Shown piece after piece: positions 1 to 64,000 of a stretch of DNA of 64,000 nucleotides. The notes beneath the pieces were generated by a model. That model saw nothing but the letters and a program-made list of their open reading frames with translations. It had not been told where the DNA came from and did no database searches. A program made the position numbers and the translations under genes. Each line of letters starts with the position of its first letter. The stretch's first letter is position 1. The stretch is from Arthrobacter antibioticus (GTDB taxonomy: Bacteria; Actinomycetota; Actinomycetes; Actinomycetales; Micrococcaceae), in NCBI RefSeq assembly GCF_030063205.1, contig NZ_JASISQ010000001.1, forward strand, positions 361,152-425,151, read 5' to 3'.

Positions 1-1498
1 GCACTGAGGGGAAAGCCCTGCCCAATTCCTCTGCGGTCCGCAGTGCACCGATGGAAATAGCCCGCAATTGGCGGTTCCCACACGTACCGCAGCTAAAGGC
101 AGTTTCCGCCTGCCCGCACCATTTGCACGTGACCATGGAAGAAGCCGACCCCGGGGACCGTGTTTGCATCAGAGGCCCTGTGCAATGTCTGCATCTGGCC
201 ACCTCTCGACAGCGCTGGCAGGCTAATGCCGGAGCGTAGCCGGTTCGGGCCACCTGAACCAATACCGGGCCCATCTTCAGCGCGGCCTTTGCGGTTTCCC
301 AGGCCCTGTGTGGCAGCCGGGCCATGGCGGCGGCGGGGTCACGTTCCAGCTCATAGGAATCCGACGTGCTAATGACCCGCGCCGTGGCCTTGCGCACCTC
401 TGGGCGTTCAGCTAAGAGCTCTTGGGCCCATCCTGTGGCGACCAACCGCTGGGACTCACTGCTTCGGCTGTGCCCGGCCATCAACACCGCCGTTGCCTCA
501 ACTTCAGAGCGTAACAACAGAACGTCACGGCTGTGTTGGTAGGGAGCTCTACGTTCAATATGAAGCTCGTCACCGTCATCCCAGCAACAAACCAAACCTA
601 GCTCTGCTACTGGCGCGTACGCCGCGGAACGAGTACCGATCACAATGCGCACGTCGCCTGAAAGAACTTGCAGGAAGTTGGCGTATCTCTTGCTGGGACC
701 ATCGTCAGCGGTGAGCTTGACGAAGCTGCCCTTCGGAAGGACCGCGGTAAATGCCTGCTCCAATAATTCGAGGTCCCGTAGATCGGGAACAACCACGATG
801 GCTCCCCGCCCTGACAATTGGCAGTATGCAACTACTTGAGCCAGTTGGTGGTGCCATGACCGGGGCCCCCAACCGTGGAGTGCACCGAGTACGCCTTTGG
901 GGCACTGGCCCAAAGCCAATTTCGTCAAGAAGTCCTCGGCATGAGCAAACTCAGTGAAGAGAGAATGCCCGGGTTTAGCCTCGGGAAGCATCTCCACGGG
1001 CGCGGGTCCGGTTTCCTTCTTCAGGTAGATCTTCTCGAGGCTGGCGACACGCGGTGGGACAGCTACCCGCAACACATCAGCTACTGTGCCGGCGTACCGT
1101 GCGGCAACCCTCCGGGCCAGTTCAAGTACCTGTGGGGTGAGCACAGGGACAGCTGAATAAACCCTGCTCAGTGGCACCAGCCTTTCGCTTTCAGACTCAG
1201 CAGTGCGCGCAACGAGATACCCGTTGAGGTCTTGGCCAGAGAATTTTACCTTCACCCGAACCCCTGGCCGGGCCTCTGCGTCCAACTCCAGGGGGACGGA
1301 GTAATCAAACATTCGGTCAAGATGGGGCAGCGGTGAATCAATCGCAACTTGGGCAACTGGTAGCGACGGCGCCAACACGACTCCACTGTGTGGATCTGCT
1401 ACTCGATCCTTGGTGACGAATCCACTCAAAAGACTTAACTGCACACCGTGATTGGGCGAAGCGTGACTAGCGGCAGTGTGGTTCTCGGCTTCGGTCAC
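1..1498 (-). CDS. priA: Probable primosomal protein N' (PriA), 3' end beyond window
   Basis: Replication-restart protein of the PriA family; about 499 N-terminal residues are present and the frame stays open to the left edge, so the C-terminus is missing. I translated it by hand from a GTG at 1498, preceded by AGGAGG six bases upstream. The start of the DNA-binding domain reads VAIDSPLPHLDRMFDY. Further on is a zinc-binding region with paired cysteines (CQRC, CRHC, CKWC, CGTC). The Walker A loop expected of a helicase is absent: the corresponding stretch reads LGALHGWGPRSWHH, and the DEAH box is replaced by DDGD. This matches the actinobacterial PriA subfamily, which lacks the ATPase motifs. 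It probably keeps a structural role in loading the replisome. It lies downstream of metK, as in other actinobacteria. Confidence 0.9.
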   Translation of the reverse strand, partial: MTEAENHTAASHASPNHGVQLSLLSGFVTKDRVADPHSGVVLAPSLPVAQVAIDSPLPHLDRMFDYSVPLELDAEARPGVRVKVKFSGQDLNGYLVARTAESESERLVPLSRVYSAVPVLTPQVLELARRVAARYAGTVADVLRVAVPPRVASLEKIYLKKETGPAPVEMLPEAKPGHSLFTEFAHAEDFLTKLALGQCPKGVLGALHGWGPRSWHHQLAQVVAYCQLSGRGAIVVVPDLRDLELLEQAFTAVLPKGSFVKLTADDGPSKRYANFLQVLSGDVRIVIGTRSAAYAPVAELGLVCCWDDGDELHIERRAPYQHSRDVLLLRSEVEATAVLMAGHSRSSESQRLVATGWAQELLAERPEVRKATARVISTSDSYELERDPAAAMARLPHRAWETAKAALKMGPVLVQVARTGYAPALACQRCREVARCRHCTGPLMQTRSPGSASSMVTCKWCGQAETAFSCGTCGNRQLRAISIGALRTAEELGRAFPSV

Positions 1499-1604
1499 GG
1501 CATCCTCCTCTGATATGTGTTGCCAGACCTACGGGCAAAAACTGTAGGCCATGGACAGGGCCTCCAAACCCAACTGTGCAGGTCCCCATTAGTCGTCCTG
1601 AAAC

Positions 1605-1654
1605 CAGCTAAGCACAGCCCGCTGACAAAGGAGTCGGCGAACTGTGCTTGGCTG
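1605..1654 (-). terminator. Inverted repeat after metK
   Basis: Arms CAGCCAAGCACAG and CTGTGCTTAGCTG (read on the minus strand, one G-T wobble) enclose a 24-base loop, just past the metK stop codon. There is no uridine run, so this may be an attenuator or a chance repeat rather than a strong terminator. Confidence 0.35.
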
Positions 1655-1669
1655 TGGACAACTTCGAGC

Positions 1670-2872
1670 TTAGGCGTTGAAGAACGCCTTCAGCGCAGCT
1701 ACCCGGTCAAGATTTTCCCACGTGAAATCGGGGTCGTCGCGGCCAAAGTGACCATGTGCTGCCGTTTTGGCGTAAATGGGGCGTTTCAGATCAAGGCTGT
1801 CGATGATGGCCAGCGGACGCAAATCGAAGATAGCCGCAATGGCTTCTTCAATCATGCGAGGGTCAACATGCTCGGTGCCAAAAGTCTCAACATAGGTTCC
1901 CACCGGCTTGGCCACGCCAATGGCATAGCCCACCTGAATTTCGGCACGATCCGCAAGGCCAGCGGCCACCACATTTTTGGCAACCCAGCGCATGGCATAG
2001 GCCGCTGAACGGTCAACTTTTGAGGGGTCCTTACCCGAGAAGGCACCACCTCCGTGGCGTGCCATTCCACCATAAGTGTCAACAATGATCTTGCGTCCCG
2101 TCAGCCCCGCATCACCTACGGGACCACCAACAACGAAGGGGCCTGCAGGGTTTAAATAGGTTTGAATCTTAGAAACATCCAGACCAGAAGCCTCCATGAC
2201 CGGGGCAATGACGAATTCTTGCAAGTCGGCTCGCAACTTATCAAGGGAGGTGCCTTCGGCGTGCTGGCTGGAGATGACAACAGTGTCAACCGAAACAGGC
2301 TTTTCGCCGTCGTACCCAATGGTCACTTGCGTTTTACCATCCGGTCGCAAGTACTCCAATTCACCCGATTTGCGCACGCTTGAGAGGCGCTCGGAAAGCC
2401 TATGCGCCAAGTAAATGGGGGTCGGCATATATGAGGCTGTTTCGTTGCTGGCGTAGCCAAACATCAACCCTTGGTCGCCAGCACCTTGGGCGTCATACTT
2501 ATCAACTGCGGTTCCCTCGCGGGTCTCGAAAGCGTTAAACACGCCGTCGGAAATATCTTGGGACTGCTGCCCGATAGAAACCGAAACACCACAGCGGGCA
2601 CCGTCAAACCCGTTGGCAGAGGAGTCATAGCCAATGTCGAGGATGGTGTTGCGCACGATTTGCGGAATTTCCACGTAGGCATTGGTCGTGACCTCGCCGG
2701 CCACATGGACCAAGCCAGTGGTTGCCATCGTTTCAACCGCAACTCGCGATTCCGGGTCTTCGGCTAGCAGCGCGTCAAGGATGGCGTCACTGATCTGGTC
2801 ACAAATCTTATCGGGGTGGCCTGCCGTCACGGATTCGGAGGTAAATAGGCGCAGGGGGTTCGCTGAAGTCAC
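1670..2872 (-). CDS. metK: S-adenosylmethionine synthetase
   Basis: Makes S-adenosylmethionine from methionine and ATP in the cytoplasm. The 400-residue length is normal for the family. Visible signatures are [13 protein letters not shown] (residues 18-30, ATP and metal binding), the GAGDQG hexapeptide (130-135) and the glycine-rich [16 protein letters not shown] loop (274-289). The start is GTG at 2872. It sits 69 bases after coaBC and upstream of priA, the usual actinobacterial order. The 69-base leader is too short for a typical SAM riboswitch and I see none. Confidence 0.98.
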
Positions 2873-2941
2873 GTCTCTACTTTACTTTGGTTTGTGCTGC
2901 GCTTCATGGGCGCCTGACATGGGCTGTCATAGTGGTCGGAG

Positions 2942-4357
2942 CTAGGTGGCTTGTGCTTTATCCTGTGCCGACACGGTCTTCGTTGCATCAAGGCGCTGCG
3001 CTATGAGATGTACGACGGCGTTGGCCACCTCACGCTTGCTGCCACCGGCCTGCACGGGGCTGGCACCGTCCAAGGCAAGAATCTCTACCTGGTTGGTATC
3101 CTGCCCAAAGACGCGCTCAGTATTGGTGTCCCCGGGCCCGACTTCATTGACAACCAACAAGTCGCATCCTTTTCGCATCAGCTTTTCCTGTGCGTAGCGA
3201 AGGACGTCGCCTTGTTCATCACCGGTTTCTGCAGCAAAACCAACAATCAGCTGCTGCTGGTTCTGCGCCGCCCGATGGGCAACAACCTCGATAAGGATGT
3301 CCGGATTACGGACAAGTGTAATAACAGGGTCCTGCGTATTGTCCCGCTTTTTAATCTTGCCCGTTGAAATACTTGACGGGCGGAAATCAGCCACGGCGGC
3401 GGCCATGATGACAACATCCGCCGTTGCCGCCGCTGCCAGCGTGGCCGAGCGCAATTCAAGGGCCGTTTCAATTCGTTGAAGTTTGGCCCCGGCAGGCGCC
3501 GCTACTTCCATTGGAGCGTGGATCAGGGTGACCTGGGCGCCGGCAGCCAGGGCCGCTTCTGCAAGTGCCACGCCCTGCTTGCCCGAGGACTTGTTGCCAA
3601 GGTAGCGGACAGGGTCAAGAGGTTCCCGCGTCCCACCTGCCGTGATAAGTACGTGAACTCCGGAGAGAGGACCTTCCGAGACGGACGTCTCACTGGAAGA
3701 CTTTTCGCTGCTTCGCAACTCATGGGGAGGTGCCAGCTCGCTGAGCTGTGTGTCCTGCGTATCAGAGCGGTTCTGGGCTACCTTGAGCTCTGCCGCCCTT
3801 GTGGGAGTCTCTTGCGTAGAGACGTCCCGGACCAAGGCTATGGCTGCAGCGAATATTGCTTCGGGCTCGGGAAGGCGGCCGGGACCCGTGTCAGGGCCAG
3901 TCAACCTGCCCACTGCAGGATCCAACACATGCACCCCACGGGAGCGCAAGGTGGCTACGTTGGCCTGCGTGGATGCGTGCTGCCACATCTCTGTGTGCAT
4001 GGCTGGAGCAAAGAGGACAGGTCCGCGAGCCATCAACAACGTGGTTGTTAAAAGGTCGTTGGCATGGCCGCCGGCAGCCTTAGCCAAAAGGTCGGCGGTT
4101 GCCGGCGCCACAACAATCAGGTCCGCCTCATGACCAATCCGGACATGGTTCACCTGGTCTACAGCCGCAAAAACATCGTTGGTGACGGGTTGTCCGCTCA
4201 ATGCCTCCCACGTTGCCACGCCCACAAATTTCGTGGACGCGTCAGTAGGGATGACAGTGACCAGATGCCCTGCTTCAGTAAACAGACGCAGTAGCAAGGC
4301 CGACTTGTAGGCGGCGATGCCGCCGCCTACCCCTAGGACAATGTTCAGCTCAGTCAC
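2942..4357 (-). CDS. coaBC: Bifunctional phosphopantothenoylcysteine decarboxylase / phosphopantothenate-cysteine ligase
   Basis: Catalyses two consecutive steps of coenzyme A synthesis: ligation of cysteine to 4'-phosphopantothenate (CoaB) and decarboxylation of the product (CoaC). Residues 1-178 are the FMN-binding CoaC half (LGVGGGIAAYK near the start; PAMHTEMW at 118-125, the position of the PxMNxxMW motif). Residues 233-471 are the CoaB half (LITAGGTREPLDPVRYLGN from 237; a KKRD motif later). A hydrophilic Ser/Thr/Glu-rich linker of about 54 residues (179-232) joins them and is longer than I expect for the family. The start is GTG. It follows rpoZ by 21 bases and is probably co-transcribed with it. 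Confidence 0.96.
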   Translation of the reverse strand: MTELNIVLGVGGGIAAYKSALLLRLFTEAGHLVTVIPTDASTKFVGVATWEALSGQPVTNDVFAAVDQVNHVRIGHEADLIVVAPATADLLAKAAGGHANDLLTTTLLMARGPVLFAPAMHTEMWQHASTQANVATLRSRGVHVLDPAVGRLTGPDTGPGRLPEPEAIFAAAIALVRDVSTQETPTRAAELKVAQNRSDTQDTQLSELAPPHELRSSEKSSSETSVSEGPLSGVHVLITAGGTREPLDPVRYLGNKSSGKQGVALAEAALAAGAQVTLIHAPMEVAAPAGAKLQRIETALELRSATLAAAATADVVIMAAAVADFRPSSISTGKIKKRDNTQDPVITLVRNPDILIEVVAHRAAQNQQQLIVGFAAETGDEQGDVLRYAQEKLMRKGCDLLVVNEVGPGDTNTERVFGQDTNQVEILALDGASPVQAGGSKREVANAVVHLIAQRLDATKTVSAQDKAQAT

Positions 4358-4378
4358 CTTGTAGTTTTCTTAAATCGC

Positions 4379-4636
4379 TTACGCGGTTTCGTTCGGCGTG
4401 GAAACCAGCAGGCCCTCGTCGATTTCACGGAAGGCGATTGAGAGGGACTTCTCGTTCAGCCTGGTATCAACGAGTGGGCCAACGTACTCGAACAGGCCCT
4501 CGTGGAGCTGTGCGTAGTAGGCGTTGATCTGGCGTGCGCGCTTTGCACCAAAGATGACCAGTCCGTACTTCGAATCTGCTGCTTCAAGCAGTGAATCGAT
4601 CGGGGGATTGATGATGCCTTCGGGTTGTGTAGTCAA
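4379..4636 (-). CDS. rpoZ: DNA-directed RNA polymerase omega subunit
   Basis: An 85-residue protein that helps assemble RNA polymerase by binding the beta' subunit. The core [19 protein letters not shown] and the helix with [10 protein letters not shown] are typical of actinobacterial omega. The start codon is TTG at 4636, supported by a GGAG Shine-Dalgarno sequence nine bases upstream. The 80-base gap to gmk, AT-rich next to its neighbours, could hold a promoter. rpoZ next to gmk is a widely conserved arrangement. Confidence 0.95.
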
Positions 4637-4716
4637 TTACTTCTCCAAAAAAATCGAAAGGGTGTCCTGCAGATCAGAAAATTGTGACAACACTTTTAAG
4701 TGCCTACACAATCTGA

Positions 4717-5331
4717 TCAAACAAGGTGGTGGGGGGTGAGCCCCATCAGTTCAACAAGCGCGGCTGCGGCACGGCTTACATCGTCATTGACGATGACATA
4801 ATCAAACTCCGGCGCGGCAGCAAGTTCCAGTTTAGCCGTTTCTAGGCGACGTTGCTGTTCCTGCGCACTTTCTGTGCCGCGTCCCACTAAACGGCGGACA
4901 AGTTCTGCCCAATTTGGCGGGGAAAGGAACACGAAATCCGCCTCAGGCATGGCGGCTTTAACCTGTCGGGCCCCCTGCAAGTCAATTTCAAGCAGGACTG
5001 ACTTTCCAGCGGCAACGGCTTCCTGGACGGTGCTGCGCAATGTGCCGTAACGGTTTACGCCATGAACCACCGCCCACTCCAGCAGATCCCCACTGGCGGC
5101 CAGCTGATCAAACTCCTTAGCACTTTTGAAGAAGTAATGAACACCTTCCTCTTCCCCTGGCCGTGCAGCACGGGTAGTGGCGGAGACGGAAAGCCAGACA
5201 TCCGGATAATTGTCCCGGATGAACGTTGAGACAGTACCTTTTCCTACAGCGGTTGGTCCGGCCAGCACCGTCACGCCACAACGGCTCTTTAGGCGGGTGG
5301 TCTTTTCACTTGGGACATGAACCTCGCTCAT
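4717..5331 (-). CDS. gmk: Guanylate kinase
   Basis: Phosphorylates GMP to GDP with ATP. The 204-residue protein has the P-loop GPTAVGKG (25-32), the GMP-binding stretch [13 protein letters not shown], and [13 protein letters not shown]. The family usually has GPSGVGK, so GPTAVGK is a mild variant common in actinobacteria. The start ATG overlaps the mihF stop codon by four bases (ATGA), which indicates translational coupling. Confidence 0.97.
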
Positions 5332-5648
5332 GACGTCTGTCCCAGGTAGTGAACCAAAGCCCGGCGTTGGTGTACGCCCAGGCCACGCACCCTGCGGGTT
5401 GGGGCAATCCCCAGCTCGCTCATGATCACAGTTGCACGTACCTTTCCTATGCCCGGGAGGGCTTCAAGTAATTCACACACTTTAAGTCGCTCGAGAGCGG
5501 GTTCGCAAGCTGCCGCTTCAAGCACTGCGGCAACACTCTTGTGCCCGGACTTCAAGTCAGCTTTGGCTTGGGAGCGTACGGCTCGTGCAGCCAGGGCTTT
5601 GATGCGTGCCTCTGCGCGTTCATGTTGGGACAATTGCGGCAAATTCAC
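5328..5648 (-). CDS. mihF: Actinobacterial integration host factor (mIHF)
   Basis: A small basic DNA-binding protein of 106 residues that organises the nucleoid and is unrelated to the HU/IHF fold of proteobacteria. It has a basic N-terminal helix rich in Arg and Lys, a helix-hairpin-helix around [12 protein letters not shown] (62-73) and the C-terminal [16 protein letters not shown] region typical of the family. The start is GTG at 5648 with GGGAG upstream. Its position immediately before gmk is conserved in actinobacteria. It overlaps gmk by four bases. Confidence 0.93.
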
Positions 5649-5760
5649 GAAAAAGCTCCCTGTTGATGGCTCTCCCCGGTGCGGGTTACGAACGCAGTAA
5701 TTCTTCGAACATATCCCTACCGGGGAGGCAAATCAATCTGTCGGAAAGCTTGAAGTGCTG

Positions 5761-6598
5761 CTATAAGCCCGCCAGCGTCTCCACCGTGGCTGCGCGTAAC
5801 GCGGCAACCTGCGGTCCGGCAACGAGGATACCCCGGCTGGAGGTCGCCAGCACAGCCGGATACGCAGTACCAAATGTAGCCCGCATATTTACCCCGGTGG
5901 CGCCTTGCGCTCCGAGACCCGGCGCCAGTAGCGGCCCGTGGACCGCAGCAAGATCTATACCCAAATCAGCTAGTGCACCTCCCACTGTGGCACCAACAAC
6001 CAGGCCCACAGATCCCAGTGCTTCAGCGGCATAGCGTTGATTTTCGACGCCTGCAGCCTCCACGATGCGCTTGGCAACAGAATCGCTGCCACCCACGTGC
6101 TGTACCGAGGCACCCTCCGGATTAGAGGTTAGGGCAAGCACAAAGACACCCCTGCCGTTCGCTGCTGCCATCTCAAGAGCCGGGCGCAGCGATTCAAAAC
6201 CCAAGTAAGGGCTTAGCGTTACGGCATCAGCCGCCAAGGCTGAACCATCTCGCAGCCATGCGTCAGCGTAGCCAGCCATGGTAGAGCCGATGTCTCCGCG
6301 TTTAGCGTCAGCGATGGTCAAAAGCTGCGCCTGAGCAGCGGCAGCCAGCAACTCCTCCAAGGCGGCCATACCAGCGGAGCCGTGGCGCTCGTAGAGAGCC
6401 ACCTGTGGTTTGATGGCTGCTGCTATCGGCGCCACAGCCTCAAGCACAGTTCGTGAGAACCTCCGCACGCCATCGGCGCTGTCATCCAGCCCCCATGCTG
6501 CCAGGAGGGCCGGATGCGGGTCGATACCCACACAAAGGGGTCCCCTGGCAAGCATGGCTGCGGCAAGCCGAGCCCCAAAAGGCTCCCGCTCACCGCTG

Positions 6599-6609
<11 letters not shown>
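5761..6609 (-). CDS. pyrF: Orotidine-5'-phosphate decarboxylase
   Basis: Last step of UMP synthesis: decarboxylates OMP. The protein is 282 residues, of the long type-2 form found in actinobacteria and myxobacteria. The catalytic motif [10 protein letters not shown] is at 101-110 and the N-terminal strand LCVGIDPHP at 25-33. A longer reading frame begins at 6798, but its first 63 residues lie inside carB; the ATG at 6609 overlaps the carB stop by 11 bases and gives the expected N-terminus. It follows carB directly, so it is translated from the pyrimidine operon. Confidence 0.96.
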
Positions 6610-9909
<3,300 letters not shown>

Positions 9910-9910
<1 letters not shown>

Positions 9911-11121
9911 TACTTGTCTTCCTGGCTCTGTGTGGTCTGGCTCTGTGTGGTCTGGCTCTGTGCGGTTTTGTACTTAGTCATGAGATTGATGAACCTGTCA
10001 AACAGGTAGGCGGCATCGTGTGGACCGGCCGCGGCTTCCGGGTGATACTGCACGGAGAAGGCTGGAATATCCAGGCAGGACAGCCCTTCAACCACGTGGT
10101 CGTTGAGGCTGATGTGGGAAACTTCAACCCTGCCAAAACGATCCTCGGGCGCCTGGCCAGGTCCGTCAAGGGGTGCGTCCACGGCGAAGCCGTGGTTTTG
10201 GCTGGTGATTTCCACCTTGCCAGTGCTGCGGTCCAGAACCGGCTGGTTCATGCCACGGTGTCCGTAGCGCAACTTGTAGGTGCCAAAGCCCAGGGCGCGT
10301 CCCAGAATTTGGTTTCCAAAGCAGATGCCAAAGTACGGCACCCCAGCGTCCAGGAAGCTACGGACAAAGCCAACCTGGCGGTCGGCCGTAGCTGGATCAC
10401 CGGGGCCATTGGAGATGAACACGCCATCCGGGTTCAACGCTTGGGCTTCTTCGAAAGTGGCAGTTGCGGGCAGGACATGCAGGCGCACCCCACGCTCGGC
10501 GAAGCGTGCAGGGGTCATGGCTTTCATGCCAAGGTCCAGTGCAACGATTGTAAAGAGGGTCTCCCCCGTCCAGCCGTGCTGGGCAGGTTCAACCACGTAC
10601 GCTTCCTTGCAACTGACCTCCTCGGCCAGGCGCAGGCCCTCCATGGACGGCTGAGCCTGAACTTCGGTGAGGAGTTCAGTCTCAGGACGCGCTGCATCGG
10701 CACCGGAGAAAATACCGGCCTTCATGGCACCGCGTTCACGCAGGTGCCGGGTGATGGCGCGAGTGTCTACTCCTTGAATGCCAACAATGTTCTGCGCAGA
10801 CAGTTCCTCATCGAGGGTCCCTTCGCTGCGCCAGTTGGACGGGCGGCGTGCCGCGTCACGGACAATGTAACCCGCAGCCCAAATTCTGGCTGACTCATTA
10901 TCTGCTTTGTTCACACCCGTATTACCTATGTGAGGTGCCGTCTGCACTATCAGCTGGCGTGCGTAAGAGGGGTCTGTCAACGTTTCCTGGTAGCCGGTCA
11001 TTCCGGTGGTGAAGACCGCCTCACCCAGGGCCGTGCCCTGAGCACCGTAGCTGCTGCCGCGGAAAGTGCGTCCATCTTCCAAGACCAAAAGTGCCTGTGT
11101 AGGCATGATTGCATCACTCAT
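9910..11121 (-). CDS. carA: Carbamoyl-phosphate synthase small subunit (glutaminase)
   Basis: Hydrolyses glutamine and passes ammonia to CarB. From the ATG at 11121 it has 403 residues. The class I amidotransferase domain has its nucleophile Cys at 267 (FGICFGNQ) and the His-Glu pair at 360-362 (YHPE). An in-frame TTG two codons upstream and an ATG five codons downstream are alternative starts. The C-terminus ends in a repeated pentapeptide (TTQSQ) encoded by 15-bp tandem repeats, which the family does not normally have. It abuts the upstream membrane-protein gene and overlaps carB by one base. Confidence 0.96.
9923..9967. repeat. 15-bp tandem repeat at carA 3' end
   Basis: Two perfect copies of TGGCTCTGTGTGGTC (9923-9937 and 9938-9952) followed by a diverged third copy. 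Read on the minus strand they add the repeated pentapeptide TTQSQ to the C-terminus of CarA. Confidence 0.9.
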
Positions 11122-11123
11122 TC

Positions 11124-11735
11124 TCAATTGTTCTTTCCGTTGTGCTCGGCTGTGGGTGTGTCCGTTAAGGGCGTACCATTCACGGTCGCTTCTTCTGCAT
11201 CTTCTAAGTCATTCTCCGCCACGTTAGGTACTGTGGCGGTTTGCTCTGTGGGTAACAATCCCTGCAACGCCTCCATTAGGGGGCGTTTGGCTCCGGCTTC
11301 AGTGGTGCGGAAACCGGTGTCTACTTCGGTTTCTTCAAGGAACCAGCTGATAACAACCAGCCCGTCCCTTTCAACAAATTTCCCGGCCATCCCGGACGCA
11401 GTGCCCACATCGGTGAGGCATTCCTTGGCAATGAAGATGTCCTGCGCGCCCGAGCGGTCCATGACAATCCCGCGGGGATAGACATGGACAACGCCCGGTG
11501 TGCGGATACCGAGCTCGTGAACTGCCAACCGGTCAAGCCAGTCGCCAGTGGTGGTTGTGACTACATACGTTCCAGGCACACTGATCAAAGCTGTGCCGAG
11601 GTCCGCGGGGATGGGTGGCAACGGCGCTACTTCCGCCTGACGTTTAAGTTTGTTGCGCCATCCCCAACCCATCAATCCAAAGACAACAACCACAAGCATC
11701 AAGGTCAGGATGCCTGGCAGGATTCTCTCATCCAC
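11124..11735 (-). CDS. Membrane-anchored protein of the pyr operon (Rv1382-like)
   Basis: Unknown function. The 203-residue protein has one N-terminal transmembrane helix (about residues 7-24, [20 protein letters not shown]), a basic stop-transfer segment and a globular region (about 50-165) probably on the cytoplasmic side, followed by an acidic, low-complexity tail. A membrane protein at exactly this place, between pyrC and carA, is conserved in actinobacteria (Rv1382 in Mycobacterium tuberculosis). Its start coincides with the pyrC stop and it ends at the start of carA, so it is translated with the pyrimidine enzymes. A role in the pathway is inferred only from location. Confidence 0.8.
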
Positions 11736-13060
11736 TAGTTGGCTCCGTGGATGTAGGGGGTGTTCAGTTTGCTTCCGAGGACTGTTGGGTGCCCATGGAA
11801 GAACGTCGCAGCAACCTTGCCGGGCAAAACCAGTCCGGCAAAGGGGGAATTACGTCCCTTCGTAGCCATATTTTTCGGATCCACGTTCCATCGGGCATGC
11901 GGATCCACCAAGACAATATTGGCTGGTTCCCCAACTTCCAACGGACGGCCCTGGTCAGTGAGCTGACCTATCCGTGCAGGTGCAGTTGAGGTGACGCGGG
12001 CAAAGTCTTCCCACGTCATTAGGCCTGTCTCAATCATGGTTTCCTGCACTACCGACAACGCTGTTTCCAGTCCCGTCATGCCCATGGCCGCCGCGGCCCA
12101 CTCGCATTCCTTAGCTTCGCTGGGGTGCGGAGCATGGTCGGTGCCTACAATGTCGATGGTGCCATCGGCCAATGCTGCGCGCAGGGCGTGGACATCGGCG
12201 TCCGTGCGCAAAGGTGGGTTGACCTTATAGACGGGGTTGTAGCTTCGGACCAGTTCTTCGGTCAGAAGCAGGTGGTGGGGGGTGACCTCGGCGGTGACTT
12301 TAATGCCACGCTCTTTGGCCCAGCGGATGATTTCTACTGAGCCAGCTGTTGAGACGTGACATATGTGGAGGCGCGAGTCCACATGTTGAGCCAATAGAAC
12401 ATCCCGGGCAATGATGGATTCTTCTGCCACAGCTGGCCAGCCGGCCAGGCCCAGGTCGGCAGAAACTTTACCCTCGTTCATTTGGGCACCCTCGGTGAGG
12501 CGGGGCTCCTGCGCATGCTGGGCAATGACGCCGTCGAACGCCTTCACGTATTCAAGAGCGCGGCGCATCATGACGGGATCGCTGACGCAAATACCGTCGT
12601 CAGAGAAAACCCTGACTCTGGCCCTAGAGTCCGCCATGGCGCCAAGCTCGGCAAGCTGCTTGCCAGCCAGCCCAACTGTTACGGCCCCTACCGGCCGCAC
12701 GTCAACCCAACCAGATTCACGTCCCAAAGTGTAAACCTGTTCAACAACGCCAGCAGTGTCTGCAACCGGTGAACTATTGGCCATGGCGTGCACTGCTGTG
12801 AAGCCGCCCAGGGCTGCCGCACGAGTTCCCGTTTCAACAGTCTCGGCGTCTTCCCTGCCTGGTTCGCGCAGATGAGTGTGTAAGTCAACCATCCCCGGCA
12901 GCGCCACGAGGCCGTCGCCTTCAATAACCGTGGCACCGACCACAACGTCGGGGCCAAGGTCGGCTCCTACGGCTGTGATGACCCCGCCGCTGATGAGGAT
13001 GTCGGCAGTGGTATTGCCGTACAGGGAAGCCGAACGAATCAAATAACTTGTGGAAGTCAT
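11735..13060 (-). CDS. pyrC: Dihydroorotase
   Basis: Cyclises carbamoyl aspartate to dihydroorotate. The 441-residue protein belongs to the class I amidohydrolases: zinc-binding HTHLREPG at 61-68, and GTDHAPH near residue 308. The frame extends upstream to 13108, but the ATG at 13060 overlaps the pyrB stop by four bases (ATGA) and gives the normal N-terminus, so I take that start. It is in the middle of the pyrimidine operon. Confidence 0.96.
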
Positions 13061-14097
13061 GAATGGTCCTTTACAGACGGGATGGTGCTTGAATTTGTTG
13101 AAAGCCACGGGAGAACTGGCACGATTTTTTCCTCACGCATTTCCCCGGACAGCAGCAAGTACAGGGCTGCCATGCGTACTGAGACACCGTTGCGTACCTG
13201 TGCAAGCACCGTTGAGCGTGGAGAATCGGCGGCTGCAGAGGAGATTTCCAAGCCACGGTTCATCGGCCCGGGGTGCATGATGATGGTGTCCTTGAGATTC
13301 AGCGCGTCAAGTCTGGCCAGGCGGGCGTCGTCGAACCCCCACCGGCGGGCATACTCCTGCGTGGAAGGGAAGAATGAGGCGTTCATGCGCTCTGCCTGCA
13401 CCCGTAGCATCATGACTGCGTCTACTCCGCTCTCAAGCGTTGCATCAAGGTCGTAGCTGACCTCGCAGGGCCAATGCTCCACTCCAATAGGGAGCAGGGT
13501 GGGCGGTGCCACGAGAGTGACGTGGGCACCAAGGGTGTGCAGCAGCCACACATTGGAACGCGCCACGCGCGAGTGCAGGACATCCCCCACGATGAGCACC
13601 CGCATGCCCGTCAAGTCAGCTCCAACAGATGCGCTGCCACTGAGTTTGGCCCAATGGGCCCGCATAGTGAAGGCATCAAGCAATGCTTGTGTGGGGTGGG
13701 CATGGGTGCCATCCCCGGCGTTGATCACCGCTGCGTCTATCCACCCGGAGTTGGCTAGTCTTGCTGGTGCGCCGGAGGCCCAGTGCCTTATGACAACTGC
13801 GTCAGCACTCATGGCTTCCAGAGTCTGGGCTGTGTCTTTGAGAGATTCACCCTTAGACACTGAGGAGCCTTTGGCGCTAAAATTGATGACGTCGGCGGAA
13901 AGCCGCTTTGCCGCAGCTTCAAATGAAATGCGTGTGCGGGTTGAGTCTTCAAAAAATAAGTTCACCACGGTTCGGCCGCGCAGAGCCGGAAGCTTCTTAA
14001 TTTCTCGCTCACCAACGGCAGACATTTCCTGTGCAGTGTCCAGAATCTGGATGGCGTTCGCCCGGCTCAGTTCCTCTGTTGACAGCAGGTGCCTCAT
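13057..14097 (-). CDS. pyrB: Aspartate carbamoyltransferase catalytic subunit
   Basis: Condenses carbamoyl phosphate with aspartate, the committed step of the pathway. Signatures are [13 protein letters not shown] (48-60, phosphate loop) and [13 protein letters not shown] (binding of carbamoyl phosphate). At 346 residues it is somewhat longer than the usual 305-320, the extra length lying at the C-terminus. There is no pyrI regulatory subunit nearby, so regulation is presumably through PyrR. It overlaps pyrR by four bases at its start. Confidence 0.97.
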
Positions 14098-14705
14098 GCG
14101 CCCGCCTCAATGAGCACTTCGTCATTTTCGACGCTGCCACCATCAATCTCAGAAAGACGCACACGCACCTTCTCGCTGGAAGACGTGGGAAGGTTCTTGC
14201 CCACATGGTCTGCTCTGATGGGCAGTTCACGGTGTCCTCGGTCAACGAGCACGGCGAGTCTGACAACGCGAGGGCGGCCTAGATCGACGAGCGCGTCAAG
14301 GGCTGCACGGATGGTGCGACCTGAGTACAGCACGTCATCCACAAGGACTATGGTTTTTCCATCGATACCCGAAGCGGGCAGTTGTGTTCTTTGTGGGGCC
14401 CGTGTTGGGTGCCGGGCCAGGTCGTCACGAAACATGGTGACGTCCAATTGGCCTACGATGGCGGCAGGATCCACTGCGGGATCGCTGGCGGCCAATTTGG
14501 TGGCCAACCGTTGGGCTAAAGGATAGCCTCGCCGCGGGATACCCAGCAGCAACAGGTTCCCTGCACCTTTGTTGGCTTCAAGAATTTCATAGGCGATACG
14601 AGTCAGTGCCCGCTCGATGTCCGCTGCGGTGAGAACCACACGGGACACAGCGACTGGCACTGAGTTTTGCAAAACTTCCTCAAACTCATCAGAGGAGTTG
14701 TTCAT
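14094..14705 (-). CDS. pyrR: Pyrimidine operon regulator PyrR (uracil phosphoribosyltransferase fold)
   Basis: RNA-binding regulator that senses UMP/UTP and PRPP and represses the pyr genes; it may have weak uracil phosphoribosyltransferase activity. The 203-residue protein has the PRPP loop [10 protein letters not shown] (122-131) and the typical [14 protein letters not shown] segment (54-67). The N-terminus is about 18 residues longer than in Bacillus. It is the first gene of the operon. A hairpin with the PyrR-binding loop lies 20 bases upstream, so the protein probably controls its own operon. Confidence 0.96.
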
Positions 14706-14715
14706 TTTCTCGCGT

Positions 14716-14750
14716 CCCCTTTCCCCGCCTCACAGGACGGAATTAAAAGG
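14716..14750 (-). promoter_or_regulatory. PyrR-binding RNA hairpin in the pyr operon leader
   Basis: On the transcript, CCGUC (14740-14736) pairs with GGCGG (14729-14725) around the hexaloop CUGUGA. The run GUCCUGUGAGGC fits the known PyrR recognition pattern UCCnGnGAGGC. A lower stem forms between CCUUU (14750-14746) and AAAGG (14722-14718), separated by an asymmetric internal loop as in Bacillus PyrR sites. The 3' strand of the lower stem is the purine run AAAGGGG, 11 bases before the pyrR ATG. UMP-bound PyrR could therefore block ribosome binding, the translational mode reported for mycobacterial PyrR. No downstream terminator is visible. Confidence 0.8.
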
Positions 14751-14935
14751 TTGATTGCGTACACCTCAAACTACCACAGCAGTCCTGGGCAGTTTCACGA
14801 TTAAAGCGCCTCGAGCTGGGACGCAGTTTGGTGGGAGATTAGCGCAAGCTCACGGCCCGTTCGTGAATAAGCTACAGAGGGAAGATTACGCGCGCCATCT
14901 TTGTCGCGGCATCTTGTGGCCCTAGTCTTGAACTC

Positions 14936-16393
14936 ATGAGTGAACCAGGCCGATGGCAACCCCCCGCCCCAGGCGCCCCGGAGCAACAATATCCACAAGA
15001 CCCGCATGGACAGCCACAATATGGACACCAGCAGTACGCCCAGCAACAGTATGCACAGCAACAGTATGCACAGCCGCTCCCCCAAGGGAACCAGAACTTC
15101 GCCCAAGCCAACGCGCAGGGAACTGCGCTAAGTCACACCTCTGAGTATTGGGTCCACCACGCTCCCGATCCCCGCCGGAAAAAGTCACCGGGTGCAGCAG
15201 TGAAGGTGACAAACCTCATCTTACTGTGTGCCTTTGCACTCATAACCGTTATCACTTTGGCGTTCTTCGCCATTTCTATCGGTGCAAACGTGTTTTTGAT
15301 CTGTGGTGCCCTCGCTTTGATTCCCCTTTCCATCTGTGTAGCCACACTGATGTGGATCGACAGGTGGGAACCAGAACCCATCTCCGCCCTGATCTTAGGT
15401 TTTTGTTGGGGTGCAGGCATGGCTGTTATTACCACCTTGGTGGTGGGCAGCTGGGTCCAGCCGCTGATCATGAGTGGAGCGAGCGGAGCTGACGCCGACA
15501 TGGTTGGCGCAGTGGTCCAAGCACCCATGGTTGAGGAACTCTGCAAAGGCGCAGGGGTGCTCTTGCTGTTCTTCTTACGACGGAAAACCTTTGACGGGCC
15601 TATCGATGGAGTTGTGTATGCCGGCATAGTCGCCGCTGGTTTCGCCTTTACCGAGAACATTCTTTACTTTGGCCAGGCTCTTGTAGAGACGGACGGGGCT
15701 ACCGGTGGGCTCATTGCCATCTTTGTATTGCGCGGTCTCATGTCTCCCTTTGCGCACGTCATGTTTACAGCAACACTTGGTGTCTGTGTGGGCTGGGCGG
15801 CCCGCAACGGCGGCACTTCCCTGGTCTTGGGGGCTTGGGTAGTTGGTTTGGTTCCCGCCATGGCGTTGCACGGGTTGTGGAACGGCTCCTCATTCCTAGG
15901 CGCAAACTTCTTCATTGTTTATATAGTTCTTCAGGTGCCGCTGTTCATTTTGTTCATACTCGGTGTGATCCTCTTGCATCGCAGCGAAGCCAAGCTGACG
16001 CGCAAACGGCTCGACGAATACGTTCCGTCAGGCTGGTTCACCCAGCAGGAGGTGCCGATGCTCGCCACAGGAGGTGGCCGGCGTCGGGCGCTGACCTGGT
16101 CTAAAACATTCTCTGCAGCACCCCTTATGAAGGAATTCATCCGCCTCGCAACCAGGCTGGCCTTTACACGTCAACGACTACTTGTTGACGCCAAGGGCGG
16201 GAAGCGCGGCGCCGCGGCCGGTCGCTTCGTCTCCGGACAAGCACTTGAGATGACACTACTGAACAAGATCGCAGCAGTACGCAGCGACCTTCTGGGCCGG
16301 CATGCCGCCACCGTCTGGAACCTACAACAACTCCAAGCCCAACAATTACAGGCGCATCAGCAGCAGAATAATTGGCAGCCACCTGTGCAATAG
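14936..16393 (+). CDS. PrsW-family intramembrane metalloprotease-like protein
   Basis: A 485-residue multi-pass membrane protein. Residues 1-85 are a cytoplasmic Gln/Pro-rich tail with repeated QQYAQ units. Hydrophobic segments cover about 91-385. The PrsW family motifs are all visible: VEELCKG with the paired glutamates at 200-201, FAFTENILYFG (Glu 240), SPFAHVMFTATLG (His 274) and ALHGLWNG (His 312). In Bacillus PrsW cleaves an anti-sigma factor; the substrate here is unknown. The C-terminal 100 residues are soluble and end in a Gln-rich stretch. It is transcribed divergently from pyrR and ends at a terminator shared with nusB. Confidence 0.88.
   Translation: MSEPGRWQPPAPGAPEQQYPQDPHGQPQYGHQQYAQQQYAQQQYAQPLPQGNQNFAQANAQGTALSHTSEYWVHHAPDPRRKKSPGAAVKVTNLILLCAFALITVITLAFFAISIGANVFLICGALALIPLSICVATLMWIDRWEPEPISALILGFCWGAGMAVITTLVVGSWVQPLIMSGASGADADMVGAVVQAPMVEELCKGAGVLLLFFLRRKTFDGPIDGVVYAGIVAAGFAFTENILYFGQALVETDGATGGLIAIFVLRGLMSPFAHVMFTATLGVCVGWAARNGGTSLVLGAWVVGLVPAMALHGLWNGSSFLGANFFIVYIVLQVPLFILFILGVILLHRSEAKLTRKRLDEYVPSGWFTQQEVPMLATGGGRRRALTWSKTFSAAPLMKEFIRLATRLAFTRQRLLVDAKGGKRGAAAGRFVSGQALEMTLLNKIAAVRSDLLGRHAATVWNLQQLQAQQLQAHQQQNNWQPPVQ
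15026..15070. repeat. 15-bp tandem repeat in the PrsW-like gene
   Basis: Two perfect 15-bp copies (15041-15055 and 15056-15070, CAGCAACAGTATGCA) preceded by a diverged copy; they encode repeated QQYAQ units in the cytoplasmic tail. Confidence 0.9.
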
Positions 16394-16404
16394 CGGTTAA
16401 ACCG

Positions 16405-16435
16405 ATGGCCCGGTGCATTGAGTGCACCGGGCCAT
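16405..16435. terminator. Shared terminator between PrsW-like gene and nusB
   Basis: A perfect 13-bp stem (ATGGCCCGGTGCA with its complement) and 5-base loop between two convergent genes. It has no long uridine run but is GC-rich and well placed for both strands. Confidence 0.75.
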
Positions 16436-16499
16436 TACTGTATCTCGATTTGTGCTTCCCCTGGACCAGGGATACGACTACTATTCTCTTGATTGCCTC

Positions 16500-16946
16500 T
16501 TAGGCAAGCAAAGTCGGCTTGATCTGCTGAAGCCGCCCAAGTAGGCCGTTGACGAACTGGGGAGACTCATCAGTGGAGAGCATTTTGGCCAACTCCACTG
16601 CCTCGCTAACTGCGACACCATCAGGGACATCATCGTTGTAGAGCAGTTCCCAAGTACCGATTCGCAAGATAATCCTGTCCACGGCGGGCATGCGCTCAAG
16701 TGTCCAGCCCTGGGAATAGGTGGCTAGGAACTCATCAATATTTTCGGCCATGGCTGTGACGCCCTCGACCAAATCTACTGTGTAGAGGTTAATAATTTGA
16801 CCTGTTTTTTCACGGCGCGCCGTCAGGGCAGACATGGCACTGACTTCACGTTGCTCTGCCTCAAACAGGATGTCCAAAGCACGGCGTCGAGCCTTGCTTC
16901 GCGCTGAATTCGGTTTGCCCGTGGTGTTGGGTTGACTACTTGCCAC
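16500..16946 (-). CDS. nusB: Transcription antitermination factor NusB
   Basis: Part of the rRNA antitermination complex; binds boxA RNA together with ribosomal protein S10. The 148-residue protein shows the family helices: ARRRALDILFEAEQR (20-34) and the C-terminal VAVSEAVELAKMLSTDESPQ followed by FVNGLLGRL. The start is GTG at 16946, whose G is the last base of the efp stop codon, so translation is coupled to efp. efp-nusB is a common actinobacterial pair. Confidence 0.97.
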   Translation of the reverse strand: MASSQPNTTGKPNSARSKARRRALDILFEAEQREVSAMSALTARREKTGQIINLYTVDLVEGVTAMAENIDEFLATYSQGWTLERMPAVDRIILRIGTWELLYNDDVPDGVAVSEAVELAKMLSTDESPQFVNGLLGRLQQIKPTLLA

Positions 16947-17509
16947 TACTCGCTGACACGTCCCAAGTAGCTACCGTCACGGGTGTCGACCTTGACCAAG
17001 GTGTTGTTCTCAACGAACAAGGGAACCTGGATTTCAAAGCCTGTCTCAACTGTTGCGGGCTTGTTGCCTGCGGAGGACCGATCGCCCTGAAGACCCGGCT
17101 CGGTGTAGGTGATGCGCAACTGAACCGACGGCGGCAGCTCAATGTACAACGGGGAACCTTCGTACAGTGCGATGGTCACGTTGAGGTTTTCAAGCATGAA
17201 GTTGGTGGCATCGCCAACGGTTTTACCCGGCACGGTGAGCTGGTCATAGTTGTCGTTGTCCATGAAAACGAAGTCTTCGCCATCTTGGTACAGGTACTGG
17301 AAGTCCGAGCGATCAACGGTTGCAGTTTCAATCTTCAGCCCGGCGTTGAATGTCTTATCAACTACTTTTCCCGAGAGGATGTTGCGCATCTTCGTCCGGA
17401 CAAAAGCGCCGCCCTTGCCGGGCTTGACGTGCTGGAACTCGATGACGTTCCAAAGCTGTCCCTCAAGTTTGAGTACAGTGCCGTTCTTAATGTCGTTAGT
17501 CGTTGCCAC
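16946..17509 (-). CDS. efp: Elongation factor P
   Basis: Relieves ribosome stalling at polyproline stretches. The 187 residues form three beta-barrel domains. The tip loop of domain I reads [14 protein letters not shown] with Lys at 32; the EpmA/EpmB modification enzymes are not in the window, and actinobacterial EF-P is thought to act with an unmodified Lys in this PGKG loop. The C-terminal signature [14 protein letters not shown] is complete. It lies 147 bases after the TPR-like gene and directly before nusB. Confidence 0.97.
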
Positions 17510-17656
17510 AGTAGCCTCTTAGCGTATAAGTATTATCAAAAATCCATAGACCACACTACCGTACCTAGCAGCACTGCATGGCATGAGGCTCACCACAGCC
17601 GCTCAAACACTTGCACTTACCCGGCCGTTGCGGTGGTCTCAGCAGGTGGGTGGGGA

Positions 17657-18157
17657 CTATTCCCTCTCGGCCAAGTCCAAAGCGCGCGTCAGCGAGACCG
17701 TTGCCGAGTAAATTGCCGTCGCGTCCGAACCTGACGCCACGCGAAGATCAAGGGAGGTGGCAAAGTTTTTGGCAGCGGCTTCAAACTGTCCGTTACTGAA
17801 GTGCACCTTGCCCAGTTGTTGAAATACCCACGGTTCCATGGGTGTCCCGGCAACTGTGGGCAGAATGGTGCGCAGGACTCTTTCGGCTCTATCAAAGTTC
17901 TTTGTTGCACGCAGGACCTCGGCATCGAGTACCTGGAGTCTAATTGATTCGGGGTCAATCAGACGTGCATCTGCCGCGGCTTCGGCGGCCTCGGCAGTGA
18001 GTCCGCGAGCCAGCAACACGAAGATTTTATCTCCTGCGTCAGTGGAGCTCTCAAGCGCGGAATTGCAGGCGTCCTCGTCGACCACTTCGGGCAGCAGTGT
18101 CTGCGGGTTCACTGCCGTGCCCGGGAAACCTGCTGAGGGCCAGTCCATCAAACCCAT
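17657..18157 (-). CDS. Small TPR-like protein, function unknown
   Basis: A 166-residue, mostly helical protein. Residues 80-160 look like one or two tetratricopeptide repeats: a helix around NFDRAERVLRTILP is followed by PWVFQQLGKVHFSNGQFEAAAKN, in which W-L-G-Y-A-F-P-type spacing can be recognised. I take the ATG at 18157, one base after the aroB stop; an upstream extension would lie inside aroB. The tight spacing suggests co-transcription with aroB. No catalytic motif is seen, and the function is unknown. Confidence 0.75.
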   Translation of the reverse strand: MGLMDWPSAGFPGTAVNPQTLLPEVVDEDACNSALESSTDAGDKIFVLLARGLTAEAAEAAADARLIDPESIRLQVLDAEVLRATKNFDRAERVLRTILPTVAGTPMEPWVFQQLGKVHFSNGQFEAAAKNFATSLDLRVASGSDATAIYSATVSLTRALDLAERE

Positions 18158-18158
18158 A

Positions 18159-19322
<1,164 letters not shown>

Positions 19323-19901
19323 TTACAGATTCTCTTTCCTTGATTCTGCTGCCAACAGGTGGATCAGCCGCGCAACAAGCTGTGGCACATTTGAATTGCT
19401 AACATTTAGGTTGATATTTGCCAGGCGTTCATAGACGGGTTCGCGTGCGGCGGCCAGGCGCTGCCAGGTTGCCACCGGGTCGGCGGCGAGAAGCGGGCGT
19501 CCGGTGTTGCGCGTTATTCGCTCCCTTACAGTTGCCAGATCGGCACTGAGGTAGACCACAGTGGCCCCGGCGAGTAATTGTTGCGTCCCAGAGTCTAGAA
19601 CCGCACCCCCGCCAAGGGACAGGACAACTGACTTTGTTGCAGGCTCCTGGGAGTCTAAAACCTCCGCAATAGCCCTCGCTTCCAGCTGCCTGAAGTGATG
19701 TTCACCCTTCGCCGCAAAAATTCGTGGGACAGGACCGTGCTTAGCAACAATTTTGTGGTCCGAATCAACAAAGTCCAGCCTCAACACACGAGCAAGCTCT
19801 GCGCCTATCACCGATTTCCCAACGGCCATGGGCCCAATAATGACTATGGGCCGCTGGGGCGTGAAGTCCGGCGTCCCAACCGGCTCCTTGCCCGTTGCCA
19901 T
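19323..19901 (-). CDS. aroK: Shikimate kinase
   Basis: Phosphorylates shikimate at the 3-hydroxyl. From the ATG at 19901 it has 192 residues; the frame is open further upstream to 20018, but that part overlaps aroC and has no family similarity. The P-loop is GPMAVGKS (usual GxxGAGKS), followed by the shikimate-binding DSDHKIV and the LSLGGGAVL loop. It starts 17 bases after the aroC stop. Confidence 0.95.
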   Translation of the reverse strand: MATGKEPVGTPDFTPQRPIVIIGPMAVGKSVIGAELARVLRLDFVDSDHKIVAKHGPVPRIFAAKGEHHFRQLEARAIAEVLDSQEPATKSVVLSLGGGAVLDSGTQQLLAGATVVYLSADLATVRERITRNTGRPLLAADPVATWQRLAAAREPVYERLANINLNVSNSNVPQLVARLIHLLAAESRKENL

Positions 19902-19917
19902 CAGCGACCGCGTCCCA

Positions 19918-21117
19918 TCAGTGCCCCTGCGTATCCAGATTCGAGGGTATGGCTGCCAAGAAACTCTCCATATTGCGCTTGGTCTCTGCCATGGAGTCTC
20001 CACCAAACTTTTCCACAAGTGCTTCTGCCAGAACCAAGGCTGTCATAGCCTCAGCCACAACTCCGGCAGCCGGCACGGCACAAACATCGGAACGCTGGTG
20101 GTGAGCCTTAGCAGCCTTCCCCGTAGCGACGTCAACGGTTTTCAAGGCACGCGGCACCGTCGCAATCGGTTTCATTGCTGCACGGACGCGCAACACATCC
20201 CCGATACTCATACCACCCTCGATGCCACCGGCACGGTTTGAGGTACGCACAATCCGTCCGTTCTCATCATGGACCATCTCATCGTGTGCTGCGGATCCTC
20301 TGCGAGCTGCCGTGGCAAAGCCGTCACCTACTTCCACTCCCTTGATGGCTTGGATACCCATCAGGGCCCCCGCCAGTCTGGAGTCGAGGCGACGGTCCCA
20401 ATGAACATAGCTGCCAAGTCCTGGGGGCAGCCCATAGGCCAACACTTCAACAACACCGCCGAGGGTTTCTCCCTGCTTTTGGGCGGTATCCACTTCCTGC
20501 ACCATGGCAGCTGAGGTTGCTGCGTCAAAGCAGCGCAGTGGGTCTGCATCAAGTGCACCAACATCGGCAAAGCCGGGCAGGGCAGCAGTGTCCGGTGAGC
20601 TAACCCCGGCGATTTGGACTGTATGGCTGATAAGTCTCACACCAACTGCGGCCAACATCTGTCCCGCAACAACACCAAGGGCAACGCGGGTTGCGGTTTC
20701 ACGGGCGCTGGCACGCTCCAACACCGGTCGCGCCTCATCGAAAGCGTACTTTTGCATGCCGGTAAAGTCGGCGTGACCTGGGCGAGGGCGAGTCAACGGG
20801 GCATTGCGGGCCTGACCCTGAAGTTCGCCAGCATCTACAGGATCCGCTGACATGATCTGTTCCCACTTGGGCCATTCGGAGTTAGCGATCTGGATGGCGA
20901 TGGGCCCGCCTTGTGTCAGACCGTGTCGGACTCCGCCCAAAATGGTGACAACGTCCTGCTCAAACTTCATCCTCGCACCACGGCCGTAGCCCAGACGACG
21001 ACGGGCGAGTGCCTCACGGATGTGGACGCTCGTAAGCTCCACACCGGCAGGCACGCCTTCAATAATTCCGACAAGGGCCGGGCCATGTGATTCTCCGGCG
21101 GTCAACCAACGCAACAT
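19918..21117 (-). CDS. aroC: Chorismate synthase
   Basis: Final common step to chorismate, using reduced FMN. The 399-residue protein has the three family signatures: [18 protein letters not shown] near the N-terminus, the [11 protein letters not shown] and RPGHADFTG regions, and the late [17 protein letters not shown] stretch. It begins five bases after aroE, giving the order aroE-aroC-aroK-aroB. Confidence 0.98.
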
Positions 21118-21122
21118 ACTCT

Positions 21123-22034
21123 CTATCCTGCCATGTTCTGTTCGTGGGGTGCCCGCCTATGCACGCCAATTGCGTCGCACATCACATTGATGACGTCCCT
21201 TACTTGATCTGTTGCGAGGGTGCCGTAACCTCCCGCCTCCGCAAACAGCTTGACTTGCTCAACACCTTGGTAAAGAAGCATCTCAATCCCGGCCACCACT
21301 GTGCCGCCGTGGTTCTCCCAAGCCTTCGCCAGTGCACTGGGCCAAGGATCGTATGCCACATCAAGCAGCACTGAACCGGACACGCTCGTAGTACTGTCAG
21401 CAAACTCATCAGCCAGCTCATCGGCACCGTGCGGTGGCAGGGTGGAGATTACGACGTCGAACCCTGCCAGTGCTTCCGCCGCACCTTCGAATGCAGCAAG
21501 ACAAGCAGTGGCCCCTAATGCTGTGGCTACTTCCAGCGTTGGGGCTGCATTGACTGGGTTACGCACAAAAATCACTATTTCTGTGGCCTCCAGTTGGCAC
21601 AGCGCCGCAATCGCAGAAACGGCGGTACCTCCCCCACCTAGAATCGCGGCTCGCGGACGCTCACCGGCTCCAGCATGTTTAAGGGCGTTCACAATGCCAG
21701 CCACATCGGTGTTCTCTCCCCGAAGCATGGGGGCACCGGCGTCGTCCTGCCTCACGACGATCGTGTTGACGGCGCCCAAAACCCGGGCTACCGGACTTAG
21801 TTCATCAACAAGACCTACTGCTGCTTGTTTCAGCGGCATGGTCACGGACAGGCCATACCAATTTCCTTCTGTCTTCACCCGCGCCATCAGTGCTGGAAGT
21901 TCAAAAACATCCACATCAATGGCGCCATAGTTGAAGTTCGCGCCTAGAACGTCATAGGCAGCGTTGTGCATCGCAGGAGATTTGGAGTGCCCAATAGGAT
22001 GACCCAAAACGGCGCCCTGAAGCAAAACCGTCAC
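21123..22034 (-). CDS. aroE: Shikimate dehydrogenase
   Basis: Reduces 3-dehydroshikimate to shikimate with NADPH. The 303-residue protein has the substrate loop [14 protein letters not shown], the catalytic lysine in LSVTMPLKQ, and the nucleotide-binding [13 protein letters not shown]. The start is GTG, immediately after the mltG stop, so it is probably translated with mltG. This aroE may also be the quinate-tolerant actinobacterial type; the sequence does not decide. Confidence 0.95.
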
Positions 22035-23330
22035 CTACTTGCACTCTCCCGGGTTTGCATCACACCAGGCAACGTACTTCGCCACGTTGGTCTTATGCTC
22101 AGCAAACGTGGCAGCGTACAACGTCTCACCCGTCTTTAGATCAACCGTCACCCAAAAGTAATACGGGTTCGCCTCAGGGTGAGCCGCAGCTTCTATTGCT
22201 TTGATCCCTGGCGAACCGATGGGACCCACGGGCAGACCGGGATTGGCGAATGTGTTGTAGAGATTTGTTTTATCAGCCTTTTGGGCCGACGTGATGTTGT
22301 ACGTTTTTAAACCAAGCCCGTAAGCCACGGTGGCATCGGACTCAAGGCGTCCACCCGTTTCTCCATTGGGGTTGTTGATTCTGTTCTCAATTGCACCAGA
22401 AATCTTGGCGTAATTCGCCGCGTTGCCTTCGAACTCAATGATGCTTCCAATGGTTAGAACCCGGTACTGCTCCGTTGGATCCTTCACCCCAGTGTCAGTC
22501 AGCGACTTCTTCGTGCCGGCCACCATTTCGCTGAGGATCGCCTTGGCATCGAGTTCGATCGGAAAACGGTATTCACCGGGTGCCAGGTAACCTTCAAGAT
22601 TTTTAGCCTCTTCGGGGAGGTCAAACAACTGGGGCTGTTTTGCCAGCGACTCAAACTCGGCCTCGGGAATGCCCGTGTCTTTGGCCAAGACTGCAAGGGT
22701 GTCACTCATACGCAGGTTCTGGGCAACGGCTGCGTAGTGCACTTTGTCATCTCCCACAGCCAGAAGAACACTCACGGCATCTGCAGCTTTCATCTGCAGT
22801 TTCATGCCAAACGTGCCCGGCTGTAACGCGCTGGCCCCATCTGCAGCGTTCAGAGCATCAAGGAACGCCTGCTCGCTGGCAACGACATCCTCTGTCTTTA
22901 GATCATTCGCTACCATCCTGGCAGTGGCACCTTCCGGGACCACAAACTGCACTGAGCTGGTGCCCGGTCCGGGATAATCGGCGGCCTGAAAGCCACTCAG
23001 GAGAGGTTTGGCAGCCTGCACGGCAAAAAATACAACTACCCCAAAAAGCAACAGGATGATAAAGAAGATCACACTACGGCGGCGCTTGCGCACACGTTTT
23101 GACACCCGGCTCGATCGCCGCGATGGCAGTCCTTGCGCAGATGCCTGACCATGGTAGAGAGGAGCCATGGCTGACTCCGGCACCGGTTGCTGATACTGAT
23201 CATCATCATCGGCTAAAGCATGGTCATAATCATGGGCACTGGTGGGTTCCTGGGTCGAGGAGGGATCGTCCCAGGAAACGCCGGAATCATTCCCGGGAAC
23301 GTGCGCGGGGCCGCGAAATAGACCGCTCAT
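22035..23330 (-). CDS. mltG: Endolytic murein transglycosylase MltG
   Basis: Cuts nascent glycan strands in the cell wall and so limits their length. The 431-residue protein has an acidic, disordered cytoplasmic N-terminus (1-70), a run of basic residues, one transmembrane helix (about 87-104) and an extracellular catalytic region. The YceG-like motifs LEGYLAPGEYRFP, SIIEFEG (presumed catalytic Glu) and LESDATVAYGLG are present. It overlaps the ruvX stop by four bases and directly precedes aroE. Confidence 0.95.
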   Translation of the reverse strand: MSGLFRGPAHVPGNDSGVSWDDPSSTQEPTSAHDYDHALADDDDQYQQPVPESAMAPLYHGQASAQGLPSRRSSRVSKRVRKRRRSVIFFIILLLFGVVVFFAVQAAKPLLSGFQAADYPGPGTSSVQFVVPEGATARMVANDLKTEDVVASEQAFLDALNAADGASALQPGTFGMKLQMKAADAVSVLLAVGDDKVHYAAVAQNLRMSDTLAVLAKDTGIPEAEFESLAKQPQLFDLPEEAKNLEGYLAPGEYRFPIELDAKAILSEMVAGTKKSLTDTGVKDPTEQYRVLTIGSIIEFEGNAANYAKISGAIENRINNPNGETGGRLESDATVAYGLGLKTYNITSAQKADKTNLYNTFANPGLPVGPIGSPGIKAIEAAAHPEANPYYFWVTVDLKTGETLYAATFAEHKTNVAKYVAWCDANPGECK

Positions 23331-23938
23331 GGTTCCGGCGTCGTTTCTTCGGACACGCCGATTTGCGTTGAAATGGTGGAAACCTCTTCATAGTCGGATG
23401 ATCCGGCGGTCCCCACAACCTCCGCCGTTACTGCGCGCACAGCTAAGCCAACATCGGCATTACGCGCTTTTTGCGTATCAATAGCGTGCTGCAATATTTC
23501 AACAGCTGCCACTTGATCTACTACTTTACGGTGCTCGCGGCTGCTCATGCCAGCCCGATGCAGCGCCTGGTGGGCGCTGACTGTGCTCAAACGTTCATCG
23601 AACAAGTGTACCGGGACATCTAGTCCGGCGCTCTGTAGTGCTGAGACCAAGTGCTGGGCGTAATCCCGGGCCATCTGCGCCGAAGACTTTTCCTCCCCTT
23701 TGAGGGTCCTTGGCAGACCCACAATGATCTGGCAAACCCCGCGGGAAGTAGCCTCATTGACAATGATTTTAATGTCGCTGTGGCGTTTCAGATCACGGCT
23801 GAGTGTTTTGACGGGAGTAGCCAAAATACCGTCCGGATCGCAGGCAGCCAAACCGACGCGAACCATACCTACGTCCACACCCATTTTGGCCCCCTGCGGG
23901 AATTGTCTTGCTCCCTGCGGGAATTCTAGTTCGGACAT
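23327..23938 (-). CDS. ruvX: Holliday junction resolvase-like protein RuvX (YqgF)
   Basis: RNase H-fold protein, probably acting in RNA processing (the 16S rRNA role is known in other bacteria) rather than recombination. The 203-residue protein starts its fold at MGVDVGMVRVGLAACDP, with the catalytic Asp in GVDVG. Later motifs are IIVGLPRTLKGE and HLFDERLSTVSAHQ. The N-terminus has a repeated FPQGARQ/FPQGAKM segment encoded by a 21-bp tandem repeat, so the native start may be an internal one. The C-terminus ends in an acidic tail. It lies between alaS and mltG, as in other actinobacteria. Confidence 0.95.
   Translation of the reverse strand: MSELEFPQGARQFPQGAKMGVDVGMVRVGLAACDPDGILATPVKTLSRDLKRHSDIKIIVNEATSRGVCQIIVGLPRTLKGEEKSSAQMARDYAQHLVSALQSAGLDVPVHLFDERLSTVSAHQALHRAGMSSREHRKVVDQVAAVEILQHAIDTQKARNADVGLAVRAVTAEVVGTAGSSDYEEVSTISTQIGVSEETTPEP
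23892..23925. repeat. 21-bp period repeat at the start of ruvX
   Basis: CCCTGCGGGAATT occurs at 23892-23904 and again at 23913-23925. On the minus strand the repeat encodes the duplicated FPQGA segment at the N-terminus of RuvX. Confidence 0.85.
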
Positions 23939-23944
23939 GGAGCG

Positions 23945-26626
23945 TTACGGCCGCTCTTTAACAGCGTTGCTCACGGCGGCCAGGGCCGCACCAATGGCGT
24001 TGACGTCGGAGCCACCGCCTTGGGCCATATCAGGCTTACCACCGCCGCCTCCCCCGAGGATACCCGAGGCCAACTTCACGAGGTTCCCGGCCTTCACGCC
24101 GTTCTGACGCGCCCCTTCATTAGTCACTATCAAGATGATCGGGCGCCCGTTGCTTGCACCGGCAACAGCTACTGCGGACGCAGCTGAGCCAAGACGGTCG
24201 CGTAGATCAAGAGCCAGTGCGCGCAGGTCGTCAGCGCTGTTGACATCGCCAGCATCATGGCCAATGAAGCGAACTCCGTTGGCGTCTACGGCCGTTCCAA
24301 CAAGGTTGGCTGCTGCTGCGCTGAGTTGTTCCTTGCGTAGGCGGTCAAGTTCCTTTTCGGCCGTTTTGAGCTTGGCCAGCGTTGCCGCTACCCGGTCTTG
24401 GAGAAGGTTTGCCGGCACTTTGAGCATGTCGGTGAGTTCAGCGACAAGGGTCCGTTCTGCGGCGAGGTGACGGAACGCGTCCAAACCAACAAAAGCTTCA
24501 ACACGCCGGTTCCCGGAACCTACGGATTGCTCACCAAGCAAAGTGAGGGAACCAATCCGGGATGTGGTGTCCACGTGGGTGCCGCCACAAAGCTCGCGTG
24601 ACCAGGCGCCGTCGATCTCCACCACACGAACCTGGGAGCCGTAGTTTTCGCCAAAGAGGGCCATCGCACCGAGCTCTTTCGCGGCGTCAAGATCCATAAC
24701 TTTGGTTTCAACCGTGAAATTATTGCGAATAGCGATATTCGCTACTTCTTCAATTTCCGAGCGTGTGGCCGTACTCAGACCTTCACCCCAGGCGAAATCG
24801 AAGCGCAGGTAGCCGGCCTTGTTGAAGGAACCACGCTGCAGCGCTTCCGGGCCTAGAATTTGGTGCAGGGCCGCGTGCACAATATGTGTCCCAGTGTGGG
24901 CCTGTTCACCTGCACGACGCCGTTCACGGTCCACGGCGGCCTGAACCAGTGCATCCGCTGGCAGTTCTCCTTCACGGACAATCGCCCTGTGTACACTCAG
25001 TCCCTTGATTGGCCGCTGCACGTCAAGAACTTCAACAACAAACCCATCCCCGGTGATCAGCCCAGTGTCAGCGGCTTGACCGCCAGCCTCAGCATAAAAA
25101 GGTGTTGCATCAAGGACAAGGGAGATCTCTTCCCCCGTTGAGGCATGCTGGACGGCGGCACCATTGGAGAGGATTGAGCGAACCCGGCCTTCCCCGACGA
25201 GCTCGGTGTAGCCGGTGAAGACTGTCTCCCCTTGTGCCAGCACATCGTGAAAAACGGAAAGGTCTGCGTGGCCGCTCTTCTTTGCCTTGGCATCCTTTTG
25301 AGCACGTTGACGCTGCTCAAGCATGAGCTTGCGGAAACCCGGCTCATCAACTTCAAGCCCAGCCTCTGCAGCCATTTCAAGGGTCAAGTCAATCGGGAAG
25401 CCGTAAGTGTCATGCAAGGCAAAGGCTTCGCCTCCGGAGAGCGGAGTATTTGCTGCCTTGGATTCTTTGACGGACTCTTCTAGGCGAGCCGTGCCACTTG
25501 CAATGGTGCGTAAGAAGGAGCGCTCCTCGGCATAAGCTATGCGTGCGATCCTGGCAAAGTCGGTTTCAACTTCGGGGTAGGCGCCCTTCATGGCGTCACG
25601 CGAGACAGGCAGCAGTTCAGGTAGGACAGCGCTCTCCACGCCCAGCAAACGCATGGAGCGCACTGCTCTGCGAATCAGACGGCGCAGGACATAGCCCCGG
25701 CCCTCATTGGAAGGGGAAACACCATCGGAAATCAGCATCAGTGAGGAGCGGATATGGTCAGCAACAACGCGCAGACGGACATCGTCAGTGTGATGCGGAT
25801 CCTTTGGATCCTCAGTAGAAGTGTAATTTTTTCCGGCTAGCTCGGCAGCCTTGTCCAAGACGGGACGGACCTGATCCGTCTCGTACATGTTCTGTACATT
25901 CTGGAGAATCATGGCTAGGCGTTCAAGCCCTAAACCGGTGTCAATGTTCTTCTTAGGCAAGTCACCGAGGATCTCAAAATCATCTTTGCCTGTGCCCTCA
26001 CCGCGCTGGTACTGCATGAACACCAGGTTCCAGATTTCGATGTAACGGGTGTCATCAGCCTCAGGGCCACCGTCTATCCCATACTCCGGGCCACGGTCAT
26101 AGAAAATTTCAGAGCAGGGTCCGGCCGGACCAGGCTGACCAGTGGACCAATAGTTATCAGCCTTCCCCATTTTTTGGATGCGGGCTGCCGGAACACCAAT
26201 CTTGTCACGCCAGATTTCCAATGCTTCCTCGTCATCAAGGTAAACAGTGACCCATAGTTTCTCTGCCGGCAGGCCATAGCCTCCGTCTTCTAACGGTGTG
26301 GTCAGCAGCTCCCACGCATAGCTGATGGCGCCTTCTTTGAAGTAGTCACCAAAGGAGAAATTTCCGCACATTTGAAAGAAAGTGCCGTGGCGGACAGTCT
26401 TGCCTACCTCTTCAATATCGCCAGTACGAATGCACTTCTGCACGCTTGTTGCCCTGGCAAAAGGTGGAACTTCCCGGGCTGTCAGATACGGAATGAAAGG
26501 GACCATTCCTGCCACAGTAAACAGAAGTGACGGGTCGGAGGACACCAGAGAAGCCGAGGGCACGGGGGTGTGGGACTTGCTGGTAAAAAAATCTACCCAG
26601 CGGCGTGCAATATCGTGCGATTTCAT
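23945..26626 (-). CDS. alaS: Alanyl-tRNA synthetase
   Basis: Charges tRNA-Ala and edits mischarged Ser and Gly. All parts are present in 893 residues: the class II catalytic core (FTVAGMVPFIPYL, then RAVRSMRLLG), the editing domain with the zinc-binding HTGTHIVHAALH and CGGTHVDTTSRIG, and a C-terminal oligomerisation and C-Ala region rich in Gly near the end (SGILGGGGGGKPDMAQGGG). It starts 183 bases after the next gene, and I see no T-box in that gap. Confidence 0.98.
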   Translation of the reverse strand: MKSHDIARRWVDFFTSKSHTPVPSASLVSSDPSLLFTVAGMVPFIPYLTAREVPPFARATSVQKCIRTGDIEEVGKTVRHGTFFQMCGNFSFGDYFKEGAISYAWELLTTPLEDGGYGLPAEKLWVTVYLDDEEALEIWRDKIGVPAARIQKMGKADNYWSTGQPGPAGPCSEIFYDRGPEYGIDGGPEADDTRYIEIWNLVFMQYQRGEGTGKDDFEILGDLPKKNIDTGLGLERLAMILQNVQNMYETDQVRPVLDKAAELAGKNYTSTEDPKDPHHTDDVRLRVVADHIRSSLMLISDGVSPSNEGRGYVLRRLIRRAVRSMRLLGVESAVLPELLPVSRDAMKGAYPEVETDFARIARIAYAEERSFLRTIASGTARLEESVKESKAANTPLSGGEAFALHDTYGFPIDLTLEMAAEAGLEVDEPGFRKLMLEQRQRAQKDAKAKKSGHADLSVFHDVLAQGETVFTGYTELVGEGRVRSILSNGAAVQHASTGEEISLVLDATPFYAEAGGQAADTGLITGDGFVVEVLDVQRPIKGLSVHRAIVREGELPADALVQAAVDRERRRAGEQAHTGTHIVHAALHQILGPEALQRGSFNKAGYLRFDFAWGEGLSTATRSEIEEVANIAIRNNFTVETKVMDLDAAKELGAMALFGENYGSQVRVVEIDGAWSRELCGGTHVDTTSRIGSLTLLGEQSVGSGNRRVEAFVGLDAFRHLAAERTLVAELTDMLKVPANLLQDRVAATLAKLKTAEKELDRLRKEQLSAAAANLVGTAVDANGVRFIGHDAGDVNSADDLRALALDLRDRLGSAASAVAVAGASNGRPIILIVTNEGARQNGVKAGNLVKLASGILGGGGGGKPDMAQGGGSDVNAIGAALAAVSNAVKERP

Positions 26627-26809
26627 TAGCCTGGTGGCTCCTTCAATAGTTCTGGAGTTCTAGAGTTCAGGCACCCTAGAGTTGTTTGCTTTAGTCCCCT
26701 GTTGCCTTGAAGTTCGGGCGAGGGTGCACCGACGCCGTACAGGGTGAGAACTTGCTGCGTATTGGCCACTGCGCTTCACTCTGAGACTCTTCACGACCGA
26801 TAAATTTGG

Positions 26810-27043
26810 TCAGTGGCGTGCGGTTTTCGGTGCCTGGTCCATACCCAGGGCCACCCGTAAATCAGTTTCTCGTTCATCCATGTTCTCACGCATCGCCTCA
26901 GCAAAGTCATGAACGGCATCGCTCATGCGCCCTACAGCGCGGTTGAGGCCTTCAGGGCCGATGACCCCTTGTGCGGCAGCAATTTTACGGGCGGCAATGA
27001 CACCAATCGTGATGCCGACGCCAAGCCAAAAGATCTTTTTCAT
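26810..27043 (-). CDS. Small membrane-associated protein (DUF6167-like)
   Basis: A 77-residue protein with an N-terminal hydrophobic segment (about 3-20, IFWLGVGITIGVIAARK) followed by a helical hydrophilic region (MSDAVHDFAEAMRENMDERE). Its place between alaS and a DUF948 gene matches the DUF6167 proteins of actinobacteria, so I assign it by context and shape. An AAAGGA Shine-Dalgarno is nine bases before the ATG. Function unknown. Confidence 0.75.
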   Translation of the reverse strand: MKKIFWLGVGITIGVIAARKIAAAQGVIGPEGLNRAVGRMSDAVHDFAEAMRENMDERETDLRVALGMDQAPKTARH

Positions 27044-27069
27044 CAGTTTTCGTCCTTTAGTGGCTTCTT

Positions 27070-27444
27070 TTAGCGGCTGCGCCTGGCGCGGGTGGGCTTC
27101 TTGCGGCTGTCGAAGGCCTGGCGCACACCATAGGAGAACGCCGCAACCTTGATTAGCGGTGAGCCGATGGTCGCTGCGACCAAGGCTGACAGAGCTGAGA
27201 TGTTAGCAGTGGCATCGGAGACGTTGTTTGAGATCCCATCTACCTTGCCCAATTGTGTATTGGTCGTAACGACAGTGGCCGTGACTTCGTCAATGAGCGG
27301 CGTGGTGCCGTCTCCAATTTGCTTGATGGTGGTGCGAATTTCATCGAACACTTTGCCGAGCTTGTAGATGGGCACAGCCAACAAGGCCACCAAGACGGCG
27401 AAGACCCCTGCCGCAATCAATCCTGCAATGTCGCCACCACTCAT
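27070..27444 (-). CDS. DUF948 domain protein
   Basis: A 124-residue protein anchored by an N-terminal transmembrane helix (about 5-27, DIAGLIAAGVFAVLVALLAV). The rest is helical and Thr/Ser/Asn-rich with the pattern of a DUF948 coiled coil (VDGISNNVSDATANIS), ending in a strongly basic tail (SRKKPTRARRSR). It is 26 bases before the DUF6167-like gene, and both precede alaS. These pairs are common in actinobacteria; their role is unknown, possibly at the cell envelope. Confidence 0.85.
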   Translation of the reverse strand: MSGGDIAGLIAAGVFAVLVALLAVPIYKLGKVFDEIRTTIKQIGDGTTPLIDEVTATVVTTNTQLGKVDGISNNVSDATANISALSALVAATIGSPLIKVAAFSYGVRQAFDSRKKPTRARRSR

Positions 27445-27496
27445 GTGCGTGCCGCCTCAATTCCTTACTCGTTGGCTGTTCGCCGTCATTCGGCGC

Positions 27497-27524
27497 CTAT
27501 TACATGGCCAGCTATTACATGGCC
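27497..27524. repeat. 15-bp period duplication upstream of the DUF948 gene
   Basis: CTATTACATGGCC is present at 27497-27509 and 27512-27524, a duplication with a 15-base period in noncoding sequence. Confidence 0.85.
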
Positions 27525-27729
27525 CGCTTACGCATGCCATCAACCTGGTGATTCGTTTCTAATGATCTGTCTCTAAGTGCAGCCTCAGTGCCTGTGGCAA
27601 CGTCTTTCCAAAATACCCTAGTCCAAAAGGCTCGAGGCTTGGGTGACAAAAGGGCTTTGCGGGCCAATTTACTAGTAAAAAACCTGTTCTAGGAGACAAT
27701 TCTTGGTGCATAGATAAGGTTTTGCTAAC

Positions 27730-27763
27730 AAAACAGCCCGCGGCAGGTGCCGCGGGCTGTTTT
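27730..27763 (-). terminator. rpsD: Terminator after rpsD
   Basis: AAAACAGCCCGCGGCA and its exact complement form a stem of 16 bp with a 2-base loop, flanked by A/T runs on both sides, so it can act in either direction. It lies 48 bases past the rpsD stop and isolates rpsD from the next operon. Confidence 0.92.
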
Positions 27764-27811
27764 GTGTTTCAAACTGCGAGTAGTTCGAACTCTACTTCGC
27801 GCCAAATGAAT

Positions 27812-28438
27812 TTAGCGTGAGTAGAATTCCACAACCAGCTGCTCTTCACAGGTTACGGGAACTTCAACACGCTTGGGACGGCGAACCAGGCGAGCCTGCA
27901 GGCTCTCCAGTTTTACGTCCAAGTATGCCGGGACGGCGGGGAGCACGTCGCGGTGGGCGCCGGCTGCAGCAAGCTGCAACGGTGTCATGGTCTGGCTGCG
28001 CGGGTGCACGTGGATCAGCTGACCCTCTGCAACGCGGAACGAGGGACGGTCCACGCGGGCGCCGTCAACCATGATGTGGCGGTGCACAACCAACTGGCGT
28101 GCCTGAGCGGTGGTGCGGGCGAAGCCTGCACGCAGGACCAAGGCGTCCAAACGGCATTCCAAGATTTCAACCAGGTTTTCACCGGTCATGCCCTTGGTGT
28201 GCTTGGCTTCTTCGAAGGCACGTGTCATCTGTGCTTCGCGGATGCCGTACTGGGCACGCAGACGCTGCTTTTCGCGCAACCGTACTGCGTAGTCGCTGTC
28301 CTGCTTCTTGCGGGCACGTCCATGCTCACCGGGGCCGTACGGACGGCGCTCCAGGTATTTGGCGGCCTTGGGAGTCAGGGCAATGCCGAGGGACCGCGAA
28401 AGGCGGGCCTGCCGGCGGGCACGTGTGTTGTTAGCCAC
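27812..28438 (-). CDS. rpsD: 30S ribosomal protein S4
   Basis: Binds 16S rRNA early in assembly of the small subunit. From the GTG at 28438, preceded by GGAAGGAC, it has 208 residues, the normal length. An N-terminal extension to 28483 is in frame but not conserved. The N-terminus NTRARRQARLSRSLGIALT and the S4 RNA-binding domain (RLDALVLRAGFARTTAQARQ) are clear. There are no zinc-binding cysteines at the N-terminus, so this is the C-minus form. It is a lone gene outside the alpha operon, as in related actinobacteria. Confidence 0.97.
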   Translation of the reverse strand: MANNTRARRQARLSRSLGIALTPKAAKYLERRPYGPGEHGRARKKQDSDYAVRLREKQRLRAQYGIREAQMTRAFEEAKHTKGMTGENLVEILECRLDALVLRAGFARTTAQARQLVVHRHIMVDGARVDRPSFRVAEGQLIHVHPRSQTMTPLQLAAAGAHRDVLPAVPAYLDVKLESLQARLVRRPKRVEVPVTCEEQLVVEFYSR

Positions 28439-28676
28439 TTGTGTCCTTCCAATATTTGCAATAAGTAGTGTCCTGGCCTCCATTATGGAGAGCTGGGGCT
28501 ATTGCCGCCTTTTCGCTACAGCACCTGGGCATGACCATCCGCGGGTAAATCGGGCGGCTTGTGGGCCACTCGGAAGTTCGCGGTGTTGGGCATGGAGCCA
28601 AGGCTTGCCAGTGCGCCATCAACTCTACCACCTACGCTGTGGCCTTCGCGACGCAGGTATTGACACCGGTGGCGGC

Positions 28677-30206
28677 CTACTTCGGCTCGCCTTTACTCTC
28701 AGATTTACTAGCCGGGGACGGACTTTTTCCGCGAATTATTTCACGCAGGCGAGCCACCCGTGGGCCTAGATCCCGTTCATGCCCATTGGCGGTGGGTAAG
28801 TAGTAGTCGCGCGAGATCAGATCATCTGGTGGATATTGCTGTGTGGCTATGGCGTGCGGGGAGTCGTGCGAGTAGATGTAGCCCTTGCCGTGACCTAGCC
28901 CCTTCGAACCGGCATAGTGGGCATCCCGAAGGGCAGCCGGAACCATTGTGCCCTTGCCAGCGCGGACATCTGCCACGGCGGCATTGATGCTGTTGTAGGA
29001 AGCGTTTGACTTCGGCGCCGTAGCCACGTGAACTACTGCCTGGGCCAAGATGATCCGCGCCTCCGGCATGCCTATCAGCGTGACGGCCTGGGCCGCAGCC
29101 ACGGCTGTTTGAAGGGCAGTTGGATCAGCCATGCCCACATCTTCTGAGGCTGAAATCATGATGCGTCGGCTGATGAAACGGGGGTCCTCCCCCGCCTCCA
29201 GCATGCGGGCCAGATAATGCAGCGCCGCATCCACATCAGAACCGCGCACCGACTTAATGAAAGCGCTGATGATGTCGTAATGCTGATCCCCCGCCCTGTC
29301 ATAACGCACAGCGGCGGCGTCAATGGCACGTTCGGCAACAGCTAAGTCAATAACCACCGCATTCTCCACCACCCCGTTCTGGGCATCCGCATGATTGGGC
29401 GGGTCATTGGGCGTAAGTGTGGCGTCACCGTAACCGGCCCGGGCGCCTTCACACTCAGAAAGGGCCACACCGGCGGCCGCCTCCAATGTGGTCAGGGCAC
29501 GGCGGGCATCACCGCTTGCCAGACGCACAAGGTGATCCATGGCATCATCTGTGACGGTGAGCAACCCATCCAATCCGCGCTGGTCGGTGATAGCGCGTTC
29601 AAGGAGGTCTTGGATATCTGCATTGGTCAGTGGCTTGAGCGTGAGCAGAATTGAACGCGAGAGTAGCGGGGCAACAACAGAGAATGATGGATTCTCTGTT
29701 GTTGCCGCTATCAGCACCACCCAACGGTTCTCCACCCCAGGTAGCAGCGCATCCTGTTGAGCCTTGTTGAATCGGTGGATCTCATCCAGAAACAAGACTG
29801 TGGTGCGACCGTGCAAGTCTCTGTCCGTCAGCGCCTGATCCATCACCCTGCGAACATCTTTAACACCGGCAGTAATGGCCGAAAGTTCCACAAACTTCCG
29901 TCCCGGGCCACGGGCAATCACGTGGGCAAGAGTGGTTTTCCCTGTTCCAGGGGGTCCCCACAGCATGACGGAGGCAGGCCCGGCCGCTCCCCCGGCGGCC
30001 CCGCCTGCCGCTAACATTTGCAATGGCGAACCGGCACCAAGAAGATGTTGCTGGCCCACCACTTCCGCAAGGCTTCGCGGACGCATACGCACTGCCAGCG
30101 GACTGCGAGGGCGCGAGGACGCATCCTCCCGACCTCCCCCAAAGGCGAGGGTGCCGGCGTCGTCCGCTTCATCGCCATCGAAGGCGCTGCTAAAAAGGTC
30201 ACTCAC
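28677..30206 (-). CDS. rarA: Replication-associated recombination protein A (RarA/MgsA), AAA ATPase
   Basis: ATPase of the clamp-loader family that acts at stalled replication forks. The 509-residue protein has Walker A GPPGTGKT (84-91), Walker [16 protein letters not shown], sensor 1 [11 protein letters not shown] and the C-terminal tetramerisation domain ([34 protein letters not shown]). It carries two insertions: a Gly/Ala-rich stretch just before Walker A and a polar segment of about 35 residues near 255-290. It is divergent from the release-factor-like gene with only 32 bases between them. Confidence 0.95.
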
Positions 30207-30238
30207 CCCTCTAGGCTAGCGCGCGGTAGTCTGGCATC

Positions 30239-30871
30239 GTGAACACCGCTCGCCGTATGGCCTTTGTCCCCGCAGACCGCCTCACCGGATGGGTAGAGCG
30301 TTTTGCCGCCGCCCATCAGGGCATCGACGTCACCGAAGACACGGACGACGGCGTGAGGTTGCGTTTGCATGATGGCTCGGTAGCGCTGCTGGCACCTCCG
30401 TGGCCCGACGATGGCAGACCGGGGCGAGGCACTGATTTGTTAGCACGGCTGGCGTCCGTGGGCGTCCAGGAACGCAGGCTGGGCCTGGTCCTTATCCGAC
30501 GTGGCGGTTACGCCGTGGGAGTTGCCGTGGCCGGGAAACTCGTGGTTCACAAGGTTGGAACCGTTTCCTCCCGCTCCCGTGGCGCAGACCAGGCGTGGGC
30601 GATTACCCAGCGCACCGCGCAGGAAGCCGCAAAGATTTTCAGTGGAGAGAATTTTGAGTATATGGGCCCCGGAGGTGACAAGGCGCTGGTGGAGGCTGTT
30701 CTGGCCTCGCCGCTACTGCGTAGCCATAGGAACCGACCTCAGTTAGGGGCCCTTGCCGTGGCGGATCCTAATATGGCCGTACTTCAGCGGGCGGCAGTTG
30801 ATTTCTGTGCCATCCGGGTTCAGATCACTGAGTATCAGAGCACCGAACATCAGAGCCCCGCCACGCGCTAA
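30239..30871 (+). CDS. acVLRF1-like peptidyl-tRNA hydrolase / release factor homologue
   Basis: A 210-residue protein that matches, in my reading, the actinobacterial Vms1-like release factor family (acVLRF1), a relative of eRF1 and of the ribosome-rescue protein Vms1. Supporting stretches are GLVLIRRGGYAVGVAVAGK (about 80-98) and the C-terminal GGDKALVEAVLASPLL. The catalytic loop expected between them, rich in Gly-Gly with a Gln pair, reads SSRSRGADQAWAITQRT, which keeps one Gln but not the rest. The end has a 15-bp duplication (TEYQSTEHQS). Start GTG at 30239; an ATG at 30257 is possible. I cannot exclude a different family. Confidence 0.6.
   Translation: MNTARRMAFVPADRLTGWVERFAAAHQGIDVTEDTDDGVRLRLHDGSVALLAPPWPDDGRPGRGTDLLARLASVGVQERRLGLVLIRRGGYAVGVAVAGKLVVHKVGTVSSRSRGADQAWAITQRTAQEAAKIFSGENFEYMGPGGDKALVEAVLASPLLRSHRNRPQLGALAVADPNMAVLQRAAVDFCAIRVQITEYQSTEHQSPATR
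30827..30856. repeat. 15-bp duplication at the 3' end of the acVLRF1-like gene
   Basis: Two 15-bp units, imperfect at three to four positions, encode TEYQS and TEHQS near the C-terminus. Confidence 0.7.
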
Positions 30872-30915
30872 CGAACTGCACCACTGCGCAGCAGTCACCT
30901 GACGCCAACACAAAA

Positions 30916-30944
30916 AAGATGCTGCCCATCGGGGCAGCATCTTT
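30916..30944. terminator. Bidirectional terminator between acVLRF1-like gene and aspS
   Basis: AAAGATGCTGCCC pairs with GGGCAGCATCTTT around a three-base loop, with A-rich and T-rich flanks, so it can end both convergent transcripts. Confidence 0.9.
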
Positions 30945-30988
30945 CTTTGGGCCTAGATTAATGGGCCTGGATTATGTGCCGCAAGCGC

Positions 30989-32794
30989 TTAGGACTCCGG
31001 CTTTGAACTCAGGTTTTGGACTCCGGCTTCGGCCTTGGCTTCGGCCTTGAAGTCCACTCCGGCTTCCTTGCGCTGCTGAGCCGTGATGGGGGCAGGGGCA
31101 GCCGTCAGTGGGTCATAGCCGCCACCGGACTTTGGGAATGCGATGACGTCGCGGATGGAATCCACTCCGGCCAGCAAGGACACGGCACGGTCCCAGCCAA
31201 TGGCAATTCCACCATGGGGAGGGGCCCCAAACTTGAAGCCTTCAAGTAGGAAGCCGAACTTCTCCTGCGCTTCCTCGTGGCTCAAGCCCATGACTTCAAA
31301 GACTCGTTCCTGGACTTCGCGGCGGTGAATACGGATGGAGCCGCCACCAATTTCGTTGCCGTTGCACACAATGTCGTAGGCAAAGGCGAGGGCAGATTCC
31401 GGATCCGTATCAAAAGTGTCCATGAACTCCGGTTTGGGTGAGGTGAACGCGTGGTGGACAGCTGTCCACTTACCTGCCCCAACAGCCACGTCCCCTGAGG
31501 CAACGGCCTCTGAGGCGGGCTCAAACATGGGGGCGTCCACGATCCAGACGAACGCCCAGTCGGCCGGGTTGATCAGGCCGGTTCGGTGGCCGATCTCAAC
31601 ACGGGCGGCACCTAGCAGTGCCCGGGAGGGGGAAACCTCACCGGCTGCGAAGAAGATGCAGTCACCGGGCTTGGCGCCCACGGCGTCGGCCAGACCGGCA
31701 CGTTCTGTATCCGTTAGATTCTTGGCAACCGGACCAGTCAGCTCACCCTCTTCCTTGAACAAGACGTAGGCCAGGCCCTTGGCACCGCGCTGCTTGGCCC
31801 ATTCCTGCCATGCATCGAGCTGACGGCGCGGCTGTGTGGCCCCACCTGGCATGACAACGGCGCCAACGTAGGGAGCCTTGAAGACCCCAAATTCGGTGTC
31901 CTTGAAGAACTCGGTCAGATCGGTCAGTTCCAAACCAAAACGCAGGTCTGGCTTGTCCGAACCGAAGCGGGCCATCGCGTCCCGGTAGGTCATCCGCTGG
32001 ATCGGCAGCGGGATCTGCACATCGATCAGCTTCCACAGTGCCGAAACAATCTTTTCGCCCAAGGCAATGATGTCATCCTGGTCAACGAAGCTGGCTTCAA
32101 TGTCCAACTGTGTGAACTCCGGCTGACGGTCAGCACGGAAGTCCTCATCACGGTAGCAGCGGGCGATCTGGTAGTACTTTTCAAACCCACCTACCTGCAG
32201 AAGCTGCTTGAACAGCTGCGGTGACTGCGGCAATGCATACCAGGAGCCTGGCGCCAGACGGGCAGGCACCACGAAGTCGCGAGCACCCTCAGGGGTGGAA
32301 CGGGTCAGCGTCGGGGTCTCAATTTCGGTATAACCCTGTTCGTGCAGCAACTCGCGGGCCACACGGTTGGCTTCCGAACGCAGACGCAGGTTCCGCTGCA
32401 TACCCGGACGGCGCAGATCAAGGTAGCGGTGCTTGAGGCGTGCTTCCTCGCCCACTTCAACATGCTCGTCAATCTGGAAAGGAAGGGGAGCAGCTTCGTT
32501 CAGTACAACGACCGTATCCGCCATCACTTCGATCTCACCGGTGTCTAAACCGGCGTTTTCATTACCTTCAGGACGCCGCGCAACGGTGCCGGTAATTTGG
32601 AGCACGTATTCATTGCGCAGAGAATGAAAAACTTCTTCTTCGCGAACCACAATCTGCGCGAAGCCAGAGGCGTCTCGCAGGTCAAGGAAGGCTACTCCAC
32701 CATGATCTCGACGGCGGGCAACCCAGCCCGAGAGAGTTACAGTCTGTCCAATATGCTCGGCCCGCAGGGAGCCCAGGTCATGTGTGCGCAGCAC
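30989..32794 (-). CDS. aspS: Aspartyl-tRNA synthetase
   Basis: Charges tRNA with aspartate. From the GTG at 32794, after AAAGGA, it has 601 residues and begins [13 protein letters not shown], as in other actinobacteria; the longer frame to 33007 crosses intergenic sequence. The OB-fold reads [18 protein letters not shown], with His at 31. In proteobacterial AspRS a Leu at this position goes with strict tRNA-Asp charging and His with relaxed charging, so this enzyme is probably non-discriminating and also charges tRNA-Asn. The catalytic motifs include [16 protein letters not shown] and GGIAIGWDR. It ends in an acidic/basic Ala-rich tail. Confidence 0.96.
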
Positions 32795-32950
32795 AACAGT
32801 CCTTTCAATGGTGATGTAAGGCCCTACGTTGCGGGGCCAGATAAGGGAGTTGCCATCAAGTTTAGCGTTGATCAAGCATGGTCCGGTCACGGGCTGAACT
32901 AGCTCCGCGGCGGGTTGGCACCCAGTGACCCGTCCACCCCCTGGTTGAGG

Positions 32951-33001
32951 TTGGAGATGATGACACCCCGGAGGGAATGACGGGGGTGTCATCATCTCCA
33001 A
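32951..33001. repeat. Perfect 19-bp inverted repeat between hisS and aspS
   Basis: TTGGAGATGATGACACCCC and its complement flank a 13-base loop. There is no uridine run, but it stands between the stop of hisS and the start of aspS and may serve as a terminator or attenuator of the hisS transcript. Confidence 0.8.
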
Positions 33002-33028
33002 CTTCAACGCGATTTCAGGCTCAAAGCG

Positions 33029-34375
33029 TTAGACCATGACAATGCGAGGCTTGAGGTCATCGACTGGTGGCATCCACGTCGCCGGGTCAGCGGCGAGTTG
33101 TTCTCCTGAACGGATGTCCTTGACTTGGTGGGCGCCTGATTCGTCAGTAAACCAAACGAACGGAATCCCGCGCTTATCGGCGTACTTGATCTGCTTGCCA
33201 AACTTGTCTGCTTTTGCGGCCACTTCCGTGGAAATGCCGCGGCGACGCAGATTCGCTGCAACGTCTTGGGCTTCACTCCAGCTGTCCTCATCTGCCAGGG
33301 TGACAAGCACTGCGGTGGGAACACTGCGTGATGCCTTGGCAAATTCTTGGCTCAAGATCCGGGCCACCAGGCGAGTGACTCCGATCGACAACCCCACGCC
33401 AGGGAACTTACGGTTCCCCTTGGAGGCAAGTGCGTCGTAACGCCCACCTGAACAGATCGAGCCAAGCGCCTCGTGGCCCACGAGCACCGTTTCATAAACT
33501 GTGCCTGTGTAATAGTCGAGTCCGCGAGCGATCGAGAGGTCGGCCACAACGGAGCCCGGTGCGCTTTTGACAGCGGCAGAGATGACCTGCTCGAGCTCGT
33601 CAAGGCCTTCCTCTAGCAATTCATTCGTGACCCCAAGGGCGCGGACTGCAGCAACAAATGAGGTGTCCTCGGTACGAATCGAGGCTAGAGCCAGTGCCTT
33701 CGCAGCTTGCTCCTGCGTGGCGCCAAGCTCGGTGATCAGCAACTGGGCGACGGCGCCGGCACCAATTTTTTCCAACTTATCGATGCTGCGCAGCACTCCT
33801 GCCGTGTCGGTTAGTCCAATACCGCCATAGAAACCCTCCGCCAACTTGCGGTTATTGATCCTGAGCTTGAAAGCAGGGATGGGCAAAGCAGATAACGCCT
33901 CGGCGATCACCAGCGCAAGTTCCACGTCGTAGCGGAAGGGAAGTACGCCGTCGGCCACTACATCAATGTCAGCCTGGGTGAACTCGCGCGCTCGGCCTTC
34001 CTGCGGACGCTCACCTCGCCAGACTTTCTGAATCTGGTACCGGCGGAACGGGAAGGACAGGTAGCCGGCATTCTCCACAACGTAACGGGCAAAGGGCACC
34101 GTCAGATCAAAGTGCAAAGCCAGTTGGTTCGGGTCTTCTTTGGCAGCAACTGTCGCGTTTCCATCGTCGTCCTGAAGGCGTGATAACCCGTAAACCTCTT
34201 TGTCGATCTCGCCTTTGCGGAGCAGATGGCCAACGGTTTCCACGGCTCGTGTCTCTATGGAACTAAACCCGTGCAGCTCGAAAGTCCGGCGCAGTGTGTC
34301 AAGCACATGCTGCTCCACCAACCGTTCCTCGGGAAGCCATTCGGGAAAACCAGACAAGGAGGCGTTGCGTGCCAT
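33029..34375 (-). CDS. hisS: Histidyl-tRNA synthetase
   Basis: Class II synthetase that charges tRNA-His. From the ATG at 34375, with AGGAG ten bases upstream, it has 448 residues. Motifs visible are ALHFDLTVPFARYV (motif 1 region), PEGRAREFTQADIDV around motif 2, and the HisRS-specific ARGLDYYTGTVYE. The C-terminal domain is the anticodon-binding type. An upstream frame to 34399 would add eight residues. It is separated from aspS by an inverted repeat. Confidence 0.96.
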   Translation of the reverse strand: MARNASLSGFPEWLPEERLVEQHVLDTLRRTFELHGFSSIETRAVETVGHLLRKGEIDKEVYGLSRLQDDDGNATVAAKEDPNQLALHFDLTVPFARYVVENAGYLSFPFRRYQIQKVWRGERPQEGRAREFTQADIDVVADGVLPFRYDVELALVIAEALSALPIPAFKLRINNRKLAEGFYGGIGLTDTAGVLRSIDKLEKIGAGAVAQLLITELGATQEQAAKALALASIRTEDTSFVAAVRALGVTNELLEEGLDELEQVISAAVKSAPGSVVADLSIARGLDYYTGTVYETVLVGHEALGSICSGGRYDALASKGNRKFPGVGLSIGVTRLVARILSQEFAKASRSVPTAVLVTLADEDSWSEAQDVAANLRRRGISTEVAAKADKFGKQIKYADKRGIPFVWFTDESGAHQVKDIRSGEQLAADPATWMPPVDDLKPRIVMV

Positions 34376-34610
34376 GGGGGTTGGACTCCTAACATGCACC
34401 GCATCCGTAGTTCAATCACAGGATGCGGCGGGACGGGTAAACGTAATGGCGCCCAGCTTGCCTTGTCATGCTCGCCTCTATGCGAGAAATACATGGGTAA
34501 ACTGGCACCGACAGCCATTTTATATTCTTCGGCGGTCCATCCCTAACCTACCCCGCTTGAGTAAGTCCGCGCCGGGTGAACATACCGCTCGATTTGAAGG
34601 AGAGGCACAG

Positions 34611-35411
34611 TTGGCCAACAAAAGTAAGCCAGGCCGTGAAACCAAGGCACGTGTTGCCCGCATGCAAGCCAACCAGGCGATGCACCAGCGAGCAGTGCAG
34701 CGACGCAAGCGCGACAATATCATCGCCTTCGTCGCCATGGGTGTGGCTCTAGTGATCGCCATCGTGCTGGCACTGACTGTGTTCATGCCCAAGGACAACG
34801 GCGCAGCGGACGGCAGCACGGGGGACAAAGCTGCAACAGAGAATAATGCAACTCCCCCAGCCGGCACTCCTGCCGGGACCAACAGCCCCACCGTCCCCAA
34901 GGCAGAAGCGGCCGCTGGCAAAACGTTCACCGGCACGTTGACGCTCAATGGCAAGCCTCTGGGGATCAGCCTCGATGGCACCAAAGCTCCCCAAGCGGCC
35001 GCCGTCTTCAAGTCCTTGGCCGACTCAGATTTCATGAATGGTAAGCTCTGCCACCGTTTGGCCGACGCACCCAACTTTGGCGTCCTGCAGTGCGGCTCGC
35101 TAAAAGGCAATGGAGAGGGTGATCCCGGGTACCAATGGGGTCCGGTAGAAAATACCCCGGCAGATGGCACCTACCCAGCCGGAACCATTGCTGTGGCGCG
35201 CGCAGGAACTACTTATTCAAACGGCACACAGTTTTTCATCACCTTCAAAGACACCATCCTCCCCCAGGAAGACGGCGGCTACACCATTGTTGGCAAGGTC
35301 ACTAGCGGTCTTGACGTTGTAACTGCAATAGCCAAGACCGGGATTGAGGGCGACAGCACTGACGGTGCGCCCAAGACCAAGGTGACGATAGACTCGTTCA
35401 AGCTCAACTAA
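34611..35411 (+). CDS. Membrane-anchored cyclophilin-type peptidyl-prolyl isomerase
   Basis: Catalyses cis-trans isomerisation of prolyl bonds outside the membrane. The 266-residue protein starts at TTG 34611 (GAAGGAG nine bases upstream), has a basic cytoplasmic head, one transmembrane helix (about 37-59), a Thr/Pro/Ala-rich spacer and a cyclophilin domain (about 105-266). The active-site arginine lies in CHRLADAPNF and the GTQFFITF motif is present. The upstream frame back to 34200 is antisense to hisS and is not used. The gene is divergent from hisS. Confidence 0.93.
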   Translation: MANKSKPGRETKARVARMQANQAMHQRAVQRRKRDNIIAFVAMGVALVIAIVLALTVFMPKDNGAADGSTGDKAATENNATPPAGTPAGTNSPTVPKAEAAAGKTFTGTLTLNGKPLGISLDGTKAPQAAAVFKSLADSDFMNGKLCHRLADAPNFGVLQCGSLKGNGEGDPGYQWGPVENTPADGTYPAGTIAVARAGTTYSNGTQFFITFKDTILPQEDGGYTIVGKVTSGLDVVTAIAKTGIEGDSTDGAPKTKVTIDSFKLN

Positions 35412-35532
35412 TTTTCACCAGGCCATCCCTTGGTCCTGCACGCTTGTGCTCACCGAGGGAAAAGTTTCATTGAGGTCCCGGCCGTGCCCATGCACCATCT
35501 GCCAGTTTCCAACAAGCGAAAGATTTTTAGCG

Positions 35533-37146
35533 GTGACACACAGTCAAGAATCCGACGAAACACTTGCCTCGGCCACAGGGCATGACTCCACAACAGAGCC
35601 TGGTTTACCTGCTCAGGAAGACCCGTCTGCGGCTCCTGTCCAGGAGGCCGTGCCTGCGAAAGGTGCTGAGCCTGCAGAATCCTCAGTAGCAGCTGACTCC
35701 GCTGCCACAGACTCTCCTGCCACAGATTCCCCGACCACTGATTCCCCTGCGCCGGCAAAACCGGCTGCACCAGCAAAACCGCGGGTACCGGCGCCGTCAC
35801 CTTCCCCGGCAGCTTTTGCCGCCCGGCCCAAGGTGGCTGCCACAGCTCAAGCACCTGCACCGGGTGCTCCTGCCGCCGCCGTGCCCGTAGTGGACCTCGT
35901 TGAGGCCGCCAAATTTGGTCGGGCGGAGGAAGACGGACACGTTTTTCTGCTCCTCGATGGCGAAGAATTTCCCGTGGGACAATATCCAGGCGCCAGCAAA
36001 GATGAGGCGTTGGCCTACTTTGCCCGCAAATTTGATGACATTCTTGCCCAGATAACTTTGCTGGAACAGCGTGTTGAGGCCAAAGCAGCCACAACGGATA
36101 TGCACAAGACAGTAGGACACCTGCGCGAGCAACTCGGGGAACGCACTGCCGTGGGAGACGTCAACGCCGCTTTGACCCGACTTGTCACTCTCGAGGCCAG
36201 CATCAAAGCCCTTGCCGGTGCCGAACGCGCCACTCACGACGCAGCCCGCGCAGTAGAACTGGCTGCCCGCGAAGCAATCGTCGCCGAAGCCGAAGGCATT
36301 GCTGGCGAAGACCCTGCGGCCATTCAGTGGAAGGTCAGCAGCGCCCGTATGAACGAGCTCTTTGAGTCCTGGAAGCAGGCTCAAAAGTCAGGCATGCGAC
36401 TTGGCCGAGCAACAGAAGAGGGATTGTGGAAGCGATTCCGTAGCGCCCGAACAGTGTTTGATCGTCATCGTCGTGCTTACTTCTCGCAGCTGGATAACAA
36501 CAATGCTGCAGCAAAGACTGCCAAGGAAGCCTTGATCGAAGCTGCCGAGCAGCTATCCTCATCGACCGATTGGGGCTTCGCCGCTGGCGAGTACCGTCGC
36601 CTAATGGACCAGTGGAAGAGTTCCCCTCGCGCCAGCCGCAAAGATGACGACGCCCTGTGGGCCCGTTTCCGCGGGGCCCAAGACAAGTTCTTTGCCGCTC
36701 GACAGGGCGCCAATAACGCTCTCGATGAAGAATTCGGCGCCAACCTTGTTGTCAAGGAAGCGTTGATCCTCGAAGCACAAGCACTGCTTCCCATCAAGGA
36801 TCTCAATACCGCCAAGAAGTCACTGCAGAACATCCGCGACCGCTGGGAAGTCGCCGGTAAAGTTCCACGCGATGACATGCAGCGTGTTGAGGCGGGAATG
36901 CGCAAGGTCGAGGATGCTGTTCGGGCTGCCGATGAAGACAACTGGCGCCGCAGTGATCCGGAAGCGAAAGCCCGCACCAGCAGCGCCTTGAGTCAACTTG
37001 AAGCGACCATTGCAGGCTTGCGCGAAGATCTCGAGAAAGCCCAGAAGGCCGGGGACGCCAGGAAGGTCGCTAAAGCAACTGAGGCACTCGAGGCCCGTGA
37101 ACTGTGGCTGGAGCAAATTCAGAAGGCAGCAGCAGACTTCTCATAG
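35533..37146 (+). CDS. DUF349 domain protein
   Basis: A soluble protein of 537 residues from the GTG at 35533. The first 110 residues are Ala/Pro/Ser-rich with repeated TDSP units and no predicted fold. The rest is helical, with two to three DUF349 repeats recognisable by LWKRFRSARTVF and LWARFRGAQDKF and the DRWEVAGKVPRDD region, and a long terminal coiled coil. DUF349 proteins are linked in other bacteria to RNA and ribosome-related stress functions, but none is firmly assigned. The frame extends to 35446 with an alternative GTG. A strong terminator follows the stop codon. Confidence 0.85.
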   Translation: MTHSQESDETLASATGHDSTTEPGLPAQEDPSAAPVQEAVPAKGAEPAESSVAADSAATDSPATDSPTTDSPAPAKPAAPAKPRVPAPSPSPAAFAARPKVAATAQAPAPGAPAAAVPVVDLVEAAKFGRAEEDGHVFLLLDGEEFPVGQYPGASKDEALAYFARKFDDILAQITLLEQRVEAKAATTDMHKTVGHLREQLGERTAVGDVNAALTRLVTLEASIKALAGAERATHDAARAVELAAREAIVAEAEGIAGEDPAAIQWKVSSARMNELFESWKQAQKSGMRLGRATEEGLWKRFRSARTVFDRHRRAYFSQLDNNNAAAKTAKEALIEAAEQLSSSTDWGFAAGEYRRLMDQWKSSPRASRKDDDALWARFRGAQDKFFAARQGANNALDEEFGANLVVKEALILEAQALLPIKDLNTAKKSLQNIRDRWEVAGKVPRDDMQRVEAGMRKVEDAVRAADEDNWRRSDPEAKARTSSALSQLEATIAGLREDLEKAQKAGDARKVAKATEALEARELWLEQIQKAAADFS

Positions 37147-37164
37147 AGGTTTAACTGTTTCATC

Positions 37165-37209
37165 AGGCCCCTGCGCCGGGTTGTCCACAACCCGGCCCAG
37201 GGGCCTTTT
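37165..37209 (+). terminator. Terminator after the DUF349 gene
   Basis: AGGCCCCTG and GCCGGGTTGT with their complements form a stem of 19 bp with one mismatch, a 2-base loop and a TTTT tail on the plus strand. Confidence 0.93.
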
Positions 37210-37240
37210 CCTTCTCGCAGCCGAGGTGCAGTGTGGACTC

Positions 37241-37828
37241 ATGAACGAAACCCCAAACGCTGCCAGCGCATTGCTTGTGCCAGGTGTCCCTTTCATACTT
37301 GCTGAACTCCATGCAATGAAACTTGACGGCGTTCTCGTTCAAGTCACAGGTCACGCTTTTCGCAGATCCGACACGGAAGAAACACCGGGGCTGCGGGCCC
37401 AAGCCCTGGCGCACCATGTCCCGGCAGCTCTGTCATACCGGGCCGCCCTAGGACAACTCTCCGCCGCCTGGGTTTACGGCTGTGCCCCCGCGCCACAGGT
37501 CATATCGCTTCTGCTGGACAATGACGGCAATAGCGCCTCGCTCCCGCTGTTCAGCGGGTGCAACCTCCGCCAAGTGTATTTAGATAGGTTTGATGTGCTC
37601 AGAATGGGAGGGGTGCTTATAACAAGCCCGCTGCGTACGGCTCTAGATGTGGCACGGAGCGCTCCCGCGCCTCTGGCTAGAGCCGTCTTAGCAGCCATCA
37701 GTTGCCACCCGGCAATGCACTGCCCACTGGGCAGGATCCGTCAAGGGCTGGCAGAGGCAAGGCACGTGCCGGGGAAATGCCGCGGCGAGGCGCTGCTGGC
37801 GAGTATGATCGAGGACCAGTCCCCATGA
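37241..37828 (+). CDS. AbiEi-like / type IV antitoxin-related protein
   Basis: A 195-residue protein. Its middle (ALSYRAALGQLSAAWVYGC, then VLITSPLRTALDVAR) recalls the nucleotidyl-type AbiEi antitoxin-like family common near this locus in actinobacteria, in which a conserved SxxxAAxLxG-type segment precedes a TSxxRTxxDLAR-type motif. I see no paired nucleotidyltransferase toxin (AbiEii) in the window, so an antitoxin function is not supported. The ATG at 37241 lies after the DUF349 terminator. Family assignment is from motif resemblance only. Confidence 0.5.
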   Translation: MNETPNAASALLVPGVPFILAELHAMKLDGVLVQVTGHAFRRSDTEETPGLRAQALAHHVPAALSYRAALGQLSAAWVYGCAPAPQVISLLLDNDGNSASLPLFSGCNLRQVYLDRFDVLRMGGVLITSPLRTALDVARSAPAPLARAVLAAISCHPAMHCPLGRIRQGLAEARHVPGKCRGEALLASMIEDQSP

Positions 37829-37864
37829 TTCCACCGACAGCAAGAACACCCCGACGAAGGTACA

Positions 37865-37900
37865 GACACCATCGACACCACAGGCACAATAGACACCACA
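37865..37900. repeat. 9-bp imperfect tandem repeat
   Basis: Four units of about 9 bp (GACACCATC, GACACCACA, GGCACAATA, GACACCACA) lie just upstream of the likely start of the membrane-protein gene. Confidence 0.75.
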
Positions 37901-37912
37901 GACCTGGCTACT

Positions 37913-38969
37913 TTGTTTGGCTTCTTCTTCGTGTTGCTCCTGGCCGGGGCAACCGCCCTGCCGTGGGGGCTTCGAAGCTATCGCGGCCAATGGCGGCCGT
38001 GGAATAGGTTGATGGCGTACCCGGGTCCTGCCATGACGTATATGGGGGTGGGACTGCTGTTTTTTGCGGCAACCTGCCTGGTGAGTCTGATCGCCGATGG
38101 CTTCGATGCGCAGCCAACTCCCGAAGGAACTTGGTGGCAGTTGCTGCTCACGGCCCTGGCCGGGACCGGAGTCATTGTCTTTGTCGTGGGCCTCATTTTC
38201 AGCTACTGGTGGATGCCCGCTGCCCTGCGCCCCCGCTGGATCCGCCAGGTTGAGGGCATCTCACCCATCATCAACGACGACGGTAGCCCGGCACAGCTGC
38301 CAGCCTGGACGGCAGCGCGGCGTGGTCACTCACTAGCCTGCTCGGAGGGTCCGTTACTAGATGCGGAAGCCGCCGACCTGATGTGGCGCAACTACACGGT
38401 GCGGGCCCCCATGGGAAAACCAGATGGCCCTTCCAAGACCCTGTTACAGTTCTCACTCGTTGCCTCCAACGGCCGGGCAACCCCGGCCGCACTTTTGCTC
38501 ACGCAACCGTTGCGCACGCCGTTGGCCGTGGTGCAGGTAGTGGAAACCCGCCCGTCGCCGGAAGATACCCGTAGGGACATGATTGCTTATCTGGGCAAAG
38601 GGGGGCACGCGTGCCTCGCATGGCAGGAAACGCACTGGCCGCTGGCGCCGGGTAACGCGGACAACCGGAAACTTTCGGCCAAGTTAGCATTGACAGTCGG
38701 GCCCGGGGCCCGAAGGAAGGTCGATTCCCCTTACCGCCTGGATGCGCTGCCCAACACCGCCGTCGCCGAGGCGATAGCGCACTTCATCGTTGAGCACCGC
38801 GCACCGGGGCACTCGATGGCAGGTGGCGACGGGCGGTGGTGCCGCCATCGAGCTGTTGGAATTTTCAACGGGCCAGCTTCGGGACATGTGGGGCATGCCA
38901 GTGGACGGGGCAGCCCTTCCCGGCATGCTTGCCAGAATGGGCCTACCCGCGTCGGTAGATGATGGCTAG
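37913..38969 (+). pseudogene. Membrane protein, probably frameshifted near its 3' end
   Basis: An unknown membrane protein with two N-terminal transmembrane helices (LFGFFFVLLLAGATALPWGL and a second at about 43-62) and a third near 76-98, then a soluble region. No good start exists: the frame is open from 37829, but the first usable codon is TTG at 37913, without a Shine-Dalgarno. From about 38815 the main frame becomes unlike coding sequence (Arg/His/Gly-rich) up to its stop at 38962, whereas the +1 frame gives a plausible C-terminus (IELLEFSTGQLRDMWGMPVD, then ALPGMLARMGLPASVDDG) ending at 38969. The simplest reading is one indel; sequencing error is possible. The 3' end meets the relA stop. 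Confidence 0.6.
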
Positions 38970-41311
38970 GCGCGTCTGTGTGAACCCGTTGATCTGTAGA
39001 CGTCAAAAACCCCGTCGATGCGGCGCACAGAGTTCAGCACGTGGTCAAGATACTTTGGGTCACCCATTTCAAAAGCAAACTTGGACAAGGCCACCCGGTC
39101 ACGCGAGGTATTCATGCTGGCCGCTAGAATATTGACGTGACTTTCAGCAAGAACTCGTGTCACATCCGAAAGTAAATTCTTCCGATCAAAAGCCTCTACC
39201 TGAATCTCTACAAGGAAGACGCCCGACTGGGTAGGCGCCCAATTAACGTCTATGAGTTTGTCAGGCTCTTTTTTCAGGTTCAGCAGGTTAGGGCAATCCT
39301 GGCGATGCACGGAAATTCCCGAGCCCTTGGTGACGTAACCGGAAATGGGGTCAGGCGGTACCGGGGTACAGCATCTGGCAAGTTTAACCAGCATGTCATC
39401 GATGCCATCAACAATGACACCGGAATCTGACACCCGTGAACGGGCTGCCGGTACACGGGTCTCAAGAGGCGCCGGCACCTCTTCGATATCCTCATTGACC
39501 CCTAGGAGGTCACGAAGGCGTTCAACCACTGACTGGGCGGAGGAGTGCCCATCCCCTACTCCGGCATAGAGTCCAGCAATATCGGTGTAGTGGAAGTGCT
39601 CCGTGACAGCCATCAAAGCATCATGGGTCATCATTTTTTGCAGCGGAAGGTTTTGCTTGCGCATTGCCTTAGTCAGGAGATCCTTGCCCTTTTCGATGGA
39701 CTCATCACGGCGTTCCTTCGTGAACCACTGCCGGATCTTATTGCGGGCACGTGCACTCTTAACAAACTTCTGCCAGTCCTGGCTGGGCCCGGCACCTTCC
39801 GCTTTATTCGTGAAGATCTCAACCGTGTCACCGTGCGCCAACTCACTGTTCAGAGGCACCAATTTACCGTTGACTCGTGCACCGATAGTTCTATTACCCA
39901 CCTCCGTGTGCACGGAATAAGCGAAGTCTACCGGGGTTGAACCCTCAGGAAGGGCTATAACTTGTCCCTTGGGAGTGTAGACGTACACTTCCTTGGTGTT
40001 CATTTCATAACGCAGCGACTCTAGAAACTCATTGGGGTCACTGGTCTCCTGCTGCCAGTCGACAAGGGTGCGCAACCAATTCATGTCCTCCTGGACACTT
40101 ACTGGGGCCTTGTTTCCGGTCTTATACTTCCAGTGAGCTGCAACACCGTACTCTGCACGCTGATGCATTTCAAGGGTACGAATTTGAATCTCAACTAATT
40201 TGCCACCTGGGCCAACAACCGTTGTGTGCAGTGACTGGTACATATTGAACTTAGGCAACGCAATATAGTCTTTGAACCGTCCAACCAAGGGACTCCACAA
40301 CGCGTGAATTTGTCCCAGCGCAGCATAGCAATCGCCCACGGAGTCAACTAGTATGCGGACACCTATGAGGTCATTGATGTCATCAAAGTCTTTGTTTCGA
40401 ACCACCATTTTTTGGTAGATCGAATAGTAATGCTTGGGCCGGCCCGTGACATCCGCTTTGAGTTTTGAGACACGCAACATTTCAACGATCTCACGCCGAA
40501 TAATGCTCAGTTGCTTCTCACGTTCGGGTGAACGGACTTGAACCATCCTGACAATTTCTTCATACACTTTGGGATAAAGTGCTGCGAAGGAAAGCTCTTC
40601 AAGCTCCCACTTCATGGCGTTCATACCTAATCGATGGGCCAAAGGCGCGAAGATATCTAGGGTTTCACGGGCCTTCTTGCCTGAGGATGCTGCCGAAACA
40701 AACCGCCAAGTACGAGCGTTGTGCAGCCTGTCGGCAAGTTTAATGACCAACACACGAATGTCCTTGGCCATGGCAATGACCATTTTTCGCACTGTTTCGG
40801 CCTGTGCAGCGTCGCCAAACTCGACCTTGTCCAGCTTAGTTACACCATCAACAAGCATCGTGATCTCGGGCCCGAAATCGCGTTCCAATTCAACTAGCGT
40901 GTACGAGGTATCTTCCACGGTATCGTGCAGCAGTGCCGCGGCTAGAGTGCTCCCGGTCATCCCCATTTCGGCGAGGATGGTGGCCACGGCCACAGGGTGG
41001 GTGATGTAGGGGTCCCCACTCTTGCGCTTCTGGCCCTCATGGTATTGCTCAGCAACAGTGAAAGCTCGCTGGATCAGGTCAAAGTCTTCTTTGGGATTCC
41101 TGGCACGCACTATGCGAAGTAACGGTTCCAGAATAGGGGAATAGCTCTCGTTCGACCATCCTGTAAGCCGGGCAAGGCGAGACCTTGTCCGTTCACGACG
41201 TCCTGGGAACGTGGGCTTGGGTTCAGCGGCCAGCGGACGCTCTGGAGCGCCCGATGCACTCTTCCTGCTGCTATCAGTCAAAATCTCATGCGAGGGCGAT
41301 TCTTCGTTCAA
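38966..41311 (-). CDS. relA: Bifunctional (p)ppGpp synthetase/hydrolase RelA/SpoT
   Basis: Makes and degrades the stringent-response alarmone (p)ppGpp. Domains in order: HD hydrolase (ALLHDTVEDTSYTLVELE), synthetase (nucleotide-binding region around RPKHYYSIYQKMV), TGS (VYVYTPKGQVIALPEG), the zinc-finger/ACT region (KLARCCTPVPPDPI with conserved cysteines, then a C-terminal ACT domain). I choose TTG at 41311, since AGGGAGGT stands seven bases upstream; this gives 781 residues. The frame extends to TTG 41389, and ATG 41332 is another option. It is convergent with the frameshifted gene, with a few bases of overlap. Confidence 0.95.
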   Translation of the reverse strand: MNEESPSHEILTDSSRKSASGAPERPLAAEPKPTFPGRRERTRSRLARLTGWSNESYSPILEPLLRIVRARNPKEDFDLIQRAFTVAEQYHEGQKRKSGDPYITHPVAVATILAEMGMTGSTLAAALLHDTVEDTSYTLVELERDFGPEITMLVDGVTKLDKVEFGDAAQAETVRKMVIAMAKDIRVLVIKLADRLHNARTWRFVSAASSGKKARETLDIFAPLAHRLGMNAMKWELEELSFAALYPKVYEEIVRMVQVRSPEREKQLSIIRREIVEMLRVSKLKADVTGRPKHYYSIYQKMVVRNKDFDDINDLIGVRILVDSVGDCYAALGQIHALWSPLVGRFKDYIALPKFNMYQSLHTTVVGPGGKLVEIQIRTLEMHQRAEYGVAAHWKYKTGNKAPVSVQEDMNWLRTLVDWQQETSDPNEFLESLRYEMNTKEVYVYTPKGQVIALPEGSTPVDFAYSVHTEVGNRTIGARVNGKLVPLNSELAHGDTVEIFTNKAEGAGPSQDWQKFVKSARARNKIRQWFTKERRDESIEKGKDLLTKAMRKQNLPLQKMMTHDALMAVTEHFHYTDIAGLYAGVGDGHSSAQSVVERLRDLLGVNEDIEEVPAPLETRVPAARSRVSDSGVIVDGIDDMLVKLARCCTPVPPDPISGYVTKGSGISVHRQDCPNLLNLKKEPDKLIDVNWAPTQSGVFLVEIQVEAFDRKNLLSDVTRVLAESHVNILAASMNTSRDRVALSKFAFEMGDPKYLDHVLNSVRRIDGVFDVYRSTGSHRRA

Positions 41312-41406
41312 CGCATTACCTCCCTCACGCATTTGCTCACCATGCGCCCCCAACTCCGGGGCATTAATCCAGTCTAAGGTGCTTGGCAAGTGGAATTGAC
41401 CAAAGT

Positions 41407-41441
41407 AGGAGGCGCCGGATGCTGAGCATCCGACGCCTCCT
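41407..41441 (-). terminator. secF: Terminator after secF
   Basis: Two arms of 16 bases (AGGAGGCG and CGGATGC paired with their complements, one mismatch each side) around a three-base loop, 93 bases past the secF stop and before relA. No uridine run. Confidence 0.75.
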
Positions 41442-41533
41442 GGTTTCGAACTTCGGGTTTCACCCCTGCAGTTTGGTTCGCAGACTCATCCGGTGGAAGG
41501 TTCAGTGACCTGCGCCCAACGGGTGTCTATGTG

Positions 41534-42529
41534 CTAGAGCGCGACGGCCGTTTCAGTTGCCTCTCGCTGCTGAACCTTTTTAGCTTGTTTGACCAGCTCG
41601 GGCTCATGCTCACGCAGCCATGAGTACATAGGGGCTGCTACGAAAATGGTGGAGAAAGTGCTGACGATAATGCCAATAAACAGCGCCAGGGACAAGTCCC
41701 GCAAGGTTCCGGCACCGAGTAGGAGGGCACCAATGAACAAAATGGAGCCCACCGGAAGCACAGCAACCATCATCGTATTAATGGAGCGGACAAGAGTCTG
41801 GTTGACAGCCAGATTCACCTCCTGGGCGAACGTTCGCCGAGTAGATTTGGTGATGTCCACAGTGTTCTCTCGGATCTTATCGAACACCACCACTGTGTCA
41901 TAGAGGGAGTAGCTCAAAATCGTTAGGAATCCAATAATGGCCGACGGCGTGACCTCAAAGTTGGAGGCACCGTAGACTCCCGCCGTCACCACCATGACCA
42001 CGAGCAAACCAACAATGGCAGCAATGGACATGCGCCAGGTCCTGAAATACAACGCCATCAAGACAGTGGCAAGCAGCACGAACACAAAGAATCCGATGAT
42101 GGCCTGACGCGAAACGTCTTGTCCCCAAGTGGGGCCCACAAAGGTTGACGTGATGTGGTCCTCGGTAACCCCGTAGGCAGCCTTCAACGCATCCTTGACC
42201 TTCAACGTCGCATCATCGCTGAGCCTGTCCGTCTGAACCTGCATGGTGTCACTTGCAATGTTTGTGACAACGGCAACAGTTCCGGGTTCAGCTTTAGCAA
42301 CCGCCTCTTCACCAATAAGCACATCAGTATGGGCCACTTGGGAAATAGTGAACTGTGAACCACCTCGGAACTCAATTCCGAAGTTGTACCCTCCCCCAAA
42401 CAGCGGGAAGAGGATTGAAAGCAGTACCGCGATGCCGGCAATACCAAACCAAATTTTACGTTTTCCAACGAACTCGTAGGACCGTTCTCCGGTGTACAGT
42501 TCGTTGCCGAAAGTGGCGAAACTCTTCAT
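41534..42529 (-). CDS. secF: Protein-export membrane protein SecF
   Basis: Works with SecD to use the proton-motive force to complete protein translocation through SecYEG. The 331-residue protein has six transmembrane helices and the SecD/F motifs: an early periplasmic P1-like region (IEFRGGSQFTISQVA), and the SGSA-like export segment around SLYDTVVVFDKIRENT. The start ATG overlaps the secD stop by one base. Confidence 0.97.
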   Translation of the reverse strand: MKSFATFGNELYTGERSYEFVGKRKIWFGIAGIAVLLSILFPLFGGGYNFGIEFRGGSQFTISQVAHTDVLIGEEAVAKAEPGTVAVVTNIASDTMQVQTDRLSDDATLKVKDALKAAYGVTEDHITSTFVGPTWGQDVSRQAIIGFFVFVLLATVLMALYFRTWRMSIAAIVGLLVVMVVTAGVYGASNFEVTPSAIIGFLTILSYSLYDTVVVFDKIRENTVDITKSTRRTFAQEVNLAVNQTLVRSINTMMVAVLPVGSILFIGALLLGAGTLRDLSLALFIGIIVSTFSTIFVAAPMYSWLREHEPELVKQAKKVQQREATETAVAL

Positions 42530-44298
42530 TACTTCTTCTCCTCGGAGTCGTCACGTGACTCGGACTTTGCAGTCCCTGCGCCTCTACTGCCGACCAATTG
42601 AGTTTCCTTGGCAGCTAGGCGACGCTCGGCAATGGTTTGTCGGCGTTCAGCTTCACCGGCAGCGCGGGCGTTCTTGCCCTTGTGAACCTCTTGGCTCTCT
42701 TCGGGGGTACGGAAACGGCCGGCACCGCGGTACAGCGGCACAGCACCCAACTGGACGGGGTCAAGACCCGAGAAGGCGTGCCCCTCACCAAAGAACTTGG
42801 TGCGTGCAAGTAACTGCAAAGCCGGGTGAGTGAACATGAAGACAACAATGAGGTCGGCAACTGCAGTCAAACCGAGCGTGAAGGCGAAACCCTTAACGCT
42901 GCCAACAGAGACAAAGTACAAGACCAAGGAAGCCAAAATGTTCACTGCCTTGGATGCCAGAATTGTCCGCTTGGCTCGCGCCCAACCGTTTTCAACGGCG
43001 GCAACCAAGCCTCGTCCATCGCGTAGTTCATCCCTGACCCGTTCAAAGTAAACGATGAATGAATCAGCTGTTTGGCCGATGGCCACGATAATGCCCGCCA
43101 CACCGGCCAATGAAAGCCGGTAGTTCTCAGCCCAACCCAACAAGATGATGGCCAGGTAGGTGATTAGACCCGCAATAACCAGGGAAAGAATGGTCACAAA
43201 GCCCAAGGCGCGGTACTGGAACAGCGAGTAAATAACAACCAGGCCAAGACCAATCAAGCCTGCCAACATGCCCATTTCAAGCTGCTGCAGTCCCAGTGTT
43301 GCGGAGATCTGTATTTCGCTTTGGATTTCGAAGCTGATCGGCAGCGAACCAAACTTCAGTTTATCTGAGAGTGACTTTGCGCTGTCTTCCGTGAACTGGC
43401 CTGTGATCGAAGACTGCCCGTCAGTGATGACAGCCATAGAGGACGGCGCCGAAATAACACTGTCGTCAAGAACAATGGCGAAACGGGCCTGCGGATCATT
43501 GGGGTTTGCCTGGTACTTGGCATTCAAGCGCTGGGTAACGTCTTTGAAAGCCTTCGCACCGTCAGGCTTCTGCAATGTCAGCTGCACAGACCACTCATTG
43601 GTTGTGGCGCCTTGGGCACCAGCCTGAAGACCATAGGAAGCAGTTTTGATCCACTTTCCGGGGACCTCAACAGGGCCCAGGATGTATTTGACACCGGAAT
43701 CGGGCTCACAGCTCACAAGAGGCTTATCCGGATCGGATGTGGTGGGCCGTTCAGTCAGCGGAGGGATACAGCTGGTGGCTTCAAACTTTTTCATCAACGC
43801 GGCATCAACCCAGTCAGTGTCGCTGGAATTCACCGGAGCCGCCGTGGGAACAGGAAGCTTGTCTTCTGGGGTTCGCTCAGCCTCTGGAACAGCTCCGCTG
43901 GGAGCCTGCGTTGCCGCAATGACCGGGCGGAAGTTCATGTTGGCGGATGCCTTGATGAGTTCGCGTTCCTGGTCCGTGGGCTTGCCCGGCAGGCTCACAA
44001 CAACGTTGCGTCCACCCTCGGTTGAAATCTCTGCTTCTGAGACACCTGAACCGTCAACACGCTGACGGATGATGGACACGGCCTGATCCAACTGCTCGGA
44101 GGTGATGTTACCGGCACCTTCAACCTTGGGCGCCAGAATCATCTGGGTACCACCCTCGAGATCAAGCCCAAGTTTTGGTGCCCACGTGGCTGCGCCGGCT
44201 AGAACGCCGCCGCCTACTGCCAGGGTGCATGCGATGATGATCGCCGCAAGCCACAGAAGAGTTCTGCGAGCTGTTGACGTGGGACCAGTTCGTGCCAT
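42529..44298 (-). CDS. secD: Protein-export membrane protein SecD
   Basis: Partner of SecF in the Sec auxiliary complex. From the ATG at 44298 (AAGGA seven bases upstream) it has 589 residues. The D1 motif LGLDLEGGTQMIL, the long extracytoplasmic P1 domain (about 60-370, with inserted Ser/Thr/Pro-rich segment near 145-170) and the later QTADSFIVYFERVRDE motif are visible. The C-terminus is a basic cytoplasmic tail. A 12-bp tandem repeat lies just upstream of its Shine-Dalgarno. Confidence 0.97.
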   Translation of the reverse strand: MARTGPTSTARRTLLWLAAIIIACTLAVGGGVLAGAATWAPKLGLDLEGGTQMILAPKVEGAGNITSEQLDQAVSIIRQRVDGSGVSEAEISTEGGRNVVVSLPGKPTDQERELIKASANMNFRPVIAATQAPSGAVPEAERTPEDKLPVPTAAPVNSSDTDWVDAALMKKFEATSCIPPLTERPTTSDPDKPLVSCEPDSGVKYILGPVEVPGKWIKTASYGLQAGAQGATTNEWSVQLTLQKPDGAKAFKDVTQRLNAKYQANPNDPQARFAIVLDDSVISAPSSMAVITDGQSSITGQFTEDSAKSLSDKLKFGSLPISFEIQSEIQISATLGLQQLEMGMLAGLIGLGLVVIYSLFQYRALGFVTILSLVIAGLITYLAIILLGWAENYRLSLAGVAGIIVAIGQTADSFIVYFERVRDELRDGRGLVAAVENGWARAKRTILASKAVNILASLVLYFVSVGSVKGFAFTLGLTAVADLIVVFMFTHPALQLLARTKFFGEGHAFSGLDPVQLGAVPLYRGAGRFRTPEESQEVHKGKNARAAGEAERRQTIAERRLAAKETQLVGSRGAGTAKSESRDDSEEKK

Positions 44299-44310
44299 CA
44301 AGGGATCCTT

Positions 44311-44346
44311 CTATTGGTCAAGCTATTGGTCAAGCTATTAGTCAAA
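44311..44346. repeat. 12-bp tandem repeat upstream of secD
   Basis: CTATTGGTCAAG occurs twice exactly (44311-44322 and 44323-44334), followed by a third copy with two changes. It is noncoding and ends close to the secD ribosome binding site, so it lies in the mRNA leader between yajC and secD. Confidence 0.92.
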
Positions 44347-44437
44347 GAGTGCGGCAACGCTCCGCGCAGTTATGAACATGACAATGCTGCTGTGCCCAGA
44401 AACTTCACAGGCCCAGCAGCTGCCAACCCGGATATGG

Positions 44438-44878
44438 TTAGTTGTCTTTGTTGTTTTCGTTCTTCAGGCGTTCGATCGAGTCCTCTGCGGACTCTCCTGA
44501 CTCTGACGCCTTGTCCAGGTTTAGTGTCAGTGAAGATGCATCATCAGGGACAATGGTTTCTTCATCCGCGGCAGTGATGATCTTGGCAACAGTCTGACGG
44601 TGCACAGTTGCTGTGGTGCCGGGGGAGATTTCCAACAGAATTTTGTTTTCTTCCTCATCAATGGCAAGAACCTTGCCGAAGAGGCCAAAGTTAGTCATCA
44701 TCTCAACGCCGGGCGCCAGCTTGGAACGCTGCTCCTGCGCTGCTGCTTTGGTCTTTTTTTGTTTGCGGACCATCATGAAGATGAGCAGGCCAAACATGGC
44801 GAACAAAAGAAGGTTCATGGGGCTCAGGAAACCCGCCTGCGGGGCGGGGTCGTTGGCCAATATACTGCTAAAAGACAC
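44438..44878 (-). CDS. yajC: Preprotein translocase subunit YajC
   Basis: Small accessory protein of the Sec translocase. The 146-residue protein has one transmembrane helix (about 20-39), a charged KQKKTKAAAQEQ segment, and the YajC signature LAPGVEMMTNFGLFGKVLA. The C-terminal half is acidic and disordered, longer than in Escherichia coli. The start is GTG. It is upstream of secD and secF, a standard order. Confidence 0.95.
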   Translation of the reverse strand: MSFSSILANDPAPQAGFLSPMNLLLFAMFGLLIFMMVRKQKKTKAAAQEQRSKLAPGVEMMTNFGLFGKVLAIDEEENKILLEISPGTTATVHRQTVAKIITAADEETIVPDDASSLTLNLDKASESGESAEDSIERLKNENNKDN

Positions 44879-45159
44879 AGCTGGGATTCCATTCGTCTAA
44901 GTAAGTGGTGGAGGCCCGGCACGGAGCGAACGTGCCCGACGTCATAACAGTCTAGGGGGTAAAGCTGAACTTCGAGTCAGAATCTGCACTCAAATGCACA
45001 CATCGTTGTAAAAGATTCCCCAAACACAGCTGCTTGTCGTGTGCTGTTCTCTCTTGAGAACTAAATTTTTTCACGCCCTTACCTCTGCACTATCTGTGTG
45101 TCCGTCCGAGCCCGCTGGACAGAGCTGAACGTCCACGCACGCATCGAGCGTTGCGCTGA

Positions 45160-46290
45160 CTAAGTCTCCAGCTGTTCCTCCTCGTAGGGGAGCATGGCTG
45201 CTGCTACGGCGTTTCCGGGCATCTTTAGCCCAAGGTGCTCCCACGCGGCTGGAAGGGCAATGCGTCCCCGCGGAGTCCGGCCCAACAATCCCTCGCGTAC
45301 CAGGAACGGCTCGGCAACCGTTTCAACAGTTTCAGGTTCCTCCCCGACCGCAATGGCAAGTGTGGAGAGTCCCACAGGTCCGCCATTGAATTTCTTCACC
45401 AACGCCTCCAGCACCGATCTATCCAAACGGTCGAGGCCTTTTACATCAACCTCATACATGTCAAGGGCCGCCGATGCTGTGCGTGCATCAATCGTTTCAA
45501 CCCCGTGCACCAGCGCCCAATCACGTACTCGGCGCAGGAGCCGGTTTGCGATGCGAGGAGTTCCCCGGGACCGGCCAGCAATCTCCGAAAAACCAGCACT
45601 AGTTAGTTTTAGATCCATCATGCCGGCAGAACGGCGCAGGACAAGCTCCAGCTCAGCCACCGAATAGAATTCCAGATGCCCGGTAAACCCAAAACGGTCA
45701 CGCAGCGGCCCGGGCAACAAGCCTGCGCGCGTTGTGGCACCCACGAGGGTAAACGATGGCAATTCCAGCGGAATAGCTGTGGCCCCGGCTCCTTTTCCCA
45801 CAATGATGTCAACCCGGAAGTCCTCCATGGCCATATAAAGCATTTCCTCAGCCGGGCGGGACATCCGGTGGATCTCATCGAGGAAGAGTACCTCGCCTTC
45901 AGACAACGAAGACAAAATGGCGGCAAGGTCACCAGCATGCTGGATGGCCGGTCCGGAACTGATTCGAAGGGGTGCGTTCATTTCCGCAGCCACAATCATG
46001 GCCAGAGTAGTTTTGCCCAACCCTGGGGGGCCGGACATCAACACGTGGTCGGCGCTACGGCCCCGGATCTTTGATGCTGCCAACACTAGCGCAAGCTGCT
46101 TACGCACCCGCTCCTGGCCAACAAAGTCATCAAGATTTTTGGGCCGCAGCGCTGCTTCGAGTTCGCGTTCTGCCGGTTCCACAAGAGGCGCGGCCAGTTC
46201 GCGTGCGGCACTTGGTCCGGCGGGGGCGCCGCCGTTACCGATGCTGATCTGCCCAGGCAGCAACGGTGTTGGTTCTTCTACACCAGCCAT
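45160..46290 (-). CDS. ruvB: Holliday junction ATP-dependent helicase RuvB
   Basis: Motor that drives branch migration of Holliday junctions. The 376-residue AAA+ protein carries [12 protein letters not shown], Walker [12 protein letters not shown], Walker [10 protein letters not shown] and sensor 1 [12 protein letters not shown]. The N-terminus is extended by about 35 Pro/Ala-rich residues. It begins three bases after ruvA. A 281-base gap, without an obvious gene, separates it from yajC. Confidence 0.98.
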
Positions 46291-46293
46291 CGT

Positions 46294-46923
46294 CTACCGC
46301 GCACCGTTCTTCGCCCTGGTGTTATCTTGGCCCAGCCAACGTAGTGTGGCACGCAAAACAGCGGGCACGTTGGCGCCCTCGGCCAGCTCAGGTTCTGCCG
46401 CCAGAGCGGCGTCAATAGCCTTCAAAGCATCCTTCTCATTCCAGCCAAGACTTGTCATGGCTGCTACGACCTGGTCTTTCCACTCAAGCGCGGCCGCAGG
46501 CGCCGAAGCAATCGGGGCACCTGTGGGTTTGAGTTTTCCTTTGAGCTCAAGGACTATCCGGCCAGCAACCTTGGGCCCCACACCCGGAACCTTTGTAAAC
46601 ACTTTGCCGTCTCCTGTGTCCACGCCGATTCTGATGCTCTCAGGCTCCAGCACCGACAAAATAGCCAATGCCAACCGGGGACCAATTCCGCTCACTGAGA
46701 GCAGCACCTCAAACACTTCACGCTCTTGTTCATCCGCGAACCCATACAGGGTCATTGAATCTTCACGAATAATCATGGCAGTGGTGAGGCGCACCTCATC
46801 CCCCAGCCGCAAGCCGCCGAGAGTCTTTGGTGTTGCGTGCACCAGCATGCCCACCCCGTTGACATCAATGACGGCCTGAGCCAAGGAAAGTGCGGCCACA
46901 GGCCCACGGACAAAACTGATCAT
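46294..46923 (-). CDS. ruvA: Holliday junction DNA-binding protein RuvA
   Basis: Tetramer that binds the four-way junction and recruits RuvB. From the ATG at 46923 it has 209 residues beginning MISFVRGPVAAL. The two helix-hairpin-helix motifs are in LLSVSGIGPRLALAIL and FTKVPGVGPKVAGRIV. The C-terminal domain III (WNEKDALKAIDAAL) binds RuvB. An upstream ATG at 46947 adds eight non-conserved residues. It lies between ruvC and ruvB. Confidence 0.97.
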   Translation of the reverse strand: MISFVRGPVAALSLAQAVIDVNGVGMLVHATPKTLGGLRLGDEVRLTTAMIIREDSMTLYGFADEQEREVFEVLLSVSGIGPRLALAILSVLEPESIRIGVDTGDGKVFTKVPGVGPKVAGRIVLELKGKLKPTGAPIASAPAAALEWKDQVVAAMTSLGWNEKDALKAIDAALAAEPELAEGANVPAVLRATLRWLGQDNTRAKNGAR

Positions 46924-46998
46924 TAGAACTTCTCCTGACAAAACCAAACTGACTGGTGGCTACACACTAACAAGCATATAGAACATACGTACTAACAC

Positions 46999-47586
46999 CT
47001 AGTGCCAGGTGGAGCCCGGTTTTTCCTTGTTTTTCTTAACTCTTGCCTTACTTTCAGCCTCACGCCAAAGCTGTTGCGCCGCCGTCGAACTTTGGGAGTT
47101 TGTAGAAAAAGAGCCACCGCTGCGCCAGGCATGGGCAATAGCAAGGGCCAGCGCATCGGCTGCGTCGGCGGGGCGGGGCGGCTCATCCAGCCTTAACAAC
47201 CGGGTAACCATAGCCGTGACGTGTTCCTTATCGGCCCGCCCATTGCCGGTGACAGCCGCCTTGACCTCGGAGGGAGTGTGCATGGCCACGGGAATCCCAC
47301 GGCGCGCGGCGGCCACCATCACCACCCCTGACACTTGGGCCACGCCCATCACCGTACTGAGGTTGGTTTGGGCAAACACACGCTCTATCGCCAAAACATC
47401 AGGCTTAAACGCGTCCAGCCACTGATCAACCGCATCCGCGATCACCAGTAGCCGGGCGTCAAGGGAAAGCTCATGTGAACTCCCCACCACCCCAACCCCC
47501 ACCAAGGTGGCCGTGCGGTTGGGGGCCACGTCAACCACGCCGAGCCCACACCGGGTTAGACCCGGGTCAACACCTAAAACACGCAG
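46999..47586 (-). CDS. ruvC: Holliday junction resolvase RuvC
   Basis: Endonuclease that resolves Holliday junctions. The catalytic core is complete: the first Asp in [11 protein letters not shown], Glu in IERVF, and the late [14 protein letters not shown]. The family start falls at LRVLGVDPG. The only ATG in frame, at 47670, lies inside yebC and would add 28 Lys-rich residues. No ATG, GTG or TTG lies between it and the conserved start, but AAGGA stands seven bases before CTG 47586. I therefore propose CTG (195 residues); ATG 47670 (223 residues) is the alternative. Confidence 0.85.
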
Positions 47587-47632
47587 TTTTGGGTCCTTTT
47601 CCTTTTTATCTTCTACGAGATTCTGAAACTTC

Positions 47633-48397
47633 TTAGTCTTCTTTGTCTTCTTCCAGAGCGGCCAGGACATCGGCGCTCATGTCTGCATTTGAGTAGATAT
47701 TTTGGACGTCATCCAGGTCTTCCAGCGCGTCGTAGAGTTTCATAAATTTGCGCGCGTTCTCCACATCAAGTTCCACCTGCATGGAGGGAACGAAACCCGC
47801 TTCGTCACTTTCGTATTCGATGCCAGCGGCTGTTAGAGCTTCACGGACGGATGGCAGATCCTGCGGATCGGAGATAACTTCAAAGCTCTCCCCATGATCC
47901 TTGACCTCTTCTGCGCCTGCATCCAGCACGGCCATGAGCAAGTCATCTTCGGTCAGGTCATTCTTCTGCAAACCAACAATGCCCTTGCGAGTAAACATGT
48001 AGGCAACGGATCCGGGGTCACCCATGTTGCCTCCGTTGCGGCCCACCGCGAGGCGGACCTCGGAAGCTGCACGATTCTTATTATCGGTGAGACATTCAAT
48101 CAGGATGGCCGAACCTTGCGGACCGTAACCTTCATACATGATGGTCTGGTAGTCAACTGCGTCACCGAGCTGGCCGGAACCGCGTTTGATGGCGCGTTCG
48201 ATGTTATCTGCCGGAACTGACGTCTTTTTGGCTTTCGTGACGGCGAGTTCAAGGGCAGGGTTGCCCACCAAGTCAGCTCCACCACCACGTGCAGCAACTT
48301 CAATGGTCTTGATGAGCTTGGCAAACGACTTTGCTCGGCGGCTATCAAGAATGGCCTTTTTGTGCTTGGTCGTTGCCCATTTGGAGTGGCCTGACAT
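47633..48397 (-). CDS. yebC: YebC/PmpR-family transcriptional regulatory protein
   Basis: YebC family protein, earlier called a transcriptional regulator and in recent work linked to translation of proline stretches. The 254 residues have the standard start [17 protein letters not shown], the YEGYGPQG segment and the [11 protein letters not shown] region. It overlaps the extended frame of ruvC but not the CTG start I propose. It follows pdxT by two bases. Confidence 0.96.
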
Positions 48398-48399
48398 AG

Positions 48400-49086
48400 T
48401 TACGCTTCTCCTTTAATCATCCGAATAAACAGTTCATGGATGCGGCGCTCCCCTGTCACTTCCGGGTGGAAGGAGGTGGCCAGCAAATGCCTGGTACGAA
48501 CGGCGACTGCACGAACTTCTAAATCAATCCTATCGTTTAGTGCAGCTCGGGGCGGTTTCACAGTGGCCAGCACTTCCACGTTGGGCCCCACACGCTCGAC
48601 CCAGGGTGCCCGGATGAACACAGCATGTAGAGGAATTTCGGGCTCCCCCGGCTGGGTTAGACCGTGGAACTGAAGTTCGGTTTCAAAGGAATCCACCTGC
48701 CGGCCAAAGGCGTTGCGGCGCACTGTAATGTCCAGGCCACCGAAGGTACATTGCGGATTCCCGGACCCGTCGGTCGCGGGATCGGCGATTTCATCTGCAA
48801 GCAGGATCATGCCCGCGCAGCTGCCGTAAACGGGCATTCCTGCTGCAATACGGTCAATCAGCGGCTCGCGCATGCCAAAAATGCGGCTGAGTTTATCGAT
48901 CGTGGTTGACTCCCCACCCGGGATCACCAGCCCGTCAACCCCGGCCAGTTCACTCGGACGGCGCACCCCCACTGCCTTTGCACCGCAATCCATCAGCGCA
49001 TTCGCGTGCTCTCTGACGTCGCCTTGCAATGCCAAAATGCCAATAGTTGGTCCGGACGAGGTGGCGGAAGTGGTTTTAAAAGTCAC
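48400..49086 (-). CDS. pdxT: Pyridoxal 5'-phosphate synthase glutaminase subunit
   Basis: Hydrolyses glutamine and passes ammonia to PdxS for vitamin B6 synthesis. From the GTG at 49086 it has 228 residues; starts at 49110 (ATG) and 49170 are also in frame. The class I amidotransferase signature is present: [10 protein letters not shown], the nucleophile Cys in YGSCAGMI, and the His-Glu in [15 protein letters not shown]. Its normal partner pdxS is not adjacent but lies 6.8 kb away, past four other genes. Confidence 0.95.
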
Positions 49087-49220
49087 CGTTTCATCATAGA
49101 TGGGCCTCATCTCACACAGGGAACTTCGTCTACGCGCCGGAGCGGATGGACCGCGTAGCTCTGCAAGCAAGTAGCATTGTCCGCAGGACTGACGTACTAC
49201 AGAGACGAGGAACTTAGAGT

Positions 49221-51905
49221 ATGTGCGGAATCGCTGGTTACTACGGTTATGGGGAAGATCTATCCCTGTTACAGCAGATGAATGCGTGCATGGTGCACCG
49301 CGGCCCCGATGGTGAGGGTGTGTACACGCACGGCAACGTAGGACTGGCCCATCGCCGTCTTTCCATCATTGATGTGGCCCACGGCCAGGAGCCAATGTAC
49401 AGCGCGGACGGGCAGACAGTTCTGGTCTACAACGGCGAAGTGTACAACTACCTCGACCTGCGAGCCGAGCTAGAAGCCCTGGGACGAGTTTTCACCACCC
49501 AATCGGACACCGAAGTTGTGTTGCAATCCTACGAGCAGTGGGGGGACGCGGCCTTCGATAAATTTAACGGAATGTTTGGTTTCGCCATTCATGACCTCAA
49601 AAACAACCGTCTGGTGCTAGCCCGCGATCACTTCGGCATCAAACCTCTGTACTACGCCACGGCAGGTACTGCCGAGGCTCCCACCCTGCTCTTTGGCTCA
49701 GAAATCAAGCCCTTGTTGGCCACCAACAAGCTTGAACGCAGTGTTGATGAGCGCATTTTGTTCCGCTACCTGCAGTTTAGAATCCACGACGACGAGCCAG
49801 CCACGTTCTTTGCCGGCGTGCAGAAGCTGATGCCAGGGGAGAAACTGGTGGTCAATACCGCAGATTCCGAGGCTGGAGTAGCCGGGACCGTGCGCATCAG
49901 TTCTTACACTCGGTTCAAAGAAGAACTCGCGGAGCTCGCCAAGATTGAAACCCCGTACTCACAGGCTGTCATTGACGAGTACCGGGACCGTTTCACCGAA
50001 GGTGTGCGCCTGCGTCTGCAGTCAGAAGTCCCCGTAGGCACCGCCTTGTCAGGGGGCCTGGACTCTTCCGCCGTCGTGGCAACTATCAACAAGCTCATGC
50101 AGGAAAATGCTGCCGCAACTGATTCTTTGGGCGCCAAGCAGCAAACATTTTCGGCTGTGTTCCCAAACTCCATCAATGATGAAGAGAAATACGCAGATGC
50201 CGTCCTCGCCCGGTGCGAGGGCAATGTCATCAGCCACAAGATTTTGCCGCAGCCAAGTGAGTTTGTTGAAGATCTGGAAGATTTTGTGCGGACCATGGAG
50301 GAGCCTGTCATCTCCTCGGGTCCTTATGCCCAGTATCAGGTCATGCGCGAGGCCTCCAAGCATGTCTCAGTGCTGCTTGATGGTCAGGGCGCCGATGAGA
50401 TGATGGCCGGATACATCCCCTATTACTTCGCCTACTTGCGCCAGCTCAAAAAGAACGGCCAGAACGCGAAACTTGCCAAGGAGCTTGTGGCGAGTTCAGA
50501 TATCCTGTTCCGGCTCGCTCGTTTCCGGATTCAAGGCAAGCTCACCTTTAAGAAAGAAGTGGGCATTTCTGCCCTGCTGGATAAGAAGTTCACGGCAAAA
50601 TACAAGGCCGAAAAATTCGCCAACATCGCCGATAACTTGAAGCTGCGCCTCATCGATGACCTGTTCCACAAGTCATTGCCTGCTGTGCTGCGTTATGAAG
50701 ACAAGAACACCATGCGATTTTCCTTGGAGGGCCGCGTGCCGTTCTTGGACAAAGAAGTGGTGAAGTTCCTGTTCAGCCTTGACGATGAGTCAATCATCAA
50801 AGGCGGTTGGAACAAGCGGATCTTGCGCGATGCTACACGAGACTTGCTCCCGGAAATGATCAGCAACCGTCGCAACAAAATTGGTTTCACCACTCCTGAA
50901 GCTGAATGGTTTTCACACATGAAAGAGAAGATCTATGAGATCTTCCTTTCCAGCTCCTTTGGTGCCCGCCCGTACTGGAACCAGGACGCGGTTATTTACG
51001 CGTTCGAGGAACTCCTCAGCGGCAAGAGCTCAGGTTCCACCATGGTGTTCTGGCGTTTGATCAACACTGAGTTGTGGTTGCGCGAGTTCTTTGACGAGCC
51101 TGAAATCAAGGCCGGCATTGAGGGTAAGAGCGATTACATTCCCAACGCGGACAAGCAATTAAACATCAGCGTGCCAGGCGGTGCCGGAACTTTCCGACGT
51201 TACCCGCTGCGCACAGAGGTTTTCTACAAAGAAACCGACTTTGATCCCACGGCCATGACGTATGTGAAACGCTTTTTTGATGGCCTGCCCACAGCTGGCG
51301 GGGACCATGGCACGGCCACTGCTGACACACCGTGGTACTTGTTTGTCTCTGAAAAGATTGTTGCCATGACCCAGGGCCGCTCCATTCCTGTCTGGGACAT
51401 CAAGGTCAGCAATGCTGCACGCTTTTTCAGTAAGTTTGTAACCCGCAACCCGGGCGGCATTGGATTAGCCAGTCCATGGTCAATGCAGCTTGCCATCGAC
51501 GAGGTGGGTTTGCCGCGCATTATGTACGCCTCGGCCCGCAGCGTCATCGGTAAGCTCCAAGGAAAATCCGGGGTATTTTACGAAGTGGTGGGCCACAATA
51601 TCAACGCCATCGATGGTGCCGCCGGATACCAGGTTGGCACCTCAACCCACTCGGTAAAGTACGCCCCTATCGACCCCGACGGCGTAGCAGCCCGCTTGAG
51701 CGCCTTGGTGCGGGCAAGCGTTCCGGCAGAGTTCGCAGCAACCTTTGCGGGAACAGCCATCATGGACGCCAACGATCTGGGAGTTGTTGCCTTGGGCCAT
51801 GACACCGCCCTGACCACGGCAGTCCTTGAGGACATCTTCCGTGACAACCCACAGGGACAGACCACCGAGACCACTCCGATGTCTCTGGTGTTCACCCAAA
51901 AGTAG
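49221..51905 (+). CDS. asnB: Asparagine synthetase (glutamine-hydrolysing) fused to a CofE-like domain
   Basis: An 894-residue protein, about 250 longer than usual AsnB. Residues 2-190 are a class II glutaminase with the catalytic Cys2 ([11 protein letters not shown]). Residues about 210-640 are the ATP-dependent amide synthase; the PP-loop [11 protein letters not shown] is at 275-285. From about 660 a further domain begins ([15 protein letters not shown]) with [42 protein letters not shown]; this matches my knowledge of the F420-0:gamma-glutamyl ligase (CofE, PF01996) family. The join is in one frame with no stop. What the added domain does here is unknown; it might link glutamyl or amide transfer to the synthetase. 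AsnB function is well supported. Confidence 0.85.
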
Positions 51906-51936
51906 TCCCTCCGCAGGTCGGGCAACGAAGCAAACC

Positions 51937-51974
51937 AAGGACGACGGCGAAACTCTCGTTTCGCCGTCGTCCTT
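51937..51974 (+). terminator. Terminator after asnB
   Basis: A perfect 16-bp stem (AAGGACGACGGCGAAA and its complement) with a 6-base loop, ending 26 bases before the start of the peptidase gene. Confidence 0.85.
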
Positions 51975-52000
51975 ACGTTAAACCATGAAAGAGTCAAAGA

Positions 52001-54049
52001 ATGACCGTCGAGAACTCAACCAACCCGTTTCTGGCACCGAGTGAACTCCCCCACCAGTTACCTAATTTTGCTGCCATCGGGCCCGAAGACTATGTGGCCG
52101 GCTTCGAAGCGGGGTTTGCGCAGCAGTTGGCGGAAGTTCACGCCATCACAGAGAATCCAGAGCCCGCCTCGTTTGCCAACACCGTTGCGGCGATGGAGCG
52201 CAGCGGCGCGATTCTGACGCGTGTTGCTAATGCGTTTTTCAACATGGCAGGGGCCAATGCCACCCCAGTCATACAGGAACTGGAGACGCATATTGGTCCG
52301 CGGGTTTCCGCCCATGACGACTCGGTGCTACTCAATGGCGCTCTTTACGGGCGGTTCCTTGACGTGCCCGCCGATGGGCTGGACGCTGAGTCCGCTCGGC
52401 TCCTCTCCGAATGGCAGAAGACTTTCACGCTCGCTGGCGTAGCCCTGACTGCTGCTGATCAAGACCGTCTGCGTGAGCTCAACGGGCAGCTGGCTTCTCT
52501 CAGCACAGAGTTTTCTCAACTGGTCATGCAGGCAGGTAACGAGGCTGCTATCCATGTACAGGATCCGACCGAGCTGGATGGGCTCAGTGCGGATGACCTT
52601 GCGACGGCGGCTGCGGCAGCCATTACAGCCGGGCACTCTGGTGGATACTTGCTCACCTTGATTCTGCCCACCGCCCAGCCAGCCTTGAAGGTACTCACCA
52701 ACAGAGACACCAGGCGCAGACTGCATCTTGCTTCTGTTGGGCGCGGCGGCGCCGCTGCGGACTCTGACAACGAGTCCGACGGCGCCACTGTGGTGCTGGA
52801 GCTAGCCGCAACAATGGCGGCGTTGCGCGCCGAGAGAGCCGAACTCCTTGGCTTTGCTTCCGAGGCTGAACGCACCATCGAGTCCCAGACGGCACCCTCA
52901 TTGGAGGCTGTCCATGAGATGCTCTCCCCCATCACCGCGGCTGCTGCCCATAACGCGGCGTCCGAGGCGAAGAGACTGCGCGAGGTTGCCGGCCACGACC
53001 TTGAAGCATGGGACACGGCGTTTTATGCTGAGCAAATTCGTCGGGATGAATACGGCGTTGATCTGGCAGCTCTGCGCCCGTGGTTTGAACTTGAATCCGT
53101 GCTGCGCAAAGGCGTGTTCTATGCTGCAACTCGCCTGTACGGAGTTTCTTTTACCGAGCGAACAGATTTGGCTGGTTACCACCCCGATGTGCGCGTGTGG
53201 GAAGTATTCAACGCTGACGGTTCCGCGCTGGGGCTATTTCTTGGCGACTATTACACCCGGGACACCAAACGCGGCGGTGCCTGGATGAATTCCTTCGTCG
53301 AGCAATCGGCTCTTGAGGGAACCACCGCCGTCGTGGTTAACAACCTAAACATCCCGAAGCCACCTTTCGGTGAACCCACGCTGCTGACTTTTGATGAAGT
53401 GGTGACGTGCTTCCATGAATTTGGTCATGCCCTGCACGGACTTTTCTCCGACGTTACCTACCCCACTTTTTCGGGCACAAATGTACCGCGAGATTTTGTG
53501 GAATACCCCTCTCAGGTCAATGAGATGTGGATCTTGTGGCCAGAGGTACTTGAGAACTATGCCACGCATCATCTCACCGGGGAGCCCCTACCTGCTGGCA
53601 CGGCCAAAAAATTGACCGATGCTGCACTGTGGGGACAAGGCTTTGCCACCGCAGAATATTTAGGCGCTGCGCTACTTGATCTGGCGTGGCACGAGCTAGC
53701 TCCAGGCTCGGTTGTCAGCGACCCGCCAGCTTTTGAGACGACGGCACTTGCCGCTGTGGGACTCGATATTCCGGCTCTGCCGCCGCGCTACAGGACGGGC
53801 TACTTCAGTCATATTTTCGCCGGTGGTTATGCTGCCGGATACTACTCATATATCTGGTCCGAGGTGCTCGACGCAGACACAGTGGCGTGGTTTAAGGCCA
53901 ATGGCGGGCTGACACGATCCAATGGAGAGCACTTCCGCAACACCCTGCTGTGCCGTGGTTTCTCCGTTGACCCCCTGAGAGCCTTCCACGACTTTGCTGG
54001 CCGAGACGCCAATACCCTGCCCCTGCTCGCCCGTCGGGGGCTGGTCTAA
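52001..54049 (+). CDS. M3-family oligopeptidase (dipeptidyl carboxypeptidase / oligopeptidase A type)
   Basis: Zinc metalloprotease that cuts short peptides in the cytoplasm. The 682-residue protein has the zinc site HEFGHALHG (HExxH) in FDEVVTCFHEFGHALHG and the third ligand Glu in the following FVEYPSQVNEMW. No signal peptide. The N-terminal half is helical, typical of the M3 fold. The sequence does not let me choose between oligopeptidase A and dipeptidyl carboxypeptidase. It follows the asnB terminator and is followed, four bases later, by a GNAT gene. Confidence 0.92.
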   Translation: MTVENSTNPFLAPSELPHQLPNFAAIGPEDYVAGFEAGFAQQLAEVHAITENPEPASFANTVAAMERSGAILTRVANAFFNMAGANATPVIQELETHIGPRVSAHDDSVLLNGALYGRFLDVPADGLDAESARLLSEWQKTFTLAGVALTAADQDRLRELNGQLASLSTEFSQLVMQAGNEAAIHVQDPTELDGLSADDLATAAAAAITAGHSGGYLLTLILPTAQPALKVLTNRDTRRRLHLASVGRGGAAADSDNESDGATVVLELAATMAALRAERAELLGFASEAERTIESQTAPSLEAVHEMLSPITAAAAHNAASEAKRLREVAGHDLEAWDTAFYAEQIRRDEYGVDLAALRPWFELESVLRKGVFYAATRLYGVSFTERTDLAGYHPDVRVWEVFNADGSALGLFLGDYYTRDTKRGGAWMNSFVEQSALEGTTAVVVNNLNIPKPPFGEPTLLTFDEVVTCFHEFGHALHGLFSDVTYPTFSGTNVPRDFVEYPSQVNEMWILWPEVLENYATHHLTGEPLPAGTAKKLTDAALWGQGFATAEYLGAALLDLAWHELAPGSVVSDPPAFETTALAAVGLDIPALPPRYRTGYFSHIFAGGYAAGYYSYIWSEVLDADTVAWFKANGGLTRSNGEHFRNTLLCRGFSVDPLRAFHDFAGRDANTLPLLARRGLV

Positions 54050-54053
54050 GCGC

Positions 54054-54731
54054 ATGGTGACGTTAGCAGACTGCCAACGCACACAGCATGCATGGTTCCA
54101 AGCCTTGGCCCAGGCAACAGGGGGTAGGGCATTCTCCACCCACAAGATGGATTGGGTATGGCTACCTGAGACTCGGGAAATGCTCTGCATGTTCCCTACC
54201 GAGATCACTGCCGCGGGGCTGAAACCTGCCCTGAGCGAAGCTGAACGCCGGGGAGCCTCATCTGTTGGGATCTGGCTAAACGCCTCAGTCCGGGAAGGTC
54301 TCCTGCCTGAGTACGGATTCGATCCCGGCTGGAAACCATGGTGGATGACTCGGGCCCTTGATCTCGAGAGCGTTTCCAAAGCCAGTGATGCCCTTGACGA
54401 GCGCATCGGACTGACAGCCGTGGTGGATAACCAGGTGTGGCTTGCAACGGCCCGCATCAAGGAAGAGTGGGCCGGACGATCCTATGCCTTCCTGCCACCT
54501 GAACAGGGCGACAAACACCTGGCCGGAATTTTTGACATGGAGGTAGCCCCTGAGCATCGCCGCAGCGGAATCGGCACATCCTTGCTGAATGAGCTTTCAG
54601 AGGCGGCCTTCAATGCAGGTGCTGAGCACTTGCTGCTCAACGCCACCCCGGATGGCCAACGACTGTACCGTCAGCATGGTTTTGAGCTCATCGGCAAAGG
54701 ACAAACCTGGTGGTTCCATCCACCTCGCTAA
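54054..54731 (+). CDS. GNAT-family N-acetyltransferase
   Basis: A 225-residue protein. The acetyl-CoA binding site VAPEHRRSGIGTSLL lies in the C-terminal half, followed by LLLNATPDGQRLYRQHGFELIG. The first 100 residues look like a second, degenerate acetyltransferase domain. The substrate is unknown. I take ATG 54054, four bases after the peptidase stop; the frame extends upstream only into the peptidase gene. It probably shares a transcript with the peptidase. Confidence 0.88.
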   Translation: MVTLADCQRTQHAWFQALAQATGGRAFSTHKMDWVWLPETREMLCMFPTEITAAGLKPALSEAERRGASSVGIWLNASVREGLLPEYGFDPGWKPWWMTRALDLESVSKASDALDERIGLTAVVDNQVWLATARIKEEWAGRSYAFLPPEQGDKHLAGIFDMEVAPEHRRSGIGTSLLNELSEAAFNAGAEHLLLNATPDGQRLYRQHGFELIGKGQTWWFHPPR

Positions 54732-54740
54732 CCCCGCCCC

Positions 54741-54817
54741 GACGCTCGCTCACTCCACGTCGTGTTTTCGGGCACGCTCGCTCACTCCACGTCGTGTTTT
54801 CGGGCACGCTCGCTCAC
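54741..54817. repeat. 32-bp direct repeat array (2.4 copies) after the GNAT gene
   Basis: Units 54741-54772 and 54773-54804 are identical except for the first base (unit begins GACGCTCGCTCACTCC, ends GTTTTCGGG), followed by 13 bases of a third. The array lies between the GNAT stop and the 3' end of the DapA-like gene. The same sequence, in reverse orientation, occurs at 55757-55835. Confidence 0.95.
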
Positions 54818-54829
54818 TGCTAGTGCCGG

Positions 54830-55741
54830 CTATTTAGAACCATTAACTGATTCCACGGCACGTCCCAAAGCTGCCACATCCGATTGGCTTGCTGAGGCAA
54901 AGGGGCCTCTGGGCTGCGGTGTCTCGAGTCCCAGAATATTTGCCAGCGCGTGCAGTGCCCCCAACGGCGCCTTACTCTCGGAAACAGCTTGGGCAATGAT
55001 CAGGAGACGTTTCAAAGGGATTCCTTGCAACGTACCAGCCCTGGCACTCCTCCACACCTCTGCATAGTCATCGGGCAGTAGCGCCGCTAACCCCGTATGC
55101 CATGCATCGACTTGCGGCAACAAGGACAAGAGCTGCACGTCGGCGCTTAATCCTATAGAGAAATCAGACCCAACAGCATCACGGAACGCTGAAACACGCT
55201 CTGCCACATTGGGCCGACGCATGGTTTCCTTGACTCCCAGAAGATTGGCAGAGGCAGCCAATTCAGCCAGCATTTCCGGCGATACATCGTATTGTGTCTG
55301 AACCGGTTTGTTATAGAAGCACAAGGGGAGATTGGTGGCGTCAGAAACTGTTTCGAACAGTGACCTGACTTCCAGATCGGAGAGCGGCAAGTAGGAAAAG
55401 GGTGCCAGCAGTAAACCTTGCGCCCCTGCACTCTGAGCATCTCGAGCCAGGTGAACCACTTCACGAGTGGATGCAGCACTGATGGCCACATAAACGGGAA
55501 CGGTAGCCGAATTCGGTTGGCTCATACTGGCTGTGGCATCAACGGCAGCGGCTGTTACATCATGCCGCTCTCCCCGGTCAAAGCTCACACCCGCTCCGGA
55601 AGTCGCAAGGACAGTCACCCCGTTTACTCCTGCCTGGGCCGCGTTTCGGACCTGGTGGGTCAAGGCAGCAAAGTCAATTTCGGCGTCGGGCATCAATGGT
55701 GTGATGGGGTAGGCCAGAAGCCCTGAGAACAACTGAGTCAT
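54830..55741 (-). CDS. Dihydrodipicolinate synthase family protein
   Basis: A 303-residue TIM-barrel aldolase of the DapA/NanA class I family. The Schiff-base Lys is in LLGVKETMRR and the conserved Tyr in LCFYNKP. The phosphate/carboxylate loop reads TSGAGVSFDRGER where DapA has GTTGES, so the substrate may differ from pyruvate plus aspartate semialdehyde. The ATG at 55741 gives the expected N-terminus (LFSGLLAYPITP). It stands alone on the minus strand between two sets of 32-bp repeats in opposite orientations. A lysine pathway partner is not nearby. Confidence 0.87.
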   Translation of the reverse strand: MTQLFSGLLAYPITPLMPDAEIDFAALTHQVRNAAQAGVNGVTVLATSGAGVSFDRGERHDVTAAAVDATASMSQPNSATVPVYVAISAASTREVVHLARDAQSAGAQGLLLAPFSYLPLSDLEVRSLFETVSDATNLPLCFYNKPVQTQYDVSPEMLAELAASANLLGVKETMRRPNVAERVSAFRDAVGSDFSIGLSADVQLLSLLPQVDAWHTGLAALLPDDYAEVWRSARAGTLQGIPLKRLLIIAQAVSESKAPLGALHALANILGLETPQPRGPFASASQSDVAALGRAVESVNGSK

Positions 55742-55756
55742 GGAAGGCAATCTTAA

Positions 55757-55835
55757 GTGAGCGAGCGTCGGGAAAATGACAACGTGGAGTGAGCGAGCGT
55801 AGGAAAAAACACGACGTGGAGTGAGCGAGCGTCGG
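55757..55835. repeat. Reverse-orientation copies of the 32-bp repeat
   Basis: Three imperfect copies of the complement of the 54741 unit (GTGAGCGAGCGTC followed by GGGAAAA, GGAAAAAACACGACGTGG and so on), immediately upstream of the DapA-like start. With 54741-54817 they bracket that gene. Confidence 0.9.
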
Positions 55836-55842
55836 AAGGAGA

Positions 55843-55882
55843 GCGGCACCGGACTCACTTGGAGGTGTGAGTCCGGTGCCGC
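55843..55882. terminator. Hairpin between pdxS and the DapA-like gene
   Basis: A 16-bp stem (GCGGCACCGGACTCAC and its complement) with an 8-base loop, 16 bases after the pdxS stop; a T-rich stretch follows on the plus strand. It probably terminates pdxS. Confidence 0.8.
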
Positions 55883-55898
55883 CTTTCTTTAGTTGGGT

Positions 55899-56801
55899 TT
55901 ACCAGCCGCGCTCGGCAAGGCGGTGCGGTGCGGGGATATCAGCTACGTTGATCCCCACCATCGCCTCACCCAAGCCGCGGGAGACATCGGCGATGACAGC
56001 AGGGTCATCGAAGAACGTGGTGGCCTTGACCACGGCTGCCGCGCGTTGGGCCGGGTTGCCTGACTTGAAGATTCCCGAACCAACAAACACGCCGTCGGCT
56101 CCCAGCTGCATCATCATGGCGGCGTCAGCCGGGGTAGCAATACCACCGGCGGTAAAGAGCACGACCGGGAGTTTGCCGGTGGCTGCGATTTCCTTGACCA
56201 GCTCATACGGTGCGGCCAATTCCTTGGCAGCCACGTACAACTCATCTTCTGGCAGGGCGGCCAGCTTTGCGATCTGGGCGCGGATCTTGCGCATGTGCCC
56301 GGTGGCGTTGGAGACGTCTCCAGTGCCTGCTTCACCCTTGGAGCGGATCATTGCAGCACCTTCATTGATGCGGCGCAGGGCCTCACCGAGGTTGGTTGCG
56401 CCACAAACAAAAGGCACCTTGAAGTTCCACTTGTCGATGTGGTGCTCGTAGTCAGCCGGGGTCAGGACCTCGGACTCGTCCACGTAGTCAACACCCAAGG
56501 ACTCGAGAACCTGAGCCTCCACGAAGTGGCCTATCCGGGCCTTGGCCATGACGGGAATGGAGACAGCGGCAATAATGGCGTCAATCATGTCCGGATCGCT
56601 GGCGCGTGAGACTCCGCCCTGGGCACGAATGTCAGCAGGGACGCGCTCCAGCGCCATGACGGCGACCGCGCCGGCATCTTCTGCGATCTTGGCCTGTTCA
56701 ACGTTAACGACGTCCATGATGACGCCGCCCTTGAGCATGTCCGCCATGCCGCGCTTGACTCGGTTGCTGCCGGTCACCGGTGTTACATCGGGTGTAGACA
56801 C
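55899..56801 (-). CDS. pdxS: Pyridoxal 5'-phosphate synthase lyase subunit
   Basis: Forms pyridoxal 5'-phosphate from ribose 5-phosphate, glyceraldehyde 3-phosphate and ammonia from PdxT. The 300-residue protein has the catalytic lysines in [15 protein letters not shown] and [11 protein letters not shown], and the start [17 protein letters not shown]. It lies in its usual region near thrS/HIT/PI-phosphate synthase but is cut off from pdxT by a 6.8-kb block. It lies 103 bases after the PI phosphate synthase gene. Confidence 0.97.
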
Positions 56802-56904
56802 AAAAACCCCTCTGGAAAGGAACGACTAATTGGGCCCGTGAACGTGATCCGCAGCACGGGTGGCCTCAGTATATTCCGGGGGTGTGCATCATTTGAAACG
56901 AGTG

Positions 56905-57543
56905 TTACTGCCCCTCTGGGGGTCCAACGTGCACACTCGCCGCAAATGCTTGGCGCCGCACAGTTCCGATCCGTTGGAACACCGTGACAAGGCTTGCGAT
57001 GGCCAGCAGGACAAGTACGACGGCGAGCACGGCCTCAGGGATCCCCAGACCTACCAGCCCGGTCGCCACAAGTACTACAACAAGTCGATCAGAGCGTTCT
57101 GCGATACCAACGTTGGCGCTCATGCCGAGGCCTTCGGCTCGTGCCTTCGCGTAGGAGACGATGGATCCCAGGACCAGGCAGGTCAGTGCCATGGCGGCGA
57201 TGAAGTGATTGCTTCCGCCTGTGTAAAACCAGATGACGATGCCAGCAAAAACGGCTCCGTCACCCACCCGATCAAGTGTGGAGTCAAGGAACGCCCCCCA
57301 TTTACCGGAGCGGCCCAGCATCCGCGCCATGAGCCCGTCCACTATGTCGGAGAAGACAAAGACTGTGATGACAACTGTCCCCCAAAACAGCTCACCTAGC
57401 GGGTAACCGATCAGCGCCCCCGCTGCTACACCCAGCGTGCCAACAATGGTGACTGCGTCAGGTGAAACCTTCAGACGGACTAGAAGGGCCGCAACCGGAG
57501 TAAAAATGGCAGCAAAGAGCGCACGCGCGTACTTATTAAGCAT
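56905..57543 (-). CDS. CDP-alcohol phosphatidyltransferase (phosphatidylinositol phosphate synthase type)
   Basis: Integral membrane enzyme that transfers the phosphatidyl group of CDP-diacylglycerol to an alcohol, probably inositol phosphate. From the ATG at 57543 it has 212 residues and about six transmembrane helices. The family motif D-x2-DG-x2-AR-x8-G-x3-D-x3-D reads DIVDGLMARMLGRSGK then WGAFLDSTLDR. The start overlaps the HIT stop by eight bases. The longer frame to 57726 is inside the HIT gene. In mycobacteria the next genes are PatA and PimA; here they are absent. Confidence 0.9.
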   Translation of the reverse strand: MLNKYARALFAAIFTPVAALLVRLKVSPDAVTIVGTLGVAAGALIGYPLGELFWGTVVITVFVFSDIVDGLMARMLGRSGKWGAFLDSTLDRVGDGAVFAGIVIWFYTGGSNHFIAAMALTCLVLGSIVSYAKARAEGLGMSANVGIAERSDRLVVVLVATGLVGLGIPEAVLAVVLVLLAIASLVTVFQRIGTVRRQAFAASVHVGPPEGQ

Positions 57544-58144
57544 TGCTTTCCTTAGCACCAGTTGATGCGTCGGTCGGTGTGTGTGGCGTGTTCTCCCACG
57601 CCGCCGCGACCTGTTCCCGGACCTCGCCCAATGTCTGTGTAATGGCCTTGGTGCCAGCAATAATGGGTAGGAAGTTTCCGTCCCCTCCCCAGCGCGGGAC
57701 GATGTGCTGGTGCAGATGGGCAGCAATACCAGCTCCGCCGGTAACCCCCTGGTTCATGCCCAAGTTGAAACCTGAAGGGTTGGACACGGCCCGCAGCACC
57801 CGCATTCCCTGTTGGGCCAACGCGGCAAATTCGGCTGTCTCAGCCACGGTCAAATCGGTGTAGTCCGGGATGTGCCGGTAAGGACACACCAGCAGATGTC
57901 CCGGGTTGTATGGGAAAAGGTTCAACACCACGTAGGCGAGCTTGCCACGGTGGACAATCAAAGACTCCTCATCTTCGCGTCCGGGGGCCGCACAGAAGGG
58001 ACAATCGTGGGAACTGGTGACCTGCTCACCTTTTTTTACGTAGGCGAGCCGGTGCGGGGTCCAAAGCCGCTGAAAGGCATCAGGAACTCCTGGGAGTTCA
58101 AAGTCATCCTCTACGGCGTTGGACACCGCACCTTGCTCACTCAC
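57536..58144 (-). CDS. HIT-family hydrolase / AP4A phosphorylase-like protein
   Basis: Nucleotide-binding protein of the histidine-triad superfamily, probably a diadenosine tetraphosphate phosphorylase. The 202-residue protein has the triad HLHQHIV (HxHxH) and the CPFCAAPGRED zinc-like pair near the N-terminus, and the stretch YNPGHLLVCPYRH. The start is GTG. It corresponds to Rv2613c of Mycobacterium tuberculosis by position between thrS and the PI phosphate synthase. Confidence 0.9.
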   Translation of the reverse strand: MSEQGAVSNAVEDDFELPGVPDAFQRLWTPHRLAYVKKGEQVTSSHDCPFCAAPGREDEESLIVHRGKLAYVVLNLFPYNPGHLLVCPYRHIPDYTDLTVAETAEFAALAQQGMRVLRAVSNPSGFNLGMNQGVTGGAGIAAHLHQHIVPRWGGDGNFLPIIAGTKAITQTLGEVREQVAAAWENTPHTPTDASTGAKESNA

Positions 58145-58176
58145 GCTGTACTTCCTTATTCCGCTGCTTGTTGGGC

Positions 58177-60183
58177 TTACGCTGTCCGGTTTCGGACGGC
58201 TTCAACGATGCGTTGCACCGCTTCATCGACGGGCACGGCATTGTCCTGGCTACCGTCACGGAAGCGGAACGAGACAGCGTTAGCGTCAACGTCGTCCCCG
58301 CCTGCAATGAGGACAAACGGGATCTTATCCTTGCTCGCTGTTCTGATCTTCTTCGGGAACCTGTCGCTTGAGATATCCACTTCAGCGCGGATACCCTCTG
58401 CCTTGAGTTTGGCAACGACGCAGTACATGTAGTCATTGAAAGCCTCCGCAACTGGGATGGCAACAACCTGTACGGGGGAAAGCCAGGCCGGGAACGCGCC
58501 GGCGTAATGCTCCGTCAGAACTCCCATGAAACGCTCCACTGAACCGAAGAGGGCACGGTGAATCATAACGGGCCGCTGACGCGTCCCGTCTGCTGCCTGG
58601 TATTCAAGTTCGAAGCGCTCAGGCAGGTTGAAATCAAGCTGAATGGTTGACATTTGCCAGGTGCGGCCCAAGGCATCCTTGGCCTGCACGGAGATCTTGG
58701 GGCCGTAGAAAGCTGCCCCTCCGGGATCGGCAACCAGCTCCAATCCCGATGCCTGAGCCACTTCTTCTAGTGTTTGGGTGGCTTCTTCCCAAATAACGTC
58801 ATCTCCAACAAACTTTTCTGGATCTTTAGTGGAGAGCTCCAGATAGAAGTCATCCAGGCCGTAGTCCTTCAGCAGTGAAAGAACAAAATTCAAGGTCTCG
58901 GTGAGTTCATCCTTCATCTGCTCCTTGGTGCAGTAGATGTGCGCATCATCTTGTGTCATGCCACGAACACGGGTGAGACCGTGTACCACACCGGACTTTT
59001 CGTAGCGGTATACAGAACCAAATTCAAAGAGCCGCAGCGGCAGTTCACGGTATGAGCGTCCACGGGAGCGGAAGATCAGGTTGTGCATGGGGCAGTTCAT
59101 GGGTTTGAGGTAGTAATCCTGGCCGGGCTTGCGCACCGTGCCGTCCTCGTTGAGCTCGGCATCCACATGCATGGGCGGGAACATCCCGTCCTTGTACCAG
59201 TCAAGGTGGCCGGAGACTTCGTAAAGGTTGGCCTTTGTGATGTGTGGGGTGTACACAAAGTCGTAACCGGCCTCAACGTGGCGTTTACGCGAGTAGTCTT
59301 CCATTTCCTTGCGGATGATCCCACCCTTGGGGTGGAAGACCGGCAGACCTGAGCCCAGCTCATCCGGGAAGGAAAACAAGTCCAGTTCAACACCGAGCTT
59401 GCGATGGTCGCGGCGCTCAGCTTCGGCGATACGCTCCTGGTAGGCCTTCAAGGCTTCCTTGGTGGGCCAAGCTGTGCCGTAGATGCGCTGCAACTGCTGG
59501 TTGTTTTGGTTACCCAACCAGTAGGCTGCGGAGGTGCGGGTCAGCGCGAAAGCGTTGGAAATCAACTTGGTGTTCTGCAGATGTGGGCCGCGACATAGAT
59601 CGCACCACACCATGTCCCCACTCTTGCGATCGATGTTCTCATAAATCGTGATCTCACCGGCACCAACCTCAACATTGACGCCCTCGGCGGTGTCGCCGTC
59701 GTTCTTCTTGCCCAAAAGCTCAAGCTTATAAGGCTCGTTGGCCATAGCCTGACGCGCCTCATCCTCGGAAACGACGCGGCGAGCAAACTTTTGGTTTTGA
59801 TTCACGATCTTGAGCATCATCTTCTCAAGCGTTTTCAGGTCCTCAGGAGTGAAGGGCTCGGCAACATCAAAATCAAAGTAGAACCCGTCGGTGATGTACG
59901 GGCCAATTCCAAGCTTCGCATCGGGACGCAACGCCTGTACTGCCTGGGCCATGACGTGGGCGGTCGAGTGCCGTAGGACATCCAAGCCGTCTGCGGAGTC
60001 AATAGTGACGCCTTCAACGCTCGCATCAGCCTCAAGTACTGCCGAGAGGTCCTTTAAAACCCCGCCAACACGCATAACAACGACTTCGCGGCGTTCAAAG
60101 AACAGTTCAGCGCCTGTGGTGCCGGTGGCCACCGAAGTCGTAACGCCCTCGACATTGATGGTGATTTCTGTTTCCACTGGCAC
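58177..60183 (-). CDS. thrS: Threonyl-tRNA synthetase
   Basis: Charges tRNA-Thr and edits mischarged Ser. The 668-residue protein has an N-terminal TGS domain, the editing domain ([11 protein letters not shown]), the class II catalytic core ([35 protein letters not shown]) and the C-terminal anticodon-binding domain. The start is GTG at 60183 with AAGGAG eight bases upstream. It starts 36 bases after the polymerase gene. Confidence 0.98.
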
Positions 60184-60219
60184 GCTTGACTCCTTGATTG
60201 CTCCGGTGTGACTCCATGT

Positions 60220-63200
60220 TTAAGCAACATACGGGGGTTGCTGTGAGCCTCTTTGATGGTATCGGTTTGCCGGGGCACCAACCAACACGGGCGGCTCCGG
60301 GAGTAGATGGGTGTTTTGTAGATCCCAGGCTTCCAACGCTTGCACCGTGATCCCACGTGGACCTGTGCGTCGCGTGAGCCCGCGAATGAGCAGTATTCGG
60401 GTACCAAAAAGCAATGGTCCGGACTTTTCCTGCGCCTCGGTGAAGAACGTTGTATCCACACACCCAGTGCCGTCATCGATGCTGATGAACACTACCCGTT
60501 TCCCGCCCCGCATGGGCGGTGTTTGGGTTGCCACCCGCACCCCCGCCACCAAGACTTCCGTATTATTGCGCAGAGCCAGCAAGTGTTCGGCTCGGATCAC
60601 ACCCAGCCGGTCCAACAGTGGGGCATAACTATCCATCAGGTGTCCACTGACATCCAAGGACAACAAATCCAGTTCCGTACCCACCGTCTGCGCCAAATCT
60701 GCTGGCGAGTGGATCGCCTGAAGGCTGCCCAGTTCAATATCCTCTAAGGGCAATGCCAACTGTCCGGTAATAGCTTGGGTTCGTTTATTTGACTTATGCG
60801 CCGGCAGGCTATTGACGTGTGCAACGAGGTCCGCCCTGTTGGCCGTATTCCCTGTCCCAACTTGTGCCTGACGGTGCAGGGAATCCAGGGCTCCCAGCTG
60901 GGCCAAGCGTTTCAAGGTTGGTCGGCTCATTTTGGCCCGGTCACGCAGGTCCGCTAGAGATTCATAGGGTTGACCGGCCACAATGCGTTTGAGTTCTGTA
61001 CCCGAAACGCCGTATACCCCGGCCAGACTTAGCCGGATGCCGGTCACAGCCTCGCCCTCAGCATCCTTACCACTGACATACCTGCCCACCACATCCTTAA
61101 TAACCCGCTCCGCCCGGTACTCCCCGGTGCTTGCATTGATATCAAGGGCAAGGATGGGTATGCCCAGGCGTCTGGCCTCGGAAACCAATAAACGCCGCGG
61201 GTACATACCTGGATCGTGTTCCCACAAGCCTGCCAAAAACTCCGCAGGGTGGTGTGCTTTTAGCCAAGCGGATTGGTAGGTCGGAATGGCGAAAGCAGCA
61301 CCATGGGCCTTGCAAAAACCAAAGCTTCCAAAGGCCCTCAGCGTCTCCCACACCTCCTCAATGACGGCCTGGCTGTAGCCATGCTCTGCCGAGTTGTCCC
61401 TAAAGTACTTTTCCACAACCGGTTCCAACATTGGGTTCCCCAGCTGACGCCTAAACTCGTCCGCCCGGGACAATGTGCACTTGGTCATAGTGCTGAAGGT
61501 GCGCAGTACCTGTTCGTGAAAAACCGTCACTCCATGGGTTTCCTGCAGCACTGGTATGAGGTCCGAATGAGCGTAGTGTGCTTGCGCGAAACCTGCCCGG
61601 CTCTCTAAAAAAGGTTTCACCATATTTGATTTCATGGGCCCAGGTCGGAACAGCGAAATGTCAATGACAAGGTCACTGAACTCTGTGGGGGCCATTTTTC
61701 CCACCAGCTCCCGCTGCCCCGGTGACTCAATTTGAAAGCAACCCAGCGTGTGGGTGCTGCGGATCAGCTCAAAAGTGGGTTCGTCGTCGAGCGGGACGGC
61801 GTCAAGATCGATCCCACCATCCTCGCCGATGAAAGGGGCGTCAGGGGTATGCCCGCCTTCAGCTGCCACAGCCTTCTTCGACGGGTGTAACCGGATGACT
61901 TCTCGCACCGCATAAGCCATGGCACTTTGCATGCGCACACCCAGGACGTCGAGTTTGAGCATTCCCATTGCATCCATGTCATGTTTGTCGAACTGGCTCA
62001 TGGGCAGCCCCATCCCACTGGGCTGGACAGGCGTGCGGCTCAGCAACGAGGAATCCCCCAAGATCACTCCACACGGGTGCATTGAAATATGCCTGGGCAG
62101 CCTGTCCAGACGCTCGGTGAGGTCAACCAGTAGATCCAACTGGCCACCGCGTTCCCGGGCGCCGCCGGCTTGACTGAACTCTTCGCGCTCCTCCCCCTCA
62201 GGGTCTCCACCTTCTTGGTTGTAGCGAGACTGCCGGACTTGATCCGCAAAATCTCGCAGTTCAGGCTTCTCCTCCAACGCTTCCCTGAAAGAACCCGCCG
62301 AGAAACGCCACAATTGCTTGGCAATTTGATCAATTTCCCGTTTTTCTATCCCCAACGCCAGCCCCGCGTCCCTCACAGCACCGCGAGCACGATAACTATT
62401 TTGCATACTCATCAAGGTGACTCGTTTGGCACCAAAACGAGAAAATATTCGCCTATACACGTTATGGCGTTGAGCACTTTCCACATCAAGATCAATGTCA
62501 GGCAGCGTAGACCTGTCACTGGAAAGAAATCTTTCAAAAAGGAGGTCGTTGGCTATAGGGTCAACAGCGCTAACGCCCAAAACATAATTAACCAACGACG
62601 ACGCCCCGGAACCTCTTGCTGCCCGGCGCACCCCCATTTCGCGAATCATTTCAGAGACTTCGGCCACAGTCAGAAAGTACGATTCGAAACCCAGCCCACC
62701 AATAGTGGCCAGTTCCATCTCAAGCCGGTTGCGGACTTTGTGCAGCTTCTCACCACGGAGGTCCCCAAACCGTTGAACAAGCCCTGCTTCGCTGCGCTGG
62801 CGTAGTTCGATGCCCGCCGGCTGGGACAGTCCCAAAACATCCAGTTCAGGGGTGGTTGGTTTTTTCCAGCCCAGATCGCTGGCCGGGTCCAGCCTGCACT
62901 TGTCAGCCAACTGGGCTGTGTTGGCCCACAGCTGTTCCAGCTCGGCACTGCCGTAGCCGCTTTGGTACACAATTTCTTTAGCTACTGCGGCCATCTGGGC
63001 GGCGCTTTTAAGCCAGGCCTGACCCGTAGGTTGCAAATCGTGGAGACGCTCAAGAGGGGCAATGTTCCGCGCAGCATCCAGAACATCTGCTGTAGGCGCG
63101 TCCTCCTCACGGGTGTAGCGCGCCGCGTTGCTCAGAACGGCAGGAACACCGAATTCCTGCGCCAGCTTTAGCATCCGCACCGCGTGAGCTGTGCTCATGG

Positions 63201-63762
63201 GAGCGCCAGGGGTACTGAGATGGCTGAGGATCTCAACAACCATTGACCCTGCTGGCATGGCGTTGCGCCACGCCAAAAATTTTGTGCGCGGAAGTAAATA
63301 CTTGCGCCCGTTCAACGACCTGCCAACGGGTGAGTAGGGACCCAACAATACTGTCAACGCCGGCTTCTGAGTCTCCGGATCAAGCACACCGGCAGCCAGC
63401 TGCTCCAGCGTGATCCCCACCACCGGCTGGTTATGGGCGGCCGAGATCAGGCTGCACAGGGCGGCGTATCCTGCCCCCGGGGCCATACAAGCGTTTCCAT
63501 GGGCTAGGACAACCACCCTTCCCACTTTTTCAAGACCCTCCGAGCCTTCTTCCAAAACGGCAAGGTCCACACCAATGATTGGGTCTATTCCAGCGGCCAT
63601 GCACGCTTTAACATGTTTTACCGAGCCATAAAGACCGTCCCGGTCGGTGACAGCCAGCGCATCACCGTCCACTGCGGCCGTTTGGGCAAGATCGTCGGGC
63701 CAGGAAACCCCAAAGTGGGCACTGTAGGCGGAGTAGCTATGCAAATGGACAAAGTTACGCAC
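60220..63762 (-). CDS. dnaE2: Error-prone DNA polymerase, DnaE2-like (C family)
   Basis: Damage-tolerance DNA polymerase. From the GTG at 63762 it has 1180 residues: an N-terminal PHP domain (VHLHSYSAYSAHFGVSW; later TDRDGLYG, in which the usual second His of the DHDG-type motif is Arg), the polymerase palm with the catalytic Asp pair in LPDIDLDVESAQRH, fingers with FGFCKAHGAAFA, a helix-hairpin-helix region and a terminal OB fold (EVLVAGVRVATQTPP). It is shorter than replicative DnaE1 and lacks its C-terminal tau-binding tail, which supports DnaE2. The GTG overlaps the preceding gene by eight bases. Confidence 0.9.
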   Translation of the reverse strand: MRNFVHLHSYSAYSAHFGVSWPDDLAQTAAVDGDALAVTDRDGLYGSVKHVKACMAAGIDPIIGVDLAVLEEGSEGLEKVGRVVVLAHGNACMAPGAGYAALCSLISAAHNQPVVGITLEQLAAGVLDPETQKPALTVLLGPYSPVGRSLNGRKYLLPRTKFLAWRNAMPAGSMVVEILSHLSTPGAPMSTAHAVRMLKLAQEFGVPAVLSNAARYTREEDAPTADVLDAARNIAPLERLHDLQPTGQAWLKSAAQMAAVAKEIVYQSGYGSAELEQLWANTAQLADKCRLDPASDLGWKKPTTPELDVLGLSQPAGIELRQRSEAGLVQRFGDLRGEKLHKVRNRLEMELATIGGLGFESYFLTVAEVSEMIREMGVRRAARGSGASSLVNYVLGVSAVDPIANDLLFERFLSSDRSTLPDIDLDVESAQRHNVYRRIFSRFGAKRVTLMSMQNSYRARGAVRDAGLALGIEKREIDQIAKQLWRFSAGSFREALEEKPELRDFADQVRQSRYNQEGGDPEGEEREEFSQAGGARERGGQLDLLVDLTERLDRLPRHISMHPCGVILGDSSLLSRTPVQPSGMGLPMSQFDKHDMDAMGMLKLDVLGVRMQSAMAYAVREVIRLHPSKKAVAAEGGHTPDAPFIGEDGGIDLDAVPLDDEPTFELIRSTHTLGCFQIESPGQRELVGKMAPTEFSDLVIDISLFRPGPMKSNMVKPFLESRAGFAQAHYAHSDLIPVLQETHGVTVFHEQVLRTFSTMTKCTLSRADEFRRQLGNPMLEPVVEKYFRDNSAEHGYSQAVIEEVWETLRAFGSFGFCKAHGAAFAIPTYQSAWLKAHHPAEFLAGLWEHDPGMYPRRLLVSEARRLGIPILALDINASTGEYRAERVIKDVVGRYVSGKDAEGEAVTGIRLSLAGVYGVSGTELKRIVAGQPYESLADLRDRAKMSRPTLKRLAQLGALDSLHRQAQVGTGNTANRADLVAHVNSLPAHKSNKRTQAITGQLALPLEDIELGSLQAIHSPADLAQTVGTELDLLSLDVSGHLMDSYAPLLDRLGVIRAEHLLALRNNTEVLVAGVRVATQTPPMRGGKRVVFISIDDGTGCVDTTFFTEAQEKSGPLLFGTRILLIRGLTRRTGPRGITVQALEAWDLQNTHLLPEPPVLVGAPANRYHQRGSQQPPYVA

Positions 63763-64000
63763 CGCCCTGCTCCTCCATAAACAACTCATCCACAGCGTCA
63801 TATATCTTTATGACGCGCCACCGTTCACTAGGCCGGTAGCGCACCACATCAACGGTTAAACTTTCATGTGCAGCTTCTGCAGGACCTTGCCCTGCCTCTT
63901 CCCGATGGACCTGCAACCGCCACATTTGCCTGTCAACAACCCCTACTCCTTCCCCCGGACGCACGCGTTTCTCGCTCTCCCACCAGGATCGGCGCTCATA
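63755..64000 (-). CDS. C-terminal fragment of a protein upstream of dnaE2 (unidentified)
   Basis: The frame is open from the right edge to the stop at 63755, giving the last 81 residues. The fragment is charged, with RRSWWESEKR, QMWRLQVHREE and RPSERWRVIKIYDAVDELF. The overlap with the polymerase start indicates one transcript. In related actinobacteria the gene here encodes either an ImuB-type Y-family polymerase or a small DUF6504 protein; the Trp-rich pattern is like both C-termini, so I leave it open. Confidence 0.6.
   Translation of the reverse strand, partial: YERRSWWESEKRVRPGEGVGVVDRQMWRLQVHREEAGQGPAEAAHESLTVDVVRYRPSERWRVIKIYDAVDELFMEEQGGA

Follow-up and report, generated by a model that had tools for sequence, protein, structure and literature searches.

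The window analyzed here, a 64,000-nucleotide stretch of the Arthrobacter antibioticus genome, contains a stop-free open reading frame of 894 codons on the forward strand (positions 49221 to 51905). A GAGG-like site lies about 10 bases upstream of the ATG, and the longest overlapping open reading frame on either strand has 139 residues. The initial annotation had described an in-frame fusion of AsnB to a further domain, and this was confirmed: residues 1 to 621 form a complete AsnB-type amidotransferase, and residues 651 to 894 form an additional C-terminal domain. We refer to the family of this tail domain, a distant relative of CofE, as COF. The fusion gene is the sole match to Asn_synthase (PF00733) and the sole match to PF01996 found in the 3.79-Mb A. 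antibioticus genome. Its divergent neighbor is pdxT (48400 to 49170, reverse strand), which probably starts within the open reading frame listed, and the next gene downstream encodes an M3-family, Dcp-like dipeptidase (52001 to 54049, forward strand); both were assigned with Pfam and TIGR models.

The AsnB-type half (49221 to 51083) comprises an Ntn glutaminase with Cys2 followed by a PP-loop synthetase, as identified by Pfam, TIGR01536, and motif reading. The Pfam matches were GATase_7 (9.7e-44), GATase_6 (7.7e-41), and Asn_synthase (1.3e-64, residues 253 to 621), and the asparagine synthase model TIGR01536 scored 421 bits against a cut-off of 267.1. Cys2 and the PP-loop SGGLDSS (residues 277 to 283; 50049 to 50069) stand at the positions given in the initial annotation, and the NGE, SDTE, DGQGADE, and RNKIGF motifs are intact as well. 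A phmmer alignment to 1ct9 places the aspartate of GxGADE in the A. antibioticus protein, but the alignment is not reliable at the arginine position; these are the two residues that we take to bind aspartate in 1ct9-type AsnB. The fusion protein thus resembles the AsnB of TIGR01536 and 1ct9 in its complete glutaminase and synthetase motifs, but it differs in having a tail of about 250 residues, in belonging to a COF-tied subfamily of its own, and in the repeated loss of motifs among its relatives. A linker of variable length, placed from alignments (51096 to 51194, forward strand), lies between the two halves.

The tail domain and CofE

COF occupies positions 51171 to 51902 of the forward strand, as delimited by Pfam, alignments, and profile comparisons. 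When the isolated tail was compared with PF01996, it gave an E value of 0.0032 and 17.5 bits, below the cut-off of 25, and the match covered model positions 34 to 138 of 218, about half of the model. The full-length protein scored 14.4 bits and the genome search gave 16.5 bits, both also under this cut-off. The tail found no match in the PDB by phmmer up to an E value of 10 and had no hit to the CofE equivalog model TIGR01916, whose cut-off is 180.65 bits; among the relatives scanned, the best score on this model was the 34.9 bits of L110. Some COF relatives exceed the PF01996 cut-off (L107, 48.4 bits; L113, 46.8; L110, 40.2; L120, 36.6; L119, 34.5; L117, 31.9), and L121, at 16.3 bits, falls below it.

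A profile built from an alignment of 30 COF tails from across the phylum (A2) matched the CofE structures 2phn, 7uld, and 2g9i at E values of 1.2e-6 to 1.6e-6, with the next, unrelated structure at 0.13. Using hhalign, A2 was compared with 18 CofE/FbiB sequences, giving a probability of 97.4% and an E value of 1e-11 (with a library of one); the profile of 15 nearer relatives only (A1) gave just 25.6%. The 18 sequences were called CofE/FbiB from their PF01996 scores of 138 to 247 bits, and three of the 21 such loci (L221, L223, and L226) were left out. The assignment of the tail to CofE/PF01996 in the initial annotation therefore holds as remote homology to solved CofE in the PF01996 superfamily, detected at the level of the family profile, but not as membership, since the scores lie below the PF01996 and TIGR01916 cut-offs. 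By these profile comparisons, COF is a distant relative of CofE and not a CofE.

Three C-terminal stretches had been quoted as CofE motifs. All are present (residues 709 to 720, 759 to 772, and 784 to 799), but only the first is clear as such. The parts of COF and CofE that align are the start GDxL..pGD..SEKIVA.tQGR, a P.DPD..A..L stretch, and two aspartates; the acceptor part of CofE is unaligned. The likeness of the start to CofE and the N-terminal domain of FbiB (PF01996, TIGR01916; 2phn, 7uld) is apparent from pGD..SEKIVA.tQGR versus DGDVVVVSKIVSKAEGR, and residues 710 to 720 (51348 to 51380) are the counterpart of the CofE SKIVSKAEGR-type motif in the hhalign and A2 alignments. The P-x-DPD...A..L stretch and the two aligned aspartates, which the initial annotation had not mentioned, are better evidence than the quoted stretches. 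Asp798, within IDG (51612 to 51614), aligns with the aspartate of CofE VDASN, and Asp849, the first residue of DANDLG (residues 849 to 854; 51765 to 51782), aligns with that of CofE TDT. Both belong to the 14 columns that are invariant in all 30 rows of A2 over distant lineages. The same is true of N-P-x-G (residues 876 to 879) within DNPQGQ (residues 875 to 880; 51843 to 51860), the signature of the COF family, to which nothing in the aligned CofE/FbiB sequences clearly corresponds. The two aligned aspartates presumably bind metal in CofE, and on this basis COF is predicted to bind nucleotide and metal.

COF also differs from CofE. Its own signature is DNPxGQ, and it scores far below the equivalog cut-off. 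CofE has been described with GTP and a pair of Mn2+ ions, and F92 and R234 are named as its contacts to F420 (PMC10861534). The A2 profile matches 2phn only in segments 7 to 73 and 119 to 157, and both F420 contacts lie outside these segments.

Distribution of COF and its association with AsnB

The fusion is a single frame at each of 27 loci from named relatives, whose titles are Micrococcaceae except for one and whose hosts include Arthrobacter psychrochitiniphilus, Specibacter, Psychromicrobium, Acaricomes, and Tersicoccus. Among 58 relatives examined, the tail domain sits in a frame of at least 894 residues in all 25 that bear it. Since the fusion is a single frame in both sets (27/27 and 25/25), a one-off fusion, an assembly join, and a frame artifact were ruled out. 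One locus, L003 (NZ_JADHDY010000014.1, titled Sporosarcina beigongshangi), carries this Arthrobacter locus at 94% identity, flanked by the same neighbors, and is probably mislabeled or contaminated.

Within the genus, all 22 genomes, A. antibioticus included, carry the fusion. In the sample of Micrococcaceae (f1, identified by its named members), COF was found in 63 of 295 genomes and 11 of 32 genera. The sample of the order yielded COF in 37 of 297 genomes (16 from f11, 7 from f17, 9 from f19, and 5 from f1). Here f11 and f17 denote two sister families of the same order with the fusion; the f19 copies that were fetched are standalone genes without AsnB. Across the phylum, 24 of 396 genomes were positive. 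The fusion occurs in Micrococcaceae, in two more families of the order, and, as three further complete fusions (L107, L108, and L109), in families elsewhere in the phylum; L126 is a contig-end fragment of such a fusion. At L110, asnB and COF are abutting genes, separated by nothing but the stop codon of asnB. The initial annotation had raised the possibility that the extension is a common, already described part of AsnB in Micrococcaceae. Common it is, but among the entries listed by searches of the open-licence literature, no description of an AsnB and CofE-like domain pair appeared.

Some further arrangements were observed. The L107 fusion (6305 to 9571, reverse strand; genome G108) has about 217 extra residues N-terminal of AsnB that lack a Pfam match and may be another domain or the result of a wrong start. 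Distant COFs are fused behind TPR repeats at L119 (5987 to 7393, reverse strand), L120 (3416 to 4807, reverse strand), and L121 (5162 to 6532, forward strand). Two records in a phage collection (MT835656.1 and MT838774.1; L236) contain COF relatives of 46% and 30% identity; these are unannotated fecal contigs deposited as Bacteriophage sp. and may be bacterial. A search of the plasmid collection and a search of IMG/VR with one pattern returned no match to COF. A phage or plasmid origin of COF was rejected on these searches, with the two fecal contigs as the only phage-labeled matches.

When the AsnB half was searched against 296 genomes, the three best nonself matches (521, 518, and 494 bits) were all COF linked, and the next scored 285 bits. 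An AsnB tree of 59 rows places the 21 COF-linked ones together on one side of a single branch with moderate support (91/79), and none of 500 label shuffles gave a value as low as the observed COF-linked grouping. This tree excludes the short second open reading frame of L150 and the decayed fusions L136, L138, L139, and L140, and its rows L149 and L196 represent a single gene. On the COF tree, the fusions of f1, f11, and f17 fall in one clade (100/100). Over 46 rows, the AsnB-linked COFs, fused or split, are not one group and need two changes, with standalone copies from f19 and f56 standing among them on weak branches; the latter may have lost AsnB or may never have had one. Of the COF-positive Micrococcaceae checked for PF00733, 44 of 46 have a fused AsnB (6/6 and 38/40), and 52 of the 57 COF-less ones have no PF00733 match (16/17 and 36/40; 34 of the COF-negative genomes in the second set, G722 to G768, were scored negative by their absence from the COF match list). 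The latter count indicates that AsnB is not a general asparagine supply in the family. Judged by similarity and phylogeny, these results show an AsnB subfamily that is tied to COF.

Neighboring genes were predicted with a codon-usage caller, by which starts can be misplaced and genes missed. A pdxT-yebC-ruvC-ruvA block lies upstream of the fusion in 25 of the 27 named relatives, which speaks for vertical inheritance in Micrococcaceae. The downstream neighbors, including the M3 dipeptidase, vary among relatives. Neighbors are conserved within families only; none is common to all families compared, and no shared pathway is evident. Owing to the genes at 52001 and 53994, a NAGGN-type osmolyte trio of adjoining amidotransferase, peptidase, and acetyltransferase genes was considered. 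It was rejected on a TIGR03104 score of 327 against a cut-off of 570 and on the inconstant downstream genes. Standalone distant COFs lie directly upstream of an Orn/Lys/Arg decarboxylase at L123 (5959 to 8123, forward strand) and directly upstream of a class III aminotransferase and a HAD phosphatase at L117 (5930 to 8609, forward strand), with the same cluster order at L118. These neighbors suggest amine or amino acid substrates.

The F420-core synthase model TIGR03551 (FbiC/CofH, E values up to 1e-20) was matched neither in the A. antibioticus genome nor in the other fusion genomes examined from f1, f11, and f17 (23 in all, with A. antibioticus), and this is a further difference from CofE. 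As the genome also has no second PF01996 match, F420 biosynthesis was rejected as the role in A. antibioticus, and F420 is, on gene content, unlikely to be the COF substrate in the fusion hosts of f1, f11, and f17. The gene of these hosts joins an amidotransferase of known type to a separate branch of the CofE superfamily, one that appears to be F420 independent in them. TIGR03551 matched 12 of 57 genomes tested, several of them below the model cut-off, and COF is present in 11 of the 12, namely, in G108, G096, and G375 as a fusion, in G292 as a split pair, and in G300, G426, G325, G059, G386, G369, and G396. A separate strong CofE/FbiB-type gene (194 to 200 bits) is present beside the fused COF in G108, G096, and G375. 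Since many COF hosts outside f1, f11, and f17 match the F420-core synthase, a link to F420 is still conceivable for the distant COFs.

Erosion of the AsnB half

SGGLDSS is present at 46 loci (L002 to L028 and L030 to L048), and the sampled fusions of Micrococcaceae other than those of genus g15 have an intact AsnB half, whose activity there is evidently selected. Of the 23 fusions of f11 and f17, 14 keep the PP-loop, and in 9 it is broken along with changes in other motifs (G045, G692, G567, G616, G507, G591, G454, G577, and G482). Cys2 is lost in all eight broken fusions whose start was read; the reading of G507 begins at about residue 155, with the Cys2 region outside it. COF motifs are kept in all 23, bar a change of QGR to QNR in G671. 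Among the nine degenerate-fusion genomes, only G482 has another strong PF00733 protein. In G709 (L133; 4437 to 6644 and 5735 to 7222, forward strand), AsnB and COF are both intact, but a shift within the linker puts them in separate frames, reflecting either a natural split or misassembly.

The two halves have diverged at different rates where the AsnB motifs are broken. L128 and L130 share 90.8% identity in COF versus 57.0% in AsnB, while the intact pair L128 and L129 shares 90.0% and 94.2%, respectively. The Nei-Gojobori dN/dS ratio in seven pairs with a degenerate member was 0.39 to 1.31 for AsnB and 0.11 to 0.30 for COF, and in three intact pairs it was 0.04 to 0.21 for AsnB and 0.04 to 0.19 for COF. 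The COF values thus span 0.04 to 0.30 over the 10 pairs computed, with dS above 1 in two of them. For A. antibioticus and L144, the ratios for the two halves were 0.040 and 0.038 at a nearly saturated dS of 1.1 to 1.3. These ratios indicate that both halves are under purifying selection within the genus.

A more advanced stage is found in two Micrococcaceae genomes of genus g15, G799 and G732, in which blastp finds only 57 to 59 residues of AsnB followed by a full COF. The corresponding loci are L237 (5442 to 7133, reverse strand) and L238 (5057 to 6820, forward strand). The remnant falls within residues 567 to 625 of the A. antibioticus protein (50919 to 51095, forward strand), the end of the AsnB half. 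The COF of G799 and G732 lies outside the native clade of Micrococcaceae (eight rows, 100/100) and among f11-type sequences, and none of the neighbors of the A. antibioticus fusion gene is found beside COF at these two loci. These copies may be foreign to the family and derive from transfer between families. Two other g15 genomes, G035 and G750, have no listed COF match and no PF00733 match.

On a 33-row COF tree, the pattern of intact and lost AsnB needs six changes, three of which are forced by well-supported branches, and the deep resolution within f11 is poor. The losses of AsnB motifs may therefore number three to six, assuming that lost motifs are never regained. The AsnB half erodes within an open frame because the downstream COF half is needed: a stop or frameshift in a dead AsnB would cut off COF, and a scaffold role for AsnB is unnecessary to explain the open frame.

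Proposed function

Our preferred, if tentative, reading is that the protein is a two-enzyme fusion in which COF is the evolutionarily kept part and AsnB amidates the same product or its precursor. The retained function would reside in COF and is probably a nucleotide-driven amide ligation on a putative non-F420 substrate, with AsnB as an accessory. Much as CofE employs GTP and Mn2+, COF would use a nucleotide and divalent metals to activate a carboxylate on a non-F420 small molecule or a cell envelope precursor and would join to it an amine, such as the amino acid glutamate. The AsnB half would draw ammonia from glutamine and, with ATP, amidate a carboxylate of the COF product or of its precursor. 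In lineages no longer needing the amide, the AsnB half would decay, the frame staying open since COF lies behind it. According to the initial annotation, the fusion could couple amide formation with ligation on a single substrate. Such coupling may occur: the tight linkage of AsnB and COF, in fusions and in one abutting pair, supports coupling, but the repeated loss of AsnB active-site motifs with the tail kept weakens it.

A housekeeping asparagine synthase whose tail, COF, has a regulatory or structural role, for instance as a nucleotide sensor, would agree with the single PF00733 match in the genome, with its score far above the TIGR01536 cut-off, and with the strong constraint on both halves within the genus. 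However, COF outlives AsnB in several lineages and also occurs alone, and the lack of PF00733 in most COF-less Micrococcaceae means that AsnB is not generally needed for asparagine. The decay of the AsnB half disfavors regulation as the sole role of COF, and we regard this explanation as improbable. We think it equally doubtful that COF represents a CofE fold that has decayed or been repurposed, lacks ligase activity, and serves as a binding protein, a hydrolase, or a scaffold that positions the AsnB end. Only about half of the CofE model is matched, and the AsnB end stays joined to COF after the rest is lost and may pack against it. Against this, the 14 invariant columns, with Asp798, Asp849, and N-P-x-G among them, resemble an active site, and the dN/dS of COF is low in all 10 pairs.

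A role in the cell wall, in which AsnB would amidate and COF would extend a carboxylate of a peptidoglycan or envelope precursor, seems rather unlikely, although several observations point toward it. The split pair at L110 is flanked by proC/sepF and divIVA. A MurJ-type gene lies near the distant COFs at L119 (by Pfam) and at L121, L122, and L124 (by blastp cluster), and dapA lies downstream of the fusion in L135 as well as in four additional f11 loci (the latter by blastp cluster). Yet neighbors vary by family, the dapA-RNase J-ftsK order is common in actinobacteria, and, on the COF tree, COFs linked to MurJ belong to the most distant ones. DAP amidation is proven for AsnB homologues of Gram-positive bacteria, and AsnB-type proteins can act in the cell wall instead of in asparagine synthesis (PMC8554201). 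The fusion is like these DAP-amidating AsnB/LtsA enzymes in being an AsnB-type amidotransferase of Gram-positive bacteria that need not make asparagine. It differs in its COF tail, of which the available text on those enzymes makes no mention; they are described there as having lost the aspartate-binding D and R and as having an extra loop (PMC8554201).

Returning to the two-enzyme fusion, a broader proposal that we consider possible is that COF forms its own class of nucleotide-driven amide ligases in Actinobacteria, one that works independently of F420. It would have paired early with AsnB to build and amidate a putative product, and its lineages would have shed the amidotransferase activity later, several times (three to six on the COF tree), with the ligase retained. 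The decay series, from intact through motifless to nearly gone, cleanly illustrates how half of a fused protein can erode while the frame stays open. The gene should be annotated neither as a plain asparagine synthase nor as an F420 enzyme. COF provides a concrete family for tests, namely, a CofE relative that is kept where the F420-core synthase was not found and is joined to a decaying amidotransferase, and its fusion suggests that an as yet undescribed product with an amide bond exists in soil Micrococcaceae and in the two sister families.
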